This document shows positions 1-64,000 of a DNA stretch of 64,000 nt, in pieces. The notes under the pieces were generated by a model that searched no databases, was not told the DNA's origin, and was given only the letters and a program-made list of their open reading frames with translations. Position numbers and translations under genes: made by a program. The DNA comes from Actinacidiphila glaucinigra. GTDB lineage: Bacteria > Actinomycetota > Actinomycetes > Streptomycetales > Streptomycetaceae. The stretch is taken from NCBI RefSeq assembly GCF_900188405.1, contig NZ_FZOF01000001.1, forward strand, positions 124,001 through 188,000, written 5' to 3'. Position 1 is the first letter of the stretch. Each line of letters opens with the position of its first letter.

Positions 1-2
1 TG

Positions 3-290
3 CTGCGCGAACGCCTCAACCTGACCTCCGGTGCCGTCACCGCCTGCCTGGACCGGCTGGAGCGCGCCGGCCACATCCGCCGTACCCGCGATGCCGCCGA
101 CCGCCGCGTGGTCCATCTGCACTACGCCCCGCGGGGGGTGGCGGTGGCGCGGGAGTTCTTCCGTCCGCTCGCCCGGAGCACCGACGCGGCGCGCGCCCGC
201 TTCACCGAGGACGAACTCGCCGTCGTGATGCGCTTCCTGGGCGCGATGAACGACGAACTGACCGCCCTGCGCGCCCCCGCCCCGGAGTGA
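3..290 (+). CDS. MarR-family transcriptional regulator, C-terminal part (5' end outside window)
   Basis: The reading frame is open from the left edge and gives the C-terminal 95 residues of a winged-helix regulator. The visible start (LTSGAVTACLDRLERAGHIR) is a MarR recognition helix, and RTRDAADRRVVHLH is the typical wing with the D-x-R-D/S-x-R-hydrophobic pattern. The remaining residues form the two dimerisation helices. MarR proteins are dimeric repressors that respond to small ligands or oxidants. The start codon, promoter and target are outside the window. It converges on the SDR gene with 10 bp between stop codons. Family is clear; the regulated process cannot be told. Confidence 0.85.
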   Translation: MRERLNLTSGAVTACLDRLERAGHIRRTRDAADRRVVHLHYAPRGVAVAREFFRPLARSTDAARARFTEDELAVVMRFLGAMNDELTALRAPAPE

Positions 291-300
291 GCGGCCGCCG

Positions 301-1785
301 TCACGGCCCCGCCGCGCCCTCCCGGGCGGCCGCGGCTATGTTGCGCGCCATGCCGCCGAAGACCACCGAGTGGAACGGCGACACGCTCCACCAGTACGCG
401 TGCCCGGCCAGCCCGCGCGGATGGAACAGCGCCCGCTGCCCGTAGACGGTGCGCCCGGCACCGTCCCGTCCGGCCGACAGCTCCAGCCAGGCCAGGCCCG
501 GCAGCCGCATCTCGGCGCGCAGCCGCAGCAGCCGGCCGGGCTCGATCTCCTCCACCCGCCAGAAGTCCAGCGAGTCGCCCGCCCGCAGGTGCGCCGCGTC
601 CCGCCGCCCCCGGCGCAGCCCCACCCCGCCCACGAAGCGGTCGAGCCAGCCGCGCACGGCCCAGGCCGGCGGGAAGGAGTACCAGCCGTTGTCGCCGCCG
701 ATGCCCTCGATGACCCGCCACAGCGCCTCGGGCGAGGCGTCCACGATCCGCGTCCGGTGGTCGCAGTAGAGGGAGCCGCCCGCCCAGTCCGGGTCCGTGG
801 GCAGCGGGTCACTCGGCGCGCCGGGCACGGAGGCCGAGGACCAGCGGGTGACCACGTTCGCCTCCCGGATGCGCTGCAGCGCCAGCCGCAGCGCCGGCTC
901 GACGCCGATCATGCCCTCGGCCGGGTCCGGCACCCAGCGCGCGATGTCGTGGTCGCGACAGACGACCTCGTACCGCAGCGACTCCGTCAGGGGCCGCGCG
1001 ATGCCCGCGGGCACCGGGGTCACGAGCCCCACCCAGTGGCTCGACAAGCGCGGCGTCAGCACCGGCACCGGCACGATCAGCCGCGGCGGCAGCCCCGCCA
1101 CCTCGGCGTACATCAGCATCATGGCGCGGTACGTGAGCACGTCGGGGCCGCCGATGTCGAAGGCGCGGCTCACCTCGGGCGGCAGCGTGGCGCAGCCCAC
1201 GAGGTAGCGCAGCACGTCCCGTACGGCGATCGGCTGGATCCGGGTGCCCACCCAGCGCGGGGTGACCATCACCGGCAGCCGTTCGGTGAGGTAGCGCAGC
1301 ATCTCGAAGGAGGCCGAACCCGAGCCGATGATCACCGCCGCCCGCAGCGCCGCCGTCGGCACGCCGGAGGTGAGCAGCACCCGGCCCACCTCGGCGCGCG
1401 AGCGCAGGTGCGGCGACAGCTCCCGCTCGGGCACCCCGGCGGGGGTCAGCCCGCCCAGGTACACGATCCGCCGGACGCCCGCGGCCCTCGCGCGGGACCC
1501 GAAGACCTCCGCGGCCTCCCGGTCCGTCCGTTCGAAGTCCCGCCCGCTGCCCAGGGCGTGGACGAGGTAGTAGGCGACGTCCACGCCCTCCATCGCCGCC
1601 GCCACCGAGTCCGGGTCGGTGACGTCGCCCTTGACGACCTCCACCTCGCCCGCCCACGGGTGGTCGCGCAGCTTGCCGGGCGTACGGGCCAGGCAGCGCA
1701 CCCGGTGCCCGGCCTCCAGCAGCTCGGGGACGAGCCGGCCGCCGATGTAGCCGGTGGCGCCCGTCACCAGGCAGGTGAGGCTCAT
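301..1785 (-). CDS. SDR-family NAD(P)-binding protein with C-terminal DUF2867 domain
   Basis: A protein of 494 residues. Residues 1-300 are an extended SDR/NmrA-like Rossmann domain with TGATGYIGG at residues 8-16 and an active-site-like YYLVHALGSG stretch near residue 70. Residues about 330-480 are a DUF2867 domain, an SRPBCC-like fold that may bind a hydrophobic ligand. Start chosen at ATG 1785, which follows a GGGGAG site; an ATG ten codons upstream lacks one. It lies 34 bp after the hydrolase stop, so the two probably share the SigK-type promoter at 2611-2637. SDR-DUF2867 genes often neighbour photolyase/sigma-factor loci. The substrate is unknown; a lipid or quinone reductase role is only an inference. 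Confidence 0.85.
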   Translation of the reverse strand: MSLTCLVTGATGYIGGRLVPELLEAGHRVRCLARTPGKLRDHPWAGEVEVVKGDVTDPDSVAAAMEGVDVAYYLVHALGSGRDFERTDREAAEVFGSRARAAGVRRIVYLGGLTPAGVPERELSPHLRSRAEVGRVLLTSGVPTAALRAAVIIGSGSASFEMLRYLTERLPVMVTPRWVGTRIQPIAVRDVLRYLVGCATLPPEVSRAFDIGGPDVLTYRAMMLMYAEVAGLPPRLIVPVPVLTPRLSSHWVGLVTPVPAGIARPLTESLRYEVVCRDHDIARWVPDPAEGMIGVEPALRLALQRIREANVVTRWSSASVPGAPSDPLPTDPDWAGGSLYCDHRTRIVDASPEALWRVIEGIGGDNGWYSFPPAWAVRGWLDRFVGGVGLRRGRRDAAHLRAGDSLDFWRVEEIEPGRLLRLRAEMRLPGLAWLELSAGRDGAGRTVYGQRALFHPRGLAGHAYWWSVSPFHSVVFGGMARNIAAAAREGAAGP

Positions 1786-1819
1786 CGCGGGCTCCCCGCG
1801 TTCGGGCGCGGGCACGGGT

Positions 1820-2530
1820 TCATCGCGCTCCCTCCGTTCCCGGGGCGGTCAGCGCCCCCGCCACCTCCGGCGGCAGCGGGCCCAGCCGCAGCAGACCGGC
1901 GACCAGGCGCGCCGTCAGGGCGTGCCAGGTGCCCGCGCCGCGCAGCATCGCGTGGTCGCCGCCCGGTACCACCAGGTGGCAGGCCTGGGCGCCCGCGGCC
2001 CGCGCCCGGTCCGCCAGGGTCAGCGAGCCGGCCGGATCGGTGACCCGGTCCCGGTCGCCGTGCAGCAGCACCAGACGCCGCCCGGCCAGATGCCCCACCG
2101 GCTCGCCCTCGGGGCACCACGGCGCCAGCCCCACGACCGCGCCCACCAGCGGGTGCCCGGCCGCGCGCAGTGCCGCCCGGCCGCCCATCGAATGCCCCAC
2201 CAGCACCACGGGCACCTCCCCGGCCCGTTGCCGCAGCGCCTCCAGCGCCCGCAGGGCGTCCCGCGCGGCGTCCTCCCGCTCGCCGTTCCAGCCGCGGTGC
2301 CGGTAGCGGACCCCGGCCAGGGCCACCCCGTGCCCGGCGGTGGCCCGGCCGATCGCACGGACGAACGGACGCATCCGGGCCCCCGGAAGGTTCAGCGCCG
2401 GGGGCGGTTCCAGGCCCTCCGCCCGGCCGCCGTGCAGCACCAGGACGGCGGCGTGCGGCCGCTGGGGCAGCACGTACGGGACCAGCGCCGGGCGCGGCCG
2501 CCCGCCGCCCGCTTCGTCACCGTACGTCAT
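1820..2530 (-). CDS. alpha/beta-hydrolase family protein
   Basis: A 236-residue alpha/beta hydrolase. The nucleophile elbow GHSMGG is near residue 113, an oxyanion-side VLHGG is near residues 31-35, an acid-loop HGDRDRVTDP is near residue 158, and the catalytic His is in GGDHAMLR. This is a complete Ser-Asp-His triad in a short dienelactone-hydrolase-like frame. No signal peptide is seen, so it should be cytoplasmic and act on an ester or thioester. It is the first gene after the minus-strand SigK-type promoter and precedes the SDR gene, so it probably belongs to the same stress response. The exact substrate cannot be told. Confidence 0.85.
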   Translation of the reverse strand: MTYGDEAGGGRPRPALVPYVLPQRPHAAVLVLHGGRAEGLEPPPALNLPGARMRPFVRAIGRATAGHGVALAGVRYRHRGWNGEREDAARDALRALEALRQRAGEVPVVLVGHSMGGRAALRAAGHPLVGAVVGLAPWCPEGEPVGHLAGRRLVLLHGDRDRVTDPAGSLTLADRARAAGAQACHLVVPGGDHAMLRGAGTWHALTARLVAGLLRLGPLPPEVAGALTAPGTEGAR

Positions 2531-2610
2531 CGGATTCGCCCCTCTCGTGTGCTCTCGGTCATTATCCGCCGCCCCCCGCGGCCACGCCCGTCACATACCT
2601 CCACCCATGG

Positions 2611-2637
2611 ATTCGCCGCCGCCGGCCCGGCGGATTG
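2611..2637 (-). promoter_or_regulatory. SigK-type promoter for the hydrolase-SDR pair
   Basis: On the minus strand a -35-like CAATCC (2632-2637) is followed by exactly 15 bp and then GCGAAT (2611-2616). The same arrangement, CAATCC-N15-CCGAA(C/T), precedes the FAD-oxidoreductase operon and sigK in this window, and it resembles the mycobacterial SigK consensus (CCATCC, then CCGAAT after about 17 bp). It would give a leader of roughly 70 nt before the hydrolase ATG at 2530. It forms a head-to-head dyad (CGGATTG...CAATCCG) with the plus-strand promoter. Confidence 0.6.
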
Positions 2638-2647
2638 CCGTACGGAC

Positions 2648-2674
2648 CAATCCGTCCGGCGACCGGCTCCGAAC
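2648..2674 (+). promoter_or_regulatory. SigK-type promoter for the fatty-acid modification operon
   Basis: CAATCC (2648-2653), a 15-bp spacer and CCGAAC (2669-2674) lie about 38 bp upstream of the GTG at 2712. The extended -35 block GGACCAATCCG (2644-2654) is identical to the block upstream of sigK at 11695-11705, with identical spacing. This is the strongest sequence evidence that the operon is a direct SigK target. Confidence 0.7.
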
Positions 2675-2711
2675 CACCGGCAGGGAGAGGAACGCGACGA
2701 AGGGACGGGAT

Positions 2712-3983
2712 GTGACCGACAGAAGGCGAAGGGTGGCCGTCGTGGGCAGCGGCGTCGCCGGGCTCACCGCCTCCTACCTGCTGCAACGGCACTGCGACGT
2801 ATCGCTGTTCGAGGCCGACGACCGGCTCGGCGGGCACGCCCACACGCACGACATACCCTCCTCCGACGGCCGGGTCACCGCCGTCGACAGCGGCTTCATC
2901 GTCCACAACGAGCGCACCTACCCCACCCTGCTGCGGATCTTCGCCGAACTCGGCGTCCCCACGCAGGAATCCGAGATGAGCATGTCCGTCCGCTGCGAGG
3001 GCTGCGGACTGGAGTACGCGGGCGCTCGCGGCCCGTCGGGGATCTTCGCGCAGCCGCGCAACGCGCTGCGCCCCGCCTATCTGCGTATGCTGGCCGAAGT
3101 GCCCCGATTCCACCGCCTCGCCCGGCGGCTGCTCGCGGAGGGCGGTACCGACGACACCACCACGCTGGGGGAGTTCCTCGGCGCGGGGGAGTTCTCGGCG
3201 TACTTCACGGCCCATTTCATGACCCCCCTGGTCGCCTGCGTCTGGTCCTGCTCGCCGCGGACCGCCGCCCACTACCCGGCGGTCTACCTCTTCCGGTTCC
3301 TGGACCACCACGGGATGCTCTCGGTGGGCGGCGCCCCCACCTGGCGGACCGTCACCGGCGGATCACGCGTCTACGTCGAGCGCATCGTCAAACGGCTCAC
3401 CGCGATCCGCACCGCCACCCCCGTACGCGCCCTGCGGCGGCACGCCGACGGCGCCGACGTCGTCACCGGCGACGGGGAGACCGAGACGTACGACGCGGTG
3501 GTCGTCGCCACCCACCCCGACCAGGCGCTGCGGCTGCTCGCCGACCCCACCGCGGACGAGCGCCGGACGCTCGGCGCCCTCACGTACTCCCGCAACCCGA
3601 CGCTGCTGCACACCGACACCTCGGTGCTGCCCCGCAGCCGTGCCGCCCGCGCCTCCTGGAACTACCTCATGCCCACCTGCGCGCCCGATCCCGGCGGGGT
3701 GCGCGTCAGCTACGACATGAACCGCCTCCAGCGGCTGGACACCCCCGAGCACTACCTCGTCACCCTCGGCGACGACGACCGCGTCGACCCGGCCCGCGTG
3801 CTCGCCCGCATGGTGTACGAGCACCCCGTCTACACCCCTAAGGCGCTGGCCGCGCGGCGGCGGCTGCCCGCCCTCACCACCCCCGTCACCGCCTACGCCG
3901 GGGCCTACCACGGCTGGGGATTCCACGAGGACGGCTGCCGCTCCGGCGCCGAGGCCGCCCGCCGGCTGGGGGTCCGATGGTGA
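2712..3983 (+). CDS. FAD-dependent oxidoreductase of the amine-oxidase type (UfaD/Rv0449c-like)
   Basis: A 423-residue flavoprotein with an N-terminal dinucleotide-binding motif VVGSGVAGLTASYLL and the second FAD strand FEADDRLGGHAHTH; the C-terminal YAGAYHGWGFHEDG closes the FAD site. Start chosen at GTG 2712, preceded by an AAGGGACGGGAT site, because the Rossmann strand begins right after it. It is first of five genes joined by short overlaps. Homologues precede DUF1365 and a cyclopropane-synthase-like methyltransferase in the mycobacterial sigK locus and in Rhodobacter, where a related flavoprotein acts in furan fatty-acid synthesis. The likely role is oxidation or desaturation of a methylated membrane acyl chain. 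The product made here is inferred, not shown. Confidence 0.85.
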   Translation: MTDRRRRVAVVGSGVAGLTASYLLQRHCDVSLFEADDRLGGHAHTHDIPSSDGRVTAVDSGFIVHNERTYPTLLRIFAELGVPTQESEMSMSVRCEGCGLEYAGARGPSGIFAQPRNALRPAYLRMLAEVPRFHRLARRLLAEGGTDDTTTLGEFLGAGEFSAYFTAHFMTPLVACVWSCSPRTAAHYPAVYLFRFLDHHGMLSVGGAPTWRTVTGGSRVYVERIVKRLTAIRTATPVRALRRHADGADVVTGDGETETYDAVVVATHPDQALRLLADPTADERRTLGALTYSRNPTLLHTDTSVLPRSRAARASWNYLMPTCAPDPGGVRVSYDMNRLQRLDTPEHYLVTLGDDDRVDPARVLARMVYEHPVYTPKALAARRRLPALTTPVTAYAGAYHGWGFHEDGCRSGAEAARRLGVRW

Positions 3984-4732
3984 CCCCCGCAGGCCTGCCG
4001 CCGCAGGTGCCCGCCCTGTACGAGTGCACGATCACCCACGTCCGCACCCGCCCGCGGCGGTACGCCTTCACCCACCGCACCTACATGTGGCTGACCGACC
4101 CCGCCCGGCCGCCCCGGTTCCCCGCTGCGCTGCGCCCGCTCGCCCGCTTCGACCCCCGCGACCACTTCGGCGGCCGGCACGCCACCGTACGGGCCGCCCT
4201 CGACGCCTACCTCGCCGCGCAGGGCGTCGACCTGCACGGCGGCCCGGTCCGCATGCTCAGCCACGCCCGGGTCCTCGGCCACGTCTTCAACCCGCTGACC
4301 CTGTACTGGTGCCACGACCCGGCTGGCACCCTCGTCTGCGTCGTCGCCGAGGTCCACAACACCTACGGCGAGCGGCACGCCTACCTGCTGCACACCGACG
4401 AACGCGACACCGCCCGCGTCGCCAAGGACTTCTACGTCTCCCCGTTCTTCCCCGTCGACGGCGGCTACCGCATGCGGCTGCCCGAGCCGCAGGACCGGCT
4501 CCACCTCACCGTCCACCTGGAACGCCCCGGCGGCGGCACCCCGTTCACCGCCACCGTGCGCGGCGAACGGCGCCCGGCCACCGCGCCGGGCCTGCTGCGC
4601 GCCGCCGCGCGGCACCCCTGGTCCACGGCCGCGGTGTCGGCCGGCATCCGCCGGCACGGCATCCGGCTGCTGCTGCGCGGACTGCCCGTGCGGCACCGTC
4701 CCGTCCATGCGCCTCAGGAGGGTTTCGAGTGA
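3977..4732 (+). CDS. DUF1365 domain-containing protein
   Basis: A 251-residue DUF1365 protein starting at ATG 3977, which overlaps the flavoprotein stop. The family signature region (LYECTITHVRTRPRRYAF, HVFNPLTLYWCHD, EVHNTYGERHAYLL, KDFYVSPFFPVDGGY) is intact. Its biochemical function is unknown. In Proteobacteria and Mycobacteria (Rv0448c-type) it sits between the FAD protein and the fatty-acid methyltransferase, exactly as here, so it probably presents or modifies lipid substrate for them. It has no clear transmembrane segment or signal peptide. The stop overlaps the GTG start of the next gene, so translation is probably coupled. Confidence 0.9.
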   Translation: MVTPAGLPPQVPALYECTITHVRTRPRRYAFTHRTYMWLTDPARPPRFPAALRPLARFDPRDHFGGRHATVRAALDAYLAAQGVDLHGGPVRMLSHARVLGHVFNPLTLYWCHDPAGTLVCVVAEVHNTYGERHAYLLHTDERDTARVAKDFYVSPFFPVDGGYRMRLPEPQDRLHLTVHLERPGGGTPFTATVRGERRPATAPGLLRAAARHPWSTAAVSAGIRRHGIRLLLRGLPVRHRPVHAPQEGFE

Positions 4733-6009
4733 CCATGTCCACCACATCCGTCCCCCTCTCCGCCTCCGCACCCGCCGCCGGCGTGGACCCGCGCCGCTGG
4801 CCCGACGTCGCGGCCCGGCCGCGCTGCTCGCGCCTGCGCGCCGCCGTCGCCGGCGCCGTCCTGCGACGTGCCCTGAGCGGGCTCCCGCTGCGCTGCCGCC
4901 TCGGCGAAGGCGGCCCGGTCCTCGGCACCGGCGGCCCCGCCGTGCTGATCGCCGACCCCGACGCCTTCCACCGCCGGGTCGGCACCAACGGCCTCATCGG
5001 CTTCGGCGAGTCCTACATGGCCGGTGAATGGGACGCGCCCGACCTGACGGCCGTCCTCACCGTGCTCGCCTCGCACGTCACCGAACTCGTCCCGCAGCCG
5101 CTGCAGAGGCTGCGCTCCCTGTGGGCGCACCGGCAGCCCACCGAGCGGCGCAACACCCTCGACGGCGCCCGCGGCAACATCCACGACCACTACGACCTGT
5201 CCAACGACCTTTTCGCCCTCTTCCTCGACGAGACCCTGACCTACTCCTCCGCCGTCTTCCGCGGCTTCCCCGCCCGGCGCGCCCAACTGCCCGCCGCACA
5301 GCACCGGAAGATCGACCGGCTGCTCGACCTGGCGGGCGTCGGCGAGGGCACCCGGCTGCTGGAGATCGGCACCGGCTGGGGCGAACTCGCCGTCCGGGCC
5401 GCCCGCCGCGGCGCCCGCGTCGTCTCCGTCACCCTCTCCGAGGAGCAACGCCGGCTCGCCACGGCCCGGATCGCCGCCGCGGGGCAGCAGGACCGGGCCA
5501 CCGTGCAGCTGCGCGACTACCGCCAGGTGACCGGGAGCTACGACGCCATCGTCAGCGTCGAGATGATCGAGGCCGTCGGCGCCGAGTACTGGCCGGTGTA
5601 CTTCACCGCCCTGGACCGGCTGCTCGCCCCCGGCGGCACGGTCGCCCTCCAGGCGATCACCATGGCCGACGAGCGCATGCTCGCCACCCGCCACACCCAC
5701 ACCTGGATGCAGAAGTACGTCTTCCCCGGCGGGCTCATCCCCTCCCTGGAGGCGATCGAGCGGACCCTCGACGAGCACACCGCGCTGCGTGTCACCTCCT
5801 GCGACGGCTTCGGCCCGCACTACGCGGAGACGCTGCGGCTGTGGCGCGAGCGCTTCACCGAACGCGCCGCCGACGTCGCCGCCCTCGGCTTCGACGAGAC
5901 CTTCCGCCGCATGTGGACCCTCTACCTCGCCTACTCCGAGGCCGGCTTCCGCTCCGGCTACCTCGACGTGTGCCAACTGCGGCTGGCCCGTGGGGAGGCC
6001 GCCGGGTGA
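4729..6009 (+). CDS. cyclopropane-fatty-acid-synthase-like SAM methyltransferase, first copy
   Basis: A 426-residue class I SAM methyltransferase of the CFAS/UfaM/UfaA1 family. Features include the family YDLSNDLFALFLDETLTYSS substrate/bicarbonate region (about residue 155), SAM motif LLEIGTGWGELAVRAA, and the EMIEAVGAEYWPVYF loop with the conserved catalytic-region Glu. These enzymes methylate the double bond of membrane phospholipid acyl chains, giving cyclopropane, 10-methyl or methyl-olefin products. Start chosen at GTG 4729: AGGAGG at 4716-4721 is 7 nt away and the GTG overlaps the DUF1365 stop; ATG 4735 is further off. Its partner is a second copy immediately downstream. The precise product cannot be told from sequence. 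Confidence 0.9.
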   Translation: MTMSTTSVPLSASAPAAGVDPRRWPDVAARPRCSRLRAAVAGAVLRRALSGLPLRCRLGEGGPVLGTGGPAVLIADPDAFHRRVGTNGLIGFGESYMAGEWDAPDLTAVLTVLASHVTELVPQPLQRLRSLWAHRQPTERRNTLDGARGNIHDHYDLSNDLFALFLDETLTYSSAVFRGFPARRAQLPAAQHRKIDRLLDLAGVGEGTRLLEIGTGWGELAVRAARRGARVVSVTLSEEQRRLATARIAAAGQQDRATVQLRDYRQVTGSYDAIVSVEMIEAVGAEYWPVYFTALDRLLAPGGTVALQAITMADERMLATRHTHTWMQKYVFPGGLIPSLEAIERTLDEHTALRVTSCDGFGPHYAETLRLWRERFTERAADVAALGFDETFRRMWTLYLAYSEAGFRSGYLDVCQLRLARGEAAG

Positions 6010-7292
6010 AGGGCGCCGCGGACACCCTCGCCCCGCTGCTGGAGCAGTTCACGGGCGGCCCGCTGCCCGTACGGCTGCGAGCCTGGGACGGCAGCACCGC
6101 CGGGCCGCGCGACGCCCCCGTGGTCGTCCTGCGCTCCCGGCGGGCGCTGCGAAGACTCCTGTGGCAGCCCGGCGAACTCGGCCTCGCGGAGGCGTACATC
6201 ACCGGCGACATCGACGTGCGCGGTGACCTCACCGAAGGACTGCGGGCCCTGTGGCACGCGGTGCGCGACGACGGGCTGCGCCCTCCCCGGCTGACCGCGG
6301 CCGACCGGCTGCGCGCCGCCGGCGCCGCCGTACGGCTCGGCGCGGTCGGCCCCCGGCCGCCCACCCCGCGCGGCCGCGCCAGGCTCAACGGCACCCCGCA
6401 CACCAGGAGCCGGGACCGGGCCGCCGTCAGCCACCACTACGACCTGTCCAACGACTTCTACGAACTCCTCCTCGACCCCTCCATGGCCTACTCCTGCGGC
6501 TACTGGACACGCGACGGCGACCCCTCGTACGGCCTCGCCGACGCCCAGCGCGACAAGCTCGAACTCGTCTGCCGCAAGCTGGACCTGCGCCCAGGCACGC
6601 GGCTGCTCGACATCGGCTGCGGCTGGGGCGCGCTCGCCCTGTACGCCGCGCAGACCCATCGCGCGCAGGTCCACGCGGTCACCCTCTCCGCCGCCCAGCG
6701 GGACTTCGTACGGGACCGGATCCGCGAACGCGGTCTGGAGGAGTACGTCACCGTCGAACTGCGCGACTACCGCGACCTGGAGGGCAGCGGCGGCTACGAG
6801 GCGGTCACCGCGATCGAGATGGGCGAGCACGTCGGCGACGCGCACTATCCGCAGTTCGCCGGAGCGATCCACCGCATGCTGCGGCCCCGGGGCAGGGCGC
6901 TGGTGCAGCAGATGTCCCGCGGCCGTGCCGCCCCCGGTGGCGGCGCCTTCATCGAGACCTACATCGCCCCCGACATGCACATGCGGCCGCTCGGCCGGAC
7001 CGTGGCGCTGCTGGAGGACGCGGGCCTGGAGGTGCGGGCCGTGGAATCGCTGCGCGAGCACTACGTGCGCACCGTGCGGGCCTGGCTGGCCACCCTGGAG
7101 CGGCGCTGGTCCGACGTCGTCCTCCTGGCCGGCGAGGAGACCGCGCGCGTGTGGCGGCTGTACCTGGCCGGCGGCGCGCTGGCCTTCGCCGAACGGCGCA
7201 TGGGCGTCGACCAGATCCTCGCCGTACGGCCCACCGCCGACGGCACCTGCGGCACGGCCGGCACGGCCGCCGCCTGGTACGCGGGGTGGTGA
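6006..7292 (+). CDS. cyclopropane-fatty-acid-synthase-like SAM methyltransferase, second copy
   Basis: A 428-residue paralogue of the preceding gene, divergent in sequence. It keeps the YDLSNDFYELLLDPSMAYSC region, the SAM motif LLDIGCGWGALALYAA, and EMGEHVGDAHYPQF in place of the first copy's EMIEAVG loop. The SAM loop here (DIGCGWG) is canonical for CFAS, whereas the first copy has EIGTGWG. The differences suggest two sequential or substrate-specific methylations rather than redundancy. Start at GTG 6006 overlaps the upstream stop. Mycobacterial and Rhodobacter loci usually have one such gene at this position, so the tandem pair is notable. Confidence 0.9.
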   Translation: MKGAADTLAPLLEQFTGGPLPVRLRAWDGSTAGPRDAPVVVLRSRRALRRLLWQPGELGLAEAYITGDIDVRGDLTEGLRALWHAVRDDGLRPPRLTAADRLRAAGAAVRLGAVGPRPPTPRGRARLNGTPHTRSRDRAAVSHHYDLSNDFYELLLDPSMAYSCGYWTRDGDPSYGLADAQRDKLELVCRKLDLRPGTRLLDIGCGWGALALYAAQTHRAQVHAVTLSAAQRDFVRDRIRERGLEEYVTVELRDYRDLEGSGGYEAVTAIEMGEHVGDAHYPQFAGAIHRMLRPRGRALVQQMSRGRAAPGGGAFIETYIAPDMHMRPLGRTVALLEDAGLEVRAVESLREHYVRTVRAWLATLERRWSDVVLLAGEETARVWRLYLAGGALAFAERRMGVDQILAVRPTADGTCGTAGTAAAWYAGW

Positions 7293-7297
7293 GGGCG

Positions 7298-8119
7298 ATG
7301 GACGGCTTCCCCTGGGGCGCGTTCGGGGCGGGCGTGGCGGTGGCGGCCGGGGCCGCGCTCGCCGTCATGCTCGTCACCTTCGCCTTCGCGCTGTCCCGCG
7401 GCAGGCACCGCTACGTCGACGTCGCCTGGGGCGTGGCCTTCACCGCGGTCGCCGGCTCCGCGTACGGCATGTCCGCCGGGCACGGCGACCCGGTGCGGCG
7501 CGCGCTGGTGCTCGCGCTGACCGCCGTGTGGGGCCTGCGGCTCGCCGTCCACATCGCCCGCCGCGGGCGAGGCCACGGCGAGGACCCCCGCTACGAGGCC
7601 TTCCTGGCCAAGGCCCGCGGCAGCCGGGCCGCCTACGCCCTGCGCGCGGTGTACCTGCTGCAGGGTGCGCTCGTCCTGGTCGTCTCGCTGCCCGTCCAGG
7701 CCGCCTCGTACATCCCCGGGACGGTCGGCCCGGCGGCCGTGGTCGGCGGGCTGCTCTGGCTCACCGGCCTGCTCTTCGAGGCCGTCGGCGACCACCAGCT
7801 GGCCCGCTTCAGGGCCGACCCGGCGAACCGGGGCCGCCTGATGGACCGCGGCCTGTGGAGCTGGACCCGGCATCCCAACTACTTCGGCGACTTCTGCGTG
7901 TGGTGGGGCCTGTTCGCGCTGGCCTGCGACGCCTGGCAGGCCGCGGCGGTGTCCGTCGTGTCCCCGCTGCTGATGTCGTACCTGCTGACCCGGGGCAGCG
8001 GGAAGGCCCTGCTGGAACGGCACATGGCGGACCGCCCCGGCTGGGCCGACTACGCCTCGCGCACCAGCGGCTTCTTCCCCTGGCCCCCACGGAAGCGGGG
8101 CGGTGCGCCGGAGAGGTGA
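7298..8119 (+). CDS. DUF1295 integral membrane protein (steroid-reductase/isoprenylcysteine-methyltransferase-like)
   Basis: A 273-residue membrane protein with about six hydrophobic helices and the DUF1295 C-terminal signature GLWSWTRHPNYFGDFCVWWG, which in this superfamily marks the cofactor-binding end of steroid 5-alpha reductase and ICMT-like enzymes. It is last in the five-gene operon, as Rv0446c-type genes are in the mycobacterial sigK locus. ATG 7298 is used; a GTG at 7289 overlapping the previous stop is an equally possible start. A role as membrane-bound reductase acting on the product of the methyltransferases is reasonable but unproven. Confidence 0.85.
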   Translation: MDGFPWGAFGAGVAVAAGAALAVMLVTFAFALSRGRHRYVDVAWGVAFTAVAGSAYGMSAGHGDPVRRALVLALTAVWGLRLAVHIARRGRGHGEDPRYEAFLAKARGSRAAYALRAVYLLQGALVLVVSLPVQAASYIPGTVGPAAVVGGLLWLTGLLFEAVGDHQLARFRADPANRGRLMDRGLWSWTRHPNYFGDFCVWWGLFALACDAWQAAAVSVVSPLLMSYLLTRGSGKALLERHMADRPGWADYASRTSGFFPWPPRKRGGAPER

Positions 8120-8217
8120 GCAGGGGTGGGGCGTTGCCGGCAGCCCGGGATCTCTCCGGCAGGCCTCGCACAGGACGCCGGGGCCGACCGCCGGCATCGA
8201 GGCGGGCGATGGGGGTG

Positions 8218-8254
8218 GCTCCCGGCGGGCGGCACTGCCCGCGTGCCGGGAGCC
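8218..8254. terminator. bidirectional hairpin terminator
   Basis: GGCTCCCGGC (8218-8227) pairs perfectly with GCCGGGAGCC (8245-8254), and an inner GGGC/GCCC extends the stem. It lies between the convergent DUF1295 and photolyase genes, so it can end both transcripts. No U-tract follows, as usual in Streptomyces. Confidence 0.6.
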
Positions 8255-8329
8255 GTGTCCGTCTCGGGGCGGGTGGCCCGGGGCCCGGCGCGGCCGGGCC
8301 GCCGCCGCGGCTCTAGACCCGCGGGGCGG

Positions 8330-9688
8330 CTACTTGCCGCGGGCACCGCGGAAGCGGGCGAGGGCCTCGTCGAGGTCGACGAGCGGGGCGGGGTAGTCCA
8401 GGGCCCCCCTCTCGGCCTCGGGAAGGCGCCAGGGGCGGTGCACGGCGCCGCCCCGCACCCCGGCCAGCTCGGGCACCCAGCGGCGTACGTAGGCGCCGTC
8501 CGGGTCGAAACGGCGGGCCTGCACCAGGGGGTTGAGCACCCGGTTCGGGCGCGTGTCGGTGCCGGTGCCGGCCACCCACTGCCAGTTCAGCTGGTTGTTG
8601 GCGACGTCGCCGTCCACCAGCAGCTCCAGGAAGTGCGCCGCGCCGATCCGCCAGTCCACGTACAGCGTCTTCGTCAGGAAGCTCGCGGCCAGCAGCCGCG
8701 CACGGTTGTGCATCCAGCCCTCGTGCCGCAACTGCCGCATCGCCGCGTCGATCACCGGGTATCCGGTACGGCCCGCGCGCCACGCGTCCGCCTCGGGGCC
8801 TTCGCCGTGCCAGCGGTCGCCGCGCGGCCGCAGGTCCCGGGAGGCGGCGTCGGGGCGGGCGGCGAGCACCTGGTGGTGGAACTCGCGCCACGCCAACTGC
8901 CGTACGAACGCGTCCGCGCCGGGCCCGCCGGCGTCGCGGGCGCTCCGCACCAGCTCGGTGGCCGACAGACACCCGAAGTGCAGGTGGGGCGAGAGGCGCG
9001 AGGTGGCGTCGCCCGCCAGGTCGTCGTGGCGCTCCTCGTACGCGGCGAGCCCCGACGCCCGCCAGGCGCGCCAGCGTTCGCGGGCCCGGGTCTCCCCGCC
9101 CGCGGGCAGCCCGGGCGACGTGCCCTTCGGGGCCCTGGGCAGCGGCCGGGACGCCACACCGTCCGGGACACGGACCACGCGCGGCGCGCCCAGCGGGTCG
9201 CGCAGGTCCGCGCGCTCCCAGCGCCGGAAGTACGGGGTGAACACCCCGAAGCTCTCCTTGCCCGCCGGGGTCACCGCACCGGGCGGCACCGCGGTCAGCA
9301 CGGCGTCGTGCACCCGCAGTTCGCGCCCCGCCCCGGCCAGCGCCTCCCGAAGCCGCTCCTCGCGCCGCGCGGCGTAGCGGCTCACCCCGGCGGCGATGTG
9401 CACCTGCCCGGCACCGGTCTCCTCCGCGACCCGGCACGTCTCGCGCGCCACGTCCCCGCGGCGCAGCACCAGCCGCCCGCCGCGCTCGCGCAGCCCCGCG
9501 TCCAGGTCGGCGAGGCAGTCCGCGAGGAACGCGGCACGGTTCGGAGCGGCGAAGCCCGCGGCCTCGATGGCCTCGTCGAGCACGAACAGGGGGACGACCT
9601 GCTCCGCGGAGTCGAGGGCGGCCCGCAGGACGGGGTTGTCGTGCAGCCGCAGATCGGCGGTGAACAGGCAGATCGACGTCATCGTCAC
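8330..9688 (-). CDS. phr: deoxyribodipyrimidine photolyase
   Basis: A 452-residue photolyase. The N-terminal alpha/beta antenna domain starts SICLFTADLRLHDNPVLRAAL, and the C-terminal FAD domain contains SRLSPHLHFGCLS, LAWREFHHQVL, YPVIDAAMRQLRHEGWMHNR and LNWQWVAGTGTDTRPN. The Trp residues for flavin photoreduction lie in the last block. It repairs cyclobutane dimers using light. Start chosen at GTG 9688, downstream of an AGGAGGAG site; ATG 9682 is six bases inside. No SigK-type box was found upstream, so its link to the regulon is by position and by analogy to Rhodobacter phrA. It converges on the fatty-acid modification operon. Confidence 0.95.
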   Translation of the reverse strand: MTMTSICLFTADLRLHDNPVLRAALDSAEQVVPLFVLDEAIEAAGFAAPNRAAFLADCLADLDAGLRERGGRLVLRRGDVARETCRVAEETGAGQVHIAAGVSRYAARREERLREALAGAGRELRVHDAVLTAVPPGAVTPAGKESFGVFTPYFRRWERADLRDPLGAPRVVRVPDGVASRPLPRAPKGTSPGLPAGGETRARERWRAWRASGLAAYEERHDDLAGDATSRLSPHLHFGCLSATELVRSARDAGGPGADAFVRQLAWREFHHQVLAARPDAASRDLRPRGDRWHGEGPEADAWRAGRTGYPVIDAAMRQLRHEGWMHNRARLLAASFLTKTLYVDWRIGAAHFLELLVDGDVANNQLNWQWVAGTGTDTRPNRVLNPLVQARRFDPDGAYVRRWVPELAGVRGGAVHRPWRLPEAERGALDYPAPLVDLDEALARFRGARGK

Positions 9689-10211
9689 GTCCGGTGCACT
9701 CCTCCTGGCCGGTATGCGCGCCCGGCGAGCCTATGGCGCCGCCCGCCGACGCGGCGTGAGGCGCCCCGCGAGCGCCGGACGTCACCCGGGGAGCCACGCT
9801 TTCCCGTGGGCCCCGGCTCTCCTGGGGCTCCGGGCCTTCGGCCGGTCCGGGGTGTACCCCGGGCGGTCGGGGACGGCTGTGCCGCCCGTGGCGGGGGCTT
9901 TCCCGGTCCTCAGCCGGTGCCTCATCGCGGTGTTGCCACGGAGCGGCCGGCGACGCGGTGTGCTGTTCCCTCAGGTGTTCTCGCCGGGTTTCCGGGTTTC
10001 CGGGTTTCCTCAGGGACGGAATCCACCAGGGCCCCTGGGTGGCCGTGCCGTCCCCCACGGGGGCCCCGTAGCGCCCTGCGTTGGGCCGGGGCGGCCGGTG
10101 TGCGGCGGCAGCGGGCGCCCCCGCGAGGGGGCTCCCACGCTTCGGCAGGCGAGGCCGCACGCGTCGCGGCCCGCCCCTTCCGGGAGCGGCCCTCGGCCGG
10201 GCGGCCGGCCG
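9689..10211. other. non-coding gap between photolyase and rskA
   Basis: No convincing gene lies in these 523 bp; reading frames here are low-complexity and without a start site or family match. A tandem octamer (CGGGTTTC repeated about three times) sits at about 9983-10008, and several short GC palindromes are present. The photolyase promoter must lie near the 9700 end, but no recognisable -35/-10 pair or SigK-type box was found. Confidence 0.5.
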
Positions 10212-10254
10212 CCGCGCACCGCACCGGACGGGGGCGGTCCGGTGCGGTGCGCGG
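10212..10254 (-). terminator. terminator of the sigK-rskA operon
   Basis: An 18-bp arm (10212-10229) pairs perfectly with 10237-10254 around a 7-nt loop, starting 6 bp after the rskA stop. It is one of the longest perfect stems seen in the window and is well placed to end sigK-rskA transcription. Confidence 0.8.
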
Positions 10255-10259
10255 CGCGG

Positions 10260-11042
10260 CTACGCCGGGAACTCCATCAGGGCCAGCGGGTCGGACGTGG
10301 GCCGGGCGGAGCCGCCGGGGGGTTCGACGGTGATGCCCATGCCGGAGGCGCCGTCGACGGCGCCCTGGAGGAGCACGGCCTGGGTGGCGTCGCGGCCGGC
10401 GGGCTTCGGCATGAGGCCCGCGGAGCGCATCGCGCCGCCGTCGGCGTACCAGAGCTGGTAGACCCGGTTCCCGCTCAGCGCGGGCATGCCGTGGGCGAAG
10501 AAGACCGCGCGGTCCTGACTGCGGGAGACGACGACCGTGCCGCTGGCGCCGCCCGCGAGCTTCGCGGAGGTCGTGACGGCGTCGGGGGCGGCCAGGACCC
10601 GGGAGATCTGCTCCGCCTGGGCCTGGGTCTGCCGGTTCTCCTGGCGCAGGTCGCCGAGCTGTTGCTGCTGCCAGACCGCCACCCCGCCCAGTGCCGCGGC
10701 TGCGGCGAGGCAGGCTGCCAGGGCGAAGCGGGCACGGCGCCGAGCGGGCTGCGGGGCGCGGCGCCGCGCCGCGCGTGTGGCGGCGCGCGGCGGCTCGGGC
10801 ACCGACGGCGGCTCCTGCCGCACGTTGGCGATGAGCCGCATGACGTCGTCCTTCATGCGGGGCGGGACGGGCTCGGCCGCCGCGAGCCCGAGGCGGGCGG
10901 CGGTCGCGCCCAGCTCGCGCACCTCCAGCGCGCAGGCCTCGCACTCCGCGAGATGACGTTCGAACTCCGCGCGCTCGTGCCGGGCCAGCGCGTCGACGGC
11001 GTAGGCGCCGGTGAGGGTGTGCAGTTCGGCCTCGGTGCTCAC
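10260..11042 (-). CDS. rskA: anti-sigma-K factor RskA
   Basis: A 260-residue membrane anti-sigma factor. Residues 1-90 form a zinc-associated anti-sigma domain with H-x3-C-x2-C (HLAECEAC). One transmembrane helix (FALAACLAAAAALGGVAVW) is near residue 120, and a C-terminal extracytoplasmic RskA domain includes RVYQLWYADGG and GMGITVEPPGGS. The GTG start at 11042 overlaps the sigK stop, so the two are translationally coupled. In Mycobacterium, RskA holds SigK inactive until proteolysis or a redox change releases it. The start is fixed by the overlap. Specificity for the adjacent sigma factor is inferred from context. Confidence 0.92.
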   Translation of the reverse strand: MSTEAELHTLTGAYAVDALARHERAEFERHLAECEACALEVRELGATAARLGLAAAEPVPPRMKDDVMRLIANVRQEPPSVPEPPRAATRAARRRAPQPARRRARFALAACLAAAAALGGVAVWQQQQLGDLRQENRQTQAQAEQISRVLAAPDAVTTSAKLAGGASGTVVVSRSQDRAVFFAHGMPALSGNRVYQLWYADGGAMRSAGLMPKPAGRDATQAVLLQGAVDGASGMGITVEPPGGSARPTSDPLALMEFPA

Positions 11043-11626
11043 GCGGTCACCCCCAGGCAGTCGCGCAGCCGGATCAGGCCGTCCCGGAGCCGGGTCTTGA
11101 CGGTGCCCAGCGGCAGCGACAGCAGTTCGGCGACCTCCCGGTAGGTCAGCCCCCGGTAGTAGGCGAGCGTCACCGACTGGTGCTGCACCTCGGTCAGGGT
11201 GCGCATGCAGCGCCGCACCTGTTCGGCCTCCAGCCGGGCCTCGACCTGTTCGGTGACCTCGTCGTAGGCGGGGGTGCGCTCCAGCAGCGCCGCCTTCTGC
11301 TCGCGGTCCGCCGCCGCGCTGGCGGACCGCACGCGGTCCACGGCCCTTCGGTGGGCCAGGGTCATCACCCAGGTCATCGCGCTGCCCTTCTCCGGCCGGA
11401 AGCGGGCGGCGGTGCGCCACACCTCCACCAGCACCTCCTGTGTCACCTCCTCCGACTGGGCGGGGTCCCTGAGCACTCCGCGCACCAGCCCGAGCACCGG
11501 TCCGCTCACGGCGTCGTACAGCCGGGCGAAGGCCTCCTGGTCGCCGCGCGCGACGGCGAGCAGCAGCTCCGAGAGGTCCGGGCCCTGCCGTGCGGGCCTG
11601 CCGAACCGCAGCGGTTCCCTCACCAC
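11039..11626 (-). CDS. sigK: ECF RNA polymerase sigma factor SigK
   Basis: A 195-residue group IV sigma factor. Region 2 includes DAVSGPVLGLVRGVL, EEVTQEVLVEVWRTA and MTWVMTLAHRRAVDRVR; region 4 includes QSVTLAYYRGLTYREVAELL followed by PLGTVKTRLRDGLIRLR. It matches the SigK family found with RskA in Mycobacterium. It is first in a two-gene operon. Its own promoter (11675-11701) carries the same CAATCC-N15-CCGAAT box as the promoters at 2.6 kb, so it should be autoregulated. The predicted targets in this window are the hydrolase-SDR pair and the fatty-acid modification operon. The inducing signal is not visible; singlet oxygen or light is inferred from the neighbouring photolyase and from Rhodobacter. 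Confidence 0.92.
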   Translation of the reverse strand: MVREPLRFGRPARQGPDLSELLLAVARGDQEAFARLYDAVSGPVLGLVRGVLRDPAQSEEVTQEVLVEVWRTAARFRPEKGSAMTWVMTLAHRRAVDRVRSASAAADREQKAALLERTPAYDEVTEQVEARLEAEQVRRCMRTLTEVQHQSVTLAYYRGLTYREVAELLSLPLGTVKTRLRDGLIRLRDCLGVTA

Positions 11627-11674
11627 ACCTCCAGCGTTCGATTCCGTGTGTCGCGGACAAGTCTCGCGTCCGGC

Positions 11675-11701
11675 ATTCGGCGCCGCGAGCGTTTCGGATT
11701 G
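11675..11701 (-). promoter_or_regulatory. autoregulatory SigK-type promoter of sigK
   Basis: On the minus strand CAATCC (11696-11701), a 15-bp spacer and CCGAAT (11675-11680) lie about 50 bp upstream of the sigK start. CCGAAT equals the mycobacterial SigK -10 box. The extended GGACCAATCCG block is identical to that at 2644-2654. Confidence 0.72.
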
Positions 11702-11722
11702 GTCCGTCGTACCGTGGCAGTC

Positions 11723-12598
11723 ATGTCCGACACCACCTCAGCAGCAGTTCTCGGCACCGGCATCATGGGTGCCGCGATGGCCCGCAACCTCGTCAAGGCC
11801 GGCCTCGACGTCCGTGTGTGGAACCGTACGAAGGAGAAGGCCGAGCCGCTCGGCAAGGACGGCGCACGCGTCGCCGGCACCCCCGCGGAGGCGGTGGACG
11901 GCGCCGACGTGGTGCTGACCATCCTGCACGACGCGGACTCCGCCCTCGCGACCATGCGGCAGGCGGCGCCGGCGCTGCGGAAGGGCGCGGTGTGGGCGCA
12001 GTGCACCACCGCGGGCGTGGGCGCCCTCGGGGCGTTCGCGCAGTTCGCGCGCGAGCACGGCGTCGTCTTCCTGGACTCGCCCGTGCTGGGCACCCGGCAG
12101 CCCGCCGAGAACGGGCAGCTCCTGGTGCTGGCCGCCGGGCCGCAGGAGGCCCGGCAGGCGGTGGCGCCGGCCTTCGACGCGATCGGCAGCCGCACCGTGT
12201 GGGTGGGGGAGGACGCGGCCGAAGGCACGGCCAGCCGCCTGAAGCTGGTGATCAACAGCTGGGTGCTCACCGTCACCCACGGCACCGCCGAGGCCCTCGC
12301 GCTCGCGAAGGGCCTCGGCGTGGACGCCGCGGACTTCCTCCAGGCCGTCTCCGGCGGCGCCCTCGACATGGGCTACCTGCAGGCGAAGGCGGCGTCGATC
12401 CTGGCGGGCGACTTCACTCCCAGCTTCGCCGTGCACACCGCGGAGAAGGACGCCCGGCTGATCGTGGAGGCGGGGGAGTCCGTCGGGGTGCGGCTCGACG
12501 TGGCCGCGGCCGGTGCCGAGCGCTTCCGCCGTGCCGCCGAACTCGGCCACGGGGAGGAGGACATGGCGGCCTCGTACTTCGCGAGCTTCGAGAAGTGA
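11723..12598 (+). CDS. NAD(P)-dependent 3-hydroxyisobutyrate dehydrogenase-family protein
   Basis: A 291-residue beta-hydroxyacid dehydrogenase. Residues 5-20 carry the Rossmann motif VLGTGIMGAAMARNL, the NADP-type WNRTKEKAE follows the second strand, and the catalytic-lysine helix is in SRLKLVINSWVLTVTHGTAEAL. The substrate loop reads DSPVLGTRQPAENGQL rather than the more usual DAPVSGG, so the substrate may differ from 3-hydroxyisobutyrate. GLYR/HIBADH-type proteins reduce small semialdehydes. It is divergent from sigK, with its ATG about 20 bp from the SigK -35 box, so read-across regulation is possible. It converges on the next gene with directly adjoining stop codons. Confidence 0.88.
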   Translation: MSDTTSAAVLGTGIMGAAMARNLVKAGLDVRVWNRTKEKAEPLGKDGARVAGTPAEAVDGADVVLTILHDADSALATMRQAAPALRKGAVWAQCTTAGVGALGAFAQFAREHGVVFLDSPVLGTRQPAENGQLLVLAAGPQEARQAVAPAFDAIGSRTVWVGEDAAEGTASRLKLVINSWVLTVTHGTAEALALAKGLGVDAADFLQAVSGGALDMGYLQAKAASILAGDFTPSFAVHTAEKDARLIVEAGESVGVRLDVAAAGAERFRRAAELGHGEEDMAASYFASFEK

Positions 12599-13360
12599 TC
12601 ATCCGATGTGCGGGAAGAGGCTGGTGAAGGACGCCGCCGCCTCGGCGGCGTCCCGGCCGAACGGGGCGTCCAGGTCCCAGATGAGGAAGAGCAGGAAGGC
12701 GATCAGGGCGCTGTAGAGCCCGGCGAGGACCAGCTCGCGCCGGGAGCGCCGGATCTGCAGGCTGAAGATCAGTCCCACCGCGACGAGGGCGCCGGCGATC
12801 AGGCCGAACCACACCACCCCCGGCATGGTCGGTCCGGCGTTCTCGCCGCGTCCGGTGCGCGCGTCGTCGGCGGCCGCGACCTGGTCGACGATCGGCTGGT
12901 ACGCCTGGTTGGCCAGCGGGGTGCGCGGTTCGAAGTCGGTGACGTCGCGGCGCACCTTGTCGAGGAGTTCCGAGCCGCGCTGCGTGTTCTCCCCGTGCTT
13001 GAGCATGTAGGGGATCTCCGTGTGCGCGACGTACGAGACGTACGAGTCCACATCGGCGCGCACCTGGTCGCGGACGGCCGCCGGATAGACCTGGACGCGC
13101 TGCCGTACCTCGTGCAGTGCCTGGGTCTCGCGATGGACGGTGTCCTCGGCGCCGCCGCGGGCCTCCCACACGCCGGCGATGGCGAGGCCGAGGACGATGG
13201 CGTACACCACGCCGATCATCATCGTCATGTACTCGATGACGTCGGGGGTCTCCGAGGGGTCGTCGTCATCGCCGATGCGGCGTTGGTTGATGAGCACGAT
13301 GGTCAGCACCACGGCGCAGGCCGCGGCCATCGCGATGCCCAGGACGAGCCAGTCCGACAT
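12599..13360 (-). CDS. DUF4239 (bestrophin-like) membrane protein
   Basis: A 253-residue membrane protein. Hydrophobic segments lie at residues 3-25, about 50-68, about 185-207 and about 215-235, with a soluble helical section between (residues 70-180). The arrangement and the length match DUF4239 proteins, whose function is unknown. The start at 13360 has a near-perfect GGAGGTGATC ribosome site, and the upstream secreted-protein gene ends inside that site, so the two form an operon. Its stop adjoins the stop of the convergent dehydrogenase in the palindrome TGATCA. Confidence 0.75.
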   Translation of the reverse strand: MSDWLVLGIAMAAACAVVLTIVLINQRRIGDDDDPSETPDVIEYMTMMIGVVYAIVLGLAIAGVWEARGGAEDTVHRETQALHEVRQRVQVYPAAVRDQVRADVDSYVSYVAHTEIPYMLKHGENTQRGSELLDKVRRDVTDFEPRTPLANQAYQPIVDQVAAADDARTGRGENAGPTMPGVVWFGLIAGALVAVGLIFSLQIRRSRRELVLAGLYSALIAFLLFLIWDLDAPFGRDAAEAAASFTSLFPHIG

Positions 13361-13363
13361 CGA

Positions 13364-14026
13364 TCACCTCCGTGAGCGGGCTTGGGAGCGGGGCTTGAGC
13401 GCCGCGGCGGACAGGACCGCCGGGGCGGTGACGAGCAGCATGAGGTGGACGATGCTCGGCCCCTCGGGCGGGGGCGGCGCGCTCGCCTTGCGGTAGGCGA
13501 CCGGCGGGAGTTCCGCGCGGTGTGTCGGGGTGGGCGTGGGCGTGGGCGTGGGCGTGGGTGTCGGCGTCGGCGTGGGGGTCGGGGTCGGCGTGGGTGTGGG
13601 CGCGGGAGCCGGTGCGCGGCGCACGGGGCGGGCGGGGGTGGGGCGCGGCGCCGGTCCGCAGGGGTGCCGCCAGGACACCGAACCCCGTGAACCACCGCTG
13701 TCCGTACGGGCGTTCACCGTCGACTCGTACGCGGGGCAGTGCCGCCGCCGGACGGTCGCGGACGAGCCGCCCTTGCCCGTGCGCGCGTCCACGGTGTCCC
13801 CGCCGTGGGTGACCCGGGCCCGTGTCTCCCCCTCGCGGGTCTCCACCCGGACGGCGCCGCCGCCGGTCTCGACACGTACGGTGCCGTCGGGCAGGAACCG
13901 GACCACGGGCGGGCCCGGTGGCCCCGGTGGATCGTGCGCGTACGCCGTCCCCCCGGCCGCCCACGGGCCCAGCACCGTCAGCGCCGCGGCCGCCGTGAGG
14001 CCGGCCCCCCTCAGCCAGATGCTCAT
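13364..14026 (-). CDS. secreted/membrane-anchored protein with Pro-Thr repeat linker
   Basis: A 220-residue protein of unknown function. It has a signal peptide (MSIWLRGAGLTAAAALTVL...GTAYA, cut near residue 31), a basic globular part (about 32-115) with two Cys residues (RRRHCPAY and SWRHPCGP) that could form a disulfide, and a (PT)n linker of about 18 repeats. A C-terminal hydrophobic helix (IVHLMLLVTAPAVLSAAAL) and a basic tail end it, like a cell-surface anchor. Start chosen at ATG 14026 because it begins the signal peptide; upstream starts would add an implausible leader. It is first of a two-gene operon with the DUF4239 protein. Confidence 0.75.
   Translation of the reverse strand: MSIWLRGAGLTAAAALTVLGPWAAGGTAYAHDPPGPPGPPVVRFLPDGTVRVETGGGAVRVETREGETRARVTHGGDTVDARTGKGGSSATVRRRHCPAYESTVNARTDSGGSRGSVSWRHPCGPAPRPTPARPVRRAPAPAPTPTPTPTPTPTPTPTPTPTPTPTPTHRAELPPVAYRKASAPPPPEGPSIVHLMLLVTAPAVLSAAALKPRSQARSRR
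13526..13606. repeat. hexanucleotide-type tandem repeat encoding the Pro-Thr linker
   Basis: About 80 bp of GTGGGC/GTCGGC-like hexamers read as alternating Pro and Thr codons on the minus strand. Such repeats can gain or lose units by slippage without frameshift, changing linker length. Confidence 0.85.
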
Positions 14027-14098
14027 GGACGAGATCCTGCGCGGTGCCGCGCGCGCCCATCCGGAGGACCGGGCCAATCCCCCCGAAGGGCTGATTCG

Positions 14099-14701
14099 TC
14101 AGCTCAGGACGCGCCGCAGCGCACGCCGGGCGCGGTCGGGGGCGGATGCGTCACCGAAGAGCTGGACGGCGTGGTTGAGGGAGAAGTAGATCCCGTTCAG
14201 CTCGAAGACGAGCTGTTCCGGGTCGGTGCCGGCGGGCAGTTCGCCGTGCTCGACCGCGGCCCGGATGTCGCGGGTCAGCCGGCGCCGCCAGACGGTGTAG
14301 AGCCGGGCGACCGCCTCGCGTACCGGCCCCTCGCGGCCGTCGAACTCCACGGCGGAGGCGGTGAACAGGCAGCCGCCGGGGAAGGCCTCGCGTTCCCGGT
14401 CCAGATAGGTCACCCAGGCCTCGCAGATCGCGGTCAGCCGGGCGAGGCCGGGAGCGGCCCCCGCGGCGGGCACCCACACGGCGCGCGTGAAGATCTCCGA
14501 GGCCCGCCGCAGGGCGGCGATCTGCAGGGCCTCCTTGGTACCGAAGTGCCCCAGCAGCCCGGACTTGCTGATCCCGAGGTCGGCCGCGAGCCGGCCGATC
14601 GTGAGGCCCTCCAGGCCCTCCACGGAGGCGACCGCGACGCTGCGTTCGATGATCCGCTCGCGGGTGTGGCGCGCCTCGGCGGCGGACTTGCGTGGGCTCA
14701 T
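14099..14701 (-). CDS. TetR-family transcriptional repressor
   Basis: A 200-residue TetR protein. The N-terminal helix-turn-helix includes RIIERSVAVASVEGLEGLTI followed by GRLAADLGISKSGLLGHFGTKEAL; the C-terminal half is a TetR_C ligand/dimer domain (CLFTASAVEFDGREGPVREAV). It is divergent from a KAS III gene, and a perfect 14-bp palindrome lies between that gene's -35 and -10 boxes, so KAS III is the likely direct target. A six-codon upstream reading frame overlaps its ATG. The ligand is unknown; acyl-CoA-like compounds are a guess from the neighbouring gene. Confidence 0.9.
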   Translation of the reverse strand: MSPRKSAAEARHTRERIIERSVAVASVEGLEGLTIGRLAADLGISKSGLLGHFGTKEALQIAALRRASEIFTRAVWVPAAGAAPGLARLTAICEAWVTYLDREREAFPGGCLFTASAVEFDGREGPVREAVARLYTVWRRRLTRDIRAAVEHGELPAGTDPEQLVFELNGIYFSLNHAVQLFGDASAPDRARRALRRVLS

Positions 14702-14718
14702 GCGGCCATCGTAGCCAT
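14698..14718 (-). promoter_or_regulatory. possible six-codon leader ORF overlapping the tetR start
   Basis: On the minus strand ATG 14718 opens a frame reading MATMAA and stopping at 14698-14700; its TGA overlaps the tetR ATG as ATGA. The purine run GGGAGAGGG (14721-14729) is too far from the tetR ATG but well placed for this leader, so ribosomes may reach tetR by coupling. Confidence 0.4.
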
Positions 14719-14727
14719 CCCTCTCCC

Positions 14728-14757
14728 TTTAGAGTCCGACCGATCGGTCGCTATAGT
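14728..14757 (+). promoter_or_regulatory. promoter with TetR operator for the KAS III gene
   Basis: TTTAGA (14728-14733), an 18-bp spacer and TATAGT (14752-14757) form a promoter whose start point should fall at about 14764, the ATG itself. The perfect palindrome CGACCGATCGGTCG (14737-14750) fills the spacer, an ideal repressor position. Both features favour a leaderless, TetR-repressed transcript. Confidence 0.75.
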
Positions 14758-14763
14758 GCCGCC

Positions 14764-15720
14764 ATGACTGCATCCCGCATCGCCGCCCTGGGTCACCACC
14801 AGCCGCAACGTGTCCTCACCAACGACGATCTGGCCGCCATGGTCGACACCAGCGACGCCTGGATCCGGCAGCGCACCGGCATCGCGACCCGGCACATCGC
14901 CGCCGAGGACGAGACGGTCGCCGACATGGCGAGCGCCGCCGCCGGCAAGGCGCTCGCCGCGGCGGGCCTCGATCCCTCCGACGTCGACCTGGTCGTCGTG
15001 GCCACCTCCAGCGCCGTCGACCGCTGCCCCAGCACCGCCGCCCAGGTCGCGGCCAGGCTCGGCATGACGGCGCCCGCCTCCTACGACCTCAACAACGCCT
15101 GCGCGGGCTTCACCACCGCGCTCGCCGCCGCCGACCACTCGGTACGGGCCGGCGCCGCCCGGCACGCCCTGGTCATCGGCGCCGAGAAGATGTCCGACCT
15201 CACCGACTGGAGCGACCGCAGCACCTGCGTGCTGCTGGGCGACGGGGCCGGCGCGGCCGTCGTCAGCGCCGCCGATACCGCCCCGGGGACGCTCCCCGGC
15301 ATCGGCCCGGTCGTCTGGGGCTCGGACCCCACCCGCGCCGACGCCGTACGGCTGGCCGGCGCCTGGCAGCCCCGCTTCGCCCAGGACGGCCAGGCGGTCT
15401 TCCGCTGGGCCACCACGACCCTCGCCCCGATCGCCGAGGAGGCCTGCAGGCGCGCCGGTGTCGCCGTCGGCGACCTCGGCGGCATCGTGACGCATCAGGC
15501 CAACCTGCGGATCATCGAGGGCGTCGTACGCCGGCTGGGCGCCCCGCAGGCGGTGGTGGCCCATGACGTCGTCGACTCCGGGAACACCTCCGCGGCCTCC
15601 GTGCCGCTGGCCTTCTCCAAGCTCGTGGAGCGCGGCGAGCTCACCCCGGGCGCTCCCGTACTGCTGCTCGGCTTCGGCGGCGGGCTGTCCTGGGCCGGGC
15701 AGGTCGTCGGCTGCCCCTGA
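14764..15720 (+). CDS. 3-oxoacyl-ACP synthase III (KAS III) family protein, stand-alone paralogue
   Basis: A 318-residue KAS III enzyme. The full Cys-His-Asn triad is visible: Cys in NNACAGFTTA (about 113), His in THQANLRIIEG, and Asn in SGNTSAAS. It would condense an acyl-CoA starter with malonyl-ACP or a related acceptor. It differs clearly from the housekeeping fabH at 17.4 kb, lacks the insertion around FRVGDVSQLPVGEDGE seen there, and is not in the fab operon. ATG 14764 lies 6 nt after the -10 box, so it is probably leaderless. Control by its own TetR suggests an inducible role, such as lipid repair or a specialised starter unit. It converges on fabF. Confidence 0.9.
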   Translation: MTASRIAALGHHQPQRVLTNDDLAAMVDTSDAWIRQRTGIATRHIAAEDETVADMASAAAGKALAAAGLDPSDVDLVVVATSSAVDRCPSTAAQVAARLGMTAPASYDLNNACAGFTTALAAADHSVRAGAARHALVIGAEKMSDLTDWSDRSTCVLLGDGAGAAVVSAADTAPGTLPGIGPVVWGSDPTRADAVRLAGAWQPRFAQDGQAVFRWATTTLAPIAEEACRRAGVAVGDLGGIVTHQANLRIIEGVVRRLGAPQAVVAHDVVDSGNTSAASVPLAFSKLVERGELTPGAPVLLLGFGGGLSWAGQVVGCP

Positions 15721-15733
15721 TCCGGGAACGGCG

Positions 15734-15771
15734 GAGGGCCGGCCGGCCGCGCGAGCGGCTGACCGGCCCTC
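15734..15771. terminator. bidirectional terminator between KAS III and fabF
   Basis: GAGGGCCGG (15734-15742) pairs with CCGGCCCTC (15763-15771), and an inner GCCGC/GCGGC adds pairs. It lies between two convergent stop codons. Confidence 0.65.
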
Positions 15772-15787
15772 AGGGGTGCCGTACGGC

Positions 15788-17047
15788 TCAGGCCTTGAAG
15801 GCCATGACCACGTTGTGGCCGCCGAAGCCGAAGGAGTTGTTGACGGCCACGATCGGGCCCTCGGGCAGCTTCCGCGCCTCGGTGGAGACCAGACCGGGGT
15901 CGATCTCGTCGTCCAGCTCGACGATGTTGATCGTCGGCGGGGCGATCCGGTGGTGCAGGGCGAGGACGGTGGCGACCGTCTCGATGCCGCCGGCGCCGCC
16001 CAGCAGGTGACCGGTCATCGACTTGGTGGCCGAGATGGCCACGTGGTCGAGGTGGTCGCCGAGCACCTTGCGGAGCGCCTTGACCTCGGCGACGTCACCC
16101 TGCGGGGTGGACGTCGCGTGCGCGTTCAGGTGCGCGATCTGCGCCAGGTCCAGGCCGGTCGCGGCGATCAGCTGCTCCAGCGCGGCGGCGATGCCGCGGC
16201 CGGTGGGCTCCGGCTGCGCGATGTGGTGGGCGTCGGACGACAGGCCCTGGCCCAGCACCTCGGCGTAGACCCGGGCACCGCGCTTGGCGGCGTGCTCGGC
16301 CGACTCCAGGATCACGACGCCCGCGCCCTCACCGAGGACGAAGCCGTCACGGCCCTTGTCGTACGGGCGGGAGGCGCCCTCGGGGTCGTCGTTGTTCTTC
16401 GACATCGCCATCATGTTGGCGAAGGCCGCGATCGGCAGCGGGTGGATGGCCGCCTCGGTGCCGCCGGCGACGACCACGTCGGCACGGCCGGAGCGGATCA
16501 TCTCGTACGCGTAGCCGACGGCCTCGGCGCCGGAGGCGCAGGCGCTGACCGGGGTGTGCACACCGGCGCGGGCGTTGACCTCCAGGCCGACGTTGGCGGA
16601 GGGGCTGTTGGGCATCAGCATCGGCACGGTGTGCGGGGACACCTTGCGCGGGCCGGAGTTCTTGAGGTTGTCGTACTGGTCGAGCAGTGTGGTGACGCCG
16701 CCGATTCCGGAGGCGATGACCGTGCCCAGGCGGTCGGGGTCGACCGAGCTGTCCTCGCCGGCCTTGGCGGTGAAGCCCGCGTCGGCCCAGGCCTCACGGG
16801 TGGCGATCAGCGCGAACTGCGCCGAGCGGTCCAGCTTGCGGGCGAGCGGTCGGGGCAGGACCTCCAGCGGCTCGACGGCGATCTGCGCGGCGATGCGCAC
16901 CGTCAGCTCGGTGGCCCAGTCCTGCTTCAGGGGGGTGACGCCGGAACGCCCGGCGATCAGCCCTTCCCAGGTCGACGCGCTGTCCCCGCCCAGCGGAGTG
17001 GTTGCGCCGATACCGGTGACGACCACGGTGTGATTGGTCGGGCTCAC
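15788..17047 (-). CDS. fabF: beta-ketoacyl-ACP synthase II
   Basis: A 419-residue KAS II. N-terminal VVVTGIGATTPLGGD is followed by catalytic Cys in VSACASGAEAVGYAYE, His in HLNAHATSTPQGD, Lys/His in ISATKSMTGHLLGGAGG, and the C-terminal NNSFGFGGHN. It elongates acyl-ACP in type II fatty-acid synthesis in the cytoplasm. Start chosen at GTG 17047 after a GGAGAG site, because homology begins a few residues later; the frame is open 14 codons further upstream. It is last of the fabD-fabH-acpP-fabF operon, 64 bp after acpP. Confidence 0.96.
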   Translation of the reverse strand: MSPTNHTVVVTGIGATTPLGGDSASTWEGLIAGRSGVTPLKQDWATELTVRIAAQIAVEPLEVLPRPLARKLDRSAQFALIATREAWADAGFTAKAGEDSSVDPDRLGTVIASGIGGVTTLLDQYDNLKNSGPRKVSPHTVPMLMPNSPSANVGLEVNARAGVHTPVSACASGAEAVGYAYEMIRSGRADVVVAGGTEAAIHPLPIAAFANMMAMSKNNDDPEGASRPYDKGRDGFVLGEGAGVVILESAEHAAKRGARVYAEVLGQGLSSDAHHIAQPEPTGRGIAAALEQLIAATGLDLAQIAHLNAHATSTPQGDVAEVKALRKVLGDHLDHVAISATKSMTGHLLGGAGGIETVATVLALHHRIAPPTINIVELDDEIDPGLVSTEARKLPEGPIVAVNNSFGFGGHNVVMAFKA

Positions 17048-17108
17048 AGGGATTGTCTCTCCACGTCTAGAAGGGCGGGCGACAGACACGTCGTCCAGGG
17101 GTGGTTCA

Positions 17109-17124
17109 GGCTCAGGCCTGAGCC
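17109..17124. promoter_or_regulatory. palindrome at the acpP stop codon
   Basis: GGCTCAGGCCTGAGCC is a perfect 16-bp palindrome covering the last acpP codons and stop. In RNA it forms a six-pair stem with a GGCC tetraloop upstream of fabF. It could act as an attenuator or processing site that keeps acyl carrier protein more abundant than FabF; this is inference. Confidence 0.45.
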
Positions 17125-17357
17125 TTGAGGATGTAGTCGACGGCGTCGCCGACGGTCTTCAGCTGCTTGACGTCGTCGTCCGGGATCTTGACCTCGAAGC
17201 GCTCCTCGGCGGCGACGACGACCTCGACCATGGACAGCGAGTCGACGTCCAGGTCGTCGGTGAAGGACTTGTCCAGCTGGACGTCCTCGGTCGGGATGCC
17301 GGCGATCTCGTTCACGATCTCCGCGAGACCCTCGACGATCTCTTCCTGGGTGGCCAT
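17112..17357 (-). CDS. acpP: acyl carrier protein
   Basis: An 81-residue, strongly acidic acyl carrier protein. The phosphopantetheine Ser is in DLDVDSLSMVE (around residue 41), with four-helix sequence typical of fatty-acid ACP rather than polyketide ACP. It carries growing acyl chains between FabD, FabH and FabF, whose genes flank it. ATG 17357 is preceded by a GGAGAG site. It sits 73 bp after fabH, enough for an independent processing or start site. Confidence 0.96.
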   Translation of the reverse strand: MATQEEIVEGLAEIVNEIAGIPTEDVQLDKSFTDDLDVDSLSMVEVVVAAEERFEVKIPDDDVKQLKTVGDAVDYILKAQA

Positions 17358-17430
17358 GGCGGCGCTCTCCTTCTTCGTGCTGGTTACTACGGGCTGCGGC
17401 GGGCGGGAGTGCGCGCCGCGTAGGTGTTGC

Positions 17431-18462
17431 CTAGGGGAGGGTAACGACAGTCGCGGCGTAGACGAGCCCTGCCCCGAAACCGATGATCAGTGCCGTGTCG
17501 CCGCTCTTGGCCTGTCCGGTGGCGAGCAGACGCTCCATCGCGAGCGGGATCGACGCGGCGGAGGTGTTGCCCGTGGTCTCGATGTCGCGGGCGACCGCGA
17601 CGTGCTCCGGCAGCTTGAGCGCCTTGATCATCGAGTCGATGATGCGCATGTTGGCCTGGTGCGGGATGAAGACGTCCAGGTCGTCCGCGGTGATCCCGGC
17701 GGCGTCCAGCGCCTCCTGGGCCACCTTGGCCATCTCGAACACCGCCCAGCGGAAGACGGTCTGGCCCTCCTGGGTGATCGCGGGGAACTTCAGCTCCCCG
17801 TCCTCGCCCACCGGCAGCTGCGAGACGTCGCCCACGCGGAAGCGGTCCCACGCCACGGTTTGGGTGATGGTGTTGGACTTGTCGCCCTCGGAGCCCCAGA
17901 CGGTGGGGCCGATCTCGGGCTCGTCGGCCGGGCCGATGATGACCGCGCCGGCGCCGTCGCCGAAGAGGAAGGCCGTGGCACGGTCCGTCTTGTCCGTCAG
18001 GTCGCTCAGCCGCTCGACGCCGATCACCAGGACGTGCTTCGCGCTGCCCTCGGTGACCATGCCCTTGGCGAGGGTCACCGCGTACGTGAAGCCCGCGCAG
18101 CCCGCCGAGATGTCGAAGGCGGCCGGCTTGCCGGCGCCGATCCGGTGGGCGATCTCGGTCGCGACGGCCGGGGTCTGCTTGAAGTGGGAGACGGTGGCGA
18201 CGATGACGCCCCCGATGTCCTCGGCCGAGATCCCCGCGTCGGCGATGGCCTTGCCCGCCGCGGTGACCGACATCTCGGCGACCGTCTCGTCCGGGCCGGC
18301 CCAGTGCCGGGTGGCGATGCCGGACCGGGAGCGGATCCACTCGTCGCTGGAGTCGATGTTCTCCAGGATCACCTCGTTGGGCACCACACGGGTCGGCCGG
18401 TAGCCGCCGACGCCCATGATGCGCGCGTACGGGGACCCCTTGCTGGGCCTGATCTTCGCCAT
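17431..18462 (-). CDS. fabH: beta-ketoacyl-ACP synthase III, housekeeping copy
   Basis: A 343-residue KAS III that starts fatty-acid synthesis by condensing acetyl- or branched acyl-CoA with malonyl-ACP. Catalytic Cys is in DISAGCAGFTYAV, His in PHQANMRIIDSMI, Asn in TGNTSAASIPLAM. ATG 18462 follows the fabD stop by 14 bp. In Streptomyces this enzyme accepts branched starters and sets the iso/anteiso pattern of membrane lipids. A second KAS III, 43 percent or so similar by eye and under separate control, lies 2 kb away. Confidence 0.96.
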   Translation of the reverse strand: MAKIRPSKGSPYARIMGVGGYRPTRVVPNEVILENIDSSDEWIRSRSGIATRHWAGPDETVAEMSVTAAGKAIADAGISAEDIGGVIVATVSHFKQTPAVATEIAHRIGAGKPAAFDISAGCAGFTYAVTLAKGMVTEGSAKHVLVIGVERLSDLTDKTDRATAFLFGDGAGAVIIGPADEPEIGPTVWGSEGDKSNTITQTVAWDRFRVGDVSQLPVGEDGELKFPAITQEGQTVFRWAVFEMAKVAQEALDAAGITADDLDVFIPHQANMRIIDSMIKALKLPEHVAVARDIETTGNTSAASIPLAMERLLATGQAKSGDTALIIGFGAGLVYAATVVTLP

Positions 18463-18476
18463 GTCTGCGGGGACTC

Positions 18477-19412
18477 CTATTCCTGGGTGCCGTGCTCGGC
18501 CACGATCGCGCGGGCGGCCTCGAGGTCGTCCGGGGTCTTCAGCGCCAGGGTCGCGACGCCGGGCAGCGCGCGCTTGGCCAGGCCCACCAGGGTGCCACCC
18601 GGCACCAGCTCGATGATCGCGGTGACGCCGAGCTCCTTGAAGGTCTCCATGCACAGGTCCCAGCGGACCGGGTTGGAGACCTGCGACACCAGGCGGGAGA
18701 CGATCTCGGCGCCGGAGGCGACGACCGTGCCGTCGGTGTTGGACACGTACGGCAGCGCGGGGTCGGAGACCGCCAGCGTCTGCGCCAGCTCGTCGAGGAC
18801 GGCCATGGCCGGGGTCATGTGGTGGGTGTGGAACGCGCCCGCCACCTTCAGCGGGATGACCCGCGCCTTCTCCGGCTTGTCCGAGGTCAGCTCGGCGAGC
18901 TGCTTCATCGTGCCGGCCGCCACGATCTGGCCGGCGCCGTTGATGTTCGCCGGGGTGAGGCCGAGGTTCTCCAGGTGGGCGACGACGACGTCCGGGTCGC
19001 CGCCGAGCACGGCCGACATGCCGGTCTCGGCGACGGCCGCGGCCTGGGCCATCGCGGTGCTGCGGGTGCGGACGAAGCTCATCGCCGCCTCGGCGCTCAG
19101 CACGCCGCCGACGGCCGCCGCCGTGATCTCGCCGACGCTGTGACCGGCCACGGCGCCCAGCGCGGAACGCGCGGCGGCCGGGTCGCCGAACAGCTGCTCC
19201 GCCGCGAGCAGACCGGCCGCGACCAGCAGGGGCTGGGCGACGGCGGTGTCACGGATCTCCTCGGCCTCGGCCTTGGTGCCGAAGTGGGCGAGGTCGAGCC
19301 CGGCGGTCGAGGACAGACCGGCGAGACGGTCGGCGACACCGGGTAGTTCGAGCCAAGGATTCAGGAAGCCGGGGGCCTGGGCGCCCTGGCCGGGAGCGAC
19401 GAGTACGAGCAC
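18477..19412 (-). CDS. fabD: malonyl-CoA:ACP transacylase
   Basis: A 311-residue acyltransferase. N-terminal VLVLVAPGQGAQAPGF is followed by the active-site GHSVGE (VAGHSVGEITAAAVGG) near residue 93 and substrate Arg in MSFVRTRSTAMAQAA. The His of the dyad lies in GAFHTHHM. It loads malonyl groups onto AcpP. Start chosen at GTG 19412, because the family begins at this LVLVAPGQG strand; earlier in-frame starts lack homology. It is the first gene of the fab operon, directly downstream of fasR and probably regulated by it. Confidence 0.95.
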   Translation of the reverse strand: MLVLVAPGQGAQAPGFLNPWLELPGVADRLAGLSSTAGLDLAHFGTKAEAEEIRDTAVAQPLLVAAGLLAAEQLFGDPAAARSALGAVAGHSVGEITAAAVGGVLSAEAAMSFVRTRSTAMAQAAAVAETGMSAVLGGDPDVVVAHLENLGLTPANINGAGQIVAAGTMKQLAELTSDKPEKARVIPLKVAGAFHTHHMTPAMAVLDELAQTLAVSDPALPYVSNTDGTVVASGAEIVSRLVSQVSNPVRWDLCMETFKELGVTAIIELVPGGTLVGLAKRALPGVATLALKTPDDLEAARAIVAEHGTQE

Positions 19413-19480
19413 GCTTTCAACTCTCTCTTGAGCGAGGTGATCCCCGCCCGTGGGGACAGGGACCAAGAACCGACGGGCGA

Positions 19481-19499
19481 TTTGTTGGTGTCCCACAAA
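19481..19499. promoter_or_regulatory. candidate FasR operator upstream of fabD
   Basis: TTTGT (19481-19485) and ACAAA (19495-19499) form an inverted repeat with a 9-bp spacer in the only AT-richer part of the fasR-fabD gap. FasR is known to bind the fabD promoter in Streptomyces, but the match to its exact site is not verified here. Confidence 0.3.
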
Positions 19500-19513
19500 A
19501 GCCCTCAGTGTAT

Positions 19514-20713
19514 CTACGGTGTGTGCCCCGACTCGGAGAGTCGGCCCAGGATGAGCGCGATACGTAGGGTGAATGCGGAGCGCACGTCCGAGGGTGACCA
19601 GCCGGTGACGTCCGTCACACGTCGCAGCCGGTAGCGAACGGTGTTGGGGTGAACGAACAACATCCGGGCGGCCCCTTCCAGTGACGAGGCCTGTTCGAGG
19701 TAGACGGACAGAGTCTCAAGCAGTGCCGAACCAGCTTCCTCCAACGGCCTGTAGATCTCCTCCACCAGCTGATCGCGGGCGTGTCGGTCGCCCGCCATCG
19801 CGCGCTCCGGGAGCAGGTCGTCGGCGAGCACCGGGCGCGGCGCGTCGGGCCAGGCCGCGCAGGCCCGCAGGCCCGCGGCGGCGGCCTGCGCGGACTTCGA
19901 CGCCGCCAGCAGGTCGCCCACCAGGGGCCCGGCCACCACCGGCCCGGCCGCGAACGGACCGATCAGCGCCTTGGCCACCCGCAGTGGGTCCCCGTCGCCG
20001 CCCGCGACCACGATCAGCCGGTCGCCCAGCACTCCGGTGAGCACCTGCAGCTTGGCGTGCCGTGCCGCCCGCCGGATCGCCTCGACGGTGAGCTCGCTGT
20101 CGCCGTTGGGCGCCGTGCCGAGCACCACCGCGATCTTGTCGGGGGAGCTCCAGCCGAGCGCCGCCGCCCGCGACAGCACGCCCTCGTCCGCCTCCCCGGA
20201 CAGCACCGCGTTGACCACCAGGGACTCCAGCCGGGCGTCCCAGGCGCCGCGCGCCTCGGCGGCCTGCGCGTACACCTGGGCCGTCGCGAAGGCGATCTCC
20301 CGCGCGTACACCAGCAGCGCCTCGCGCAGCACCGACTCGTCGCCGGGGGCCGCGACCTCGTCGATCGCCGACTCCATGACCTCGATGGTGGTGCGCACCA
20401 TCTCCACCGTCTGGCGCAGCGAGATCGCCCTGGTCAGTTCCCGCGGGGCGGTGCCGAAGACGTCGGTGCTGATGGCCTGCGGGGTCTCCGGGTGGCGGAA
20501 CCACTCGGTGAAGGCCGCGATGCCCGCCTGCGCCACCAGCCCGATCCACGAGCGGTTCTCCGGCGGCATGGCCCGGTACCAGGGCAGTTGCGCGTCCATC
20601 CGCGCGATCGCGGCCGCCGCCAGGCGTCCCGAGGACTTCTCCAGCCTCTTCAGCGTGGCGGTGTGGGAGTGGTCGCGGGCGGGGTCGAATGCGTTCAGCG
20701 CGGGTTCTGGCAC
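19514..20713 (-). CDS. fasR: fatty-acid biosynthesis regulator FasR (PucR-type HTH)
   Basis: A 399-residue regulator. The C-terminal PucR/CdaR-type helix-turn-helix (LEGAARMLFVHPNTVRYRLRR) ends the protein; the long N-terminal part is the FasR acyl-responsive region starting with a basic helix. In S. coelicolor FasR activates the fabDHPF operon and is needed for normal growth. It lies immediately upstream of, and in the same direction as, fabD. The start is a GTG at 20713 without a strong ribosome site; internal ATGs exist, but homology extends to the N terminus. Confidence 0.93.
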   Translation of the reverse strand: MPEPALNAFDPARDHSHTATLKRLEKSSGRLAAAAIARMDAQLPWYRAMPPENRSWIGLVAQAGIAAFTEWFRHPETPQAISTDVFGTAPRELTRAISLRQTVEMVRTTIEVMESAIDEVAAPGDESVLREALLVYAREIAFATAQVYAQAAEARGAWDARLESLVVNAVLSGEADEGVLSRAAALGWSSPDKIAVVLGTAPNGDSELTVEAIRRAARHAKLQVLTGVLGDRLIVVAGGDGDPLRVAKALIGPFAAGPVVAGPLVGDLLAASKSAQAAAAGLRACAAWPDAPRPVLADDLLPERAMAGDRHARDQLVEEIYRPLEEAGSALLETLSVYLEQASSLEGAARMLFVHPNTVRYRLRRVTDVTGWSPSDVRSAFTLRIALILGRLSESGHTP

Positions 20714-20779
20714 GGGTACAAGCCTGCCTTATCCGGGCGGATGCATGGCACGGACCCCTCATCTCCGTGCACCCGTGCT

Positions 20780-21595
20780 TCAGAGGCGGCCTCCCGAGGC
20801 GGAGTCGGCGGACAGCCGCTGCGCGAGGTAGACGGGGATCACCGACGCGATGATCAGCACCGCGGCCACCACGTTGACGACGGGCGCCTGCTGCGGCCTG
20901 GCCATGTTGCTGAAGATCCACACGGGGAGGGTCTGGATGCCGGGACCCGCGGTGAAGGTGGTGACGACGATCTCGTCGAAGGAGAGGGCGAAGGCGAGCA
21001 GCCCGCCCGCCAGCAGCGCCGTGCGCACCAGCGGGAAGGTGATGTCGCGGAAGACCTGGAAGGTGTTCGCCCCCAGGTCCATCGCCGCCTCCTCGTACGA
21101 GCCGGAGGTGCGCCGCAGCCGGGCCACGACGTTGTTGAAGACGACCACGACGCAGAAGGTGGCGTGCCCGACGACGACCGTGAACAGGCCCAGCCCGACG
21201 CCGAGCGGCTCCAGCACCGTGCGGAACGCGGTGTTGAGGGCGATGCCCGTGACGATGCCGGGCAGCGCGATCGGCAGCACGACGACGAAGGAGAGCGCCT
21301 CCCGCCCGAAGAAGCGGTACCGGGCGACGGCGAAGGCGATGAGGGTGCCCAGGACCAGGGAGACCGCCGTCGCGCCCAGGCCCGCCTTCACCGAGGTCCA
21401 CAGCGCGGCGCGGGCGCCGGAGCTGTGCCAGGCGTCGGCCCACCAGTGCAGGGTCAGGCCCGAGGGGGGCCAGCCGAAGCCGCGGGCGGCGTTGAAGGAG
21501 TTGAGCAGGACGAGCAGCAGCGGCACGTAGATGACGGTGAAGCCCAGCGCGGCCGCGACGCGCAGGGCGATGCGGGCGGGACGGGAGAGTCGCAT
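20780..21595 (-). CDS. ABC transporter permease, spermidine/putrescine PotC-type
   Basis: A 271-residue inner-membrane permease with six predicted helices and the EAA loop EEAAMDLGANTFQVFRDITF (about residue 160) that docks on the ATPase. It resembles PotC/YdcV proteins. ATG 21595 is 11 bp from the stop of the partner permease. It is last gene of the transporter operon (ATPase, binding protein, two permeases). Polyamine import is the family default; the substrate could be another cationic compound. Confidence 0.9.
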   Translation of the reverse strand: MRLSRPARIALRVAAALGFTVIYVPLLLVLLNSFNAARGFGWPPSGLTLHWWADAWHSSGARAALWTSVKAGLGATAVSLVLGTLIAFAVARYRFFGREALSFVVVLPIALPGIVTGIALNTAFRTVLEPLGVGLGLFTVVVGHATFCVVVVFNNVVARLRRTSGSYEEAAMDLGANTFQVFRDITFPLVRTALLAGGLLAFALSFDEIVVTTFTAGPGIQTLPVWIFSNMARPQQAPVVNVVAAVLIIASVIPVYLAQRLSADSASGGRL

Positions 21596-21606
21596 GGTCA
21601 GGGGCC

Positions 21607-22506
21607 TCACAGACTCCGGAGCGCGCCGGTGCGCCGCACGGCCAGCAGGTAGAGGACGATGACCGCGACCGGCACGGTGCCCAGCGCCGCGGCGAGCGGC
21701 AGGTCGAGGGTGATGTTGGAGTAGACGACGTTGCCGATCAGCTGGGTCTTGCCGCCGACGATCTGCACGGCGATGTAGTCGCCGAGGCTCAGCGAGAAGG
21801 TGAAGACCGAGCCGGCCGCGACCGAGGGCAGCACCATCGGCAGCACCACCGACCGGAAGGTGCGCCAGGTGCGGGCCCCGAGGTCGGCGGAGGCGTCCAG
21901 CAGGCCGGCCGGCAGCTGCTCCAGCCCGGCGTGGATCGGCAGGATCATGTAGGGCAGCCACAGGTAGGCCAGCACCATGATCGCCGCGGGCAGGCCGTAG
22001 CCGGGACCGCTCAGGCCGAGCGGCTTCAGCGCCCAGTCCAGCGGCCCGTCCTCGGAGAGCATGATCCGCCAGGCGTACGCCTTGACCAGGTAGCTCGCCC
22101 ACAGCGGGGTGAGCACGGCGACGACCAGCAGGTGCCGGTACCGCGGGGCGGCCACCCGGGCGGTGTAGAAGGCGATCGGGAAGGCGATGACGATGTCGAT
22201 CACGGTCACCGCGACGGCGACGCCGATGCTGCGCAGCGCGACGTCCCGGTAGACGTCCGTGGTGAGGACGGTGCGGAAGGTGTCGGTGCTCCAGACCTTG
22301 ACCACGTCGGAGGTGAAGGGGTCGGTCGTCCAGAACGCGGAGAGGAAGAGCGCGGCCAGCGAGCCCAGATAGGCCAGGACCAGCCAGAGCAGCGGGGCGG
22401 ACAGCAGCAGCGACAGCCGCAGCCGCGGGCGGCGGTGCAGGGAACCTGCCAGCCGCCGCCCGAGGATGCCGCCCGCCGCGGTGGACGTGGTGGACGTGGT
22501 GGTCAC
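21607..22506 (-). CDS. ABC transporter permease, PotB-type
   Basis: A 299-residue permease with six helices and a preceding cytoplasmic N-terminus rich in Thr and Arg. The EAA-type loop is LDASADLGARTWRTFRSVVLP. It pairs with the next permease to form the channel. The gene begins 7 bp after the binding-protein stop. Sequence and order match PotB/YdcU-type permeases. Confidence 0.9.
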   Translation of the reverse strand: MTTTSTTSTAAGGILGRRLAGSLHRRPRLRLSLLLSAPLLWLVLAYLGSLAALFLSAFWTTDPFTSDVVKVWSTDTFRTVLTTDVYRDVALRSIGVAVAVTVIDIVIAFPIAFYTARVAAPRYRHLLVVAVLTPLWASYLVKAYAWRIMLSEDGPLDWALKPLGLSGPGYGLPAAIMVLAYLWLPYMILPIHAGLEQLPAGLLDASADLGARTWRTFRSVVLPMVLPSVAAGSVFTFSLSLGDYIAVQIVGGKTQLIGNVVYSNITLDLPLAAALGTVPVAVIVLYLLAVRRTGALRSL

Positions 22507-22513
22507 GGACGGC

Positions 22514-23713
22514 TCAGCCCTTGATCTCGGTCCAGGCCTGGACCCACTTGGCGTAGGGCACGCAACGGACGTCGGTGCGGCCGTCCAGGCACTGCGGGAT
22601 CGGGGTGTTCCAGAAGTGGACCTGCTTCCAGTAGGGCTCGTCGGCCGCGTGGAAGACGGTGCAATGGTTCTTGTCCGAGGTCAGGGCGCAGGACTTCTCG
22701 TTCGCCGGGGCCTCGCCGAACCACTCGGCGACCTGGGCGTTCACCTTCGGCGAGACGATCCAGTCCAGCCACTTGTAGGCGCAGTTGGGGTGCTGGGCCT
22801 TGGCCGAGACCATCCAGGTGTCGGACCAGCCGGTGGAGCCCTCGCTCGGCAGGACCGCCTCGACCGGTGCCTTCTCGGCCTTGGCGAGGTTGGCGATGAC
22901 CTGCCAGCTGGTGCCGATGACGGAGTCGCCGCTCTTGAAGGAGGAGATCTCCTTCAGGTAGTCGCTCCAGTACTCGCCGACGTTGGCGTTCTGCTCCTTC
23001 AGCAGGGCGACGGAGGCGTCGAACTGCTTCTGGTCCAGCGCGTACGGGTCCTTGATGCCCAGTTCCGGCTTGGTCTTCATCAGGTAGAGCGCGGCGTCCG
23101 CGAGGTAGATGGCGGAGTCGTACGCCGTGACGTGGCCCTTGTACGGGGAGGCCTTGTCGAAGACCGCCGACCAGGAGGTGGGGGCGGGGGAGACCTTGTC
23201 GGTGCGGTACATCAGCAGGTTGGCGCCGCGGCCGTGCGGGACGCCGTAGGCGACCCCGTTCACCGAGTTCCACTTCTGCATCTTCAGGCTGGCGAAGACG
23301 TCCTTGTAGTTGGGGACGAGGCCGGTGTTGACCGGTGCCGCGTCGCCCGAGGCGATGAGGCGCAGCGAGGCGTCGCCGGAGGCCGACACGGCGTCGTACT
23401 GGCCGGTCTTCATCAGGCTGACCATCTCGTCGGAGGTGCCCGCCACCTTGGTGTTGACCTGGCAGCCGGTCTCCTTCTCGAACGGGGTGACCCAGTCGAC
23501 GGACTTGTCGTTCGAGCCGTCCTCGGCGTAGCCGGCCCAGGCGATCAGGTTGACCGCGCCCTCGGTCTCGCCCAGGGCCTTCGGCGCGCTGAGCTTGGGC
23601 GGGGTGAAGGCGCCGCCGGAGGAGCCGCCGCCCTTGCCGGGGGAGGACGACCCGCCGCAGGCGGTGGCCAGGGCGAGGACGGTACAGGCTGCGAGGGTAC
23701 GGGTCAGGCGCAC
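22514..23713 (-). CDS. polyamine-type extracellular solute-binding lipoprotein, PotD-like
   Basis: A 399-residue binding protein with a lipoprotein signal ([21 protein letters not shown], lipidated Cys near residue 19) and a Gly/Ser linker. A two-lobe type II fold follows, with [46 protein letters not shown] and the C-terminal [14 protein letters not shown]. Start chosen at GTG 23713, which puts the signal peptide at the N terminus and overlaps the ATPase gene by 10 bp. It delivers substrate to the two permeases. Aromatic and acidic pocket residues fit a polyamine, but other cations are possible. Confidence 0.9.
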
Positions 23714-24783
23714 GTGGGCTCCGTTTCCGGGTGGGGGGACTGGACGGTGACGTTGTGCCTGCGGTGCCACTGGAGGCGCACGCGGGTTCCCCGGTAGGCG
23801 GCGACGTCGGCCGAGGAGGTCTCCTGGTTCTGCTGGAGGGCGGTCAGCCGGCCGCCCTCGTCGAGGTCGACCAAAAAGCGCGTGGTGTCGCCGAGGTAGA
23901 TGACCTCGGCGACGGTGCCGGAGACGGTGCGCAGCTCGCCGTCCGGGGCGTCCCCGGGGTCCGAGGGGCCGCCGGGACCCAGCAGGCGGATCTTCTCCGG
24001 ACGGACGCTGTAGGTACCGGTGCCGTCGGTGAGCAGGTTGGACGTGCCGACGAAGCCTGCGACGAAGGGCGTCGCCGGCCGCTCGTACACCTCGGCGGGG
24101 GTGCCGACCTGCTCGATCCGGCCCTGGTGGTAGACCGCGATCCGGTCGCTGAGGGTCAGCGCCTCCTCCTGGTCGTGGGTGACGAAGACGAAGGTGATGC
24201 CCACCTCCCGCTGGATCGCCTTCAGTTCGACCTGCATCTGCTCGCGCAGCTTGAGGTCGAGCGCCCCCAGCGGTTCGTCGAGCAGCAGCACCCGGGGACG
24301 GCCCACCAGGGCGCGGGCCAGCGCGACCCGCTGCCGCTGGCCGCCGGAGAGCTGCGCCGGGCGGCGCGCGCCGAATCCCTCCAGCCGGACCGAGGCCAGC
24401 GCCGCGCGGGCGCGCTCGATCCGCTCCGCCTTCGGCACCCTGCGGACCTTCAGCCCGTAGGCGACGTTCTGCTCCACCGTCATGTGCGGGAAGAGCGCGT
24501 AGTCCTGGAAGACGGTGTTGACGTCCCGCTCGAAGGGGGCGAGCCGGGTGACGTCCCGGCCGGCCAGCTCCACGGTGCCGGCGGTGGGGGCCTCGAAGCC
24601 CGCGATCATCCGCAGCACCGTGGTCTTGCCGGAACCGGAGGGGCCCAGCATCGAGAAGAACTCGCCGTCGGCGATCTCCAGGTCCACCCCGGCGACCGCG
24701 TGCACCTGGCCGAAGGACTTGCGCAGGTCCCGCAGGCGTATGGCGGGTGCGCCGGTGTCGGTTTCCTTGGCCGTTCCCTCCAT
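23704..24783 (-). CDS. ABC transporter ATP-binding protein, PotA-like
   Basis: A 359-residue ATPase. Walker A is GPSGSGKTT, signature [15 protein letters not shown], Walker [13 protein letters not shown], and switch His [13 protein letters not shown]. The C-terminal TOBE domain (residues about 255-350) is typical of PotA/UgpC-type importers. It is first of the four-gene operon, and its upstream region faces the GntR regulator gene. A transcription start probably lies in the AT-rich stretch 24830-24845. Confidence 0.93.
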
Positions 24784-24896
24784 CGGCGGGGGACCTTTCT
24801 CTTCGGCTGGAGCGTTGACCGGAAACCTATGAAGTTATATTTCAGAGGACAAGGCCTCGCCGGGGTAAAACTTTCGCCAAGTGAGAAGGTGTGCGG

Positions 24897-25637
24897 GTGA
24901 GCAAACTTTCGAATGGCGCACTGCACGCCGTCTTCGCACCGGTCGGCAACCTCGCCCGGGTCGACGCGGTCGTACGGCGTCTCGCGGACGCCATCGAACT
25001 GGGCCTGCTCGCCGACGGCGAGCAACTCCCGGGCGAGAGCGAGCTCGCCACCCGCCTCGGGGTCTCCACCGTGACCCTGCGCGAGGCGCTCATGGCCCTG
25101 CGCCAGCAGGGGCTGGTCACCACCCGCCGCGGCCGCGGCGGCGGCAGCTTCGTCACCGCCCCCGACCAGCCGCGCACCGCCCGGCTCGGCCACCGGCTGG
25201 CCGACTGGAGCACCGAGGAACTGCGCGACCTCGCCGACCACTGGGCCGGCGTCGCCGGCACCGCCGCCCGGCTGGCCGCCCACCGCACCGAGCCGGAGGA
25301 CCTCGTCCCGCTGCAGCGCTCCCTGGAGGAGTTCGAGGCGGCCCGCGACCCCGCCGCCCGCGGCCGCGTCTACGGCAGGCTGCATGTGGAACTCGCCGCC
25401 GCCGCCCAGTCGGCCCGTCTCACCAAGGAGGAGATCCGTATCCAGGCGGAGATCGGAGCGCTAATCTGTCTCGCACTCGGGGAGGACGACGCCCGCGCGG
25501 CGGTCGTCGAGCTGCACCGCGCGCTGCTCCGCGCCGTGCGCGACGGCGACGCGGAGCTGGCCCGGTCCCTGGCCGAACGGCGGGTGCAGGACGCGATGGA
25601 GCGCCTGATCGGACTGCGTCTGACCGTCGCCGGCTGA
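24897..25637 (+). CDS. GntR-family (FadR subfamily) transcriptional regulator
   Basis: A 246-residue regulator. The winged helix (ADAIELGLLADGEQLPGESELATRLGVSTVTLREAL) occupies residues 30-75 and a helical FCD ligand domain the rest. Start chosen at GTG 24897 with GAAGG 7 nt upstream; GTG 24891 is too close to that site. It is divergent from the polyamine-type transporter and is probably its local repressor. The nonamer AAACTTTCG occurs twice nearby (24868-24876 and inside the first codons at 24903-24911), a possible binding site. FCD domains often bind carboxylic acids. Confidence 0.9.
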   Translation: MSKLSNGALHAVFAPVGNLARVDAVVRRLADAIELGLLADGEQLPGESELATRLGVSTVTLREALMALRQQGLVTTRRGRGGGSFVTAPDQPRTARLGHRLADWSTEELRDLADHWAGVAGTAARLAAHRTEPEDLVPLQRSLEEFEAARDPAARGRVYGRLHVELAAAAQSARLTKEEIRIQAEIGALICLALGEDDARAAVVELHRALLRAVRDGDAELARSLAERRVQDAMERLIGLRLTVAG

Positions 25638-25683
25638 CCCGGGCGTCCGCACCTCCCGTCCTCCCGCACCGGAGGCAGCCGCC

Positions 25684-26406
25684 GTGGCCGTCAGCTCAAC
25701 CGCCCTCGTCGACGAGGTCGTCGCCGACGTCGTGGACCGGGTCCGCGGCACCCTGGAGGACGTCTTCGCCGCCGTCGCCCAGGTCGCCGAGCGCACCACC
25801 GCCATCGCCGCCGTCCGTGCCGCCGGCCGGGCCCCCACCACCGCCGACCTCGCCGCCCTGCGCCCGCTGCTGCACGAGCGGCTGCGGCGCCGGCACGACC
25901 TGATCTCCGGCATCGGCTTCATCGCGGAACCCGGACTGCTCGGCGACGTACCGGCCTGGCTGGAGTGGTGGCAGAACCACGGGGAGGACGGTCTGCGGCC
26001 GCTCCTGCCCGACCTCGACCCGGGCACCTCGGCCTACTCCGACTACACCCACTGGGACTGGTTCGCCCTGCCCCGCGCCACCGGCGAGCGCGCCGTGGCC
26101 GGACCGTACGTGGACTACCTGTGCTCCGACGAGTACAGCCTCACCCTGTCGGTGCCGGTCCAGCACGGCGGGCGCTTCCTCGGCGTCGCCGCCGCCGACG
26201 TGTACCTGCGCCACTTCGAGGCCGCCGTGCTGCCCCTGCTGCGCCGGCTGCCCGCGCCGGCCGCCCTGGTCAACGCCCGCGGGCGGGTCGCGGCCTCCAC
26301 CGACCCCCGGCACCTGGCCGGTTCCCTCCTGCGCAGCGTCAGCGGCCGGTCCTGCGGACCGATCCCGCTGACGCTGGTCACAGCTCTGCCAGCACCGCGT
26401 CCGTGA
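25684..26406 (+). CDS. cache-domain-containing protein
   Basis: A 240-residue protein whose residues 10-215 read as a PAS-like cache sensor domain (HDLISGIGFIAEPGLLG, WFALPRATGERAVAGPYVDYL, YSLTLSVPV). Unusually for a cache domain it has no signal peptide or transmembrane helix, so it would act in the cytoplasm. GGAGG lies 8 nt before the GTG start. It is 46 bp downstream of the GntR gene and in the same direction, so it may sense the compound moved by the transporter. Its C terminus overlaps the convergent next gene by 29 bp. The ligand is unknown. Confidence 0.75.
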   Translation: MAVSSTALVDEVVADVVDRVRGTLEDVFAAVAQVAERTTAIAAVRAAGRAPTTADLAALRPLLHERLRRRHDLISGIGFIAEPGLLGDVPAWLEWWQNHGEDGLRPLLPDLDPGTSAYSDYTHWDWFALPRATGERAVAGPYVDYLCSDEYSLTLSVPVQHGGRFLGVAAADVYLRHFEAAVLPLLRRLPAPAALVNARGRVAASTDPRHLAGSLLRSVSGRSCGPIPLTLVTALPAPRP

Positions 26407-27196
26407 GCGCCGGCCACAACGGCAGGGCCCACTCGCCGAAGTCACGGTCCGTCAGGACGACGCAGGCCGCCCCGGCGTCCGGGTCGATCCACAGGAAGGT
26501 GCCGGACTGGCCGAAGTGGCCGAAGGTGCGCGGGGAGGACGAGGCGCCCGTCCAGTGCGGGGACTTGTGGTCCCGGATCTCGAAGCCCAGGCCCCAGTCG
26601 TTGGGGTTCTGGCCGCCGTAGCCGGGCAGTACGCCCTTGAGGCCGGGGAAGGCGACGGAGGTCGCCGCGGCGACGGTCTCCGGGGCCAGCAGCCGCGGTG
26701 CCTGCACCTCGACGGCGAAGCGGACCAGGTCGTCGACGGTGGAGACCGCACCGGCGCCCGCCGAGCCCGGGCAGTCGGTGGCGTGCATGCCGAGCGGCTC
26801 CAGTACCCCCTGCCGCAGGTACTCGGCGAAGGGGATCCCGGTGGCCTTGGCGATGTGGTCGGCCAGTGCGTCGAAGCCGGCGTTGGAGTAGATCCGCCGC
26901 GTGCCGGGGGCCGCCATCACCCGGTGCTCGTCGAAGGCGAGGCCGGAGGTGTGGGCCAGCAGGTGCCGTACGGTCGAGCCCTCGGGGCCGGCCGGTTCCT
27001 CGAGTTCCACCGCGCCCTCCTCGACCGCGACCAGCGCCGCGTAGGCGGACAGCGGCTTGGTCACCGAGGCCAGCCGGAAGCGCCGCCCGGTCTCGCCGTA
27101 CGTCCCCAGGACCGTGCCGTCACGGCGGACGACCGCCGCCGCGGCCGTCGGGACAGGCCAGTTCTCGATCGCGCTCAGGCTGCTCAGGCTCCGCAT
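26378..27196 (-). CDS. serine hydrolase of the beta-lactamase/penicillin-binding fold
   Basis: A 272-residue class C-type serine hydrolase. S-x-x-K is in LASVTKPLS, Tyr-Ser-Asn in IYSNAGF, and the third motif is HFGQSG in place of KTG. It lacks a signal peptide, so it is probably a cytoplasmic esterase or peptidase rather than a resistance enzyme. Start chosen at ATG 27196; a TAGGCT -10 sits 7 nt upstream, so the mRNA may be leaderless. It is divergent from the MerR gene, whose operator lies in the shared promoter region. Confidence 0.88.
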   Translation of the reverse strand: MRSLSSLSAIENWPVPTAAAAVVRRDGTVLGTYGETGRRFRLASVTKPLSAYAALVAVEEGAVELEEPAGPEGSTVRHLLAHTSGLAFDEHRVMAAPGTRRIYSNAGFDALADHIAKATGIPFAEYLRQGVLEPLGMHATDCPGSAGAGAVSTVDDLVRFAVEVQAPRLLAPETVAAATSVAFPGLKGVLPGYGGQNPNDWGLGFEIRDHKSPHWTGASSSPRTFGHFGQSGTFLWIDPDAGAACVVLTDRDFGEWALPLWPALTDAVLAEL

Positions 27197-27219
27197 GACC
27201 GTGAGCCTAACGAATGGCC

Positions 27220-27250
27220 TTGCCTGGAGTGCACTCCAGGGTTTTAGCGT
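27220..27250 (+). promoter_or_regulatory. MerR-type promoter with 19-bp spacer and perfect operator
   Basis: TTGCCT (27220-27225) and TAGCGT (27245-27250) are separated by 19 bp, the stretched spacer of MerR-activated promoters. The perfect palindrome CCTGGAGTGCACTCCAGG (27223-27240) lies between. The start point should be at about the ATG at 27258, giving a leaderless message for the regulator and reductase. Confidence 0.8.
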
Positions 27251-27257
27251 GGAACCC

Positions 27258-27715
27258 ATGACCGTGACGCAGGTGGCCAAGAGCAAGCCCGGAAGCGTGC
27301 CCGACTGCTCCGACGAGGCGCGGCAACCCCTCCCGGACGGCCGGGACCGCTACACGATCAGCGAGGTGGCGGCCTTCACCGGCCTGAGCGCGCACACGCT
27401 GCGCTGGTACGAGCGGATCGGGCTGATGCCGCACGTCGACCGCTCCCACACCGGGCAGCGCCGCTTCACCAACCGGGACCTCGACTGGCTGGCCTTCGTC
27501 GGCAAGCTGCGGCTGACCGGGATGCCGGTCGCGGACATGGTCCGCTACGCCGAGCTGGTGCGGCTGGGGGAGCACACCTTCTCCGACCGCCAGGAGCTGC
27601 TGGAGTCGACCCGGCGCGACGTGCTGCGGCGGATCGGCGAGCTGCGGGACACCCTCGCGGTCCTCGACCACAAGATCGACACCTACGCCGACGCCCGCCG
27701 GGCGTCCGAGAGGGC

Positions 27716-27719
<4 letters not shown>
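27258..27719 (+). CDS. MerR-family transcriptional regulator
   Basis: A 153-residue MerR protein. The helix-turn-helix is YTISEVAAFTGLSAHTLRWYERIGLM (residues about 31-56, quoted in family form), followed by the wing and a coiled-coil dimer helix. The C-terminal effector part is short and has no Cys cluster, so it is not a metal or SoxR-type sensor. It is the first gene of an operon with an aldo/keto reductase, whose ATG overlaps its stop. It is very likely self-regulated through the palindrome at 27223-27240. The probable inducer is a reactive aldehyde or ketone, by the reductase partner; this is inference. Confidence 0.92.
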
Positions 27720-28744
<1,025 letters not shown>

Positions 28745-29547
28745 CCGTCCCGGTCCAGGGCGGGCCGCGTCCGCGCGGCCCGCTGGACCGCCGCCACGAC
28801 CGCCGCCGCCAGCGGCAGCGACTCGTGGACGAGGCCGTAGCCCAGGCCGAACACCACGGTCGCCGGGTCGTCGTCGGGGTTGCCGGCGCGGTGGCCGTCG
28901 GCGTCGCGCGGCAGCAGCCGCAGGTGACCGCCGAGCATCTCGGGGGAGCGCCAGTCGACCCCGGACAGCTCGGCGACCGGGAAGTGCTGGTCACCCGCCT
29001 TCCACTTGGCGGTCGAGGCGCCCGTCCAGAACCAGCGGAAGGACACCGTCTCGCCGTCGAAGGACGCTTTGCCGTCGTACGCCTTGAACGACTGGGGCGC
29101 GGACGGCACCTCCACCAGGTGGCGCGGTGCGGGTTCGGCGTCCGAGCCGCCCCCGGCCGCGCCGATCGCGGACAGCAGCTCCTCGGCGTAGTACTCGGCG
29201 AGCAGCTCCCGCTCGGCGGGCAGCACCAGCCGGTAGGGGTCGGCGGCCTCCTTGAGCTGGCCCTTCGCGGCCTCCATCAGCGGATCGGCGCCCCGCCGCG
29301 GGAGCGCGCGCAGCACGACCGTGCCGCGCCGACCCGGGGCCAGCTCGACGCCCGCCAGGGCCTCGTAGGGCACACGCCGCCGCCCAAGGGTCTGCAGCAG
29401 CTTCGAGTTGCGCATCCCCCGCTCGTAACGGATGAGCACCGCGTCGGCATCGAACTCCCATACGGCGTTGGATCCGGCCAATACGTCACCCATACGGGTC
29501 ATCGTAGGCCGCGCCGCCGTTTCGGGAACCGGCCGGGCACGGCCGGA

Positions 29548-30744
29548 CTAGGCCACACCCGCCGTGCAGTCGCTGCCGTCGGCGCACCGGACGTCCGGGT
29601 AGCGGCCGAGGGCGATGCTGGTGAAGTTGGCGAGGCTGTCGGTGCCGGGGCGGAAGTAGCCCGCGTGCCCCTCGGCGGCCTCGGAGGTCACCACGCGGGC
29701 GCCGAAGGACCGGGAGACCGGGTCGGCGCCGTGGCCGAGCCCGGCGAACTCCATGTGCGGCACGTCGCCGATCCAGTCGGTGCTGTCCCGCGTGGCCCAC
29801 ACCCGGGCGGCCGTGCCCAGGTCGGCCGCCTTGTCCACCCGCATGCCGGGGCTGCCGAAGACGGCGATGTCGGAGACCCGCCCGGAGGGCAGGTCCGGGG
29901 CGGCGACGCCGCACAGCACCGAGCCGTAGGAGTGGCAGAACAGCGAGACGCCGCCGTGTGCCGGCAGGGACCGCACCAGTGAGGCCAGCCGGACGGCGCC
30001 CTGCTCGGCCAGTTCGCCGGTGGAGGCGTCCAGGCCGACGCCCTGCGGGGTGGTGTAGTCCGCCCAGGCGATGACGGCCGTGCGGGTGCGCGGGGCGGCG
30101 GCGTGCTCGGCCGCGTACAGCGAGCGGGCCATGCCGACGGGGGCGCGGGTCGGATCGTCCTCGCGTTCGAAGGAGAGCACGTCGGTGTCGACCCCGGGCA
30201 CGACGAGCGACACCCGTTCGGCGGTGCCGAGGTCGCCGAAGACCTCGGCGGCGCGGCCGCGGCCGGTGGGGTCGAAGGCGAGGATCTGCCGTCCGCCGTC
30301 GAGCAGGGAGGCGTAGCGGTCGGCGCGTCGCGCGGCGTCCTGGCGGCCCTCGGTGGTCAGCAGGGAGCTGCGCGAGCGGGCGGCCTCCTGGGCGCGGGCC
30401 TTGACGAGCGAGCGCCGGTTGGCCTGGTAACGCAGGGAGACCGGGGCGCCGTTGAGGTTGCCGACGACGAGCGGGTAGCGGCGGGCGAGCAGTTTGGCCC
30501 CGTCCGGTCCGACCGAGGCGAAGAAGCGCGCGATGACGCCGGGGGCCGCCTGGGGGTCCGGGAGCGGACGTCCGCCGACCGTGCCGTGCCGCCACGCGGC
30601 CGTGGCCACCGCCAGCGCGTCGCCGCCCCCCTTGTGGTGGCGCAGCGCGGTCCAGCCGGTGGTCGCCAGCATCACGAAGACCACGGCCAAGGCCAGAAGG
30701 GCGCGCAGGGAGGGGGAGCTGAAGCGCTCGTCGACGAGGTTCAC
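29548..30744 (-). CDS. DUF1023-type alpha/beta hydrolase with N-terminal membrane anchor
   Basis: A 398-residue protein. An N-terminal hydrophobic segment (ALLALAVVFVMLATTGWTAL) anchors or exports it. The hydrolase domain (about 130-385) has the nucleophile elbow FCHSYGS and the C-terminal His in EGHAGYF. The family (PF06259) is common in Actinobacteria, mostly of unknown substrate, and probably acts at the cell surface. Start chosen at GTG 30744. It lies 53 bp after the TetR gene's stop and in the same direction. A cell-wall or lipid ester target is possible but not shown. Confidence 0.82.
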   Translation of the reverse strand: MNLVDERFSSPSLRALLALAVVFVMLATTGWTALRHHKGGGDALAVATAAWRHGTVGGRPLPDPQAAPGVIARFFASVGPDGAKLLARRYPLVVGNLNGAPVSLRYQANRRSLVKARAQEAARSRSSLLTTEGRQDAARRADRYASLLDGGRQILAFDPTGRGRAAEVFGDLGTAERVSLVVPGVDTDVLSFEREDDPTRAPVGMARSLYAAEHAAAPRTRTAVIAWADYTTPQGVGLDASTGELAEQGAVRLASLVRSLPAHGGVSLFCHSYGSVLCGVAAPDLPSGRVSDIAVFGSPGMRVDKAADLGTAARVWATRDSTDWIGDVPHMEFAGLGHGADPVSRSFGARVVTSEAAEGHAGYFRPGTDSLANFTSIALGRYPDVRCADGSDCTAGVA

Positions 30745-30797
30745 TGGGGGACACCCTAGGAGACGCCGGAGAGGCCCTGGGCGCGCCGTGACCCAAG

Positions 30798-31481
30798 TCA
30801 CGTTTGGAACAAGGAGATTCCGGACACACCCTGGTGTTCGTCCCACGGTTGTGCGAGGACCGGGACCAGCATGTCCAGGTGTTCCTCGGTGATCCGGCGG
30901 ATGGACTCCACGCTGGTCTCGTCGCCGTCGCCCCACAGGCGCTGGGCCACCCGGATGACCCCGCCGACGGCCGCCACGAGCACCCGCGGCCGCGGGTCGG
31001 CCGGGTCGAGGCCCTCGCGGGCGGCGATGACCGAGGCGAGCCGTCCCTCGACGAGCGCCGAATGGCGCATCTGGGCGGACAGCAGCGTGGGCGTGGACTC
31101 GATCACCCGGTACATCGCCATGTACGTGGACAGCGGTACGACGGCGGCGATGACGGCGCTGATGCTGTGCCAGGACTCGTCCAGCGCGGCGCGCAGCGCC
31201 TCGAAGGGCGGTTCGCCGGCCGGGCGCTCGGCCACCGCGGTGACGAAGGCCTCCTCGACGCTGTCCTCGAGCGCGAGCGCGACCTCCTCCTTGCCCGCGA
31301 AGTAGCGGAAGAAGGTGCGCTGCGAGACCTCGACCTCGGCGGCGATCTCGTCGACGGTCGTGCGCTCGTAGCCCTTGACGACGAACAGCTCGATCGCGGC
31401 CCGTATGAGCGCGTCGCGCGTGCGCTGCTTCTTGCGTTCGCGCAGGCCGCACACGGGCGTCGCGCGCATCGCGTGCTTCAT
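30798..31481 (-). CDS. TetR-family repressor paired with the MFS exporter
   Basis: A 227-residue TetR protein. The DNA-binding domain is ALIRAAIELFVVKGYERTTV followed by DEIAAEVEVSQRTFFRYFAGKEE; the C-terminal domain is of the TetR_C_17-like type. Start chosen at ATG 31481 with GGAGGTGG upstream. It is divergent from the DHA2 exporter, and an inverted repeat TGTCAG-GCA-CTGACA sits in the exporter promoter, with another half-site near its own start. It should repress the exporter until a toxic substrate binds. The ligand is unknown. Confidence 0.9.
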   Translation of the reverse strand: MKHAMRATPVCGLRERKKQRTRDALIRAAIELFVVKGYERTTVDEIAAEVEVSQRTFFRYFAGKEEVALALEDSVEEAFVTAVAERPAGEPPFEALRAALDESWHSISAVIAAVVPLSTYMAMYRVIESTPTLLSAQMRHSALVEGRLASVIAAREGLDPADPRPRVLVAAVGGVIRVAQRLWGDGDETSVESIRRITEEHLDMLVPVLAQPWDEHQGVSGISLFQT

Positions 31482-31524
31482 CTGCCGTCCACCTCCAGGG
31501 GGCCCCACGATACTTCCGTGCTTC

Positions 31525-31580
31525 CTGACAGTTACCGACGGATGACTGCTTTGGTCAAATGTCAGGCACTGACATAATCT
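31525..31580 (+). promoter_or_regulatory. exporter promoter with TetR operator
   Basis: TTGGTC (31551-31556) and TAATCT (31575-31580) frame an 18-bp spacer containing TGTCAG (31560-31565), GCA, and CTGACA (31569-31574). A further CTGACA half-site is at 31525-31530. The predicted start point coincides with ATG 31588, suggesting a leaderless exporter message. Confidence 0.7.
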
Positions 31581-31587
31581 CTTGCCC

Positions 31588-33189
31588 ATGACCCAAGGCT
31601 CCGTCGTCACCGACAAGGCCCCGGACTCGATACCGGCGCCTTCCAAGAAACCCCTTCGCGGCCACCCCTGGCTGACCCTGTTCTCGGTCGCCATCGGCGT
31701 CATGGTGGTGGCGCTGGACGGCACGATCGTCGCCGTCGCCAACCCGGCCATCCAGGCCGACCTGGGTGCTTCCCGTGAGCAGATCCAGTGGATCACCACC
31801 GGCTACATGCTGGCCCTGGCGGTGTCGCTGATCACCGCGGGCAAGCTCGGCGACCGCTTCGGCCACCGCCAGACCTTCCTCGTCGGCCTCGCCGGCTTCG
31901 CCGTCACCTCCGGCCTGATCGGCGTGTCCAGCGGCGTCGGCATGGTGATCGGGCTCCGTGTGCTGCAGGGCGTGTTCGGCGCGCTGCTGCAGCCGGCCGC
32001 GCTCGGCCTGCTGCGCGCCACGTTCCCGGCCGAGAAGCTCAACATGGCCATCGGCATCTGGGGCATGGTCATCGGTGCCTCCACCGCCGCCGGGCCGATC
32101 GCGGGCGGTCTGCTGGTCGAGCACGTCAACTGGGAGTCGGTCTTCTTCATCAACGTGCCCGTGGGTCTGGTCGCGCTGGTCCTGGGCCTGGTCATCCTCA
32201 AGGACGTGCGCGCCGAGAACGCGCCGCGGTCCTTCGACGTCCCCGGCATCCTGCTGCTCTCCAGCGCGATGTTCGGCCTGGTGTGGGGCCTGATCAAGGC
32301 TCCGGAGTGGGGCTGGGGCGACCCGCTGACCCTCGGCTTCCTGGCCGGCTCGGTCCTGCTGTTCGTCTTGTTCGCGTTCTGGGAGACCAAGGCCTCCGAG
32401 CCGCTGATCCCGCTGCGGATGTTCCGTTCGGTGCCGCTGTCCGCGGGCACCGCGCTGATGGTGCTCATGGCCTTCGCCTTCCTGGGCGGCCTGTTCTTCG
32501 TCACCTTCTACCTGCAGAACGTCCACGGCATGTCGGCGGTGGAGTGCGGCGTCCACCTGCTGCCGCTCACCGCGATGATGATCGTCAGCTCGCCCGTCGC
32601 CGGCGCGCTCATCACCAGGTTCGGCCCCCGGGTGCCGCTGGTCGGCGGCATGGTGTGCACGGCGGTCGCCATGTTCGGCATGACCGGTCTGGAGGCCGAC
32701 TCCGGCACCGCCGTCATGTCCCTCTGGTTCGCGCTGCTGGGCCTCGGCCTGGCCCCCGTGATGGTCGGCGCCACCGACGTCATCGTCGGCAACGCGCCGC
32801 TGGAGCTGTCCGGCGTGGCCGGCGGCCTCCAGGGCTCCGCGATGCAGGTCGGCGGCAGCCTCGGCACCGCCGTGCTGGGCACGATCATGGCCTCGCGGGT
32901 CGACAGCGTGCTGCCCGAGAAGTGGGCCGGCGCCGGCCTGCCCCCGCTGAAGGGCGAGCAGGCCGCGCAGGCCGCCGACGCGGTCGTGGTCGGTGTGCCG
33001 CCGGTCGCCAAGGACACCCCGGCCGAGGTCGTCGCGCTGATCACGAAGGTCACCAACGAGACCTTCCTCTCGGGGATGGGCCTGGCCTTCACCGTCGCCG
33101 GCGTGGTGGCCGCCTTCGCGGCGGGCATCGCGTTCCTGACCAAGCGCGGCGTCAACGCGGACGCCGCCGGCGGCGGGGTGCACATCTGA
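31588..33189 (+). CDS. MFS drug exporter, DHA2 family (14 transmembrane segments)
   Basis: A 533-residue exporter of the EmrB/QacA type. Motif A is GKLGDRFGHRQ, motif C around MVIGASTAAGPIAGGLL, and the antiporter D1-like ALDGTIVAVANPAIQ in helix 1. Such pumps use the proton gradient to remove hydrophobic drugs. Start chosen at ATG 31588, at the predicted transcription start. It is divergent from and controlled by the TetR gene. A strong terminator follows at 33211. The substrate cannot be told. Confidence 0.93.
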   Translation: MTQGSVVTDKAPDSIPAPSKKPLRGHPWLTLFSVAIGVMVVALDGTIVAVANPAIQADLGASREQIQWITTGYMLALAVSLITAGKLGDRFGHRQTFLVGLAGFAVTSGLIGVSSGVGMVIGLRVLQGVFGALLQPAALGLLRATFPAEKLNMAIGIWGMVIGASTAAGPIAGGLLVEHVNWESVFFINVPVGLVALVLGLVILKDVRAENAPRSFDVPGILLLSSAMFGLVWGLIKAPEWGWGDPLTLGFLAGSVLLFVLFAFWETKASEPLIPLRMFRSVPLSAGTALMVLMAFAFLGGLFFVTFYLQNVHGMSAVECGVHLLPLTAMMIVSSPVAGALITRFGPRVPLVGGMVCTAVAMFGMTGLEADSGTAVMSLWFALLGLGLAPVMVGATDVIVGNAPLELSGVAGGLQGSAMQVGGSLGTAVLGTIMASRVDSVLPEKWAGAGLPPLKGEQAAQAADAVVVGVPPVAKDTPAEVVALITKVTNETFLSGMGLAFTVAGVVAAFAAGIAFLTKRGVNADAAGGGVHI

Positions 33190-33210
33190 CACCGGACGTT
33201 TCCCTATCCG

Positions 33211-33259
33211 GGTGAACGAGGCCCGGGGCCCTTGGCGGCCCCGGGCCTCGGCGTTCACC
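33211..33259 (+). terminator. terminator after the exporter
   Basis: GGTGAACGAGGCCCGGGGCC (33211-33230) pairs with 33237-33259, with one short bulge; about 20 base pairs in all. It starts 21 bp after the exporter stop. Confidence 0.85.
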
Positions 33260-33293
33260 GTGGAGCTCCGACCACCACGGGGGAGTGATCCAC

Positions 33294-33680
33294 ATGCGCA
33301 GTGCCGTCCTGACCGCCCTGACCCTTGCCCTGACCGCGGCAGCCGCGGCCCTGGCCGCCCCGGCGCCGCCCGTCGCGGCCGCTCCCGCGGCGGCCGGCCC
33401 CGCAGGGCGCTGCGACCCCGGGGAGCTGTGCCTGTGGGGCAAGCCGGGCTACCGCGGGGCACGCCTGGTGCACGAGCTCGCCGACACCGACGTCAACTCC
33501 TGCGTGCCACTGCCACCGGGGGCCTCCGCGAAGTCGTTCGTCAACCGGACCCGCAAGCTCGTGACGACCTATCAGAGCGCCGAGTGCTCCACCGAGGGCG
33601 ACTTCGAGACGTTCCCCTCCGGTACCTGGGTGCCGGAGTCCCGGCACACCGTCCGCGCCTTCCAGATCGTCGACCAGTGA
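33294..33680 (+). CDS. secreted peptidase-inhibitor-like protein (I36 family)
   Basis: A 128-residue secreted protein. A signal peptide (MRSAVLTALTLALTAAAAALAAP) covers about residues 1-30. The mature part has four Cys (RCDPGELCLW, NSCVPL, AECSTEG) and a beta/gamma-crystallin-like GYRGARLVHELADTDVNSC pattern typical of the Streptomyces I36/SMPI-type inhibitor family. It may inhibit extracellular metalloproteases. Start chosen at ATG 33294, after GGGGGAG; GTG 33285 is inside that site. It is flanked by terminators, so it is a single transcription unit. Confidence 0.78.
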   Translation: MRSAVLTALTLALTAAAAALAAPAPPVAAAPAAAGPAGRCDPGELCLWGKPGYRGARLVHELADTDVNSCVPLPPGASAKSFVNRTRKLVTTYQSAECSTEGDFETFPSGTWVPESRHTVRAFQIVDQ

Positions 33681-33710
33681 CACGAGCCCGCGGGAAGCCG
33701 GGAAAGGCCG

Positions 33711-33744
33711 GGGCCCCCGCCGCGCGGAAGCGCGACGGGGGCCC
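33711..33744. terminator. bidirectional terminator between I36 gene and aceE
   Basis: GGGCCCCCG (33711-33719) and CGGGGGCCC (33736-33744) form a perfect stem, with an inner GCGCG/CGCGC. It lies between convergent genes. Confidence 0.75.
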
Positions 33745-33760
33745 GGTCGGGACGACGGTG

Positions 33761-36502
33761 TTACGCGTCGCCGCCCGCGGCACCGGGGTCGGCGGCGGCG
33801 ACGTCGAGCAGCTGGTAGCGGTCGATCGCCTGCTTCAGCACGGAGCGGTCGATCTTCCCCTCCTTGGCGAGCTCGGTGAGCACGCCGAGGACCACCGACT
33901 GGGCGTCGATGTGGAAGAACCGGCGCGCCGCGCCACGGGTGTCGGCGAAGCCGAAGCCGTCGGCGCCGAGCGACTGCCAGGTGCCCGGCACCCAGCGGGA
34001 GATCTGGTCCGGGACGGCCCGCATCCAGTCCGAGACGGCCACGAACGGGCCCTCGGAGCCGCTGAGCTTCTGCGTCACGTACGGGACGCGCTGCTCCTCC
34101 TCCGGGTGGAGCAGGTTGTGCGCCTCGGCCTCCACGGCGTCGCGCCGCAGCTCGTTCCAGGAGGTCGCGGACCACACGTCGGCCCGGACGTTCCACTCCT
34201 CGGCGAGGATCCGCTGGGCCTCCAGGGCCCACGGCACGGCCACGCCGGACGCCAGGATCTGCGCCGGGATCGCGCCCGCCTCGCCCGTCCGGTACCGGTA
34301 CAGGCCCTTGAGGATGCCCTCGACGTCCACGCCCTGCGGCTCGGCCGGCTGGACGATCGGCTCGTTGTAGACGGTGAGGTAGTAGAAGACGTCCTCGTTC
34401 GCCTCGGGGGTCCCGCCGTACATGCGGCGCAGACCGTCCTTGACGATGTGCGCGATCTCGAAGCCGAACGCGGGGTCGTACGCGACGACGGCCGGGTTGG
34501 TCGAGGCCAGCAGGTGCGAGTGGCCGTCGGCGTGCTGCAGGCCCTCACCGGTGAGGGTGGTGCGGCCCGCCGTGGCGCCCAGCACGAAGCCGCGCGCCAG
34601 CTGGTCGGCCATCTGCCAGAACTGGTCGCCGGTCCGCTGGAAGCCGAACATCGAGTAGAAGACGTAGACCGGGATCAGCGGCTCGCCGTGGGTCGCGTAG
34701 GACGACCCGGCGGCGATCAGCGAGGCGGTGCAACCCGCCTCGGAGATGCCGTCGTGCAGCATCTGACCGGTCGGGGACTCCTTGTACGCCAGCAGCAGCT
34801 CGCGGTCGACGGACTCGTACGTCTGGCCCAGCGGGTTGTAGATCTTGGCCGACGGGAAGAGCGAGTCCATGCCGAAGGTGCGGTACTCGTCCGGCGCGAT
34901 CGGCACGAAGCGCTTGCCGATCTCCTTGTCCCGCATGAGGTCCTTCAGCAGCCGGACGAAGGCCATCGTGGTGGCGATCGTCTGGTTGCCGGAGCCCTTG
35001 CGGGTGCCCGCGTAGGCCTTGTCGTCCGGCAGCGCCAGCGGCTTCGCGCGCACGACGCGGGTCGGGACGTAGCCGCCCAGGCCCTTGCGCCGGTCGTGCA
35101 TGTACTGGATCTCCTCCGAGTTCCGGCCCGGGTGGTAGTACGGCGGGGCGCCGGACTCCAGCTCCTTGTCGGAGATCGGCAGGTGCAGCCGGTCGCGGAA
35201 GCGCTTGAGGTCGTCGACCGTCAGCTTCTTCATCTGGTGGGTCGCGTTGCGGCCCTCGAAGTTCGGGCCGAGCGTCCAGCCCTTGACGGTCTGGGCCAGG
35301 ATCACGGTCGGCTGGCCCTTGTGCTCACGGGCCGCCTTGTACGCCGCGTAGATCTTGCGGTGGTCGTGGCCGCCGCGGCCCAGGTGCAGGATCTGGTCGG
35401 CGGTGAGGCCCTCGACCATCTTCCGCAGCCGGTGGTCGTCACCGAAGAAGTGGTCGCGGATGTACTCGCCGGTCTCGGTGGCGTAGGTCTGGAACTGGCC
35501 GTCGGGCGTGGTGTTGAGCTTGTTCACCAGCACGCCGTCGCGGTCCTGCGCGAGCAGCGGGTCCCAGGTCCGGTCCCAGATCAGCTTGATGACGTTCCAG
35601 CCGGCGCCGCGGAACTGCGACTCCAGCTCCTGGATGATCTTGCCGTTGCCGCGCACCGGGCCGTCGAGCCGCTGCAGGTTGCAGTTGACGACGAAGGTGA
35701 GGTTGTCCAGGCCCTCGCGGGCGGCCAGGGAGAGCTGGCCGAGCGACTCGGGCTCGTCCATCTCGCCGTCGCCGAGGAACGCCCACACGTGCGACTGCTC
35801 GGTGTCGGCGATGCCGCGAGCCTGCAGGTAGCGGTTCATCCGGGCCTGGTAGATCGCGCCCAGCGGGCCGAGGCCCATGGAGACGGTCGGGAACTCCCAG
35901 AAGTCCGGCATGAGCCGCGGGTGCGGGTAGCTCGACAGGCCGTACGGCGCCTTGGACCTCTCCTGGCGGAAGGCGTCGAGCTGGGTCTCGGAGAGCCGGT
36001 CCAGCAGGAAGGCGCGGGCGTACACGCCGGGGGAGGCGTGGCCCTGGAAGAAGATCTGGTCCCCTCCCTTGCCGTCGTCCTTGCCCCGGAAGAAGTGGTT
36101 GAAGCCCACGTCGTACAGGGAGGCAGAGGAAGCGAAGGTGGCGATGTGCCCGCCGACGCCGATACCCGGCCGCTGCGCCCGGGACACCATGACCGCCGCG
36201 TTCCAGCGGGTCGCGTTGAGGATGCGCCGCTCGATGTCCTCGTTGCCGGGGAAGAACGGCTCGTCCTTGGTCGCGATGGTGTTGACGTAATCCGTGCTGC
36301 GCATCTCGGGCACGGCAACCCGCCGCTCGCGGGCTCGCTCGATCAGGCGGAGCATGAGGTAGCGGGCGCGCTCGCGTCCGCGTTCGTCGACGGCGGCGTC
36401 AAGCGAGTCGAGCCATTCCGCCGTCTCCTCGGGATCGAAATCCGGGACCTGGCTGGGAAGGCCGCCAATGATGATCGGGTTGCGATCTGATCCGGAAGCC
36501 AC
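33761..36502 (-). CDS. aceE: pyruvate dehydrogenase E1 component, homodimeric type
   Basis: A 913-residue thiamine-diphosphate enzyme that decarboxylates pyruvate and passes the acetyl group to lipoyl-E2. The TPP motif [10 protein letters not shown]...NCNLQRLDG is at about 250-290, and the transketolase-like second half holds SAGCTAS-type [22 protein letters not shown] start 36502 follows an AAGGAA site. Length and gene are typical for Streptomyces, which uses this AceE type. It is separated from DUF3052 by a divergent promoter region containing TGGTAACCA-type palindromes. Confidence 0.97.
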
Positions 36503-36908
36503 GCTATTCCTTCGCTTCTAGGGTCTTGCTCTGCTGGGTCGCGCCGCCTCCATCGTGTACCGCGCGTTCGGGATACGTCATCTCTACTGAGTGGTAACCA
36601 TCACTAAGTGAGACAGACCCCTCTTACAGACCCTCTTGAGGCTCTCGCATGGCTGTCCGGTGGCCGTTCGACCAAACCGCAACTCTACGCCCACTCGGAC
36701 GTACGACCGACCGCAACCCCGATTCGGGAGAAACCCTGGCATAGTGGAGTGAGCCACGTCACCCCTCACGGTTCGGGTTGCGGTGACACGTCAACGTTTG
36801 GGCGGGATGGGCGGCTGGGTACTTGCGCGAACCGCCGCGCCCGTGTGGACTACCGCCCATAACCCCGCACAGGAGCGGGAAGACAACCCCCATGACAGGA
36901 GGCAGAGC
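36503..36908. other. divergent promoter region aceE / DUF3052
   Basis: No gene is seen in these 406 bp. The odd palindrome TGGTAACCA (36592-36600) lies within a TCACTTAGTGA-like and TGATGG-ACCACTCA-like context on the aceE side, a plausible repressor site for aceE. A CATAGT -10-like box is at 36740-36745 on the DUF3052 side. An AGGAGG ribosome site ends the region at 36897-36902. Confidence 0.5.
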
Positions 36909-37349
36909 GTGAGCGCGACCGCGGGCCACGCGGAGGAGCAGACCAACCCGGCAAGCCGGCTTGGTTTTGAGCCCGGACAGGTGGTCCAGGAGCTCGGCTA
37001 CGACGACGACGTCGATCACGAGCTCCGTGAGGGTATTGAGGGGATCACGGGCGAGGAACTCGCGGACGAGGAGTACGACGACGTCGCCGACGGCGTCATC
37101 CTCTGGTTCCGTGATGATGACGGCGATCTGACCGACGCCCTGGTCGACGCCACGTCCGCCATCGACGAGGGCGCCCAGATCTGGCTCATGACCCCGAAGA
37201 CCGGCCGTGACGGGCACGTCGAGCCGAGTGACATCGGAGAGGCCGCGCAGACCGCCGGCCTGGCTCAGACCAGCAGTGTCAACGTCTCCAAGGACTGGAC
37301 CGCCAGTCGTCTGGTGACTCCCAAGACGGCGAAGGCCGGCAAGCGCTGA
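36909..37349 (+). CDS. DUF3052 family protein
   Basis: A 146-residue acidic protein of unknown function, conserved in Actinobacteria. The core reads RLGFEPGQVVQELGYDDDVD, GVILWFRDDDGDLTDALVDA, IWLMTPKTGRDGHVEPSDIGEA. GTG 36909 is chosen with AGGAGG 6 nt upstream; a longer frame upstream lacks any homology. It stands between aceE and the peroxiredoxin and ends in a strong terminator. No function is proposed. Confidence 0.85.
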   Translation: MSATAGHAEEQTNPASRLGFEPGQVVQELGYDDDVDHELREGIEGITGEELADEEYDDVADGVILWFRDDDGDLTDALVDATSAIDEGAQIWLMTPKTGRDGHVEPSDIGEAAQTAGLAQTSSVNVSKDWTASRLVTPKTAKAGKR

Positions 37350-37362
37350 GCCCTGCCGACCG

Positions 37363-37403
37363 GCACCGCGCCCCCGTGACCGAGCGTCGCGGGGGCGCGG
37401 TGC
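37363..37403 (+). terminator. terminator after DUF3052
   Basis: GCACCGCGCCCCCG (37363-37376) and CGGGGGCGCGGTGC (37390-37403) form a perfect 14-bp stem, followed by the T-rich GTTGTGT. Confidence 0.88.
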
Positions 37404-37486
37404 GTTGTGTGCCCGTGGCGGTGCGAGACTGACGGCGGGGCCCGGCCGCGGGTCCCGTCACCGTCCACCGGAGAGGTGTGTCCACC

Positions 37487-37945
37487 ATGGCGCTCGCCGT
37501 AGGCGACCAGGCCCCCGACTTCGCGCTGCGGGACCAGCACGGCCGGACCGTGCGGCTGTCCGACTTCAAGGGCGCCAGGAACGTGGTGCTGCTCTTCTTC
37601 CCCTTCGCCTTCACCGGGGTCTGCACGGGCGAACTGTGCGCGCTCCGCGACGAACTGCCGGCCTTCCAGAACGACGACGTCCAGCTGCTCGCGGTCTCCA
37701 ACGACTCGATGCACACCCAGCGCGTCTTCTCCGACCAGGAGGGCCTGGAGTACCCGCTGCTGTCCGACTTCTGGCCGCACGGCGAGGTCTCCCGGGCCTA
37801 CGGCGTCTTCGCCGAGGACAAGGGCTGCGCGGTGCGCGGCACCTTCGTCATCGACAAGGAGGGCGTGGTCCGCTGGACCGTCGTCAACGGCCTGCCGGAC
37901 GCCCGTGACCTGAACGACTATGTCAAGGCGCTCGAAGCCCTGTAG
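37487..37945 (+). CDS. peroxiredoxin (AhpE-like)
   Basis: A 152-residue thioredoxin-fold peroxidase. The peroxidatic Cys is in [13 protein letters not shown] (P-x3-T-x2-C), and a second Cys follows four residues later. [14 protein letters not shown] marks the C-terminal strand. AhpE-type enzymes reduce hydroperoxides and peroxynitrite in the cytoplasm. ATG 37487 follows GGAGAGG by 10 nt. It lies 73 bp upstream of terD-like genes, fitting an oxidative/metal stress cluster. Confidence 0.93.
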
Positions 37946-38018
37946 TCCCGGGGAACCGGGTACTAACCTCAGGGCGTTGATCCTGATACGAGCAGCACGC
38001 GATGACATGGGAGGACCC

Positions 38019-38594
38019 GTGGGAGTCAGCCTCAGCAAGGGTGGCAACGTATCGCTGACGAAGGAGGCCCCCAACCTCACGGCCGTCATCGTCGGCCTCG
38101 GATGGGACGCCCGCACCACCACGGGCTCGGACTTCGACCTCGACGCCAGTGCCCTGCTCACGGGCACCGAGGGCAAGGTCCTCTCCGACCAGCACTTCGT
38201 CTTCTTCAACAACCTCAGGAGCCCCGACGGCTCCGTGGAGCACACCGGTGACAACATCACCGGTGAGGGCGAGGGGGACGACGAGCAGATCAAGGTGAAC
38301 CTGGCCGGTGTGCCGGCCGAGGTCGCCAAGATCGTCTTCCCGGTGTCGATCTACGACGCCGAGACCCGTCAGCAGTCGTTCGGCCAGGTGCGCAACGCGT
38401 TCATCCGCGTCGTCAACCAGGCCGACGACAGGGAACTGGCCCGTTACGACCTCACCGAGGACGCCTCGACCGAGACGGCGATGGTCTTCGGAGAGCTGTA
38501 CCGGCACGGTGCGGAATGGAAGTTCCGGGCCATCGGCCAGGGTTATGCGTCCGGCCTGCGCGGCATCGCGCAGGACTTCGGCGTCAACGTCTGA
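38019..38594 (+). CDS. TerD family protein, copy 1
   Basis: A 191-residue TerD domain protein. Calcium-site motifs are conserved: FDLDASALL (about 39) and [21 protein letters not shown] (about 60). The C-terminal [19 protein letters not shown] closes the fold. TerD proteins bind Ca2+ and act with TerC-like membrane proteins in stress and tellurite response. GTG 38019 follows GGAGG. It heads a run TerD-TerD-DUF475-TerA-like. Confidence 0.93.
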
Positions 38595-38657
38595 TTCGCC
38601 GGGGTCGCGCGGTCCGCGTCCGGCGGACCGCGAGCCCCCGCGGGGGAGGAGAACAGC

Positions 38658-39233
38658 ATGGGCGTGACGCTCGCCAAGGGGGGCAATGTCTCCCTCACCA
38701 AGGCCGCACCCAATCTGACCCAGGTCCTGATCGGGCTCGGCTGGGACGCGCGCTCCACCACCGGCGCGCCCTTCGACCTGGACGCCAGCGCCCTGCTGTG
38801 CGCCTCGGGCCGGGTGCTCGGCGACGAGTACTTCGTCTTCTACAACAACCTCAAGAGCCCGGAGGGCTCGGTCGAGCACACCGGCGACAACCTGACCGGT
38901 GACGGCGACGGCGACGACGAGGTCCTGCTGGTGGACCTGTCGGCCGTACCCGAGCGGGTCGACAAGATCGTCTTCCCGGTCTCCATCTACGAAGCCGATG
39001 CCCGCGGCCAGACCTTCGGTCAGGTCAGCAATGCCTTCATCCGGGTGGTCAACCAGACCGACCAGAGCGAACTGGCCCGCTACGACCTCTCCGAGGACGC
39101 CTCGAGCGAAACGGCGATGATCTTCGGCGAGCTGTACCGATACGGCGGCGAATGGAAGTTCCGAGCCGTTGGCCAGGGGTATGCATCAGGGCTCCGGGGC
39201 ATCGCCCTAGACTTTGGGGTCAACGTTTCGTAA
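38658..39233 (+). CDS. TerD family protein, copy 2
   Basis: A 191-residue TerD paralogue, collinear along the full length with copy 1 and retaining its Ca2+ motifs ([28 protein letters not shown]). Its ATG at 38658 has a GGAGGAG site. Paired TerD genes of equal length suggest heteromeric assembly at the membrane; family studies support TerD-TerC association. The DUF475 gene follows after 16 bp, so coupling is likely. Confidence 0.93.
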
Positions 39234-39249
39234 AGGGATTGGATATCCA

Positions 39250-40392
39250 GTGCTCCTCCGAACTTTCGGCTGGTCGTTCGGTGTCACCGCCGCCGGCCTC
39301 GCCCTCGCCGGTTATCTGTGGGGTGCGGAGGGGCTTGCCCTCGTCGCCATCCTGTCGGTGCTGGAGATCTCGCTCTCCTTCGACAACGCGGTGATCAACG
39401 CCGGCATCCTGCGGAAGATGAATGCCTTCTGGCAGAAGATCTTCCTCACCATCGGCATTCTGATCGCCGTCTTCGGCATGCGCCTTGTCTTCCCGATCAT
39501 CATCGTGTCGATCACGGCCAAGCTGGGACCCATCGAGGCCATCGACCTGGCGATCAACAACAAGGAACAGTACGAGCACCTCGTCACCTCCGCGCACCCG
39601 GCGATCGCCGCGTTCGGCGGGATGTTCCTGTTGATGATCTTCCTCGACTTCATCTTCGAGGAGCGTGAGCACAAGTGGCTCGCCTGGCTGGAGAAGCCCC
39701 TCTCCAAGCTCGGCAAGCTCGACACGCTCTCCGTGGTCGTCGCCCTGGTCGCCCTGCTGATCACCGCCACCACCCTCGCCACCGCCGTCCCGCACGGCGG
39801 CGGCGACAAGTCCTCCACGGTGCTGCTCTCCGGCATCGGCGGCCTCATCACCTACCTCGTCGTCGGCGGCATCTCGAGCTACTTCGAGGACAAGCTGGAG
39901 GACGAGGCCGAGGAGGCCGACGAGGAGCTCGAGGAGATGAGCTCGGGCGGCAAGCCGGCCGGCAGTGGCGCATCGGCCGTGGGCCTGGCGGGCAAGGCGG
40001 CGTTCTTCCTCTTCCTCTACCTCGAGGTCATCGACGCGTCGTTCTCCTTCGACGGCGTCATCGGCGCGTTCGCGATCTCCAACGACATCTTCATCATCGC
40101 CCTCGGCCTCGGCATCGGTGCGATGTACATCCGGTCGCTCACCGTCTTCCTGGTCCGCAAGGGCACCCTGGACGACTACGTCTACCTGGAGCACGGCGCG
40201 CACTACGCGATCGGCGCGCTGGCGGTCATCCTCCTGGTCACCATCCGGTTCGAGATCAACGAGGTCATCACCGGCCTCATCGGCGTCGTCCTGATCGGCG
40301 CCTCCTACTGGTCGTCGGTGGTGCGAAACCGCCGTCTCGGGGAAAGCTCCGAGCAGCGGGACGACAAAGCGGAGGTGACGAGCGGGGTCTGA
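39250..40392 (+). CDS. DUF475/TerC-like integral membrane protein
   Basis: A 380-residue membrane protein with about nine helices in two repeated halves. Each half carries a TerC-superfamily acidic motif within a helix (ISLSFDNAVINAGIL and ASFSFDGVIGAFAIS), where the Asp is thought to take part in metal ion handling. An acidic loop EDEAEEADEELEE lies between halves. GTG 39250 is chosen with AAAGGGA upstream; the ORF is open only 12 codons further. It probably anchors the neighbouring TerD proteins. Confidence 0.9.
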   Translation: MLLRTFGWSFGVTAAGLALAGYLWGAEGLALVAILSVLEISLSFDNAVINAGILRKMNAFWQKIFLTIGILIAVFGMRLVFPIIIVSITAKLGPIEAIDLAINNKEQYEHLVTSAHPAIAAFGGMFLLMIFLDFIFEEREHKWLAWLEKPLSKLGKLDTLSVVVALVALLITATTLATAVPHGGGDKSSTVLLSGIGGLITYLVVGGISSYFEDKLEDEAEEADEELEEMSSGGKPAGSGASAVGLAGKAAFFLFLYLEVIDASFSFDGVIGAFAISNDIFIIALGLGIGAMYIRSLTVFLVRKGTLDDYVYLEHGAHYAIGALAVILLVTIRFEINEVITGLIGVVLIGASYWSSVVRNRRLGESSEQRDDKAEVTSGV

Positions 40393-40475
40393 CCCCCGTC
40401 TCGTCACGGCAAACGGCTCACGCCGCCCCTCGCCGACCCGGCGGGGGGCGGCCTGCGTCCTGGGGAGGGACGGAC

Positions 40476-41207
40476 ATGTGGAACTTCCTGCGGCCGAGCG
40501 GCGGCATCAACACGCAGTTCGACATGGCGAACGCGCACACCATCGAACTCACCCGGCGGCACCAGGTCGTCTCGCTGTCCAAGCAGGGCGCGGCCGTCGG
40601 CAATCTGCGCATCAACCTGTCCTGGCAGATGCGCACCTCCGACACCGGCGGTTGGAACCAGCGCAGCGGCTCCTGGCTGAGCCGCCAGATGCACCTGTTC
40701 AAACCGGAGCCCGTGCAGGCCGCCGGCCCCGCCATGGTCAACGTCGACCTCGACCTGGCGTGCATGTACGAGCTGACCGACGGCACCAAGGGCGTCGTGC
40801 AGCCGCTCGGCAACTTCCTCGGCGACCTCGACGCCCCGCCGTACATCCAGATGACCGGCGACGACCGCTTCGGCGGCTCGTCCGGCGAGACGCTCTACAT
40901 CAACCTCGACAAGCACGAAGAGTTCAAGCGCATGCTCGTCTTCGTCTACATCTACGACGGCACGCCGGCCTTCGACCGCACCCACGCCAAGGTGGAGATC
41001 TTCCCCAGTTCGGGCCCGCGGATCGAGATCCTGCTCGACGAGCGCGAGCCGCAGGCCCGCTCCTGCGCCGTGGTGCTCATCGAGAACAAGAAGGGCGACC
41101 TGACCGTGCGCCGCGAGGTGAAGTACGTCTACGGCTTCCAGGCCGAGCTCGACCGGCTCTACGGCTGGGGCCTGCAGTGGGGCCGCGGCTACAAGACCAA
41201 GGTCTGA
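40476..41207 (+). CDS. TerA-like/TerD-superfamily protein
   Basis: A 243-residue protein with a single TerD-like beta-sandwich. GAAVGNLRINLSWQ and VNVDLDLACMYELTDG form the divergent calcium site, and YIYDGTPAFDRTHAKVEIF is typical of TerA-type proteins. No membrane helix is present. GGGGAGGGA precedes ATG 40476. Gene order places it with the TerD/DUF475 set, 83 bp downstream of DUF475. A structural or sensor role in the ter complex is inferred. Confidence 0.85.
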   Translation: MWNFLRPSGGINTQFDMANAHTIELTRRHQVVSLSKQGAAVGNLRINLSWQMRTSDTGGWNQRSGSWLSRQMHLFKPEPVQAAGPAMVNVDLDLACMYELTDGTKGVVQPLGNFLGDLDAPPYIQMTGDDRFGGSSGETLYINLDKHEEFKRMLVFVYIYDGTPAFDRTHAKVEIFPSSGPRIEILLDEREPQARSCAVVLIENKKGDLTVRREVKYVYGFQAELDRLYGWGLQWGRGYKTKV

Positions 41208-41232
41208 CCGCGCGGCCCCCTGCCGGGAACGC

Positions 41233-42150
41233 TCAGCGGCGTTCCTGGAACTGCGGGCCCATCGGCGGCAGCCGGAACCCCTGCACCGGCTGCGGGTAGC
41301 CGTACGCGGGAGCGGGGGCCGCGGCGGTCGGGGCCGGCTGCTGCGGCGGGTAGCCGTAGCCGGGGGCGGGTGCGGCCACGGTGGGCTGCGGCTCCTGGGG
41401 GTAGCCGTACGCCGGGGCGGCCACCGTCGGCTGCGGCTCCTGCGGGTAGCCGTAGGCGGGCGGCGCGGTGGGCTGCGGGGGCACCGGCGCCGGGGCCTGC
41501 AGGGTGTACGCGTCCGGCTCGCCGGTCACCGCGACGGTCGGCGGCACGGGCTGCGGCGCCGGGGCCTCGCCCTCGGGCCGCGGCGGCGGCGCCTCGTCGA
41601 GGTCGCCCTCCTCCACGGTGATGCCGAACTCGGTGGCCAGCGCCTCCAGCCCCGAGGCGTAGCCCTGCCCCAGCGCACGGAACTTCCAGCCGCCCGCCCT
41701 GCGGTACAGCTCGCCGCAGATCAGCGCCGACTCGTCGCCGGTGTCCGGGACGACGTCGAAGAGCGCCAGCGGCTCGGCGTCGGAGCCCGCGGCCGTGTCG
41801 TAGAGCAGCACCGTCAGGTCGGAGACGAGGGCGAAGGGGCCGCCGTCCGAGGAGGCCGCGACGACCACCCGCTCCACGCCCGCCTCGAGCGCGGTCAGGT
41901 CCACCTCGACCGCGTCCGTCAGCCCGGCCGGCTCGCTGCGCTTGGGCAGGTGCCGGGCGGCGCCCCCGGGGTGCCGGGGCTGGTTGTAGAAGATGAAGTC
42001 CTCGTCCGAGCGCACCCGGCCGTCCGCGCCCAGCAGCAGCGCCGAGGCGTCCACGTCCGGCACACCCGCCCCCGGGCTCCAGCGGAGCACCGCCCGCACC
42101 GCCGAGGCCGTCACCGGGATGTTGGAGCCCTTCACCATCGCCTGCGTCAT
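41233..42150 (-). CDS. TerD-domain protein with Pro/Tyr/Gln-rich repeat tail
   Basis: A 305-residue protein. Residues 1-185 are a TerD domain, whose metal site is partly altered ([10 protein letters not shown] kept; [17 protein letters not shown] instead of NN-hydrophobic-SPDGS). Residues 190-305 are a low-complexity tail with [15 protein letters not shown] occurring twice perfectly and further YGYP units. Such tails can drive oligomer or condensate formation. It is divergent from the CitE-PRTase-HAD module and converges on the TerA-like gene. Start at ATG 42150. Confidence 0.88.
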
Positions 42151-42378
42151 GCGCGTAATCCTGCCCTCCCGGGGGCCGCGTCCACAACGCGGGGCGTGTG
42201 ACGGGTGTGCCGGAGGGGAGAGATGCGGACAGGCCGACATGTACCGGACCCGAGGGGGTTACCTGATTTTCACGTACGCCGGGAACGTCCGCAGGGGGCT
42301 CGCACGTACGATAATCGGCCACACGGCGTCGGGGGACGCTTCCCACCTCTCCAACCACCACCTGCCACGGGGGAACGC

Positions 42379-43545
42379 ATGCGCCACTTCGGGCACCTCG
42401 CACCGGACGTACGGAACGAGCTCTTCCACCGGGAGCCCGCGGAGTTCACCGCGGCCTCACCGGCCGGCACGCTGGCCGTCGCCCTCGGCGCCACCCTCTA
42501 CTGCCCGGCCACCCGCTCGCGGCTCGCCGACGACGTGCTCAAGCAGGCCGCGCGCGGGGTCGTCTCGATGGTGCTGTGCCTGGAGGACTCCATCGACGAC
42601 CGCGAGGTCGAGACCGCGGAGGAGAACCTGGTCCGCCAGTTCGGCGAACTGTCCCACCGGATCCCCGACGGCGACCCCCCGCTGCTCTTCATCCGCGTCC
42701 GCACCCCCGGCCAGATCACCGACCTCGTGCGCCGGCTCGGCGACGACGTCCGCCTGCTCTCCGGGTTCGTGCTCCCCAAGTTCACCGAGGAGTCCGGGGT
42801 CCCCTTCCTGGAGGCCCTCGCCGCCGCCGAGGCGGACTGCGGACGGCGGCTGTTCGCCATGCCGGTCCTGGAGTCCCCGCAGCTGCTCCACCTGGAGACC
42901 CGCACCGAGACGCTGTACGGCATCTCCCGCACCGTCGACAAGTACCGCGACCGCGTCCTCGCGCTGCGGCTCGGCGTCACCGACTTCTGCTCCGCCTACG
43001 GGCTGCGCCGCTCGCCCGACATGACCGCCTACGACGTCCGCATCGTCGCCTCGATCATCGCCGACGTGGTCAACGTCCTCGGGCGCGCCGACGGCACCGG
43101 CTTCACCATCACCGGACCGGTCTGGGAGTACTTCAAGCACTCCGAGCGCATGTTCAAGCCACTGCTGCGGCAGAGCCCCTTCATCCCCGCGGCCGTCGAC
43201 CTGCGCGAGGCCCTGATCCAGCGGGACATGGACGGGCTGCTCCGCGAGATCGAACTGGACCGGACGAACGGCCTGCAGGGCAAGACCTGCATCCACCCCT
43301 CGCACGTCCAGCCCGTGCACGCGCTCAGCGTCGTCTCCCACGAGGAGTGGAGCGACGCGGCCGACATACTCCACGAGGACCGCAGCGGCGGGGGCGTGCT
43401 GCGCTCGGCCTACACGAACAAGATGAACGAGGTGAAGCCGCACCGCGCCTGGGCCGAGCGCACCGTGCGGCGCGCCGAGGTCTTCGGCGTGGCACGGGAG
43501 GAGATCGGCTTCGTCGAGCTGCTCTCCGCGTGCGTGCCGTCGTGA
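42379..43545 (+). CDS. CitE/HpcH-HpaI-like lyase of the ter biosynthetic module
   Basis: A 388-residue TIM-barrel protein of the citrate lyase beta/HpcH superfamily. Metal and substrate residues are visible in VVSMVLCLEDSIDD, PLLFIRVRTPG, FAMPVLESPQLLHLE and KTCIHPSHVQPVHAL. It is larger than CitE (about 290 residues). In ter-linked operons it is the first of a set with phosphoribosyltransferases and a HAD phosphatase, where it is predicted to act on a C-C bond of a sugar- or nucleoside-like metabolite. ATG 42379 has no strong ribosome site. A GATAAT -10-like box is at 42310-42315. Confidence 0.88.
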   Translation: MRHFGHLAPDVRNELFHREPAEFTAASPAGTLAVALGATLYCPATRSRLADDVLKQAARGVVSMVLCLEDSIDDREVETAEENLVRQFGELSHRIPDGDPPLLFIRVRTPGQITDLVRRLGDDVRLLSGFVLPKFTEESGVPFLEALAAAEADCGRRLFAMPVLESPQLLHLETRTETLYGISRTVDKYRDRVLALRLGVTDFCSAYGLRRSPDMTAYDVRIVASIIADVVNVLGRADGTGFTITGPVWEYFKHSERMFKPLLRQSPFIPAAVDLREALIQRDMDGLLREIELDRTNGLQGKTCIHPSHVQPVHALSVVSHEEWSDAADILHEDRSGGGVLRSAYTNKMNEVKPHRAWAERTVRRAEVFGVAREEIGFVELLSACVPS

Positions 43546-43574
43546 CCGGCCACGAGAGGGAGAGTGCCGAGCGC

Positions 43575-45995
43575 ATGGCAGTAGAGGACGTCTGGTCCGG
43601 GCAGTGGGTCGCCGACCGGCTCGGTGTCACCCTGCGGGGAGAGGGCCTGAGCGGACTGCTCGGCCTCGCCCTGCGCCGCAACCCCAAGCGGGCGCACCTG
43701 CTGGTCTCCAATGTGCTGGGCAAGCACGTGCCGCAGCGCCCGCAGGTCGTCTACGACGCCGGGTACGGGCTCGGCGTGCGTGTGCGAGAGCTGCTCGGCG
43801 AGGAGGAGGCGGCCCGGGCCGTGGTGCTCGGCTACGCCGAGACCGCGACCGGCCTCGGGCACGCCGTGGCCGACGGCGTCGGCATCGCCCCGTACCTGCA
43901 CTCCACGCGGCGCCCCGTCCCCGGGGTCGAGGCGGTCGGCGGCTTCGAGGAGGAGCACAGCCACGCGACCTCGCACCTGCTGCTGCCCGAGGACCGCGGC
44001 CTGCTGGCCGGGGACGGGCCGCTGGTGCTGGTCGACGACGAGTTCTCGACCGGCCGGACGGTGCTCAACACGGTGCGCGCGCTGCACGCCCGCCACCCGC
44101 GACGCCGGTACGTCGTGGTCGCCCTGGTCGACATGCGCTCGGAGGCCGACCGCGCACTGCTCGCCCGCTTCGCGGCGGACCTCGGCGCGGGCGTCGACGT
44201 CGTCGCCCTGGCCTCGGGCACGGTCGGCCTGCCGGACGGGGTGCTGGAGCGGGGCCAGGCGCTGGTGGCCGCGCACGGCGCCGCGGCACCCGCGCGCCCG
44301 GCCGCGGCCGCGGCGCCGCACCGGGTGCACCTGGACTGGCCCGCCGGGCTGCCCGACGGCGGCCGGCACGGCTTCACGCCCGTACACCGCGCGCGGCTGG
44401 AGGCGGCGCTGCCCGCGATGGCGGCCCGCCTGGCGGAGGGCCTGGGCGTCGTCGGCGACGGCCCGGCACCCCGCGTCCTCGTCCTCGGCAACGAGGAGCT
44501 GATGTACGCCCCGCTGCGGCTGGCGCAGGCCCTCCAGGACGCCCTGCCCGCCGTGGAGGTGCGCTTCTCCACGACGACCCGTTCGCCGGTCCTGGCCGTG
44601 GACGACCCGGGGTACGCGATACGTACCCGGATCACCTTCCCCGACCACGACGACCCGGCCGACGGGCCCGGTGAGCGCCACGCGTACAACGTGGCGGGCG
44701 CGGGCTTCGACGCCGTCGTCGCCGTCGTGGACAGCGCGGGCGACACGCCCGCCCTGCACGCTCCCGGAGGGCTGCTCGCGCAGCTCGCCGGCCACACCGA
44801 AAGGCTCCTGCTGGCCGTGGTGCCCTCGTACGAACCCCGCCCGCCCGCCCCGACGCTCCCGGAGCCGCTGCGCGGGCCCGCGTTCTCCTCGTACGCGCCC
44901 GACGAGGTCGGCTGGCTGCTGAAGGACCTCTCCGACGTCGAGCTGGAGGCGCCCACCGAGGAGCGCGAGGAGGCCATCCAGAGCGGCGGGGCGCACTACG
45001 CGGAGTCGCTGCCGGTGGAGTACCAGCCCAGCGCGGAGTACCAGGAGCTGTTCCGGAACGCGCTGGCGGACTCCGCCGGCCGGATCGCCCGCGCCGTCGG
45101 CGCCGTGACCGAGCTGGTGCTCGCCGAACGCGGCCCGCAGGCCGTCCTGGTGTCGCTGGCCCGCGCGGGCACCCCCGTCGGTGTGCTGATGCGCCGCTGG
45201 GCCCGTCACGCGCACGGCCTGGACCTGCCGCACTACGCCGTGTCCATCGTCCGCGGCCGGGGCATCGACACCACCGCCCTGCGCTGGCTGGCCGAACACC
45301 ACGACCCCGCACGGGCGGTGTTCGTGGACGGCTGGACGGGCAAGGGCGCCATCACCCGCGAACTGGCCGACGCCGTGGCCCCGTTCGGGGGCTTCGATCC
45401 GGAGATCGCGGTGCTGGCCGACCCCGGGTCGTGCGTCCGCACCTTCGGCACCCGCGACGACTTCCTCATCCCGTCCGCGTGCCTGAACTCCACCGTCTCC
45501 GGCCTGGTCTCGCGCACCGTGCTGCGCGCCGACCTCATCGGCCCCGACGAGTTCCACGGCGCCAAGTTCTACCGCGAGCTGGCCGGTTCGGACGTCTCCG
45601 GCCTCTTCCTGGACGAGGTCTCGGCCCGCTTCGGCGCCGTGGCCGACGAGGTCGCCCAGGACGTCAAGGAACTCCAGGCCGGCGACCGCACGCCCACCTG
45701 GGAGGGCTGGGCCGCGGTCGAGCGGATCAGCGAGGAGTACGGGATCGGGGACGTCAACCTGGTCAAGCCGGGCGTCGGCGAGACCACCCGGGTGATGCTG
45801 CGCCGCGTGCCGTGGCGGGTGCTCGCCCGGCGCGGCGCGGGAGCCGACCTGGCGCACATCCGGCTGCTCGCCGAGCAGCGCGGCGTCCCGGTGGAGGAGG
45901 TGGACGACCTGCCGTACTCGTGCGTCGGGCTGATCCACCCGCGCTTCACCCGGGGCGCGACCGGCACGGACGGCAAGGCGGTGGAGGCCAAGTGA
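43575..45995 (+). CDS. phosphoribosyltransferase-TRSP-StiP-PELOTA fusion protein of the ter biosynthetic module
   Basis: An 806-residue multidomain protein. Residues about 30-240 form a type I phosphoribosyltransferase with the PRPP loop VLVDDEFSTGRT (151-162). Residues about 270-450 are the TRSP domain. Residues about 470-700 form a second PRT-like/StiP unit (LVSLARAGTPVGVLMRR, VFVDGWTGKGAI). About 715-800 is a PELOTA-type RNA-binding end (VGLIHPRF). In other genomes these are separate genes; here they are fused. A GAGGGAGAG site precedes ATG 43575; a GTG at 43542 overlaps the CitE stop. It is predicted to attach or remove ribose phosphate in an unknown pathway. Confidence 0.85.
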   Translation: MAVEDVWSGQWVADRLGVTLRGEGLSGLLGLALRRNPKRAHLLVSNVLGKHVPQRPQVVYDAGYGLGVRVRELLGEEEAARAVVLGYAETATGLGHAVADGVGIAPYLHSTRRPVPGVEAVGGFEEEHSHATSHLLLPEDRGLLAGDGPLVLVDDEFSTGRTVLNTVRALHARHPRRRYVVVALVDMRSEADRALLARFAADLGAGVDVVALASGTVGLPDGVLERGQALVAAHGAAAPARPAAAAAPHRVHLDWPAGLPDGGRHGFTPVHRARLEAALPAMAARLAEGLGVVGDGPAPRVLVLGNEELMYAPLRLAQALQDALPAVEVRFSTTTRSPVLAVDDPGYAIRTRITFPDHDDPADGPGERHAYNVAGAGFDAVVAVVDSAGDTPALHAPGGLLAQLAGHTERLLLAVVPSYEPRPPAPTLPEPLRGPAFSSYAPDEVGWLLKDLSDVELEAPTEEREEAIQSGGAHYAESLPVEYQPSAEYQELFRNALADSAGRIARAVGAVTELVLAERGPQAVLVSLARAGTPVGVLMRRWARHAHGLDLPHYAVSIVRGRGIDTTALRWLAEHHDPARAVFVDGWTGKGAITRELADAVAPFGGFDPEIAVLADPGSCVRTFGTRDDFLIPSACLNSTVSGLVSRTVLRADLIGPDEFHGAKFYRELAGSDVSGLFLDEVSARFGAVADEVAQDVKELQAGDRTPTWEGWAAVERISEEYGIGDVNLVKPGVGETTRVMLRRVPWRVLARRGAGADLAHIRLLAEQRGVPVEEVDDLPYSCVGLIHPRFTRGATGTDGKAVEAK

Positions 45996-46819
45996 AGCAG
46001 CGCCCGGAGATCGTGAAGTCCCTCGTCGCCAGCGACCTGGACCGCACCCTCATCTACTCGCCGTCGGCCCTGGCCCTGTCCATGGCCGACGAAGAGGCGC
46101 CGCGGCTGCTGTGCGTCGAGGTGCACGAGGGCCGGCCGCTGTCCTTCATGACCGAGACCGCCGCCGCGCTGATCCAGCGGCTCGCGGCAGCCGCCGAGTT
46201 CGTCCCGGCCACGACCCGCACCCGCAAGCAGTACCGGCGCATCAACCTGCCGGGCCCGGTCCCGCGGTACGCGATCTGCGCCAACGGCGGGCACATCCTG
46301 GTCAAGGGCCACACCGACCACGAGTGGAACGCCGAGATGCGCCGCCGCCTCGCCGAGGGCTGCGCGCCGCTGGACGAGGTCCGCGCCTACATGGCCCGCA
46401 CCGCGGACGAGTCCTGGCTGCGCAAGGAGCGCGTCGCCGAGGAGCTGTTCGTCTACCTGGTCGTGGAGCGGTCGCTGCTGCCCGAGCTCTGGGTGAAGGA
46501 CCTCGCCGAATGGGCGGACGAGCGCGGCTGGACGGTGTCTCTGCAGGGCCGCAAGATCTACGCCGTGCCCAAGCCGCTCACCAAGTCCGCGGCCCTGGCC
46601 GAGGTCGTCCGCCGCACCGGCGCCGACCACGTGCTCGCCGCGGGCGACTCCCTCCTGGACGCGGAGCTGCTGCTCGCCGCCCACACCGCCTGGCGTCCCG
46701 GCCACGGCGAACTCGCCGACACCGGCTGGGGCGCGCCGCACGTCGACGCGCTGGCCCTGCCGGGCGTCGCGGCGGGGGAGGAGATCCTGCGCCGGATGCT
46801 CAGCGTGGCGCGCCGCTGA
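45992..46819 (+). CDS. HAD-superfamily hydrolase of the ter biosynthetic module
   Basis: A 275-residue HAD enzyme. Motif I is SDLDRTLIY, motif II FVPATTRTRKQY (Thr in place of the usual nucleotide-binding Ser), and the metal Asp in HVLAAGDSLLDAEL. The cap lies in the C2 position, like Cof/sucrose-phosphate phosphatases. It probably removes phosphate from the product of the phosphoribosyltransferase fusion. GTG 45992 overlaps that gene's stop, giving a tightly coupled operon. Its 3' end overlaps the convergent kinase gene by 20 bp. Confidence 0.9.
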   Translation: MKQRPEIVKSLVASDLDRTLIYSPSALALSMADEEAPRLLCVEVHEGRPLSFMTETAAALIQRLAAAAEFVPATTRTRKQYRRINLPGPVPRYAICANGGHILVKGHTDHEWNAEMRRRLAEGCAPLDEVRAYMARTADESWLRKERVAEELFVYLVVERSLLPELWVKDLAEWADERGWTVSLQGRKIYAVPKPLTKSAALAEVVRRTGADHVLAAGDSLLDAELLLAAHTAWRPGHGELADTGWGAPHVDALALPGVAAGEEILRRMLSVARR

Positions 46820-47444
46820 CCCCGTCCGGCCGCACCACCCGCGTGCACGCGCTGCGCGTCGCCTCGACGCGCAGCGCGTTCGGCCGTTCGCTGGCCTCGA
46901 TGAAGGCCCGGGCCTCCGTATCCGTGCGACCGCCCGTCACATGCCGTGCCAGCAGCCGCTCCTCGCGGACCGCGGGATCGGCCTCGACGAACCACAGCTC
47001 GTCCAGCAGGTCCCTGACCTCGTGCCAGCCGGCGGCGTCGTCGGCCAGGTAGTTCCCCTCCGTCACCACCAGCCGGGCCTGCGGCGGCACGGCGATCCCC
47101 GCCGCGACCGGCTCGTCCAGGGCACGGTCGAAGTCCGGCGCGTAGACGGTGCGGTCACGTGACGAGCGCAGCCGCCGCAGCAGATGGACGTAGCCGTCCA
47201 CGTCGAAGGTCTCCGGCGCGCCCTTGCGGCCGCGCAGCCCCAGCCGGTCCAACTGGGCGTTGGAGAGGTGGAAGCCGTCCATCGGCACGTACGCCGCCGT
47301 GCCCGCGCCGAGGCGCGCGTCGACCCCCTCCACCATCGCCCGGGCCAGGGTCGACTTGCCCGCCGCGGGCGCGCCCGCCAGCCCCAGCAGCACCCGCCTG
47401 CCTGGCATGCTGGGCACCAGGGCGAGGACGTCATCCACGTACAT
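46800..47444 (-). CDS. nucleoside/pantothenate-type P-loop kinase family protein
   Basis: A 214-residue uridine kinase/PanK-like protein. Walker A is GLAGAPAAGKSTLAR, the DGF substrate motif is PMDGFHLSN, and the lid has RLLARHVTGGRTDTEA. It phosphorylates a hydroxyl of a nucleoside, vitamin or sugar. ATG 47444 is 22 bp from the divergent methyltransferase start. It converges with the HAD gene and overlaps it. Whether it acts on the ter-module product is an open question. Confidence 0.88.
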   Translation of the reverse strand: MYVDDVLALVPSMPGRRVLLGLAGAPAAGKSTLARAMVEGVDARLGAGTAAYVPMDGFHLSNAQLDRLGLRGRKGAPETFDVDGYVHLLRRLRSSRDRTVYAPDFDRALDEPVAAGIAVPPQARLVVTEGNYLADDAAGWHEVRDLLDELWFVEADPAVREERLLARHVTGGRTDTEARAFIEASERPNALRVEATRSACTRVVRPDGVSGAPR

Positions 47445-47466
47445 GCCGCCACCTTAAGGAGCAGCC

Positions 47467-48126
47467 GTGCCCGAGACCAAGAACCCGCAGCTCACGCCCG
47501 AACTGTACGCGTATGTCCTCGACCACAATCCGCCCCTGGACCCGGTCCAGGAGGAGCTGGTGGAGATCACGCGCGCCCGCTTCGGCACCGCGGCGGCCAT
47601 GCAGTCGGCGCGCGAGCAGGGCCCGCTGCTGGCCTTCCTGGTCCGGCTGACCGGGGCGCGGCAGGTCGTCGAGGTCGGCACCTTCACCGGATTCTCCGCG
47701 CTGTCCATGGCGCAGGCGCTGCCCGCGGACGGGCGGCTCATCGCCTGCGACATCTCCGAGGAGTGGACCGCGGTCGCACGTGAGGCCTGGGCCAAGGCCG
47801 GTGTCGCCGACCGTGTGGACCTGCGGATCGCGCCCGCGCTGGACACACTGCGGGCGCTGCCGCGCGAGCCGTGGATCGACCTCGTCTACCTCGACGCCGA
47901 CAAGGGCGGCTACGTCGACTACTGGGAGGAGCTGGTGCCGCGGATGCGGCCCGGCGGGATCATCGCCGCCGACAACACGCTCTTCCACGGGCGGGTCGTG
48001 GACCCGCGCCCCACGGGTGACACGGCGGGGATCCGGGCGTTCAACGACCGTGTCGCGTCCGACGGGCGCGTCGAGGCGCTGCTGCTGACGGTGGCGGACG
48101 GGCTGACCCTGGCGCGCAGGCTGTGA
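47467..48126 (+). CDS. O-methyltransferase (class I, catechol/caffeoyl-CoA type)
   Basis: A 219-residue SAM-dependent O-methyltransferase. The SAM loop is VVEVGTFTGFSALSMA, metal-binding Asp in DLVYLDADKGGYVDYW and ADNTLFHG. The family methylates hydroxyls of catechols or related compounds using a divalent metal. GTG 47467 follows AAGGAG. It is upstream of a tiny FmdB gene, 20 bp apart. Confidence 0.93.
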   Translation: MPETKNPQLTPELYAYVLDHNPPLDPVQEELVEITRARFGTAAAMQSAREQGPLLAFLVRLTGARQVVEVGTFTGFSALSMAQALPADGRLIACDISEEWTAVAREAWAKAGVADRVDLRIAPALDTLRALPREPWIDLVYLDADKGGYVDYWEELVPRMRPGGIIAADNTLFHGRVVDPRPTGDTAGIRAFNDRVASDGRVEALLLTVADGLTLARRL

Positions 48127-48146
48127 GCCGTGGTTAATCTGTGCCC

Positions 48147-48371
48147 ATGCCCCGTTACGAGTACCGCTGCCGCTCCTGCGGCACCACGTTCGAGCTGAGC
48201 CGGCCGATGGCCGAGTCCTCCGCGCCCGCGGAGTGCCCCGCCGGGCACGACGACACCGTCAAGCTCCTGTCGACGGTCGCGGTCGGCGGCACCGCCGCCG
48301 GCTCCGCGGCGACGGCCCCTCGCCCGGCCGCGGGCGGCGGGGGCTGCTGCGGCGGCGGCTGCTGCGGCTGA
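48147..48371 (+). CDS. FmdB-family zinc-ribbon protein
   Basis: A 74-residue protein. The zinc ribbon starts PRYEYRCRSCGTTFELSRPM, with the second Cys pair reduced to a single CPAGH. A low-complexity Ala/Gly region and a terminal CCGGGCCG follow, giving a Cys-rich tail. Such proteins are common in Actinobacteria, of unknown role. ATG 48147 is chosen; GTG 48141 is possible. Confidence 0.85.
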   Translation: MPRYEYRCRSCGTTFELSRPMAESSAPAECPAGHDDTVKLLSTVAVGGTAAGSAATAPRPAAGGGGCCGGGCCG

Positions 48372-48426
48372 GGGGCCGCGGGATGCGGTGACGCCGGCGG
48401 GAGTGCTGCCGGCGGTGGTGGTTCGG

Positions 48427-48916
48427 CTGTCCCGCCGTCTCGCGCCCTTCGGGTGCAAAGCGGCCGGCTGCGGACGGGGAGGGTGGATGCCTGGGGCCGG
48501 CCTTCGCTGTGCGGGCGGTGGGCGGCCGGGGGCCAGGCGCCGGAGCGGGGCCGGTTGTTCGTACGGTGCGGTCTTGTTGCCGTCCGCGGGTGCGGATGGC
48601 TGGTTGCCACGCCCACCGTTCGTGGGTGGTTCGCCCGCCGCAACCGGCGTCTGCGGGTGATTCCCCGACATCGGGTTCTGTTCCGCCGTGTATGCCGGCG
48701 AAAGCGAGCCCGATGTCCCTCAGCTCCCTCAACAGCACCCCGAAGCACCCGCAGACGCCGGTCACGGCGGCGCGCCCACCACCGGGGGTGGGCGTGGAAG
48801 CGACCGACTGCACCCGCGGACGGCAACGAGACCCCCGCCAACGGAAAGGCGACCGGACCTGCGCCACACCCGCAGCCCGCTGCTTTGCGCCCGAAGGGCG
48901 CGGGACGGCGGGACAG
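48427..48916. repeat. long imperfect inverted repeat in a gene-free gap
   Basis: The gap 48372-49097 has no gene. Within it, 48427-48470 is the reverse complement (about 5 mismatches) of 48873-48916. Nested pairs follow: about 48570-48617 with 48782-48832, and about 48632-48675 with 48709-48775 (the latter with an insertion of about 24 bp). The centre is near 48690. The whole could fold as one cruciform or RNA hairpin about 490 nt long. Confidence 0.75.
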
Positions 48917-49167
48917 TCGAACGGGCGGGGGCGGTCAGGGGCGTTTCGAGGCGCGGTCCTCGCGGATGGCGGCGGCGACCCGGGCCGCTGTGCCGCGTAC
49001 CGCCGGCCGGCCAAACGCCCCACTCTCCCCTTCCGTAGCCCGCATCCTTGCACCCGAAGGGCGCGAGATGGCGCGGACAGCCGAACGGCCGGCGCGGTCA
49101 GGGCCGCCCCGTGGCGCGGTCCTCGCGGATCGCGGTGACGACGCGGGCCGCCGTCTCGCGTACCGCC
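48885..49167 (-). repeat. tandem duplication of the 3' end of the coiled-coil gene
   Basis: Segment 48885-49003 matches 49048-49167 almost without gaps, offset by about 163 bp. The right copy holds the last 23 codons and stop of the gene at 49098. The left copy, on the same strand, still reads AAIREDRASKRP and a stop (ending at 48935), against TAIREDRATGRP in the gene, so it is a dead duplicate of the C-terminal coding end. Confidence 0.8.
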
Positions 49168-50342
49168 GCCGTCTCCGTGAGGAAGTGCCACCAGTCGGGG
49201 TGCCGGCCCTGGAGGCCTTCGACGGCGCGGTCGAGCCGGGCGACCGCCTCGTCGAGGGGGCGCGCGTGCCGCTGCTCCGGTGTCGTACGGCCCTGCATGG
49301 CCAGCCGCTGCGCGTCCCGGACGGCGAACCGGGTCCGCTCGATCTCGCCCTGCGGGTCCTTGCTGACCTCGTTGAGCCGCCGCAGCCGGTCCCCGGCCGC
49401 GGACACCGCCGCGTCGGCGTCGTCGAGCAGCGCCCGTACCGTGCCGAGCAGGGCCGTCGCGTCCGGCCAGCGCTGCTCGTCCCGGGCCTTCGCGGCCTCC
49501 TGGAGCTTCTGTTCCGCGCGGCCCACGGCCTCCGTCGCCCGCTCCGGCACGTGCTGCAGGTCCTGCCAGCACGCCATGCTGAAGCGGCGGCGCAGCTCGC
49601 TGAGGACCGGATCGACGCCCTCGGTGCGGGTGGCCAGGGCCTGGGTCCGGGTGCGCAGCGACACGATCCGCTTGTCGATCTCACGGGCCCGCTCGGGCAG
49701 CCGCTCGGCCTCGGCGCGGATGGCTTCGGCCGTGCGCAGCACCTCGTCGCCGCGGCGGATGGTCTCCTGGACGCCGTGCGTTCCGGCGCCCTGGTTGAGT
49801 TTGGTCAGTTCCGGGCCTAGGGCGGCCAGCCGGGCCGCGAGGTCGTCCGCGCGAAGGCCCGAGGCCCGTACCGCGTCCAGTGCGTTGGACGCGGCGAGCA
49901 GGGCCTGCCGGGCCCGTTCCACGGCCGGGGCGAGACGGGCGAGCTGGGTCTCGGCCTTGTCGAGCAGCGGGCCGAGCCCCCGGGCGAAGGCGTCCAGGTC
50001 CTTCCTGGCACGGACCAGGTCGTCCTTCGCCTTGGTGAGCTCGGTGCGGGCACGGGCCGCGGTGGCGGCCTCCAACTCGTCGCGGTCCAGGTCGTAGGCG
50101 TCGACCGCCGCGATGTAGGCGGCGCTGACCTGGTCGATGCGTTCGCCGAGGGCCCGGAAGTCCTCGCTCGCGCGCCGCGCGGCGGGGGAGCTGTCGACCG
50201 CGGTGATGGTCTCTATGGAGATGACCAGGTCGCGCTGGGCCGTGTCCAGCTCGTAGAACGCCTCGGCGGCGGCGTCCTTCGCGGCCTGGGCGTCGGCGCG
50301 CAGATTGTCCCCACGCCGCCACCACGAGCGTGCCGTCGTCAC
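49098..50342 (-). CDS. coiled-coil protein of unknown function
   Basis: A 414-residue, Ala/Glu/Arg-rich protein, helical throughout with long heptad-like stretches (LTKAKDDLVRARKDLDAFA and similar). A conserved motif SWWRRGDNLRADAQAAKDAA begins it. No signal or membrane helix is seen. Start chosen at GTG 50342 with GGGAGAGGG upstream; the frame extends only 18 codons more. Its 3' end is duplicated nearby. It resembles Streptomyces structural coiled coils, but I recognise no family with known function. Confidence 0.75.
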   Translation of the reverse strand: MTTARSWWRRGDNLRADAQAAKDAAAEAFYELDTAQRDLVISIETITAVDSSPAARRASEDFRALGERIDQVSAAYIAAVDAYDLDRDELEAATAARARTELTKAKDDLVRARKDLDAFARGLGPLLDKAETQLARLAPAVERARQALLAASNALDAVRASGLRADDLAARLAALGPELTKLNQGAGTHGVQETIRRGDEVLRTAEAIRAEAERLPERAREIDKRIVSLRTRTQALATRTEGVDPVLSELRRRFSMACWQDLQHVPERATEAVGRAEQKLQEAAKARDEQRWPDATALLGTVRALLDDADAAVSAAGDRLRRLNEVSKDPQGEIERTRFAVRDAQRLAMQGRTTPEQRHARPLDEAVARLDRAVEGLQGRHPDWWHFLTETAAVRETAARVVTAIREDRATGRP

Positions 50343-50432
50343 AGTCGCCCTCTCCCGCAGGTCCGCCGCCGGTGGTTGTCCGCTCCAGTCTCCCACCTGG
50401 CTGGGACGAATACACGGGCCGGGCGGTTGCGG

Positions 50433-51200
50433 TCAGCGGCCGGCTTCCGTGACGCTCACCGAGCCGTCGCCCGTACGGACCGTCACGACGTGGCCGCTGG
50501 TGTCGTCACGGGGAACGTCGACACTGACGTGCCCGTCGCCCGAGCGCGCGGAGACCCTGTAGTTCTCGTGGGGCAGCGCGACGCTGACCCGGCCGTCGCC
50601 GCTCGTCGCCTCGACGAGGTCGGGCACCTTGTCGAAGGCCAGCTTCACCGAGCCGTCCGAGGTGTGGGCGCTGACCTCGCGGGAGCCGATGCCGCCCGCG
50701 TCGATCCGGCCGTCACCGCTGGAGAGCCGGAGCGGTCCGGTCACGTCCCGGACGACGACCGAGCCGTCGCGGGTGGTGAGCTTCAGCGGGGTGCTGAAAC
50801 CGCTCGCCTCCACGCTGCCGTCGCCGTTGACCACCGTCAGGCGGACCCCGCGCGGCACCAGCACCTCGTGGCGCACCGAGCAGTTCTGCACCGCGCCCTG
50901 GCACTTGGTGCGGAAGGTCAGGGTGTGGCCGTGCATCGACCAGGTGGCCTTCGGGGTGTCGCCGAACACGGCCCAGCCGTCGAACCACCGGGTGACCCGG
51001 ACCTCGTCCACGTCGGCCGGCCGCACCACGACCTTGCTGTCGGAGGAGTCGATGGTCAGCTCGCTCCCGTCGAGCGCGAAGCTCTTGCGCTCCGGCTCGC
51101 TGTCGTCGGAGGCGTTCGCGCAGGCGGACGCCGTACCGATCAGCGCCACGACGCCCGCGGCGGCGGCGAATGTCCTCAACGTGCGGGTGCTCTTCGTCAT
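50433..51200 (-). CDS. DUF4097-family beta-helix lipoprotein
   Basis: A 255-residue protein. A lipoprotein signal ends in GTASAC (Cys near residue 27). The body is a stack of strands with the repeated GDGSV/SGDGRI unit (NGDGSVEASGF, RDGSVVVRDV, SSGDGRIDAGG, TSDGSVKLAF, SGDGRVSVAL, SGDGHVSVDV, TGDGSVSVTE), one per helical turn, as in DUF4097 proteins. It should sit on the outer face of the membrane. Function is unknown; adhesin- or sensor-like roles have been suggested for relatives. Confidence 0.85.
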   Translation of the reverse strand: MTKSTRTLRTFAAAAGVVALIGTASACANASDDSEPERKSFALDGSELTIDSSDSKVVVRPADVDEVRVTRWFDGWAVFGDTPKATWSMHGHTLTFRTKCQGAVQNCSVRHEVLVPRGVRLTVVNGDGSVEASGFSTPLKLTTRDGSVVVRDVTGPLRLSSGDGRIDAGGIGSREVSAHTSDGSVKLAFDKVPDLVEATSGDGRVSVALPHENYRVSARSGDGHVSVDVPRDDTSGHVVTVRTGDGSVSVTEAGR

Positions 51201-51337
51201 ACCCAGGACGCTACGGAGCGCCCGTTGTGCCCGGAATCAGGCCGCCCACCGGAAGCGGGGTGGGGAAAACCCCCGCCCCGTCCGGGGGTTCCGCGAGCAC
51301 GCGGCCGCCGCTCCCGCCGGCCGCGTGCCGGCCGGGG

Positions 51338-52759
51338 CTACGCTCCGGGACGTGCGATGTCCACGTTCTCCAGGACGCCGAGGGCGTCGGGGACGAGGAC
51401 GGCCGCGGAATAGTAGGTGCTGACGAGATAGGAGATGATCGCCTTCTCGTCGATCCCCATGAAACGCACCGAGAGCCCGGGCTCGTACTCGTCCGGAATT
51501 CCCGTCTGGTGCAGGCCGATCACACCCTGGTTGTCCTGGCCGGTACGCATCACCAGGATCGAGGTGGTGTTCTCACGGGAGATGGGGATCTTGTTGCAGG
51601 GGAGGATCGGGATTCCACGCCACGACGGAACGTGCTGGCCGTGGAAATCGATGCTGTGCGGTACGAGACCGCGGCTGTTGAATTCCCTTCCGATGGCCGC
51701 GATGGCCCGCGGATGGGCCAGCAGATACTGGGCGTTGCGGCGCCGGCTGATCAGTTCGTCGAGGTCGTCGGGGGTGGGCGGGCCGGAGTGCGTGGTGATG
51801 CGCTGCCGGTAGTCGGCGTTGTGCAGGAGCCCGAACTCCCGGTTGTTGACCAGTTCGTGCTCCTGCCGTTCGCGCAGTGCCTCGATGGTCAGCTTCACCT
51901 GCTGCTCGACCTGGTTGTAGGGCTGGTTGTACAAATCGGCGACGCGGGTGTGGACCTTCAGCACGGTCTGGGCGACGCTCAGCTCGTATTCGCGCGGGGA
52001 GAGGTCGTAGTCCACGAAGGTGCCGGGCAGGTCCGGCTCCCCGACGTGGCCCGAGGCCAGTTCGATGGCCTTCTCGCCGTACTTGTTCTGTGCCTGCTGG
52101 GTTCCGGTGACGAAGCCCGCGACGTGCTCGCGCAGCCCGTCGGCCTGCTGCATGACGGACTGGAAGGCCTGGCGCGGCAGCGCGAGCGCGGTGACCGGGG
52201 TGGCCGCCCTGGCGGTGTACTCCCAGGTGCTGTCGGGGCCGGCCAGGCCCTCGGAGCCGAAGTGGTCGCCGTCGGCGATGCTGCCGATCACGCCCTGGCC
52301 GTCCCACTTGGCCGGGGCCAGCTTGTTGATCTTTCCGTGGGCGACGAGGAAGACGTGGTCGGCCGGTTGCCCGGCGGCCACGATCGTCTCGCCGGCCGCG
52401 TACTCCCGTTGCTCGAACTGCCCGGCGAGCGAGGCCAGTACCGCCTCCTCGGTGAAGCCGCGCAGCAGGGGCAGTTCGCCGAGCTCCGCCGGGATCACCC
52501 GGACCTCGGAGCCGGTCTGGATGAAGTCCACCCGCCCGTCGCCCACCGAGTAGCTGAGCCTCCGGTTGACCCGGTAGGCGCCGCCGGCGGCCTCGACCCA
52601 CGGCAGCACCCGCAGCAGCCAGCGCGACGTGATTCCCTGCATCTGCGGCGCGGATTTGGTGGTCGTCGCCAAATTCCGCGCGGCAGCGGTGCCCAGACTC
52701 CGCTGCGACTGGCCGTTCTCCGTCGCCGCCTCCGGCGCGACACCCGGCTCAACCGTCAT
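51338..52759 (-). CDS. eshA: family 2B encapsulin EshA (cyclic-nucleotide-domain shell protein)
   Basis: A 473-residue protein with an encapsulin HK97-type shell fold interrupted by a cyclic-nucleotide-binding domain (residues about 85-205, with [12 protein letters not shown] and [12 protein letters not shown]). The C-terminal half holds [19 protein letters not shown] and [21 protein letters not shown]. It matches EshA of S. griseus and S. coelicolor, known to affect sporogenic hyphal growth, antibiotic production and ppGpp, and now placed in encapsulin family 2B. Length equals the family's. ATG 52759 has a GGAAGGACC site. No terpene cyclase, methyltransferase or other known cargo gene is adjacent. 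Confidence 0.94.
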
Positions 52760-53282
52760 GAATGGTCCTTCCCTTGCGGCCTGATGGCCCACGCCCACAA
52801 AGGCGCGGTTAGAACAATCAATTCACGCTGAAACGAGGTTTGTTGTGCGGTGGTCCCCCTGCCTTCGGCCGCTTTCCTCTCGGAAACTACCCACCGGGCG
52901 GAGTGCCCTGCACTCACTCATTCGGGTGAGCGTGGATTTCCGGGCCGCCGGAGCGGGCCGGCCGGTCCGCAGGCGTACTCGTGTGCGACTTCCGGGCGCG
53001 GGCCGGCGGGGCGCCGAATGTGTGGCATGTCCATGATGTGAACCGGGACCCGGGCGGAACATCTCGTTCCGGGGACGTTCTGTCCTCCCTCCCGGTTAAT
53101 CGCGTGCTATTCCCGATGCTCACCATCGAAGATGAGGAAAACGTCACGCGCCCCCGAGGGGATCACAGGAGCATGGCTGGCGTACGCTGTACGGCTGAGA
53201 GCGGATCGCAGAAGAACCGCTTCTGCGCGACACCGCCTCACACCCCGAAGGCGCCGCGCACTCGCCGGGAGAGGAGGACGCG
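52760..53282. other. intergenic region between eshA and the DedA gene
   Basis: No supported gene lies in these 523 bp. An AT-richer patch near 52810-52835 probably carries the eshA promoter. CGGAAC-ATCTC-GTTCCG (53055-53071) reads as GGAAC-N16-GTTC on the plus strand, like ECF sigma promoters. Downstream, a leader of about 190 nt contains the hairpin CGCAGAAG (53207-53214) with CTTCTGCG (53220-53227). No known riboswitch pattern was recognised. Confidence 0.45.
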
Positions 53283-53951
53283 GTGTTCATCGGAGCAGGT
53301 TCCCTGTTCGATTCACCGTGGATCTACGCCCTGGTAGCCGCATCCATCGTGCTCGACGTCTTCCTGCCGGTGATGCCGAGCGGCGTCCTGCTGATCTCGG
53401 CCGTCACGGCGGGCACCGCCGCCGGCGGCAACGACCTCCTCGATGTGCTCGCCCTGCTGATCTGCGCTGCCGTCGCCTCCACCCTCGGCGACCTGGCCGC
53501 GTACCGCCTCGCCTGGCGCGGCGGCGACTGGATCGACCAGCACGTGGCGCACTCCCGCCGGCTCTCCACCGCCCAGGAGATCCTCGGCGCGGTCCTGTCC
53601 CGCGGCGGCGGCGCGCTCGTCGTGCTCGCCCGCTTCGCCCCGGCCGGCCGCTCCGTCGTCAGCCTCAGCGCGGGCGCCGCGCACCGCCGCATCCGCGAGT
53701 TCCTGCCCTGGTCGGCGCTGGCCGGCCTGGCCTGGGCCGCGTACAGCGTCGGGCTGGGTTACGCGGGCGGTCAGTGGCTCGGCGCCGGCTGGCTCGGCAC
53801 CGCCACCTCCGCCATCGCCCTGGTCGGCTCCGGCTCCCTCGCCGCGTACGTCTTCCGCCGGGAGCGCCGCGCCCAGACGGTCGTCCAGGTGACGCTGCCC
53901 GCGCAGGCCGCGGCCACGCCCGAGCGGGCCGCCGTCGCCGAGGCCCTCTGA
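53283..53951 (+). CDS. DedA family (SNARE-associated) membrane protein
   Basis: A 222-residue membrane protein with about four hydrophobic segments and re-entrant loops. Conserved elements are FLPVMPSGVLLISAV near residue 28 and the FARFAPAGRSVVSL-like VLARFAPAGRSVVSLSAGA (Arg essential in relatives), followed by FLPWSALAGLAWAAYSVGLGYAGG. DedA proteins flip or balance phospholipids at the membrane. GGAGAGGAGGAC precedes GTG 53283. A structured leader may precede it. Confidence 0.9.
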   Translation: MFIGAGSLFDSPWIYALVAASIVLDVFLPVMPSGVLLISAVTAGTAAGGNDLLDVLALLICAAVASTLGDLAAYRLAWRGGDWIDQHVAHSRRLSTAQEILGAVLSRGGGALVVLARFAPAGRSVVSLSAGAAHRRIREFLPWSALAGLAWAAYSVGLGYAGGQWLGAGWLGTATSAIALVGSGSLAAYVFRRERRAQTVVQVTLPAQAAATPERAAVAEAL

Positions 53952-54069
53952 GCCGTACCGGACCCGCCCCGGGTGGGCGCCGCCGGTGGGCGGCCCCACA
54001 CGAGCCGTGACAGCATCGGTACGGACATCCACCGGTCTGGGGGGCCAACGGACGGATCGGAGACCCCCG

Positions 54070-54747
54070 ATGCGACTCGGACCGCTCACCGGCTTGGCGG
54101 CCGTGATCCTCGCCGCCGTCTCCTACGCGCTCCAGGGGGACACCCCGGGGATCGGCAGTTCCGGGGTCGCGGTCAGGGCGTTCTACCTCACCCACGACAC
54201 CAGGCAGGGCGTCGGCCTCTACCTGCTGCTCGTCGCCGGACTCTTCCTGGCGTTCTTCGCCGGCTACCTGCGGCACGTCCTGGCCGCGTCCGACCGCACC
54301 GGCTGGCTGCCCCAGGTCGCCTTCGCCGGCGGCATCCTGGCCGCCCTCGGCTTCTGGATCAGCGCCGGGCTCACCCTCAGCCTCGTCGAGGCCAGCGACC
54401 GCCCCCTGGTCGGCGGGGGCGCGCTCCAGGCACTCAACGCCCTCGGCAGCGACCTGTTCATGCCCATCCTGGCGGGCATCGGCGTCATGCTGCTCGGGGC
54501 GGGACCGGCCGTCTCCCGCAGCGACGGCGGTCCGCTGCCGCACTGGCTGGGATGGGCGGCCTTCGTCCTGGGCGTGCTGATGTTCATCCCGTTCGCCGGC
54601 TTCATCGGCCTCGGGCTCGCCGGGCTCTGGGTCATCGCCGTGTGCGTCCTGCTGCTCGCGCCGGGGCAGCGGCAGCCCGCGCCGGGCGGTCCCGGCGCCG
54701 CCGGTCCCGACGGCCCGGGCCGGCCGCGGGACAGCGCCACCCGCTGA
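54070..54747 (+). CDS. hypothetical membrane protein
   Basis: A 225-residue protein with about six predicted helices (approximately residues 5-20, 48-72, 83-107, 128-150, 160-178, 180-203) and a Pro/Gly-rich cytoplasmic tail. No known family was recognised. ATG 54070 is selected as the first plausible start before helix 1. It lies 119 bp downstream of DedA in the same direction. The function cannot be proposed. Confidence 0.7.
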   Translation: MRLGPLTGLAAVILAAVSYALQGDTPGIGSSGVAVRAFYLTHDTRQGVGLYLLLVAGLFLAFFAGYLRHVLAASDRTGWLPQVAFAGGILAALGFWISAGLTLSLVEASDRPLVGGGALQALNALGSDLFMPILAGIGVMLLGAGPAVSRSDGGPLPHWLGWAAFVLGVLMFIPFAGFIGLGLAGLWVIAVCVLLLAPGQRQPAPGGPGAAGPDGPGRPRDSATR

Positions 54748-54787
54748 CGGCCGGACCGGCCCCGACCGAGTCCGCTCGGGCCTCGGC

Positions 54788-55141
54788 TCAGCGCTTCCGG
54801 CGGTACGCGGACCCGTCCGCCGACCGTTCCAGCCAGCCGCCCTCCACCAGGTAGCGGCGCAGGGCCGCGCAGTCGTCGTGCACCGTCCGCAGCGCCTCGT
54901 TGACCTCGCGCTCGTGGTAGTCCCGTCCCGGCCGGAACAGGGTCTCGGTCAGATGCCGCAGCAACTGCTCGCGCCGCGCCGCCCGGCGCGGGACGACCGT
55001 GAGCCGCCCCTGCGAGAACAGGGCCGACACCGCATGCGAACCGCTCTCGGGCACAGCGCACTCCTCCAGGTCGGGGACGACGACTCCGCCGGGCAGCGTG
55101 ACACGCGGGCCGGCCGTGAGCACCCGATTTTCCGCCGGCAC
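54788..55141 (-). CDS. DUF2087 domain-containing protein
   Basis: A 117-residue protein ending in a DUF2087 winged-helix-like unit (RREQLLRHLTETLFRPGRDYHEREVNEALRTV, given in parts; then RRYLVEGGWLERSADGSAYRR). The domain usually occurs in transcriptional regulators with a sensor half; here that half is short (residues 1-40). GTG 55141 is six bases after the oxidoreductase stop, so it is co-transcribed with it. It may be a small regulator; the target is unknown. Confidence 0.75.
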   Translation of the reverse strand: MPAENRVLTAGPRVTLPGGVVVPDLEECAVPESGSHAVSALFSQGRLTVVPRRAARREQLLRHLTETLFRPGRDYHEREVNEALRTVHDDCAALRRYLVEGGWLERSADGSAYRRKR

Positions 55142-55147
55142 GGGTGC

Positions 55148-56110
55148 TCACGGCGCGCGGACGCCGAGGCGGTCGGCCGCCTCGATCACCTCACCGAGCA
55201 GCCCGAGCCACCGGTCGACGTCGGCGGCCTGGAGCCCCTCGTCGAGCCCGAGGCCCTGGCCGCCGGCGAGGTACACCTCGGTCGCACCGCTCTCGCGGGC
55301 GGCCATGAGGTCCTCGGCGACCTGCCGCGGCGATCCGCCGAGGAAGGGCCGGCCCTCCCCGATCGGTTCACGGGTCAGGGGGGTCGGCCAGGGCGCCTGG
55401 TTGACCACCATGAGGTCCCCGGGGTCGCGGCCCGCCTCCTGGGCGGCGTCGTGCAACGTGGACACGATGCCGCGCAGTTCCCCGGCCGAGGAGGTGATCG
55501 GGATCAGTCCGTCCGCGATCCGGCCGGCCCGCTTGACGGCGGCCGGCGCATTCGCGGCCAGCAGTACCGGAACGCGGGCCTGGACCGGCTTGGGGTTCAC
55601 CTGCGACGGCGCGATCCGGTAGAACTCGCCTTCGTGCCGGACCGGGTCCGGGCCCCACGCGGCCCGCATGGCCGCGATGAATTCCTCCGTGCGGGCGCCC
55701 TTGCGGGCGCTCGGCACGTTCGCCGTCTCGAACTCGATGTGCTGCCAGCCCTGCCCCAGGCCGGCGACGACCCGGCCGCCGCTGAACCGGTCCAGGGTGG
55801 CGAGCCTGCGGGCGAGCATCACGGGAACGTGCAGCGGCGCCACCAGGATCGCGGTGCCCAGCTTGATGCGCTCGGTCACGGCGGCGACATGACTCAGCGT
55901 CTCCAGCGGCTCGTACACCGAGCCGTAGAACTCCGGCAGCATCGCGGGTTCGCCCCCCGTCCACAGCACGACCTTTTCGAGCGGGCGGAGCAGGCGCTCG
56001 AACGTCCACAGGGAGGAGTAACCGAGCCGTTCGGCCTCCCTGGCGACCTTGACGATGGTCTCCGGCGAGGTCTGCGGCCCGGCGGTGGGCAGTGCGAGAC
56101 CGATGTCCAT
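55148..56110 (-). CDS. LLM-class F420-dependent oxidoreductase
   Basis: A 320-residue (beta/alpha)8 flavin/F420 oxidoreductase. The LLM signature is MDIGLALPTAGPQTSPETIV, LGYSSLWTFERLL, IKLGTAILVAPLHVPVMLARRLATLD (given in parts) and GRVVAGLGQGWQH. It uses F420 or FMN; the substrate is unknown. ATG 56110 follows GGAGGACCC. It is divergent from the XRE-cupin regulator, which probably controls it, and is followed by DUF2087. Confidence 0.9.
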   Translation of the reverse strand: MDIGLALPTAGPQTSPETIVKVAREAERLGYSSLWTFERLLRPLEKVVLWTGGEPAMLPEFYGSVYEPLETLSHVAAVTERIKLGTAILVAPLHVPVMLARRLATLDRFSGGRVVAGLGQGWQHIEFETANVPSARKGARTEEFIAAMRAAWGPDPVRHEGEFYRIAPSQVNPKPVQARVPVLLAANAPAAVKRAGRIADGLIPITSSAGELRGIVSTLHDAAQEAGRDPGDLMVVNQAPWPTPLTREPIGEGRPFLGGSPRQVAEDLMAARESGATEVYLAGGQGLGLDEGLQAADVDRWLGLLGEVIEAADRLGVRAP

Positions 56111-56173
56111 GGGTCCTCCAGCAGGTGGAATCGGGTTGTCGGAGATCGGCGGTCCCGACGGGCCGGTTCTGCC

Positions 56174-56200
56174 GGCCGGGCACGGTGGCCGTGCCCGGCC
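56174..56200. promoter_or_regulatory. perfect 12-bp hairpin in the LLM/XRE divergent region
   Basis: GGCCGGGCACGG (56174-56185) and CCGTGCCCGGCC (56189-56200) pair fully around TGG. It lies 64-90 bp upstream of the LLM ATG on the minus strand and immediately upstream of the XRE promoter. It looks like a terminator placed between divergent genes, or an operator. Confidence 0.6.
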
Positions 56201-56212
56201 GCCTTCTTTCTT

Positions 56213-56243
56213 ATATAGTAGAAGCTGTGTCCAATATAGTAGA
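56213..56243 (+). promoter_or_regulatory. promoter with two-turn direct repeat over the regulator start
   Basis: The decamer ATATAGTAGA occurs at 56213-56222 and again at 56234-56243, 21 bp apart, on the same face of the helix. The first contains the -10 TATAGT (56214-56219), giving a start near GTG 56227, so the message is leaderless. The second lies inside the first codons. This looks like a self-regulatory operator. Confidence 0.65.
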
Positions 56244-56793
56244 TCCGCTGGTCGCGCAGATCGCAGCTCGCATCCGCAGTGAACGGGAGCGGCACCGGTG
56301 GACCCTGGCCCAGGTCGCGGACGCCTCCGGTGTGTCCCGCGCGATGATCAACCGGATCGAGCGCGCCGAGAGCAGCCCCACCGCCGTCGTCCTCGGCAAA
56401 CTGGCCGCCGCCTTCCAAATCCCCCTCTCCGCCCTGCTCACCCCCGCCGAGGCCCCCGGGGTGCACCGGACGGCCGACGCCGCGGAATGGCACGATCCGG
56501 CCACCGGATACCGCCGGCGCCAGATCACCGGGCCGAGGTTCCCCGCCGACATCGCCGAGGTCCACCTGCCACCCGGCGCCCGCGTGCCGTACCCGGCGGC
56601 GTCCCTGGCCTTCCAGCGGGTGGCCGTCTGGGTGCTCGACGGCCGGCTGACCTTCCACGAAGGCGATGCGGTGCACGAACTCGACGCGGGCGACTCGATC
56701 GAGATCGACGAACCCGTCCCGCACGTCTTCGCCAACACCGGAGATGCCGAATGCCGCTACGCGGTCGTCCTCACCCGCGTCGCGCAGCCGTGA
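56227..56793 (+). CDS. XRE-family regulator with cupin domain
   Basis: A 188-residue regulator. The helix-turn-helix is RWTLAQVADASGVSRAMINR (residues about 24-43), followed by a cupin barrel (PADIAEVHLPPGARVPYP; VWVLDGRLTFHEGDAVHELDAG; HVFANTGDAECRYAVVL). Cupin-XRE proteins regulate adjacent catabolic or redox enzymes in response to small ligands. It is divergent from the LLM oxidoreductase. The start at GTG 56227 is set by the leaderless promoter. Confidence 0.9.
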   Translation: MSNIVDPLVAQIAARIRSERERHRWTLAQVADASGVSRAMINRIERAESSPTAVVLGKLAAAFQIPLSALLTPAEAPGVHRTADAAEWHDPATGYRRRQITGPRFPADIAEVHLPPGARVPYPAASLAFQRVAVWVLDGRLTFHEGDAVHELDAGDSIEIDEPVPHVFANTGDAECRYAVVLTRVAQP

Positions 56794-56915
56794 CCGACGC
56801 AGCCGGACGACTTGCCGTCGCCCTCGCGCTTCCCGGGCCGCCGGATGTAGGAGACTGCACGCACATGGTCCGGATCGGGCGCCCGACCGGGTCCCTTCTT
56901 GGTGAGAGGTGTCAT

Positions 56916-57248
56916 GTGCCCAGCGTGGTAAAGATCAACGTACTGACCGTCCCGGCCGAGCAGCGCGAGGTCCTGGAGCAGCGGTTCGCCTCGCGCGCGG
57001 GCGCCGTCGAGAGCTCGGACGGCTTCGAGTGGTTCGAGCTGCTGCGCCCGGTCGAGGGCACCGACCAGTACCTCGTGTACACGCGGTGGCGCAGCGAGGA
57101 GGACTTCCGCAACTGGATGTCCGGCCCGATGCAGGCCGCGCACCGCGAGGGCGGCGAGGGCGGCGGCGAGCGCCCCAGGCCGGCCGCCACCGGATCCACG
57201 GTGTGGTCCTTCGAGGTCGTCCAGCAGGCCGCGCCGAAGCAGGCCTGA
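56916..57248 (+). CDS. antibiotic-biosynthesis-monooxygenase (ABM) fold protein, HmoB-like
   Basis: A 110-residue dimeric ferredoxin-like ABM protein. VVKINVLTVPAEQREVLEQR, FEWFELLRPVEGTDQYLVYTRW and SEEDFRNWMSG are typical of heme-degrading or quinone-forming monooxygenases. The usual heme ligand His is not evident in the expected position, so heme degradation is uncertain. Start chosen at GTG 56916 with GAGAGG upstream. It is a single gene. Confidence 0.82.
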   Translation: MPSVVKINVLTVPAEQREVLEQRFASRAGAVESSDGFEWFELLRPVEGTDQYLVYTRWRSEEDFRNWMSGPMQAAHREGGEGGGERPRPAATGSTVWSFEVVQQAAPKQA

Positions 57249-57337
57249 ACCCGCGTGGCGCCCCGTCCCCGGGGCGCCGCCCACCGGTCGCGGAAATCGC
57301 CTTGCCGTCGGCGATCACCGGACGCCAGGCTGTGGCC

Positions 57338-57844
57338 ATGGAAAGGCCGCTGCTCTTCCTCGACGTCGACGGGCCGCTCAACCCGTACGCGGCCAAGCCA
57401 AGCCGGCGCCCCGAGGGCTACACCACGCTGCGCGTCCCGGTTTCCGGCATCGCCTCCCGCCCGCTGCGGGTGTGGCTCAACCCCGCCCACGGCGAGGCCC
57501 TGCTCGGGCTGGGCTTCGAACTGTGCTGGGCCACCACCTGGATGGCGGAGGCCAACCACTGGATCGGGCCGGTCGTCGGCCTCCCCGAACTGCCGTACGT
57601 CGACTTCGGCGCCGCGCTGTCGGCCCACCGCCCCGACCTCGTGCACTGGAAGACCGAGGCGCTCGTGGCGTACGCCGCGGGCCGCCCCTTCGCCTGGGTC
57701 GACGACGAGCAGAGCCCCGCCGACAGGGACTGGGTCGCCGCTCACCACCCCGGCCCGGCGCTCCTGCACCACGTCGACCCGCGGGTCGGGCTGCGCGAGG
57801 CCGACTTCACCGCGCTCGCCGCCTTCGCCGCGTCACCCCGGTGA
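57338..57844 (+). CDS. small HAD-like protein (Swiss-army-knife-repair type)
   Basis: A 168-residue protein. Motif I is LLFLDVDGPLNPY, motif II around LCWATTWMAEANHW, and motif IV FAWVDDEQSPADRDW. This is the minimal uncapped HAD unit found as a domain in RNA repair proteins and free-standing in Streptomyces. It may be a phosphatase. ATG 57338 is 90 bp downstream of the ABM gene. The substrate is unknown. Confidence 0.78.
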   Translation: MERPLLFLDVDGPLNPYAAKPSRRPEGYTTLRVPVSGIASRPLRVWLNPAHGEALLGLGFELCWATTWMAEANHWIGPVVGLPELPYVDFGAALSAHRPDLVHWKTEALVAYAAGRPFAWVDDEQSPADRDWVAAHHPGPALLHHVDPRVGLREADFTALAAFAASPR

Positions 57845-57866
57845 CCTTCCCGGCTGTCCTGGCTGC

Positions 57867-59912
57867 TCACGCCGCCGGGCGGCGGGGGCCGGGGCGGTCC
57901 TGGTCCTGGCCGCACAGCTCGGTGGTCAACCGGGTGAGCAGGGCCGCCAGGTCGGCGTGGCGTTCGGGGTCCCAGTCGCCGAGGAGTTCGGCCAGCACCT
58001 TGCGCCGGGCCTCGGTGAGCAGCGCCACGACCTCCTGGCCGCGTTCCGTGAGGTACAGCGGGTTGCCGCGGCGGACGGCGTAGCGGCGTTCCTCGATCTC
58101 GAAGGCGGCGCCCTCGATGACGTTGTACGGCACCGTGGTCTGCACGGCGAGGTCGACGGGGTCCGCGGAGCCGGTGCGGGCGATGTACAGCAGCAGCCAG
58201 CCGGCGGCGGGCTGCAGGCCGAGGCCGGTCAGCTCGGTGATCCGTGCGTACAAGTCGCGGCGGGCCTCGCGGCTGCCGAGGACGCTCAGGCCGCGGGCGA
58301 TCTCGTCGAGGGAGGAGCGGTCGACGGGGTTGGTGCCGATCGTCTCGCTCGCGTCGGGCACGGTGACCGTGCGCCGCAGCGGCTGCTCCTTCAGGAACCA
58401 GGCCAGGACGAAGGCCAGCGCGCAGACCGGCACCGCCCACAGGAAGACGCTGGTGATGGCGGTGGAGTAGGCGTGCAGCACCGGGTCGCGCAGGGACGGC
58501 GGGAGCTGCCGCACACCGCGCGGATCGGACTGGACCATGGCCGGGTCGAAGCCGGGCGGCAGGGTGAGCCCGGTGAGGGCGGCGGTGATCCCGCGGGCGA
58601 GGTTGCTCGCGAAGATCGCGCCGAAGATGGAGACGCCGAAGGCCGCCCCGATGGAGCGGAAGAAGGTGGCGCCGGAGGTGGCCGCGCCCAGGTCTGCGTA
58701 GCCCACGGCGTTCTGCACGGCGAGGATCAGCACCTGCATGACCAGGCCGAGCCCGAGGCCGAAGACGAGCAGGTACACGCTCAGCACCCAGACCTCGGTG
58801 GTCTCGTCGAGCCGGTGCAGCAGGAACAGCCCGAGGATCGTGACGGCGGTCCCGGCGATCGGGAAGACCTTGTAGCGGCCGGTGCGGGAGACGATCTGGC
58901 CGGAGGCGGTGGAGGCCACCAGCATGCCCACCACCATCGGGATCATGTGCACGCCGGACCAGGTCGGCGAGTAGCCGTGCACGACCTGCAGGAAGGTCGG
59001 CAGGAAGGTCAGCGAGCCGAACATGGCGAAGCCGATGACGAACGAGATCACCGAGCACAGCCAGAAGGTCCGGATGCGGAACAGCCGCAGCGGCAGCACG
59101 GGTTCCTCGGCCCGCCGCTCGACGAGGACGAAGAGCCCGACCAGCAGCGCGCCCAGCACCGCGAGCCCGACGACCTGCCAGGAGCCCCAGGCCCAGGTCG
59201 TACCGCCCAGTGACGTCATCAGCACCAGAGCGGTCGCCGCGGCCGCCACCAGCACCATGCCCCGGTAGTCGATGCGGTGCGTGGTCCGCCGGACCGGGAT
59301 GTGGAGCACGGTGGCGATGACGGCGAGCGCGACGATGCCGAGGGGGAGGTTGACGTAGAACACCCAGCGCCAGCTGAGGGTGTCCACGAACAGCCCGCCC
59401 AGCAGCGGACCGAGCACGCTGCTCGCGCCGAACACCGCCCCGAACACGCCCTGGTAGCGCCCCCGGTCGCGCGGCGGCACGATGTCGCCCACGATCGCCA
59501 TCGACAGCACGATCAGCCCGCCGCCGCCGAGGCCCTGCAGCGCGCGGAAGGCGATGAGTTCGCCCATGCTCCGGGAGAGGCCGCACAGCGCGGAGCCGAT
59601 CAGGAAGATCACGATGACGGACTGGAAGAGCTTCTTCCGCCCGTACATGTCGCCGAGCTTGCCCCACAGCGGGGTGGCGGCGGTGGAGGCCAGCAGATAG
59701 GCGGTGACCACCCAGGAGAGGTGCTTGAGGCCGCCCAGGTCGCTGACGATCGTCGGCAGCGCGGTGGAGACGATCGTCTGGTCCAGGGCGGCGAGCAGCA
59801 GACCGAGCGCGAGCGCGCCGATCGCGACGTACACGGCCCGCTTGTCGGTCACCTCCGCCGGGCCGTCCGCCGTGGCCCGCCCCCCTGGGGCAGCGGTGTC
59901 GTCCTGCGCCAT
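57867..59912 (-). CDS. DHA2-family MFS exporter fused to a C-terminal MarR-like domain
   Basis: A 681-residue protein. Residues 25-500 are a 14-helix drug exporter (ALDQTIVSTALPTIV; motif A GKLGDMYGRKK; motif C around FGASSVLGPLLGGLF). Residues about 530-670 are a cytoplasmic winged-helix-like region with MarR features: ITELTGLGLQPAAGWLLLYI and LYLTERGQEVVALLTEARRK. The tail is about 170 residues longer than most exporters. It may sense substrate or DNA, although the recognition helix is weak. ATG 59912. No separate regulator is adjacent. Confidence 0.88.
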   Translation of the reverse strand: MAQDDTAAPGGRATADGPAEVTDKRAVYVAIGALALGLLLAALDQTIVSTALPTIVSDLGGLKHLSWVVTAYLLASTAATPLWGKLGDMYGRKKLFQSVIVIFLIGSALCGLSRSMGELIAFRALQGLGGGGLIVLSMAIVGDIVPPRDRGRYQGVFGAVFGASSVLGPLLGGLFVDTLSWRWVFYVNLPLGIVALAVIATVLHIPVRRTTHRIDYRGMVLVAAAATALVLMTSLGGTTWAWGSWQVVGLAVLGALLVGLFVLVERRAEEPVLPLRLFRIRTFWLCSVISFVIGFAMFGSLTFLPTFLQVVHGYSPTWSGVHMIPMVVGMLVASTASGQIVSRTGRYKVFPIAGTAVTILGLFLLHRLDETTEVWVLSVYLLVFGLGLGLVMQVLILAVQNAVGYADLGAATSGATFFRSIGAAFGVSIFGAIFASNLARGITAALTGLTLPPGFDPAMVQSDPRGVRQLPPSLRDPVLHAYSTAITSVFLWAVPVCALAFVLAWFLKEQPLRRTVTVPDASETIGTNPVDRSSLDEIARGLSVLGSREARRDLYARITELTGLGLQPAAGWLLLYIARTGSADPVDLAVQTTVPYNVIEGAAFEIEERRYAVRRGNPLYLTERGQEVVALLTEARRKVLAELLGDWDPERHADLAALLTRLTTELCGQDQDRPGPRRPAA

Positions 59913-60100
59913 AGGGACTCGTTCCGCTCGGGTACCGGGGGCTCCGATACCGCGTTCACGTCACTTCTTTATAAATATTCACACCCTTTCCACGAGATTG
60001 GCTCCGTTTGTACGACCGTCGGGGCCGGAGGCGCCTGGGCAGCGGGCCGCCGCGGTCTGCATAATCACTGCGTCTGTCAGGGGATGGGGAGGGGGCGCCG

Positions 60101-61096
60101 GTGGCGTCTGACAAGCCGGGGTCACCGGCTTCGCAGGAGGAGCACGAGTACGAGTCACTCCGGGTGCGGCCGTACGTGCCGGGACCCGAGGACTACGCGG
60201 ACGAGCCCGTCCCGGCCGCCGTGTCGGCGGGGGCCGCGGAGGCCTTCCCGCCGCAGGCCGCGGATGATCCGCCGACCGCGCCCATGGCGCCCGTGCCTCC
60301 CATGCCGCCGGAGGGGGCCGGCGGGGCGGCGGGGCAGGAGGAGGACACCGACCTCATCGACCTCGGCACGGTCTCCTCGGACCGGCTGCTGCCGGTGCCG
60401 GTGGCCGCCACGTCGCGTGACCTCGTGCCCTACCCCTCCCGTGCCGAGGGCCGGCGCCGCGCGGGGGCCCATCGCCGCCGCCGCGGCGCGCTCGTCGCGG
60501 GCGCGGGCATCGGGGCCGTCGGACTCGCCGTCGGCGCGGTCTTCCTGACCGCCCAGCTGACCGGCATACCGGACCGCACCGAGGCGGCCCCCGACCGGGG
60601 CGCCTCCGAGCCCGCGGTGGAACTGCCCTCCTCCGCGCGGCCCTCGGCCTCGGCCTCCGCCTCGCGCTCGGCCTCACCCAGCGTCAGCCCGTCCACGCTC
60701 GCCTCCGCGAGCGCCTCGGCGTCGGCCACGACCGGCGCGCCGACGCCCAGCGTCAGCGCGTCCCGGCCGACGGCCTCCGCCAGCGGCCAGGTCTCCCAGG
60801 CGCCCAGTTCGCCGCCCCCGCCGGCCCCGCCCGTGACGCTGCAGCGCGGCGACACCGGTCCCGCCGTCGTGGACCTCCAGAACCGCCTCAAGGCGGTACG
60901 GCTCTACTACGGCCCCTCGGACGGCGACTACAGCCGGAAGGTGAGCGACGCCGTCGCCCGCTTCCAGTTCTTCAACGGGGTCAAGGGCGACCCGCAGGGC
61001 GTCTACGGGCCCAACACCCGTGCGGCCCTGGAGGCGAAGACCGGCACCACGCCGGGCGACGACGACAACAACGGCAACGGAAACGGCTGGGACTGA
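60101..61096 (+). CDS. membrane-anchored peptidoglycan-binding protein
   Basis: A 331-residue protein. An acidic/Pro-rich cytoplasmic N terminus (1-115) is followed by an Arg-rich patch and one transmembrane helix ([21 protein letters not shown], about 128-150). A Ser/Ala/Thr-rich outer linker and a C-terminal PG_binding_1 domain (about 250-315; [34 protein letters not shown]) follow. It should link the membrane to peptidoglycan, as a cell-wall structure or sensor. GTG 60101 follows GGGGAGGGGG. Function is inferred from domains only. Confidence 0.88.
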
Positions 61097-61120
61097 CCGG
61101 CCGCCGCATCCCGCGCACGG

Positions 61121-61152
61121 CGCCCGCCCGGGACCCGGTCCCGCGGCGGGCG
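61121..61152 (+). terminator. terminator after the peptidoglycan-binding gene
   Basis: CGCCCGCC (61121-61128) pairs with GGCGGGCG (61145-61152), and an inner CGGGAC/GTCCCG completes a stem of 14 pairs, followed by TTGTCGT. It lies 25 bp after the stop. Confidence 0.8.
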
Positions 61153-61194
61153 TTGTCGTGCCCGGCCTTCCGGGCGCTCCGGCAGGATGGGGGC

Positions 61195-61782
61195 GTGGCG
61201 ATCGACGACTTCGGGCCGAGGGGCTTCCAGCTCGTACTGCTGCGGCGCATGGCCGACCACCGGCCCGAACTGGTGGAGGAGGCGCTGCGCACGCTCGGGG
61301 CGAGCCGTACCGAGATGCGGGAGGCGAACCGCCGCTGGCAGGCCTGGGGGCACGCCAGGGGCTTCCCGCGCGGCGAGCGCCGCTACCGTGCGGTGCTGGG
61401 GCCGCCCGAGGCGGTGCTCAGGCGGGCGGTGGGGGATCTCACGTGCCCGGCGCTGCTGTGGCCGGTCCCGCTGTGGCCGACCCTGCGCTTCGAGGTGCTG
61501 TGTGCTCCGGGCGGCGGGGCGGTCTGGAACGAGTGGCTGGTCCGCGCCCCGGGGGAGCAGGGGCCGCGGCTGTCGGACCTCGACGACCTCACGCCTTGGT
61601 CTTGCACCGTCGACGAGGTGGCCCGGGCCTTCCCGCCGGCCCGGCCGCTGGAGGGCGACGCCCCCACCCGCTGGCGGCTGGAGTTCACCGACCCGCAGGC
61701 CCCGCCCGGGGCCGCCCGCCGGAGCGCCGGCTTCACCTACGGACTGCTGCAGTACGTGGACGGGACGGGCGCCGCGCCGTGA
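61195..61782 (+). CDS. hypothetical protein
   Basis: A 195-residue protein with no recognised family. It begins [20 protein letters not shown], is mixed alpha/beta, has no signal or membrane helix, and contains several Trp ([23 protein letters not shown]). Start chosen at GTG 61195, 43 bp past the terminator; the frame is open 14 codons further up. Codon bias is normal for the window, so it is probably real. No function proposed. Confidence 0.65.
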
Positions 61783-61940
61783 GGCCGGCGGGGCGCGGGC
61801 GGGCCCCGTCGCCGGCCGCGTCACGGCACCCCCCCTGGCGGAACCACCGCACGGTTTTGTATCGTGTAGGAACAAAGTGGTTCCGCCCGTTTCCCCTGAC
61901 CGGCGGGCGGGCCACTTGCTTGTACGTCCGAGGGAGTTCC

Positions 61941-62603
61941 ATGCTGTCGCCGTCCACCGTCGTCCCCGCCCGCGCTCTGCTGCTGGACATGGACGGCACG
62001 CTGGTCAACTCCGATGCCGTGGTCGAGCGCTGCTGGCGCCGGTGGGCCGCGGCGCACGGGCTCGACGGCGACGCGGTGATGAAGGTCGTCCACGGCCGCC
62101 AGGGCTACGCCACGATGGCAGTTCTGCTCCCGGACCGCCCGATGGCGGAGAACCACGCCGACAACGCCCGCATGCTCGCCGAGGAGACCGCCGACGTCGA
62201 CGGCGTGGTCCCGGTCGAGGGCGCCCCGGCCTTCATGGCCGCCCTGCAGGGCCGCCCGCACGCCCTGGTGACCTCCGCGGACGACGCCCTCGCCCGGGCC
62301 CGCATGGGTGCCGCCCGCCTCCCGCTGCCCGCCGTCATGGTCACCGCGGAGAGCGTCAGCGCCAGCAAGCCGGACCCGGAGGGCTTCCTCAAGGGCGCCG
62401 CCGAACTGGGCTTCGGCCCCGAGGACTGCGTGGTCTTCGAGGACTCCGAGGTCGGTATCGCGGCCGCCAAGGCGGCCGGTATGCGCGTGGTCGGCGTGGG
62501 CCCCCGTGCGGCGGCCCACGAGCCGACGGTTCACGTGGACACCCTTGCGGAGGTCCGCGTCGAGGTCGCGGCGGACGGGGCGCTGCTGCTGCACGTCGGG
62601 TAG
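61941..62603 (+). CDS. HAD-IA family hydrolase (sugar-phosphate phosphatase-like)
   Basis: A 220-residue HAD phosphatase. Motif I is LLLDMDGTLVNSDAVVE, motif II ALVTSADDALA, Lys in SASKPDPEGFLKGAAELG, and metal Asp in CVVFEDSEVGIAAAKAAGM. A C1-type helical cap lies between residues 20-85. It resembles beta-phosphoglucomutase-type and YfbT-like sugar phosphatases. ATG 61941 has a GAGGGAG site. It is a single transcription unit; a repeat-rich gap follows. Confidence 0.92.
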   Translation: MLSPSTVVPARALLLDMDGTLVNSDAVVERCWRRWAAAHGLDGDAVMKVVHGRQGYATMAVLLPDRPMAENHADNARMLAEETADVDGVVPVEGAPAFMAALQGRPHALVTSADDALARARMGAARLPLPAVMVTAESVSASKPDPEGFLKGAAELGFGPEDCVVFEDSEVGIAAAKAAGMRVVGVGPRAAAHEPTVHVDTLAEVRVEVAADGALLLHVG

Positions 62604-62698
62604 CGCCTTCGGCGCCCGGACCGGGGTGCGTTCTTGTGTGCCGGTCCGTGGTTGTGTGCGGGTGCGTTGCGCCTGCGGGCGGCTGCGCCGGGCTGCCC

Positions 62699-63484
62699 GG
62701 TGGGTGTGTGCGGGTTGTTTGCGCCTGCGGCGGGCTGTCTCCCGCCCTCCCTCCCTCCCCCAGCCTTCGGCCGGGGGGACCCCCATCCGGCGCGGTCAGT
62801 GCGGGTCCCGCAACGTGTGCCTGGGTCGGGGCCGCGCCGGCGCGCTCCCCCAGCCTTCGGCCGGGGGGGACCCCCAGAACGCTCGCGGTTTACCCCTGCA
62901 TCATTCGGCGCTGGGTCCGCCGCTCGTCTCCCCCAGCCTTCGGCCGGGGGGACCCCCATGGGCGCACCCCGCCACACCCCCTCCGGTGGTGTGGGCGCAT
63001 GACGGCCGGTGGGGGGTGATGGGGTGCGCCCCTCCCCGGATCGCTGGGAGCTGCCCTCAGCTGGGGTCCCCGGCCGGAGGCCGAGACGGGGTGCGCGCCG
63101 TGGCGGGGGCGTCATCCGCCCGAGTGCCCCGAGCCCTTCTGGTCCGCAGTGCGCCTGATGGCCGTGGGCGTCCAGTAGGGCGCGTGCGGCAACCCCGGAC
63201 CGCTCTCACCCCATCCGGCCGTTGGTCGCCCGACGATACGGAGGGGGCGGGGTCGGAGGGGTGGGCGTTCTGGACGCTGACGTGTATTTGTTGTGCGGCA
63301 CAGACGGCACCGACCTGGACCGCCCGCCATGCACATAAATATGCGGTACAGAATGCCCAGCCCCGGAGGCCCCGACCCCGGCCCACCACGAACCGCGCGA
63401 GGCCCGCACCAACCGCCCGGGCAATCGGGAGGGCGGGCGGGGAAACAGCCCGCCGCAGGCGCAAGCAACCCGCACACAACCACC
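62699..63484. repeat. inverted repeat with 55-bp arms around 675 bp
   Basis: Left arm 62699-62753 and right arm 63429-63484 are near reverse complements (for example GTGTGCGGGTTGTTTGCGCC against the right arm's complement GTGTGCGGGTTGCTTGCGCC). A partial direct copy of the left arm is at about 62650-62690. The pattern is similar in kind to that at 48.4-48.9 kb. Confidence 0.7.
62756..62959. repeat. three copies of a REP-like palindromic element
   Basis: Nearly identical 31-bp units occur at 62756-62786, 62846-62876 and 62929-62959. Each has CCCCCAGCC, TTC, GGCCGGGGG as a strong hairpin, followed by GACCCCCA. A degenerate inverted copy is near 63060-63090. Such units are scattered through Streptomyces genomes between genes. 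Confidence 0.85.
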
Positions 63485-63537
63485 GGCCGCAACCACGGAA
63501 CCCCCCGGCCAACCCGCCAGGGTGACATCCTGGCGGG

Positions 63538-64000
63538 GTGAGCGTCTTGAACGGACCCGAGATCGGCATCAGCTTCGCCTCCGCGCTGCGGCTCTTCGCC
63601 GCGGCCCCACGACGGGAGGGGCGGACGACCGTCGTCACCGACGGGGTGTCCACCCTCGGGCACGTCGTGGAGTCGCTCGGGGTCCCGCTCACCGAGGTCG
63701 GCCGGTTGCTGGCCGACGGCCGCGAGGTCCCCGTCTCGTACGTGCCGGCCGCCGGCGACCACGTGGAGGTCGAGCCCGTCACCCGGCCGCAGTCGGTGCC
63801 GGGCGCACCCCTGCGCTTCCTGCTGGACGTCCATCTGGGCACGCTCGCCCGGCGGTTGCGCCTGCTGGGGGTCGACGCCGCGTACGAGAGCGAGGACATC
63901 GGCGACCCCGCGCTGGCCGCCCGGTCGGCCGCCGAGCGCCGGGTGATGCTCTCGCGCGACCGCGGCCTGCTGCGCCGCCGGGAGCTGTGGGCGGGCGCGT
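63538..64000 (+). CDS. Mut7-C RNase/ubiquitin-like domain protein, 5' part (runs off the window)
   Basis: A reading frame open from GTG 63538 to the right edge (154 residues seen). The N-terminal part (to about 85) is a ubiquitin-like fold, then LRFLLDVHLGTLARRLRLLGVDAAYESED begins a Mut7-C PIN-type nuclease domain (given in two parts in the family form: LDVHLGTLARRLRLLG and VMLSRDRGLLRRRELW). Such proteins are conserved in Actinobacteria and probably cleave RNA; the acidic Asp in LDVHLG and the SRDRGLL residues are the expected active-site parts. The C terminus is missing. Confidence 0.85.
   Translation, partial: MSVLNGPEIGISFASALRLFAAAPRREGRTTVVTDGVSTLGHVVESLGVPLTEVGRLLADGREVPVSYVPAAGDHVEVEPVTRPQSVPGAPLRFLLDVHLGTLARRLRLLGVDAAYESEDIGDPALAARSAAERRVMLSRDRGLLRRRELWAGA

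Follow-up and report, generated by a model that had tools for sequence, protein, structure and literature searches.

A Ter-linked module for the synthesis of a nucleoside-like metabolite was reportedly predicted by Anantharaman, Iyer and Aravind in 2012. Such modules, which are also described in the accessible portions of PMC7824862 and PMC8115787, combine PRTase_2-TRSP and StiP-PELOTA proteins, a C-C bond lyase and a HAD phosphatase with TerD/TerC proteins. No characterised product of the biosynthetic part of the ter system came up in our literature searches. Homologues of an ATP-grasp enzyme, PRTase_2, the HAD, StiP-PELOTA and the lyase are encoded by separate genes, in that order, both on the IncHI2 plasmid L086 (CP049307.1), where PRTase_2 carries TRSP, and on a Pseudomonas plasmid (L090), which has in addition a trypsin-like gene after the ATP-grasp gene and a second HAD gene after the lyase. 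In phage ME3, the module genes are also separate, and the TRSP match is absent.

Another point of comparison is capsule ribosylation. CriT, which corresponds to residues 599-1036 of Bcs3, uses PRPP to place ribose-5-phosphate on a hydroxyl group. Its two acids lie apart, D680 in loop 1 and E818 in loop 3, and the phosphate of the CriT product is then taken off by the HAD phosphatase CrpP (accessible portions of PMC10299916). The protein Cj1432 acts like the CriT/HAD pair (accessible portions of PMC12096443). These systems resemble the Ter-linked module in joining a PRTase-like core to a HAD phosphatase, with PRPP shown as the donor. However, their acceptor is a polymer, the accessible parts of these sources describe no PELOTA, TRSP or lyase component, and our sequence profile search did not find them.

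The locus described here lies in a window of 64,000 nucleotides, this being the whole stretch of DNA that was analysed, with a GC content of 73%. ORF analysis places the lyase, fusion and HAD genes on one strand, with the GTG start of the HAD gene overlapping the TGA stop of the fusion (Table 1); an alternative GTG start of the fusion at 43542 would yield 817 aa. Upstream, and on the operon strand, are two TerD genes, a DUF475/TerC gene and a TerA-like gene, separated from the operon by a minus-strand gene for a TerD protein with a Pro-rich tail, which is divergent from the operon. The first TerD probably starts downstream of 37920, judging from its domain match, and the TerA-like protein is 36% identical to a protein encoded amid the ter genes of L086 and 37% identical to one in L090. 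An earlier note on this DNA had described an operon of lyase, fusion and HAD beside TerD, TerA-like and DUF475 genes, and had assigned it, with its two PRTase-like units, to the Ter-linked module. ORF, Pfam and phmmer searches confirm the operon at the position given there and the ter genes beside it, and the domains and ter neighbours agree with the assignment: PRTase_2-TRSP and StiP-PELOTA, lyase and HAD, and TerD/TerC-type linkage are all present. The PRPP loop VLVDDEFSTGRT had been given exactly, as residues 151-162 of the fusion. A second PRT/StiP unit does exist as the note had claimed, but StiP occupies residues 438-682 in the 806-aa numbering instead of about 470-700.

Table 1. Coordinates of the ter genes, the operon and its domains within the window.
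Feature	Position	Strand	Basis or remark
TerD	37920-38594	+	Pfam 5.6e-86, match begins at residue 36
TerD	38658-39233	+	Pfam 6.8e-83
DUF475/TerC-like membrane protein	39214-40392	+	Pfam 9.7e-134
TerA-like protein, distant TerD relative	40476-41207	+	PF02342 only at 0.051
TerD domain with Pro-rich tail, divergent	41233-42240	-	Pfam 3.9e-42
Promoter-like element GGGAAC-N18-CGTACGATAA	42281-42314	+	before operon
CitE-like C-C bond lyase (PF15617), 388 aa	42379-43545	+	Pfam C-C_Bond_Lyase 4.5e-123
PRTase_2-TRSP-StiP-PELOTA_1 fusion, 806 aa from ATG	43575-45995	+	ORF and Pfam
PRTase_2, predicted type I phosphoribosyltransferase fold	43656-44219	+	Pfam 7e-68
PRPP loop of PRTase_2 (D154 D155)	44025-44060	+	
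TRSP domain	44355-44780	+	Pfam 6.5e-38
StiP domain, predicted PRTase-like fold	44886-45620	+	Pfam 6.1e-106
PRPP-loop-like FVDGWTGKG in StiP	45321-45347	+	
PELOTA_1, predicted L7Ae/L30e/YbxF-type fold	45699-45938	+	Pfam 1.3e-35
HAD phosphatase, 275 aa	45992-46819	+	phmmer to 6cj0/6d3v 1.7e-12

Compared with the Ter-linked module as it appears in Pfam names and in the two sources above, PRTase_2-TRSP and StiP-PELOTA are fused here, an ATP-grasp gene of the Ter family lies on another contig, and the operon is preceded by a streptomycete promoter-like element. A similar arrangement is that of a Tsukamurella plasmid (L087), which carries the lyase, PRTase_2-TRSP, StiP-PELOTA and HAD genes with TerD and DUF475 in the order of the window; there, PRTase_2-TRSP and StiP-PELOTA are two genes with a 4-nt overlap.

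The streptomycete form was followed in the best 80 of at least 576 relatives found in a scan of genome contigs; these 80 belong to streptomycetes and allied genera, Actinacidiphila among them. Among these 80, the lyase, the fusion and the HAD are each present in every locus, TerD in 78-79 (paralogues cross-match), DUF475 in 74 and TerA-like in 75, some contigs being short. The usual gene order, shared by most of the 80 loci, is far beyond chance. The fusion is unbroken in 79 of these best 80; the exception, L032, has a TGA in the TRSP-StiP linker with an ATG shortly after, which reflects a natural re-splitting or else a mistake in the sequence. More widely, StiP was found in 15 of 296 genomes of a phylum sample (14 above the cut-off) and in 81 of 345 genomes of a class sample at 1e-3 (80 above the cut-off, G392 below it being included in the count), among them all 33 members of f1, the family of the window. 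Relatives of the fusion occur in 2567 of 72,556 plasmid records, mostly from enteric bacteria, with five matching over at least 80% of the fusion in one place, and in 3 of 50,697 phage records. Three viral scans gave the same two contigs, one of them as long as phage ME3, and with so few viral relatives the alignment depth remained low.

In 23 class loci chosen from the 81 StiP-positive genomes, the two halves are fused in nine and separate in 14; three loci of more distant phylum members were excluded, L161 with a weak separate PRTase_2 match, and L160 and L162 with none. On a tree of 33 tips (concatenated domains, 745 columns, LG+G4+F), the fused or separate state needs four changes, as compared with a minimum of 6 and a mean of 11.3 in 1000 label shuffles, so the state follows the tree, yet still changes. 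A number of branches are poorly supported (27 to 77), and the count and the direction of these changes, fusion or re-splitting, are therefore uncertain. Split tips separate the fused tips of the streptomycete clade from those of the family f3 clade, which includes a near-twin of the Tsukamurella locus. In 11 of 14 separate pairs (L087 included, the truncated L175 omitted), the start codon, taken by script as the nearest one, overlaps the preceding stop by 4 nt, and fusion therefore seems to carry one step further a translational coupling that is already tight. The earlier note had held that fusion fixes the order of action of the phosphoribosyltransferase parts. This does not follow, because the genes are often separate elsewhere and the state needs four changes on the tree; moreover, the HAD gene intervenes between both genes in the enteric and Pseudomonas plasmids, and L032 has its stop codon right at the domain junction.

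The N-terminal half of the fusion has the predicted fold and the adjacent acidic pair of a type I phosphoribosyltransferase. Residues 22-231 of the model match PyrR, APRT, OPRT and their relatives with VIA Z scores of 10.4-11.7 among the 50 matches listed; only this part of the full-length fusion model was taken because that model is poor (pLDDT 61.7). D154 is found in 123 and D155 in all of 124 sequences, both are invariant in a separate five-sequence PRTase_2 alignment, and the TTRSP motif (334-338) of the following domain is at least 97% conserved in the 124. Nineteen loci were left out of the conservation counts beforehand, namely duplicates, truncated loci and two distant ones, L103 and L104. 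The script then dropped every row that contains a stop or has less than 60% of the length of the window protein. L086, L088 and L090 belong to the 127-sequence StiP set, 25 of whose members come from outside the window's family by our own sorting, and stand outside the PRTase_2 set.

The model of the StiP-PELOTA half (432-806; pLDDT 83.4, pTM 0.89) was made from 37 sequences, of which 34 are close to the one in the window. Its StiP part is nearest in predicted fold to CriT, the O-ribofuranosyltransferase of the capsule polymerase Bcs3 that depends on PRPP, and then to PyrR. In VIA, 8a0c and 8a0m rank first (Z 10.9 and 10.7; rmsd 4.0-4.1 over 200-203 aligned residues), with matched chain residues within 636-1000, that is, the CriT region of the Bcs3 chain, followed by PyrR at Z 8.6-8.9. 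The likeness to CriT is structural only, with 7% identity, and 8a0c is absent from the 30 chains that the sequence profile found at E values up to 10. Foldseek gave no match at E <0.001 with the same model; its top rows are PLP enzymes at an rmsd of about 20, which were disregarded, and then PyrR and L7Ae. The PRPP-loop-like motif of StiP is almost invariant (D585, G586, W587 and G589-K590-G591 in 127 of 127 sequences, T588 in 126), and it lacks the adjacent acidic pair of type I phosphoribosyltransferases, D585 being followed by G586 throughout. An aspartate of the preceding loop, D565, is also present in 127/127, while R560 is found in 120 and R562 in 126. We infer that D565 may be the second acid of StiP. 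The acids of CriT are likewise split over two loops, but these are loops 1 and 3, unlike the loops of D565 and D585.

The HAD protein has no Pfam match at 1e-3 (Hydrolase_3 appears at 0.025), but phmmer matches it to two solved structures, PDB 6cj0/6d3v, which are filed as trehalose phosphatase. Over 122 sequences, conservation is 97% or more at each of its DxD, K and GD residues (D15, D17, K198, G218 and D219), and the protein is 43.4% identical to the Tsukamurella HAD, 27.7% (253 columns) to that of L090, and 26.3% to that of IncHI2. The L090 HAD, encoded between PRTase_2 and StiP on the Pseudomonas plasmid, is itself near-identical to 6d3v/6cj0 (E 2e-158; 528 bits to 6d3v). Chromosomal and extra-chromosomal enzymes both reportedly hydrolyse trehalose-6-phosphate, according to Cross in 2018 (FASEB J). 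The L090 HAD has Cys85 and Cys231, the named cysteines of the assayed extra-chromosomal trehalose-6-phosphate phosphatase of Pseudomonas aeruginosa (accessible portions of PMC6838324). The Pseudomonas phosphatase may thus be a ter-module HAD, a link that may have gone unnoted, since the terms "trehalose-6-phosphate phosphatase" and "tellurite resistance" never co-occur in the searched papers, where other wordings are barely covered. By sequence, the window HAD is a distant relative of these structures.

As the earlier note had remarked, the ATP-grasp partner is missing locally, and a genome profile search, the check that it had suggested, gave three matches, located on C50, C39 and C67, and none on the window contig, C75. 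The one on C50 is a 352-aa ATPgrasp_Ter protein (122 bits) with 35% identity over 232 residues to the IncHI2 enzyme. With the ATP-grasp of the window's own genome as query, matches at E 1e-10 were found in 22 of the 345 class genomes, all of them among the 81 StiP-positive ones (22/81 versus 0/264; Fisher p 1.2e-15, relatedness ignored). The association holds outside family f1 (6/48 versus 0/264, p 1e-5) and by genus (all seven ATP-grasp genera fall within the 19 StiP genera of 127, p 6e-7), relatedness being ignored in both, and in genus g209, G353 has both ATP-grasp and StiP, and G305 neither. Profile matches above 100 bits occur in 7/9 StiP-positive f1 genomes, 0/3 of f3 and 0/14 StiP-negative class genomes, a 47.5-bit match in the StiP-negative G038 being above the cut-off. 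At 1e-15, 8 of the 29 StiP-positive genomes that were chosen have the enzyme, and it was not found in 17 of the 33 StiP-bearing f1 genomes, absences that are provisional because the search scores few candidates per genome. It lies near ter genes in two of 20 neighbourhoods (L215 and L216, the window genome excluded, one only 5 kb), and the neighbours of the streptomycete enzyme gave no pathway clue. Thus, ATP-grasp looks optional for the module.

We give about an even chance to the reading that the operon is the streptomycete form of a Ter-linked module making a small PRPP-derived ribosylated metabolite, which would serve as a stress signal or effector for TerD/TerC. From the computed domains, predicted folds, motifs, linkage, fused/separate changes and co-occurrence, we infer PRPP use, linkage type, order, product and signalling as follows. 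The most likely chemistry is two different PRPP-dependent ribosylations and then a dephosphorylation. PRTase_2, with its normal DD motif, would attach phosphoribose to one acceptor, probably in an N-linkage, whereas the non-canonical, CriT-like StiP would spend a second PRPP on the ribosylation of an acceptor of the hydroxyl type, PELOTA binding the substrate or an RNA. The HAD would then take the terminal phosphate off the sugar, just as CrpP acts on the product of CriT. The CitE-like lyase would make or trim the carbon skeleton, and in some strains the unlinked ATP-grasp would add a ligated group, the product acting on the adjacent TerD/TerC proteins. Because the likeness of StiP to an O-ribosyltransferase is no smaller than that to a nucleobase phosphoribosyltransferase, "nucleoside-like" may be the wrong product class. 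We therefore also put forward, as a tentative and rather doubtful version, that the product is an O-ribosylated (ribofuranoside) signal or is RNA-linked, and not a nucleoside, with StiP as a soluble, stress-response cousin of CriT, PRTase_2 and StiP carrying out two chemically different ribosylations within one protein, and a HAD of the trehalose-phosphatase type clearing the terminal phosphate.

The PELOTA domain lends itself to a different interpretation. Its predicted fold covers model residues 277-368 (about 708-799 of the fusion) with L7Ae/L30e/YbxF-type matches at VIA Z 8.5-9.8, even though the sequence match to L7Ae is weak (E 0.11), and its residues K731, E736, R739, R743 and R744 are present in 127/127 sequences. 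The domain might thus hold a structured RNA to which the PRTase-like domains would add phosphoribose or whose base they would exchange, the HAD trimming the phosphate. Both PRT domains match PyrR, an RNA-binding protein, which fits such RNA modification. Nevertheless, we consider it unlikely, since the lyase and the ATP-grasp that belong to the module at large point to the synthesis of a small molecule, no target RNA is known, and a fold alone does not demonstrate RNA binding. The same likeness to PyrR, about 2 Z below that of CriT, makes it possible that StiP-PELOTA is a nucleotide-sensing, RNA-binding regulator without catalysis, as the single acidic residue of the StiP loop would also allow. 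This we regard as improbable: the top structural match is the catalytic CriT, and the invariance of R530, S557, D565, D585, D616 and H661 in 127/127 sequences, plasmid and phage members included, fits an active site.

A role in routine nucleotide salvage or homeostasis, without any special product, would agree with the resemblance of PRTase_2 to APRT, OPRT and PyrR, but is just as improbable as a pure regulator, given the dedicated ter linkage, the two PRTase-like domains, the lyase, and the carriage of the set or its parts by plasmids and viral contigs. Finally, the names of the family in Pfam and NCBI would make StiP a cysteine protease, which might process a Ter protein. No Cys column is complete in the 127 sequences (620 in 122, 636 and 783 in 124 each), L088 and L090 having none of the three and L086 lacking the last two, and the fold matches of StiP are CriT and PyrR, a list that does not itself exclude protease folds. 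A protease role is accordingly the least probable of these readings, very remote in our judgement, and the widely used label "cysteine protease StiP" is probably wrong.

The module as such had been predicted previously; what our analysis suggests in addition is the likely chemistry of its parts, the CriT-like fold of StiP, the kinship of the HAD with trehalose-6-phosphate phosphatase, the co-occurrence of ATP-grasp and the promoter element. With a probable type of reaction to look for, a homologous phosphatase of solved structure and a natural form that is one polypeptide, the question of what the module does becomes a testable one.

The element before the operon looks like an alternative-sigma promoter. 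In 79 of the 81 streptomycete loci that bear its right-hand anchor, xGGAA[CT] stands exactly 18 nt before the anchor (GGGAAC in 69); a stricter count gave 67/80, the 13 misses including the truncated contig L068. In 21 loci of other families, the anchor appears in L158 only, without the left half. A promoter-defined regulon including the ATP-grasp gene was considered and rejected: the element has no match in L005 and a single one, away from ATP-grasp, in 20 other ATP-grasp neighbourhoods (L204), and the whole genome holds one exact copy and two matches with two mismatches, versus one for the reversed control.

Among the anti-phage defence models of PADLOC-DB 2.0.0, none matched any of eight proteins at 1e-3, and PHROGs gave one match, of unknown function, among four proteins. 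Family f85 had been taken as a candidate carrier of the module away from ter genes, TerD being unseen in seven of eight f85 windows. This was weakened by 10 of 12 f85 genomes, in which a strong TerD shares a contig with StiP at a distance of about 14-19 kb.

The ter region of A. glaucinigra is bordered by two genes which we take to encode a pyruvate dehydrogenase E1-like and a peroxiredoxin-like protein, the former occupying this position in 67 and the latter in 73 of the 80 streptomycete loci (the best 80 of 576 relatives listed, close kin included). The upstream element of the table, of which the genome holds one exact copy, reads GTTACC.GAA.TTCA, followed by GGGAAC-N18-ACGTACTATTACCGGCCA, in the streptomycete loci.

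Bordering genes and conserved element in the window
Feature	Position	Remarks
Pyruvate dehydrogenase E1-like gene	33761-36502	Borders ter region
Peroxiredoxin-like gene	37478-37945	Borders ter region
Conserved upstream element	42256-42314	Divergent gap between TerD-Pro gene and lyase; strongly conserved in streptomycete loci

Genomes of family f85 carry modules without an adjoining TerD, as seen in L163, L164, L166, L171, L172, L179, and L180. Of the 12 f85 genomes searched, 10 nevertheless have a strong TerD on the module's contig, at a distance of about 14-19 kb.

The genome's own ATPgrasp_Ter gene overlaps a polyketide-cyclase-like (SRPBCC) gene (L005 and L001:880-2426). Of the 15 other streptomycete-family ATP-grasp loci, 14 have in common a gene neighbourhood unlike this one, with HTH regulators, accompanied in 10 of these 14 by a GH18-like gene.

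One streptomycete fusion (L032:8001-10568) carries a TGA inside the TRSP-StiP linker, with an ATG shortly downstream. The HAD protein of a Pseudomonas plasmid ter module (L090:9998-10756) is near-identical to the solved structures 6cj0 and 6d3v, both filed under trehalose phosphatase. Ter-module genes are also present on viral contigs (L183 and L184; also L089), L183 carrying a nearly full Pseudomonas-like module, ATP-grasp included.
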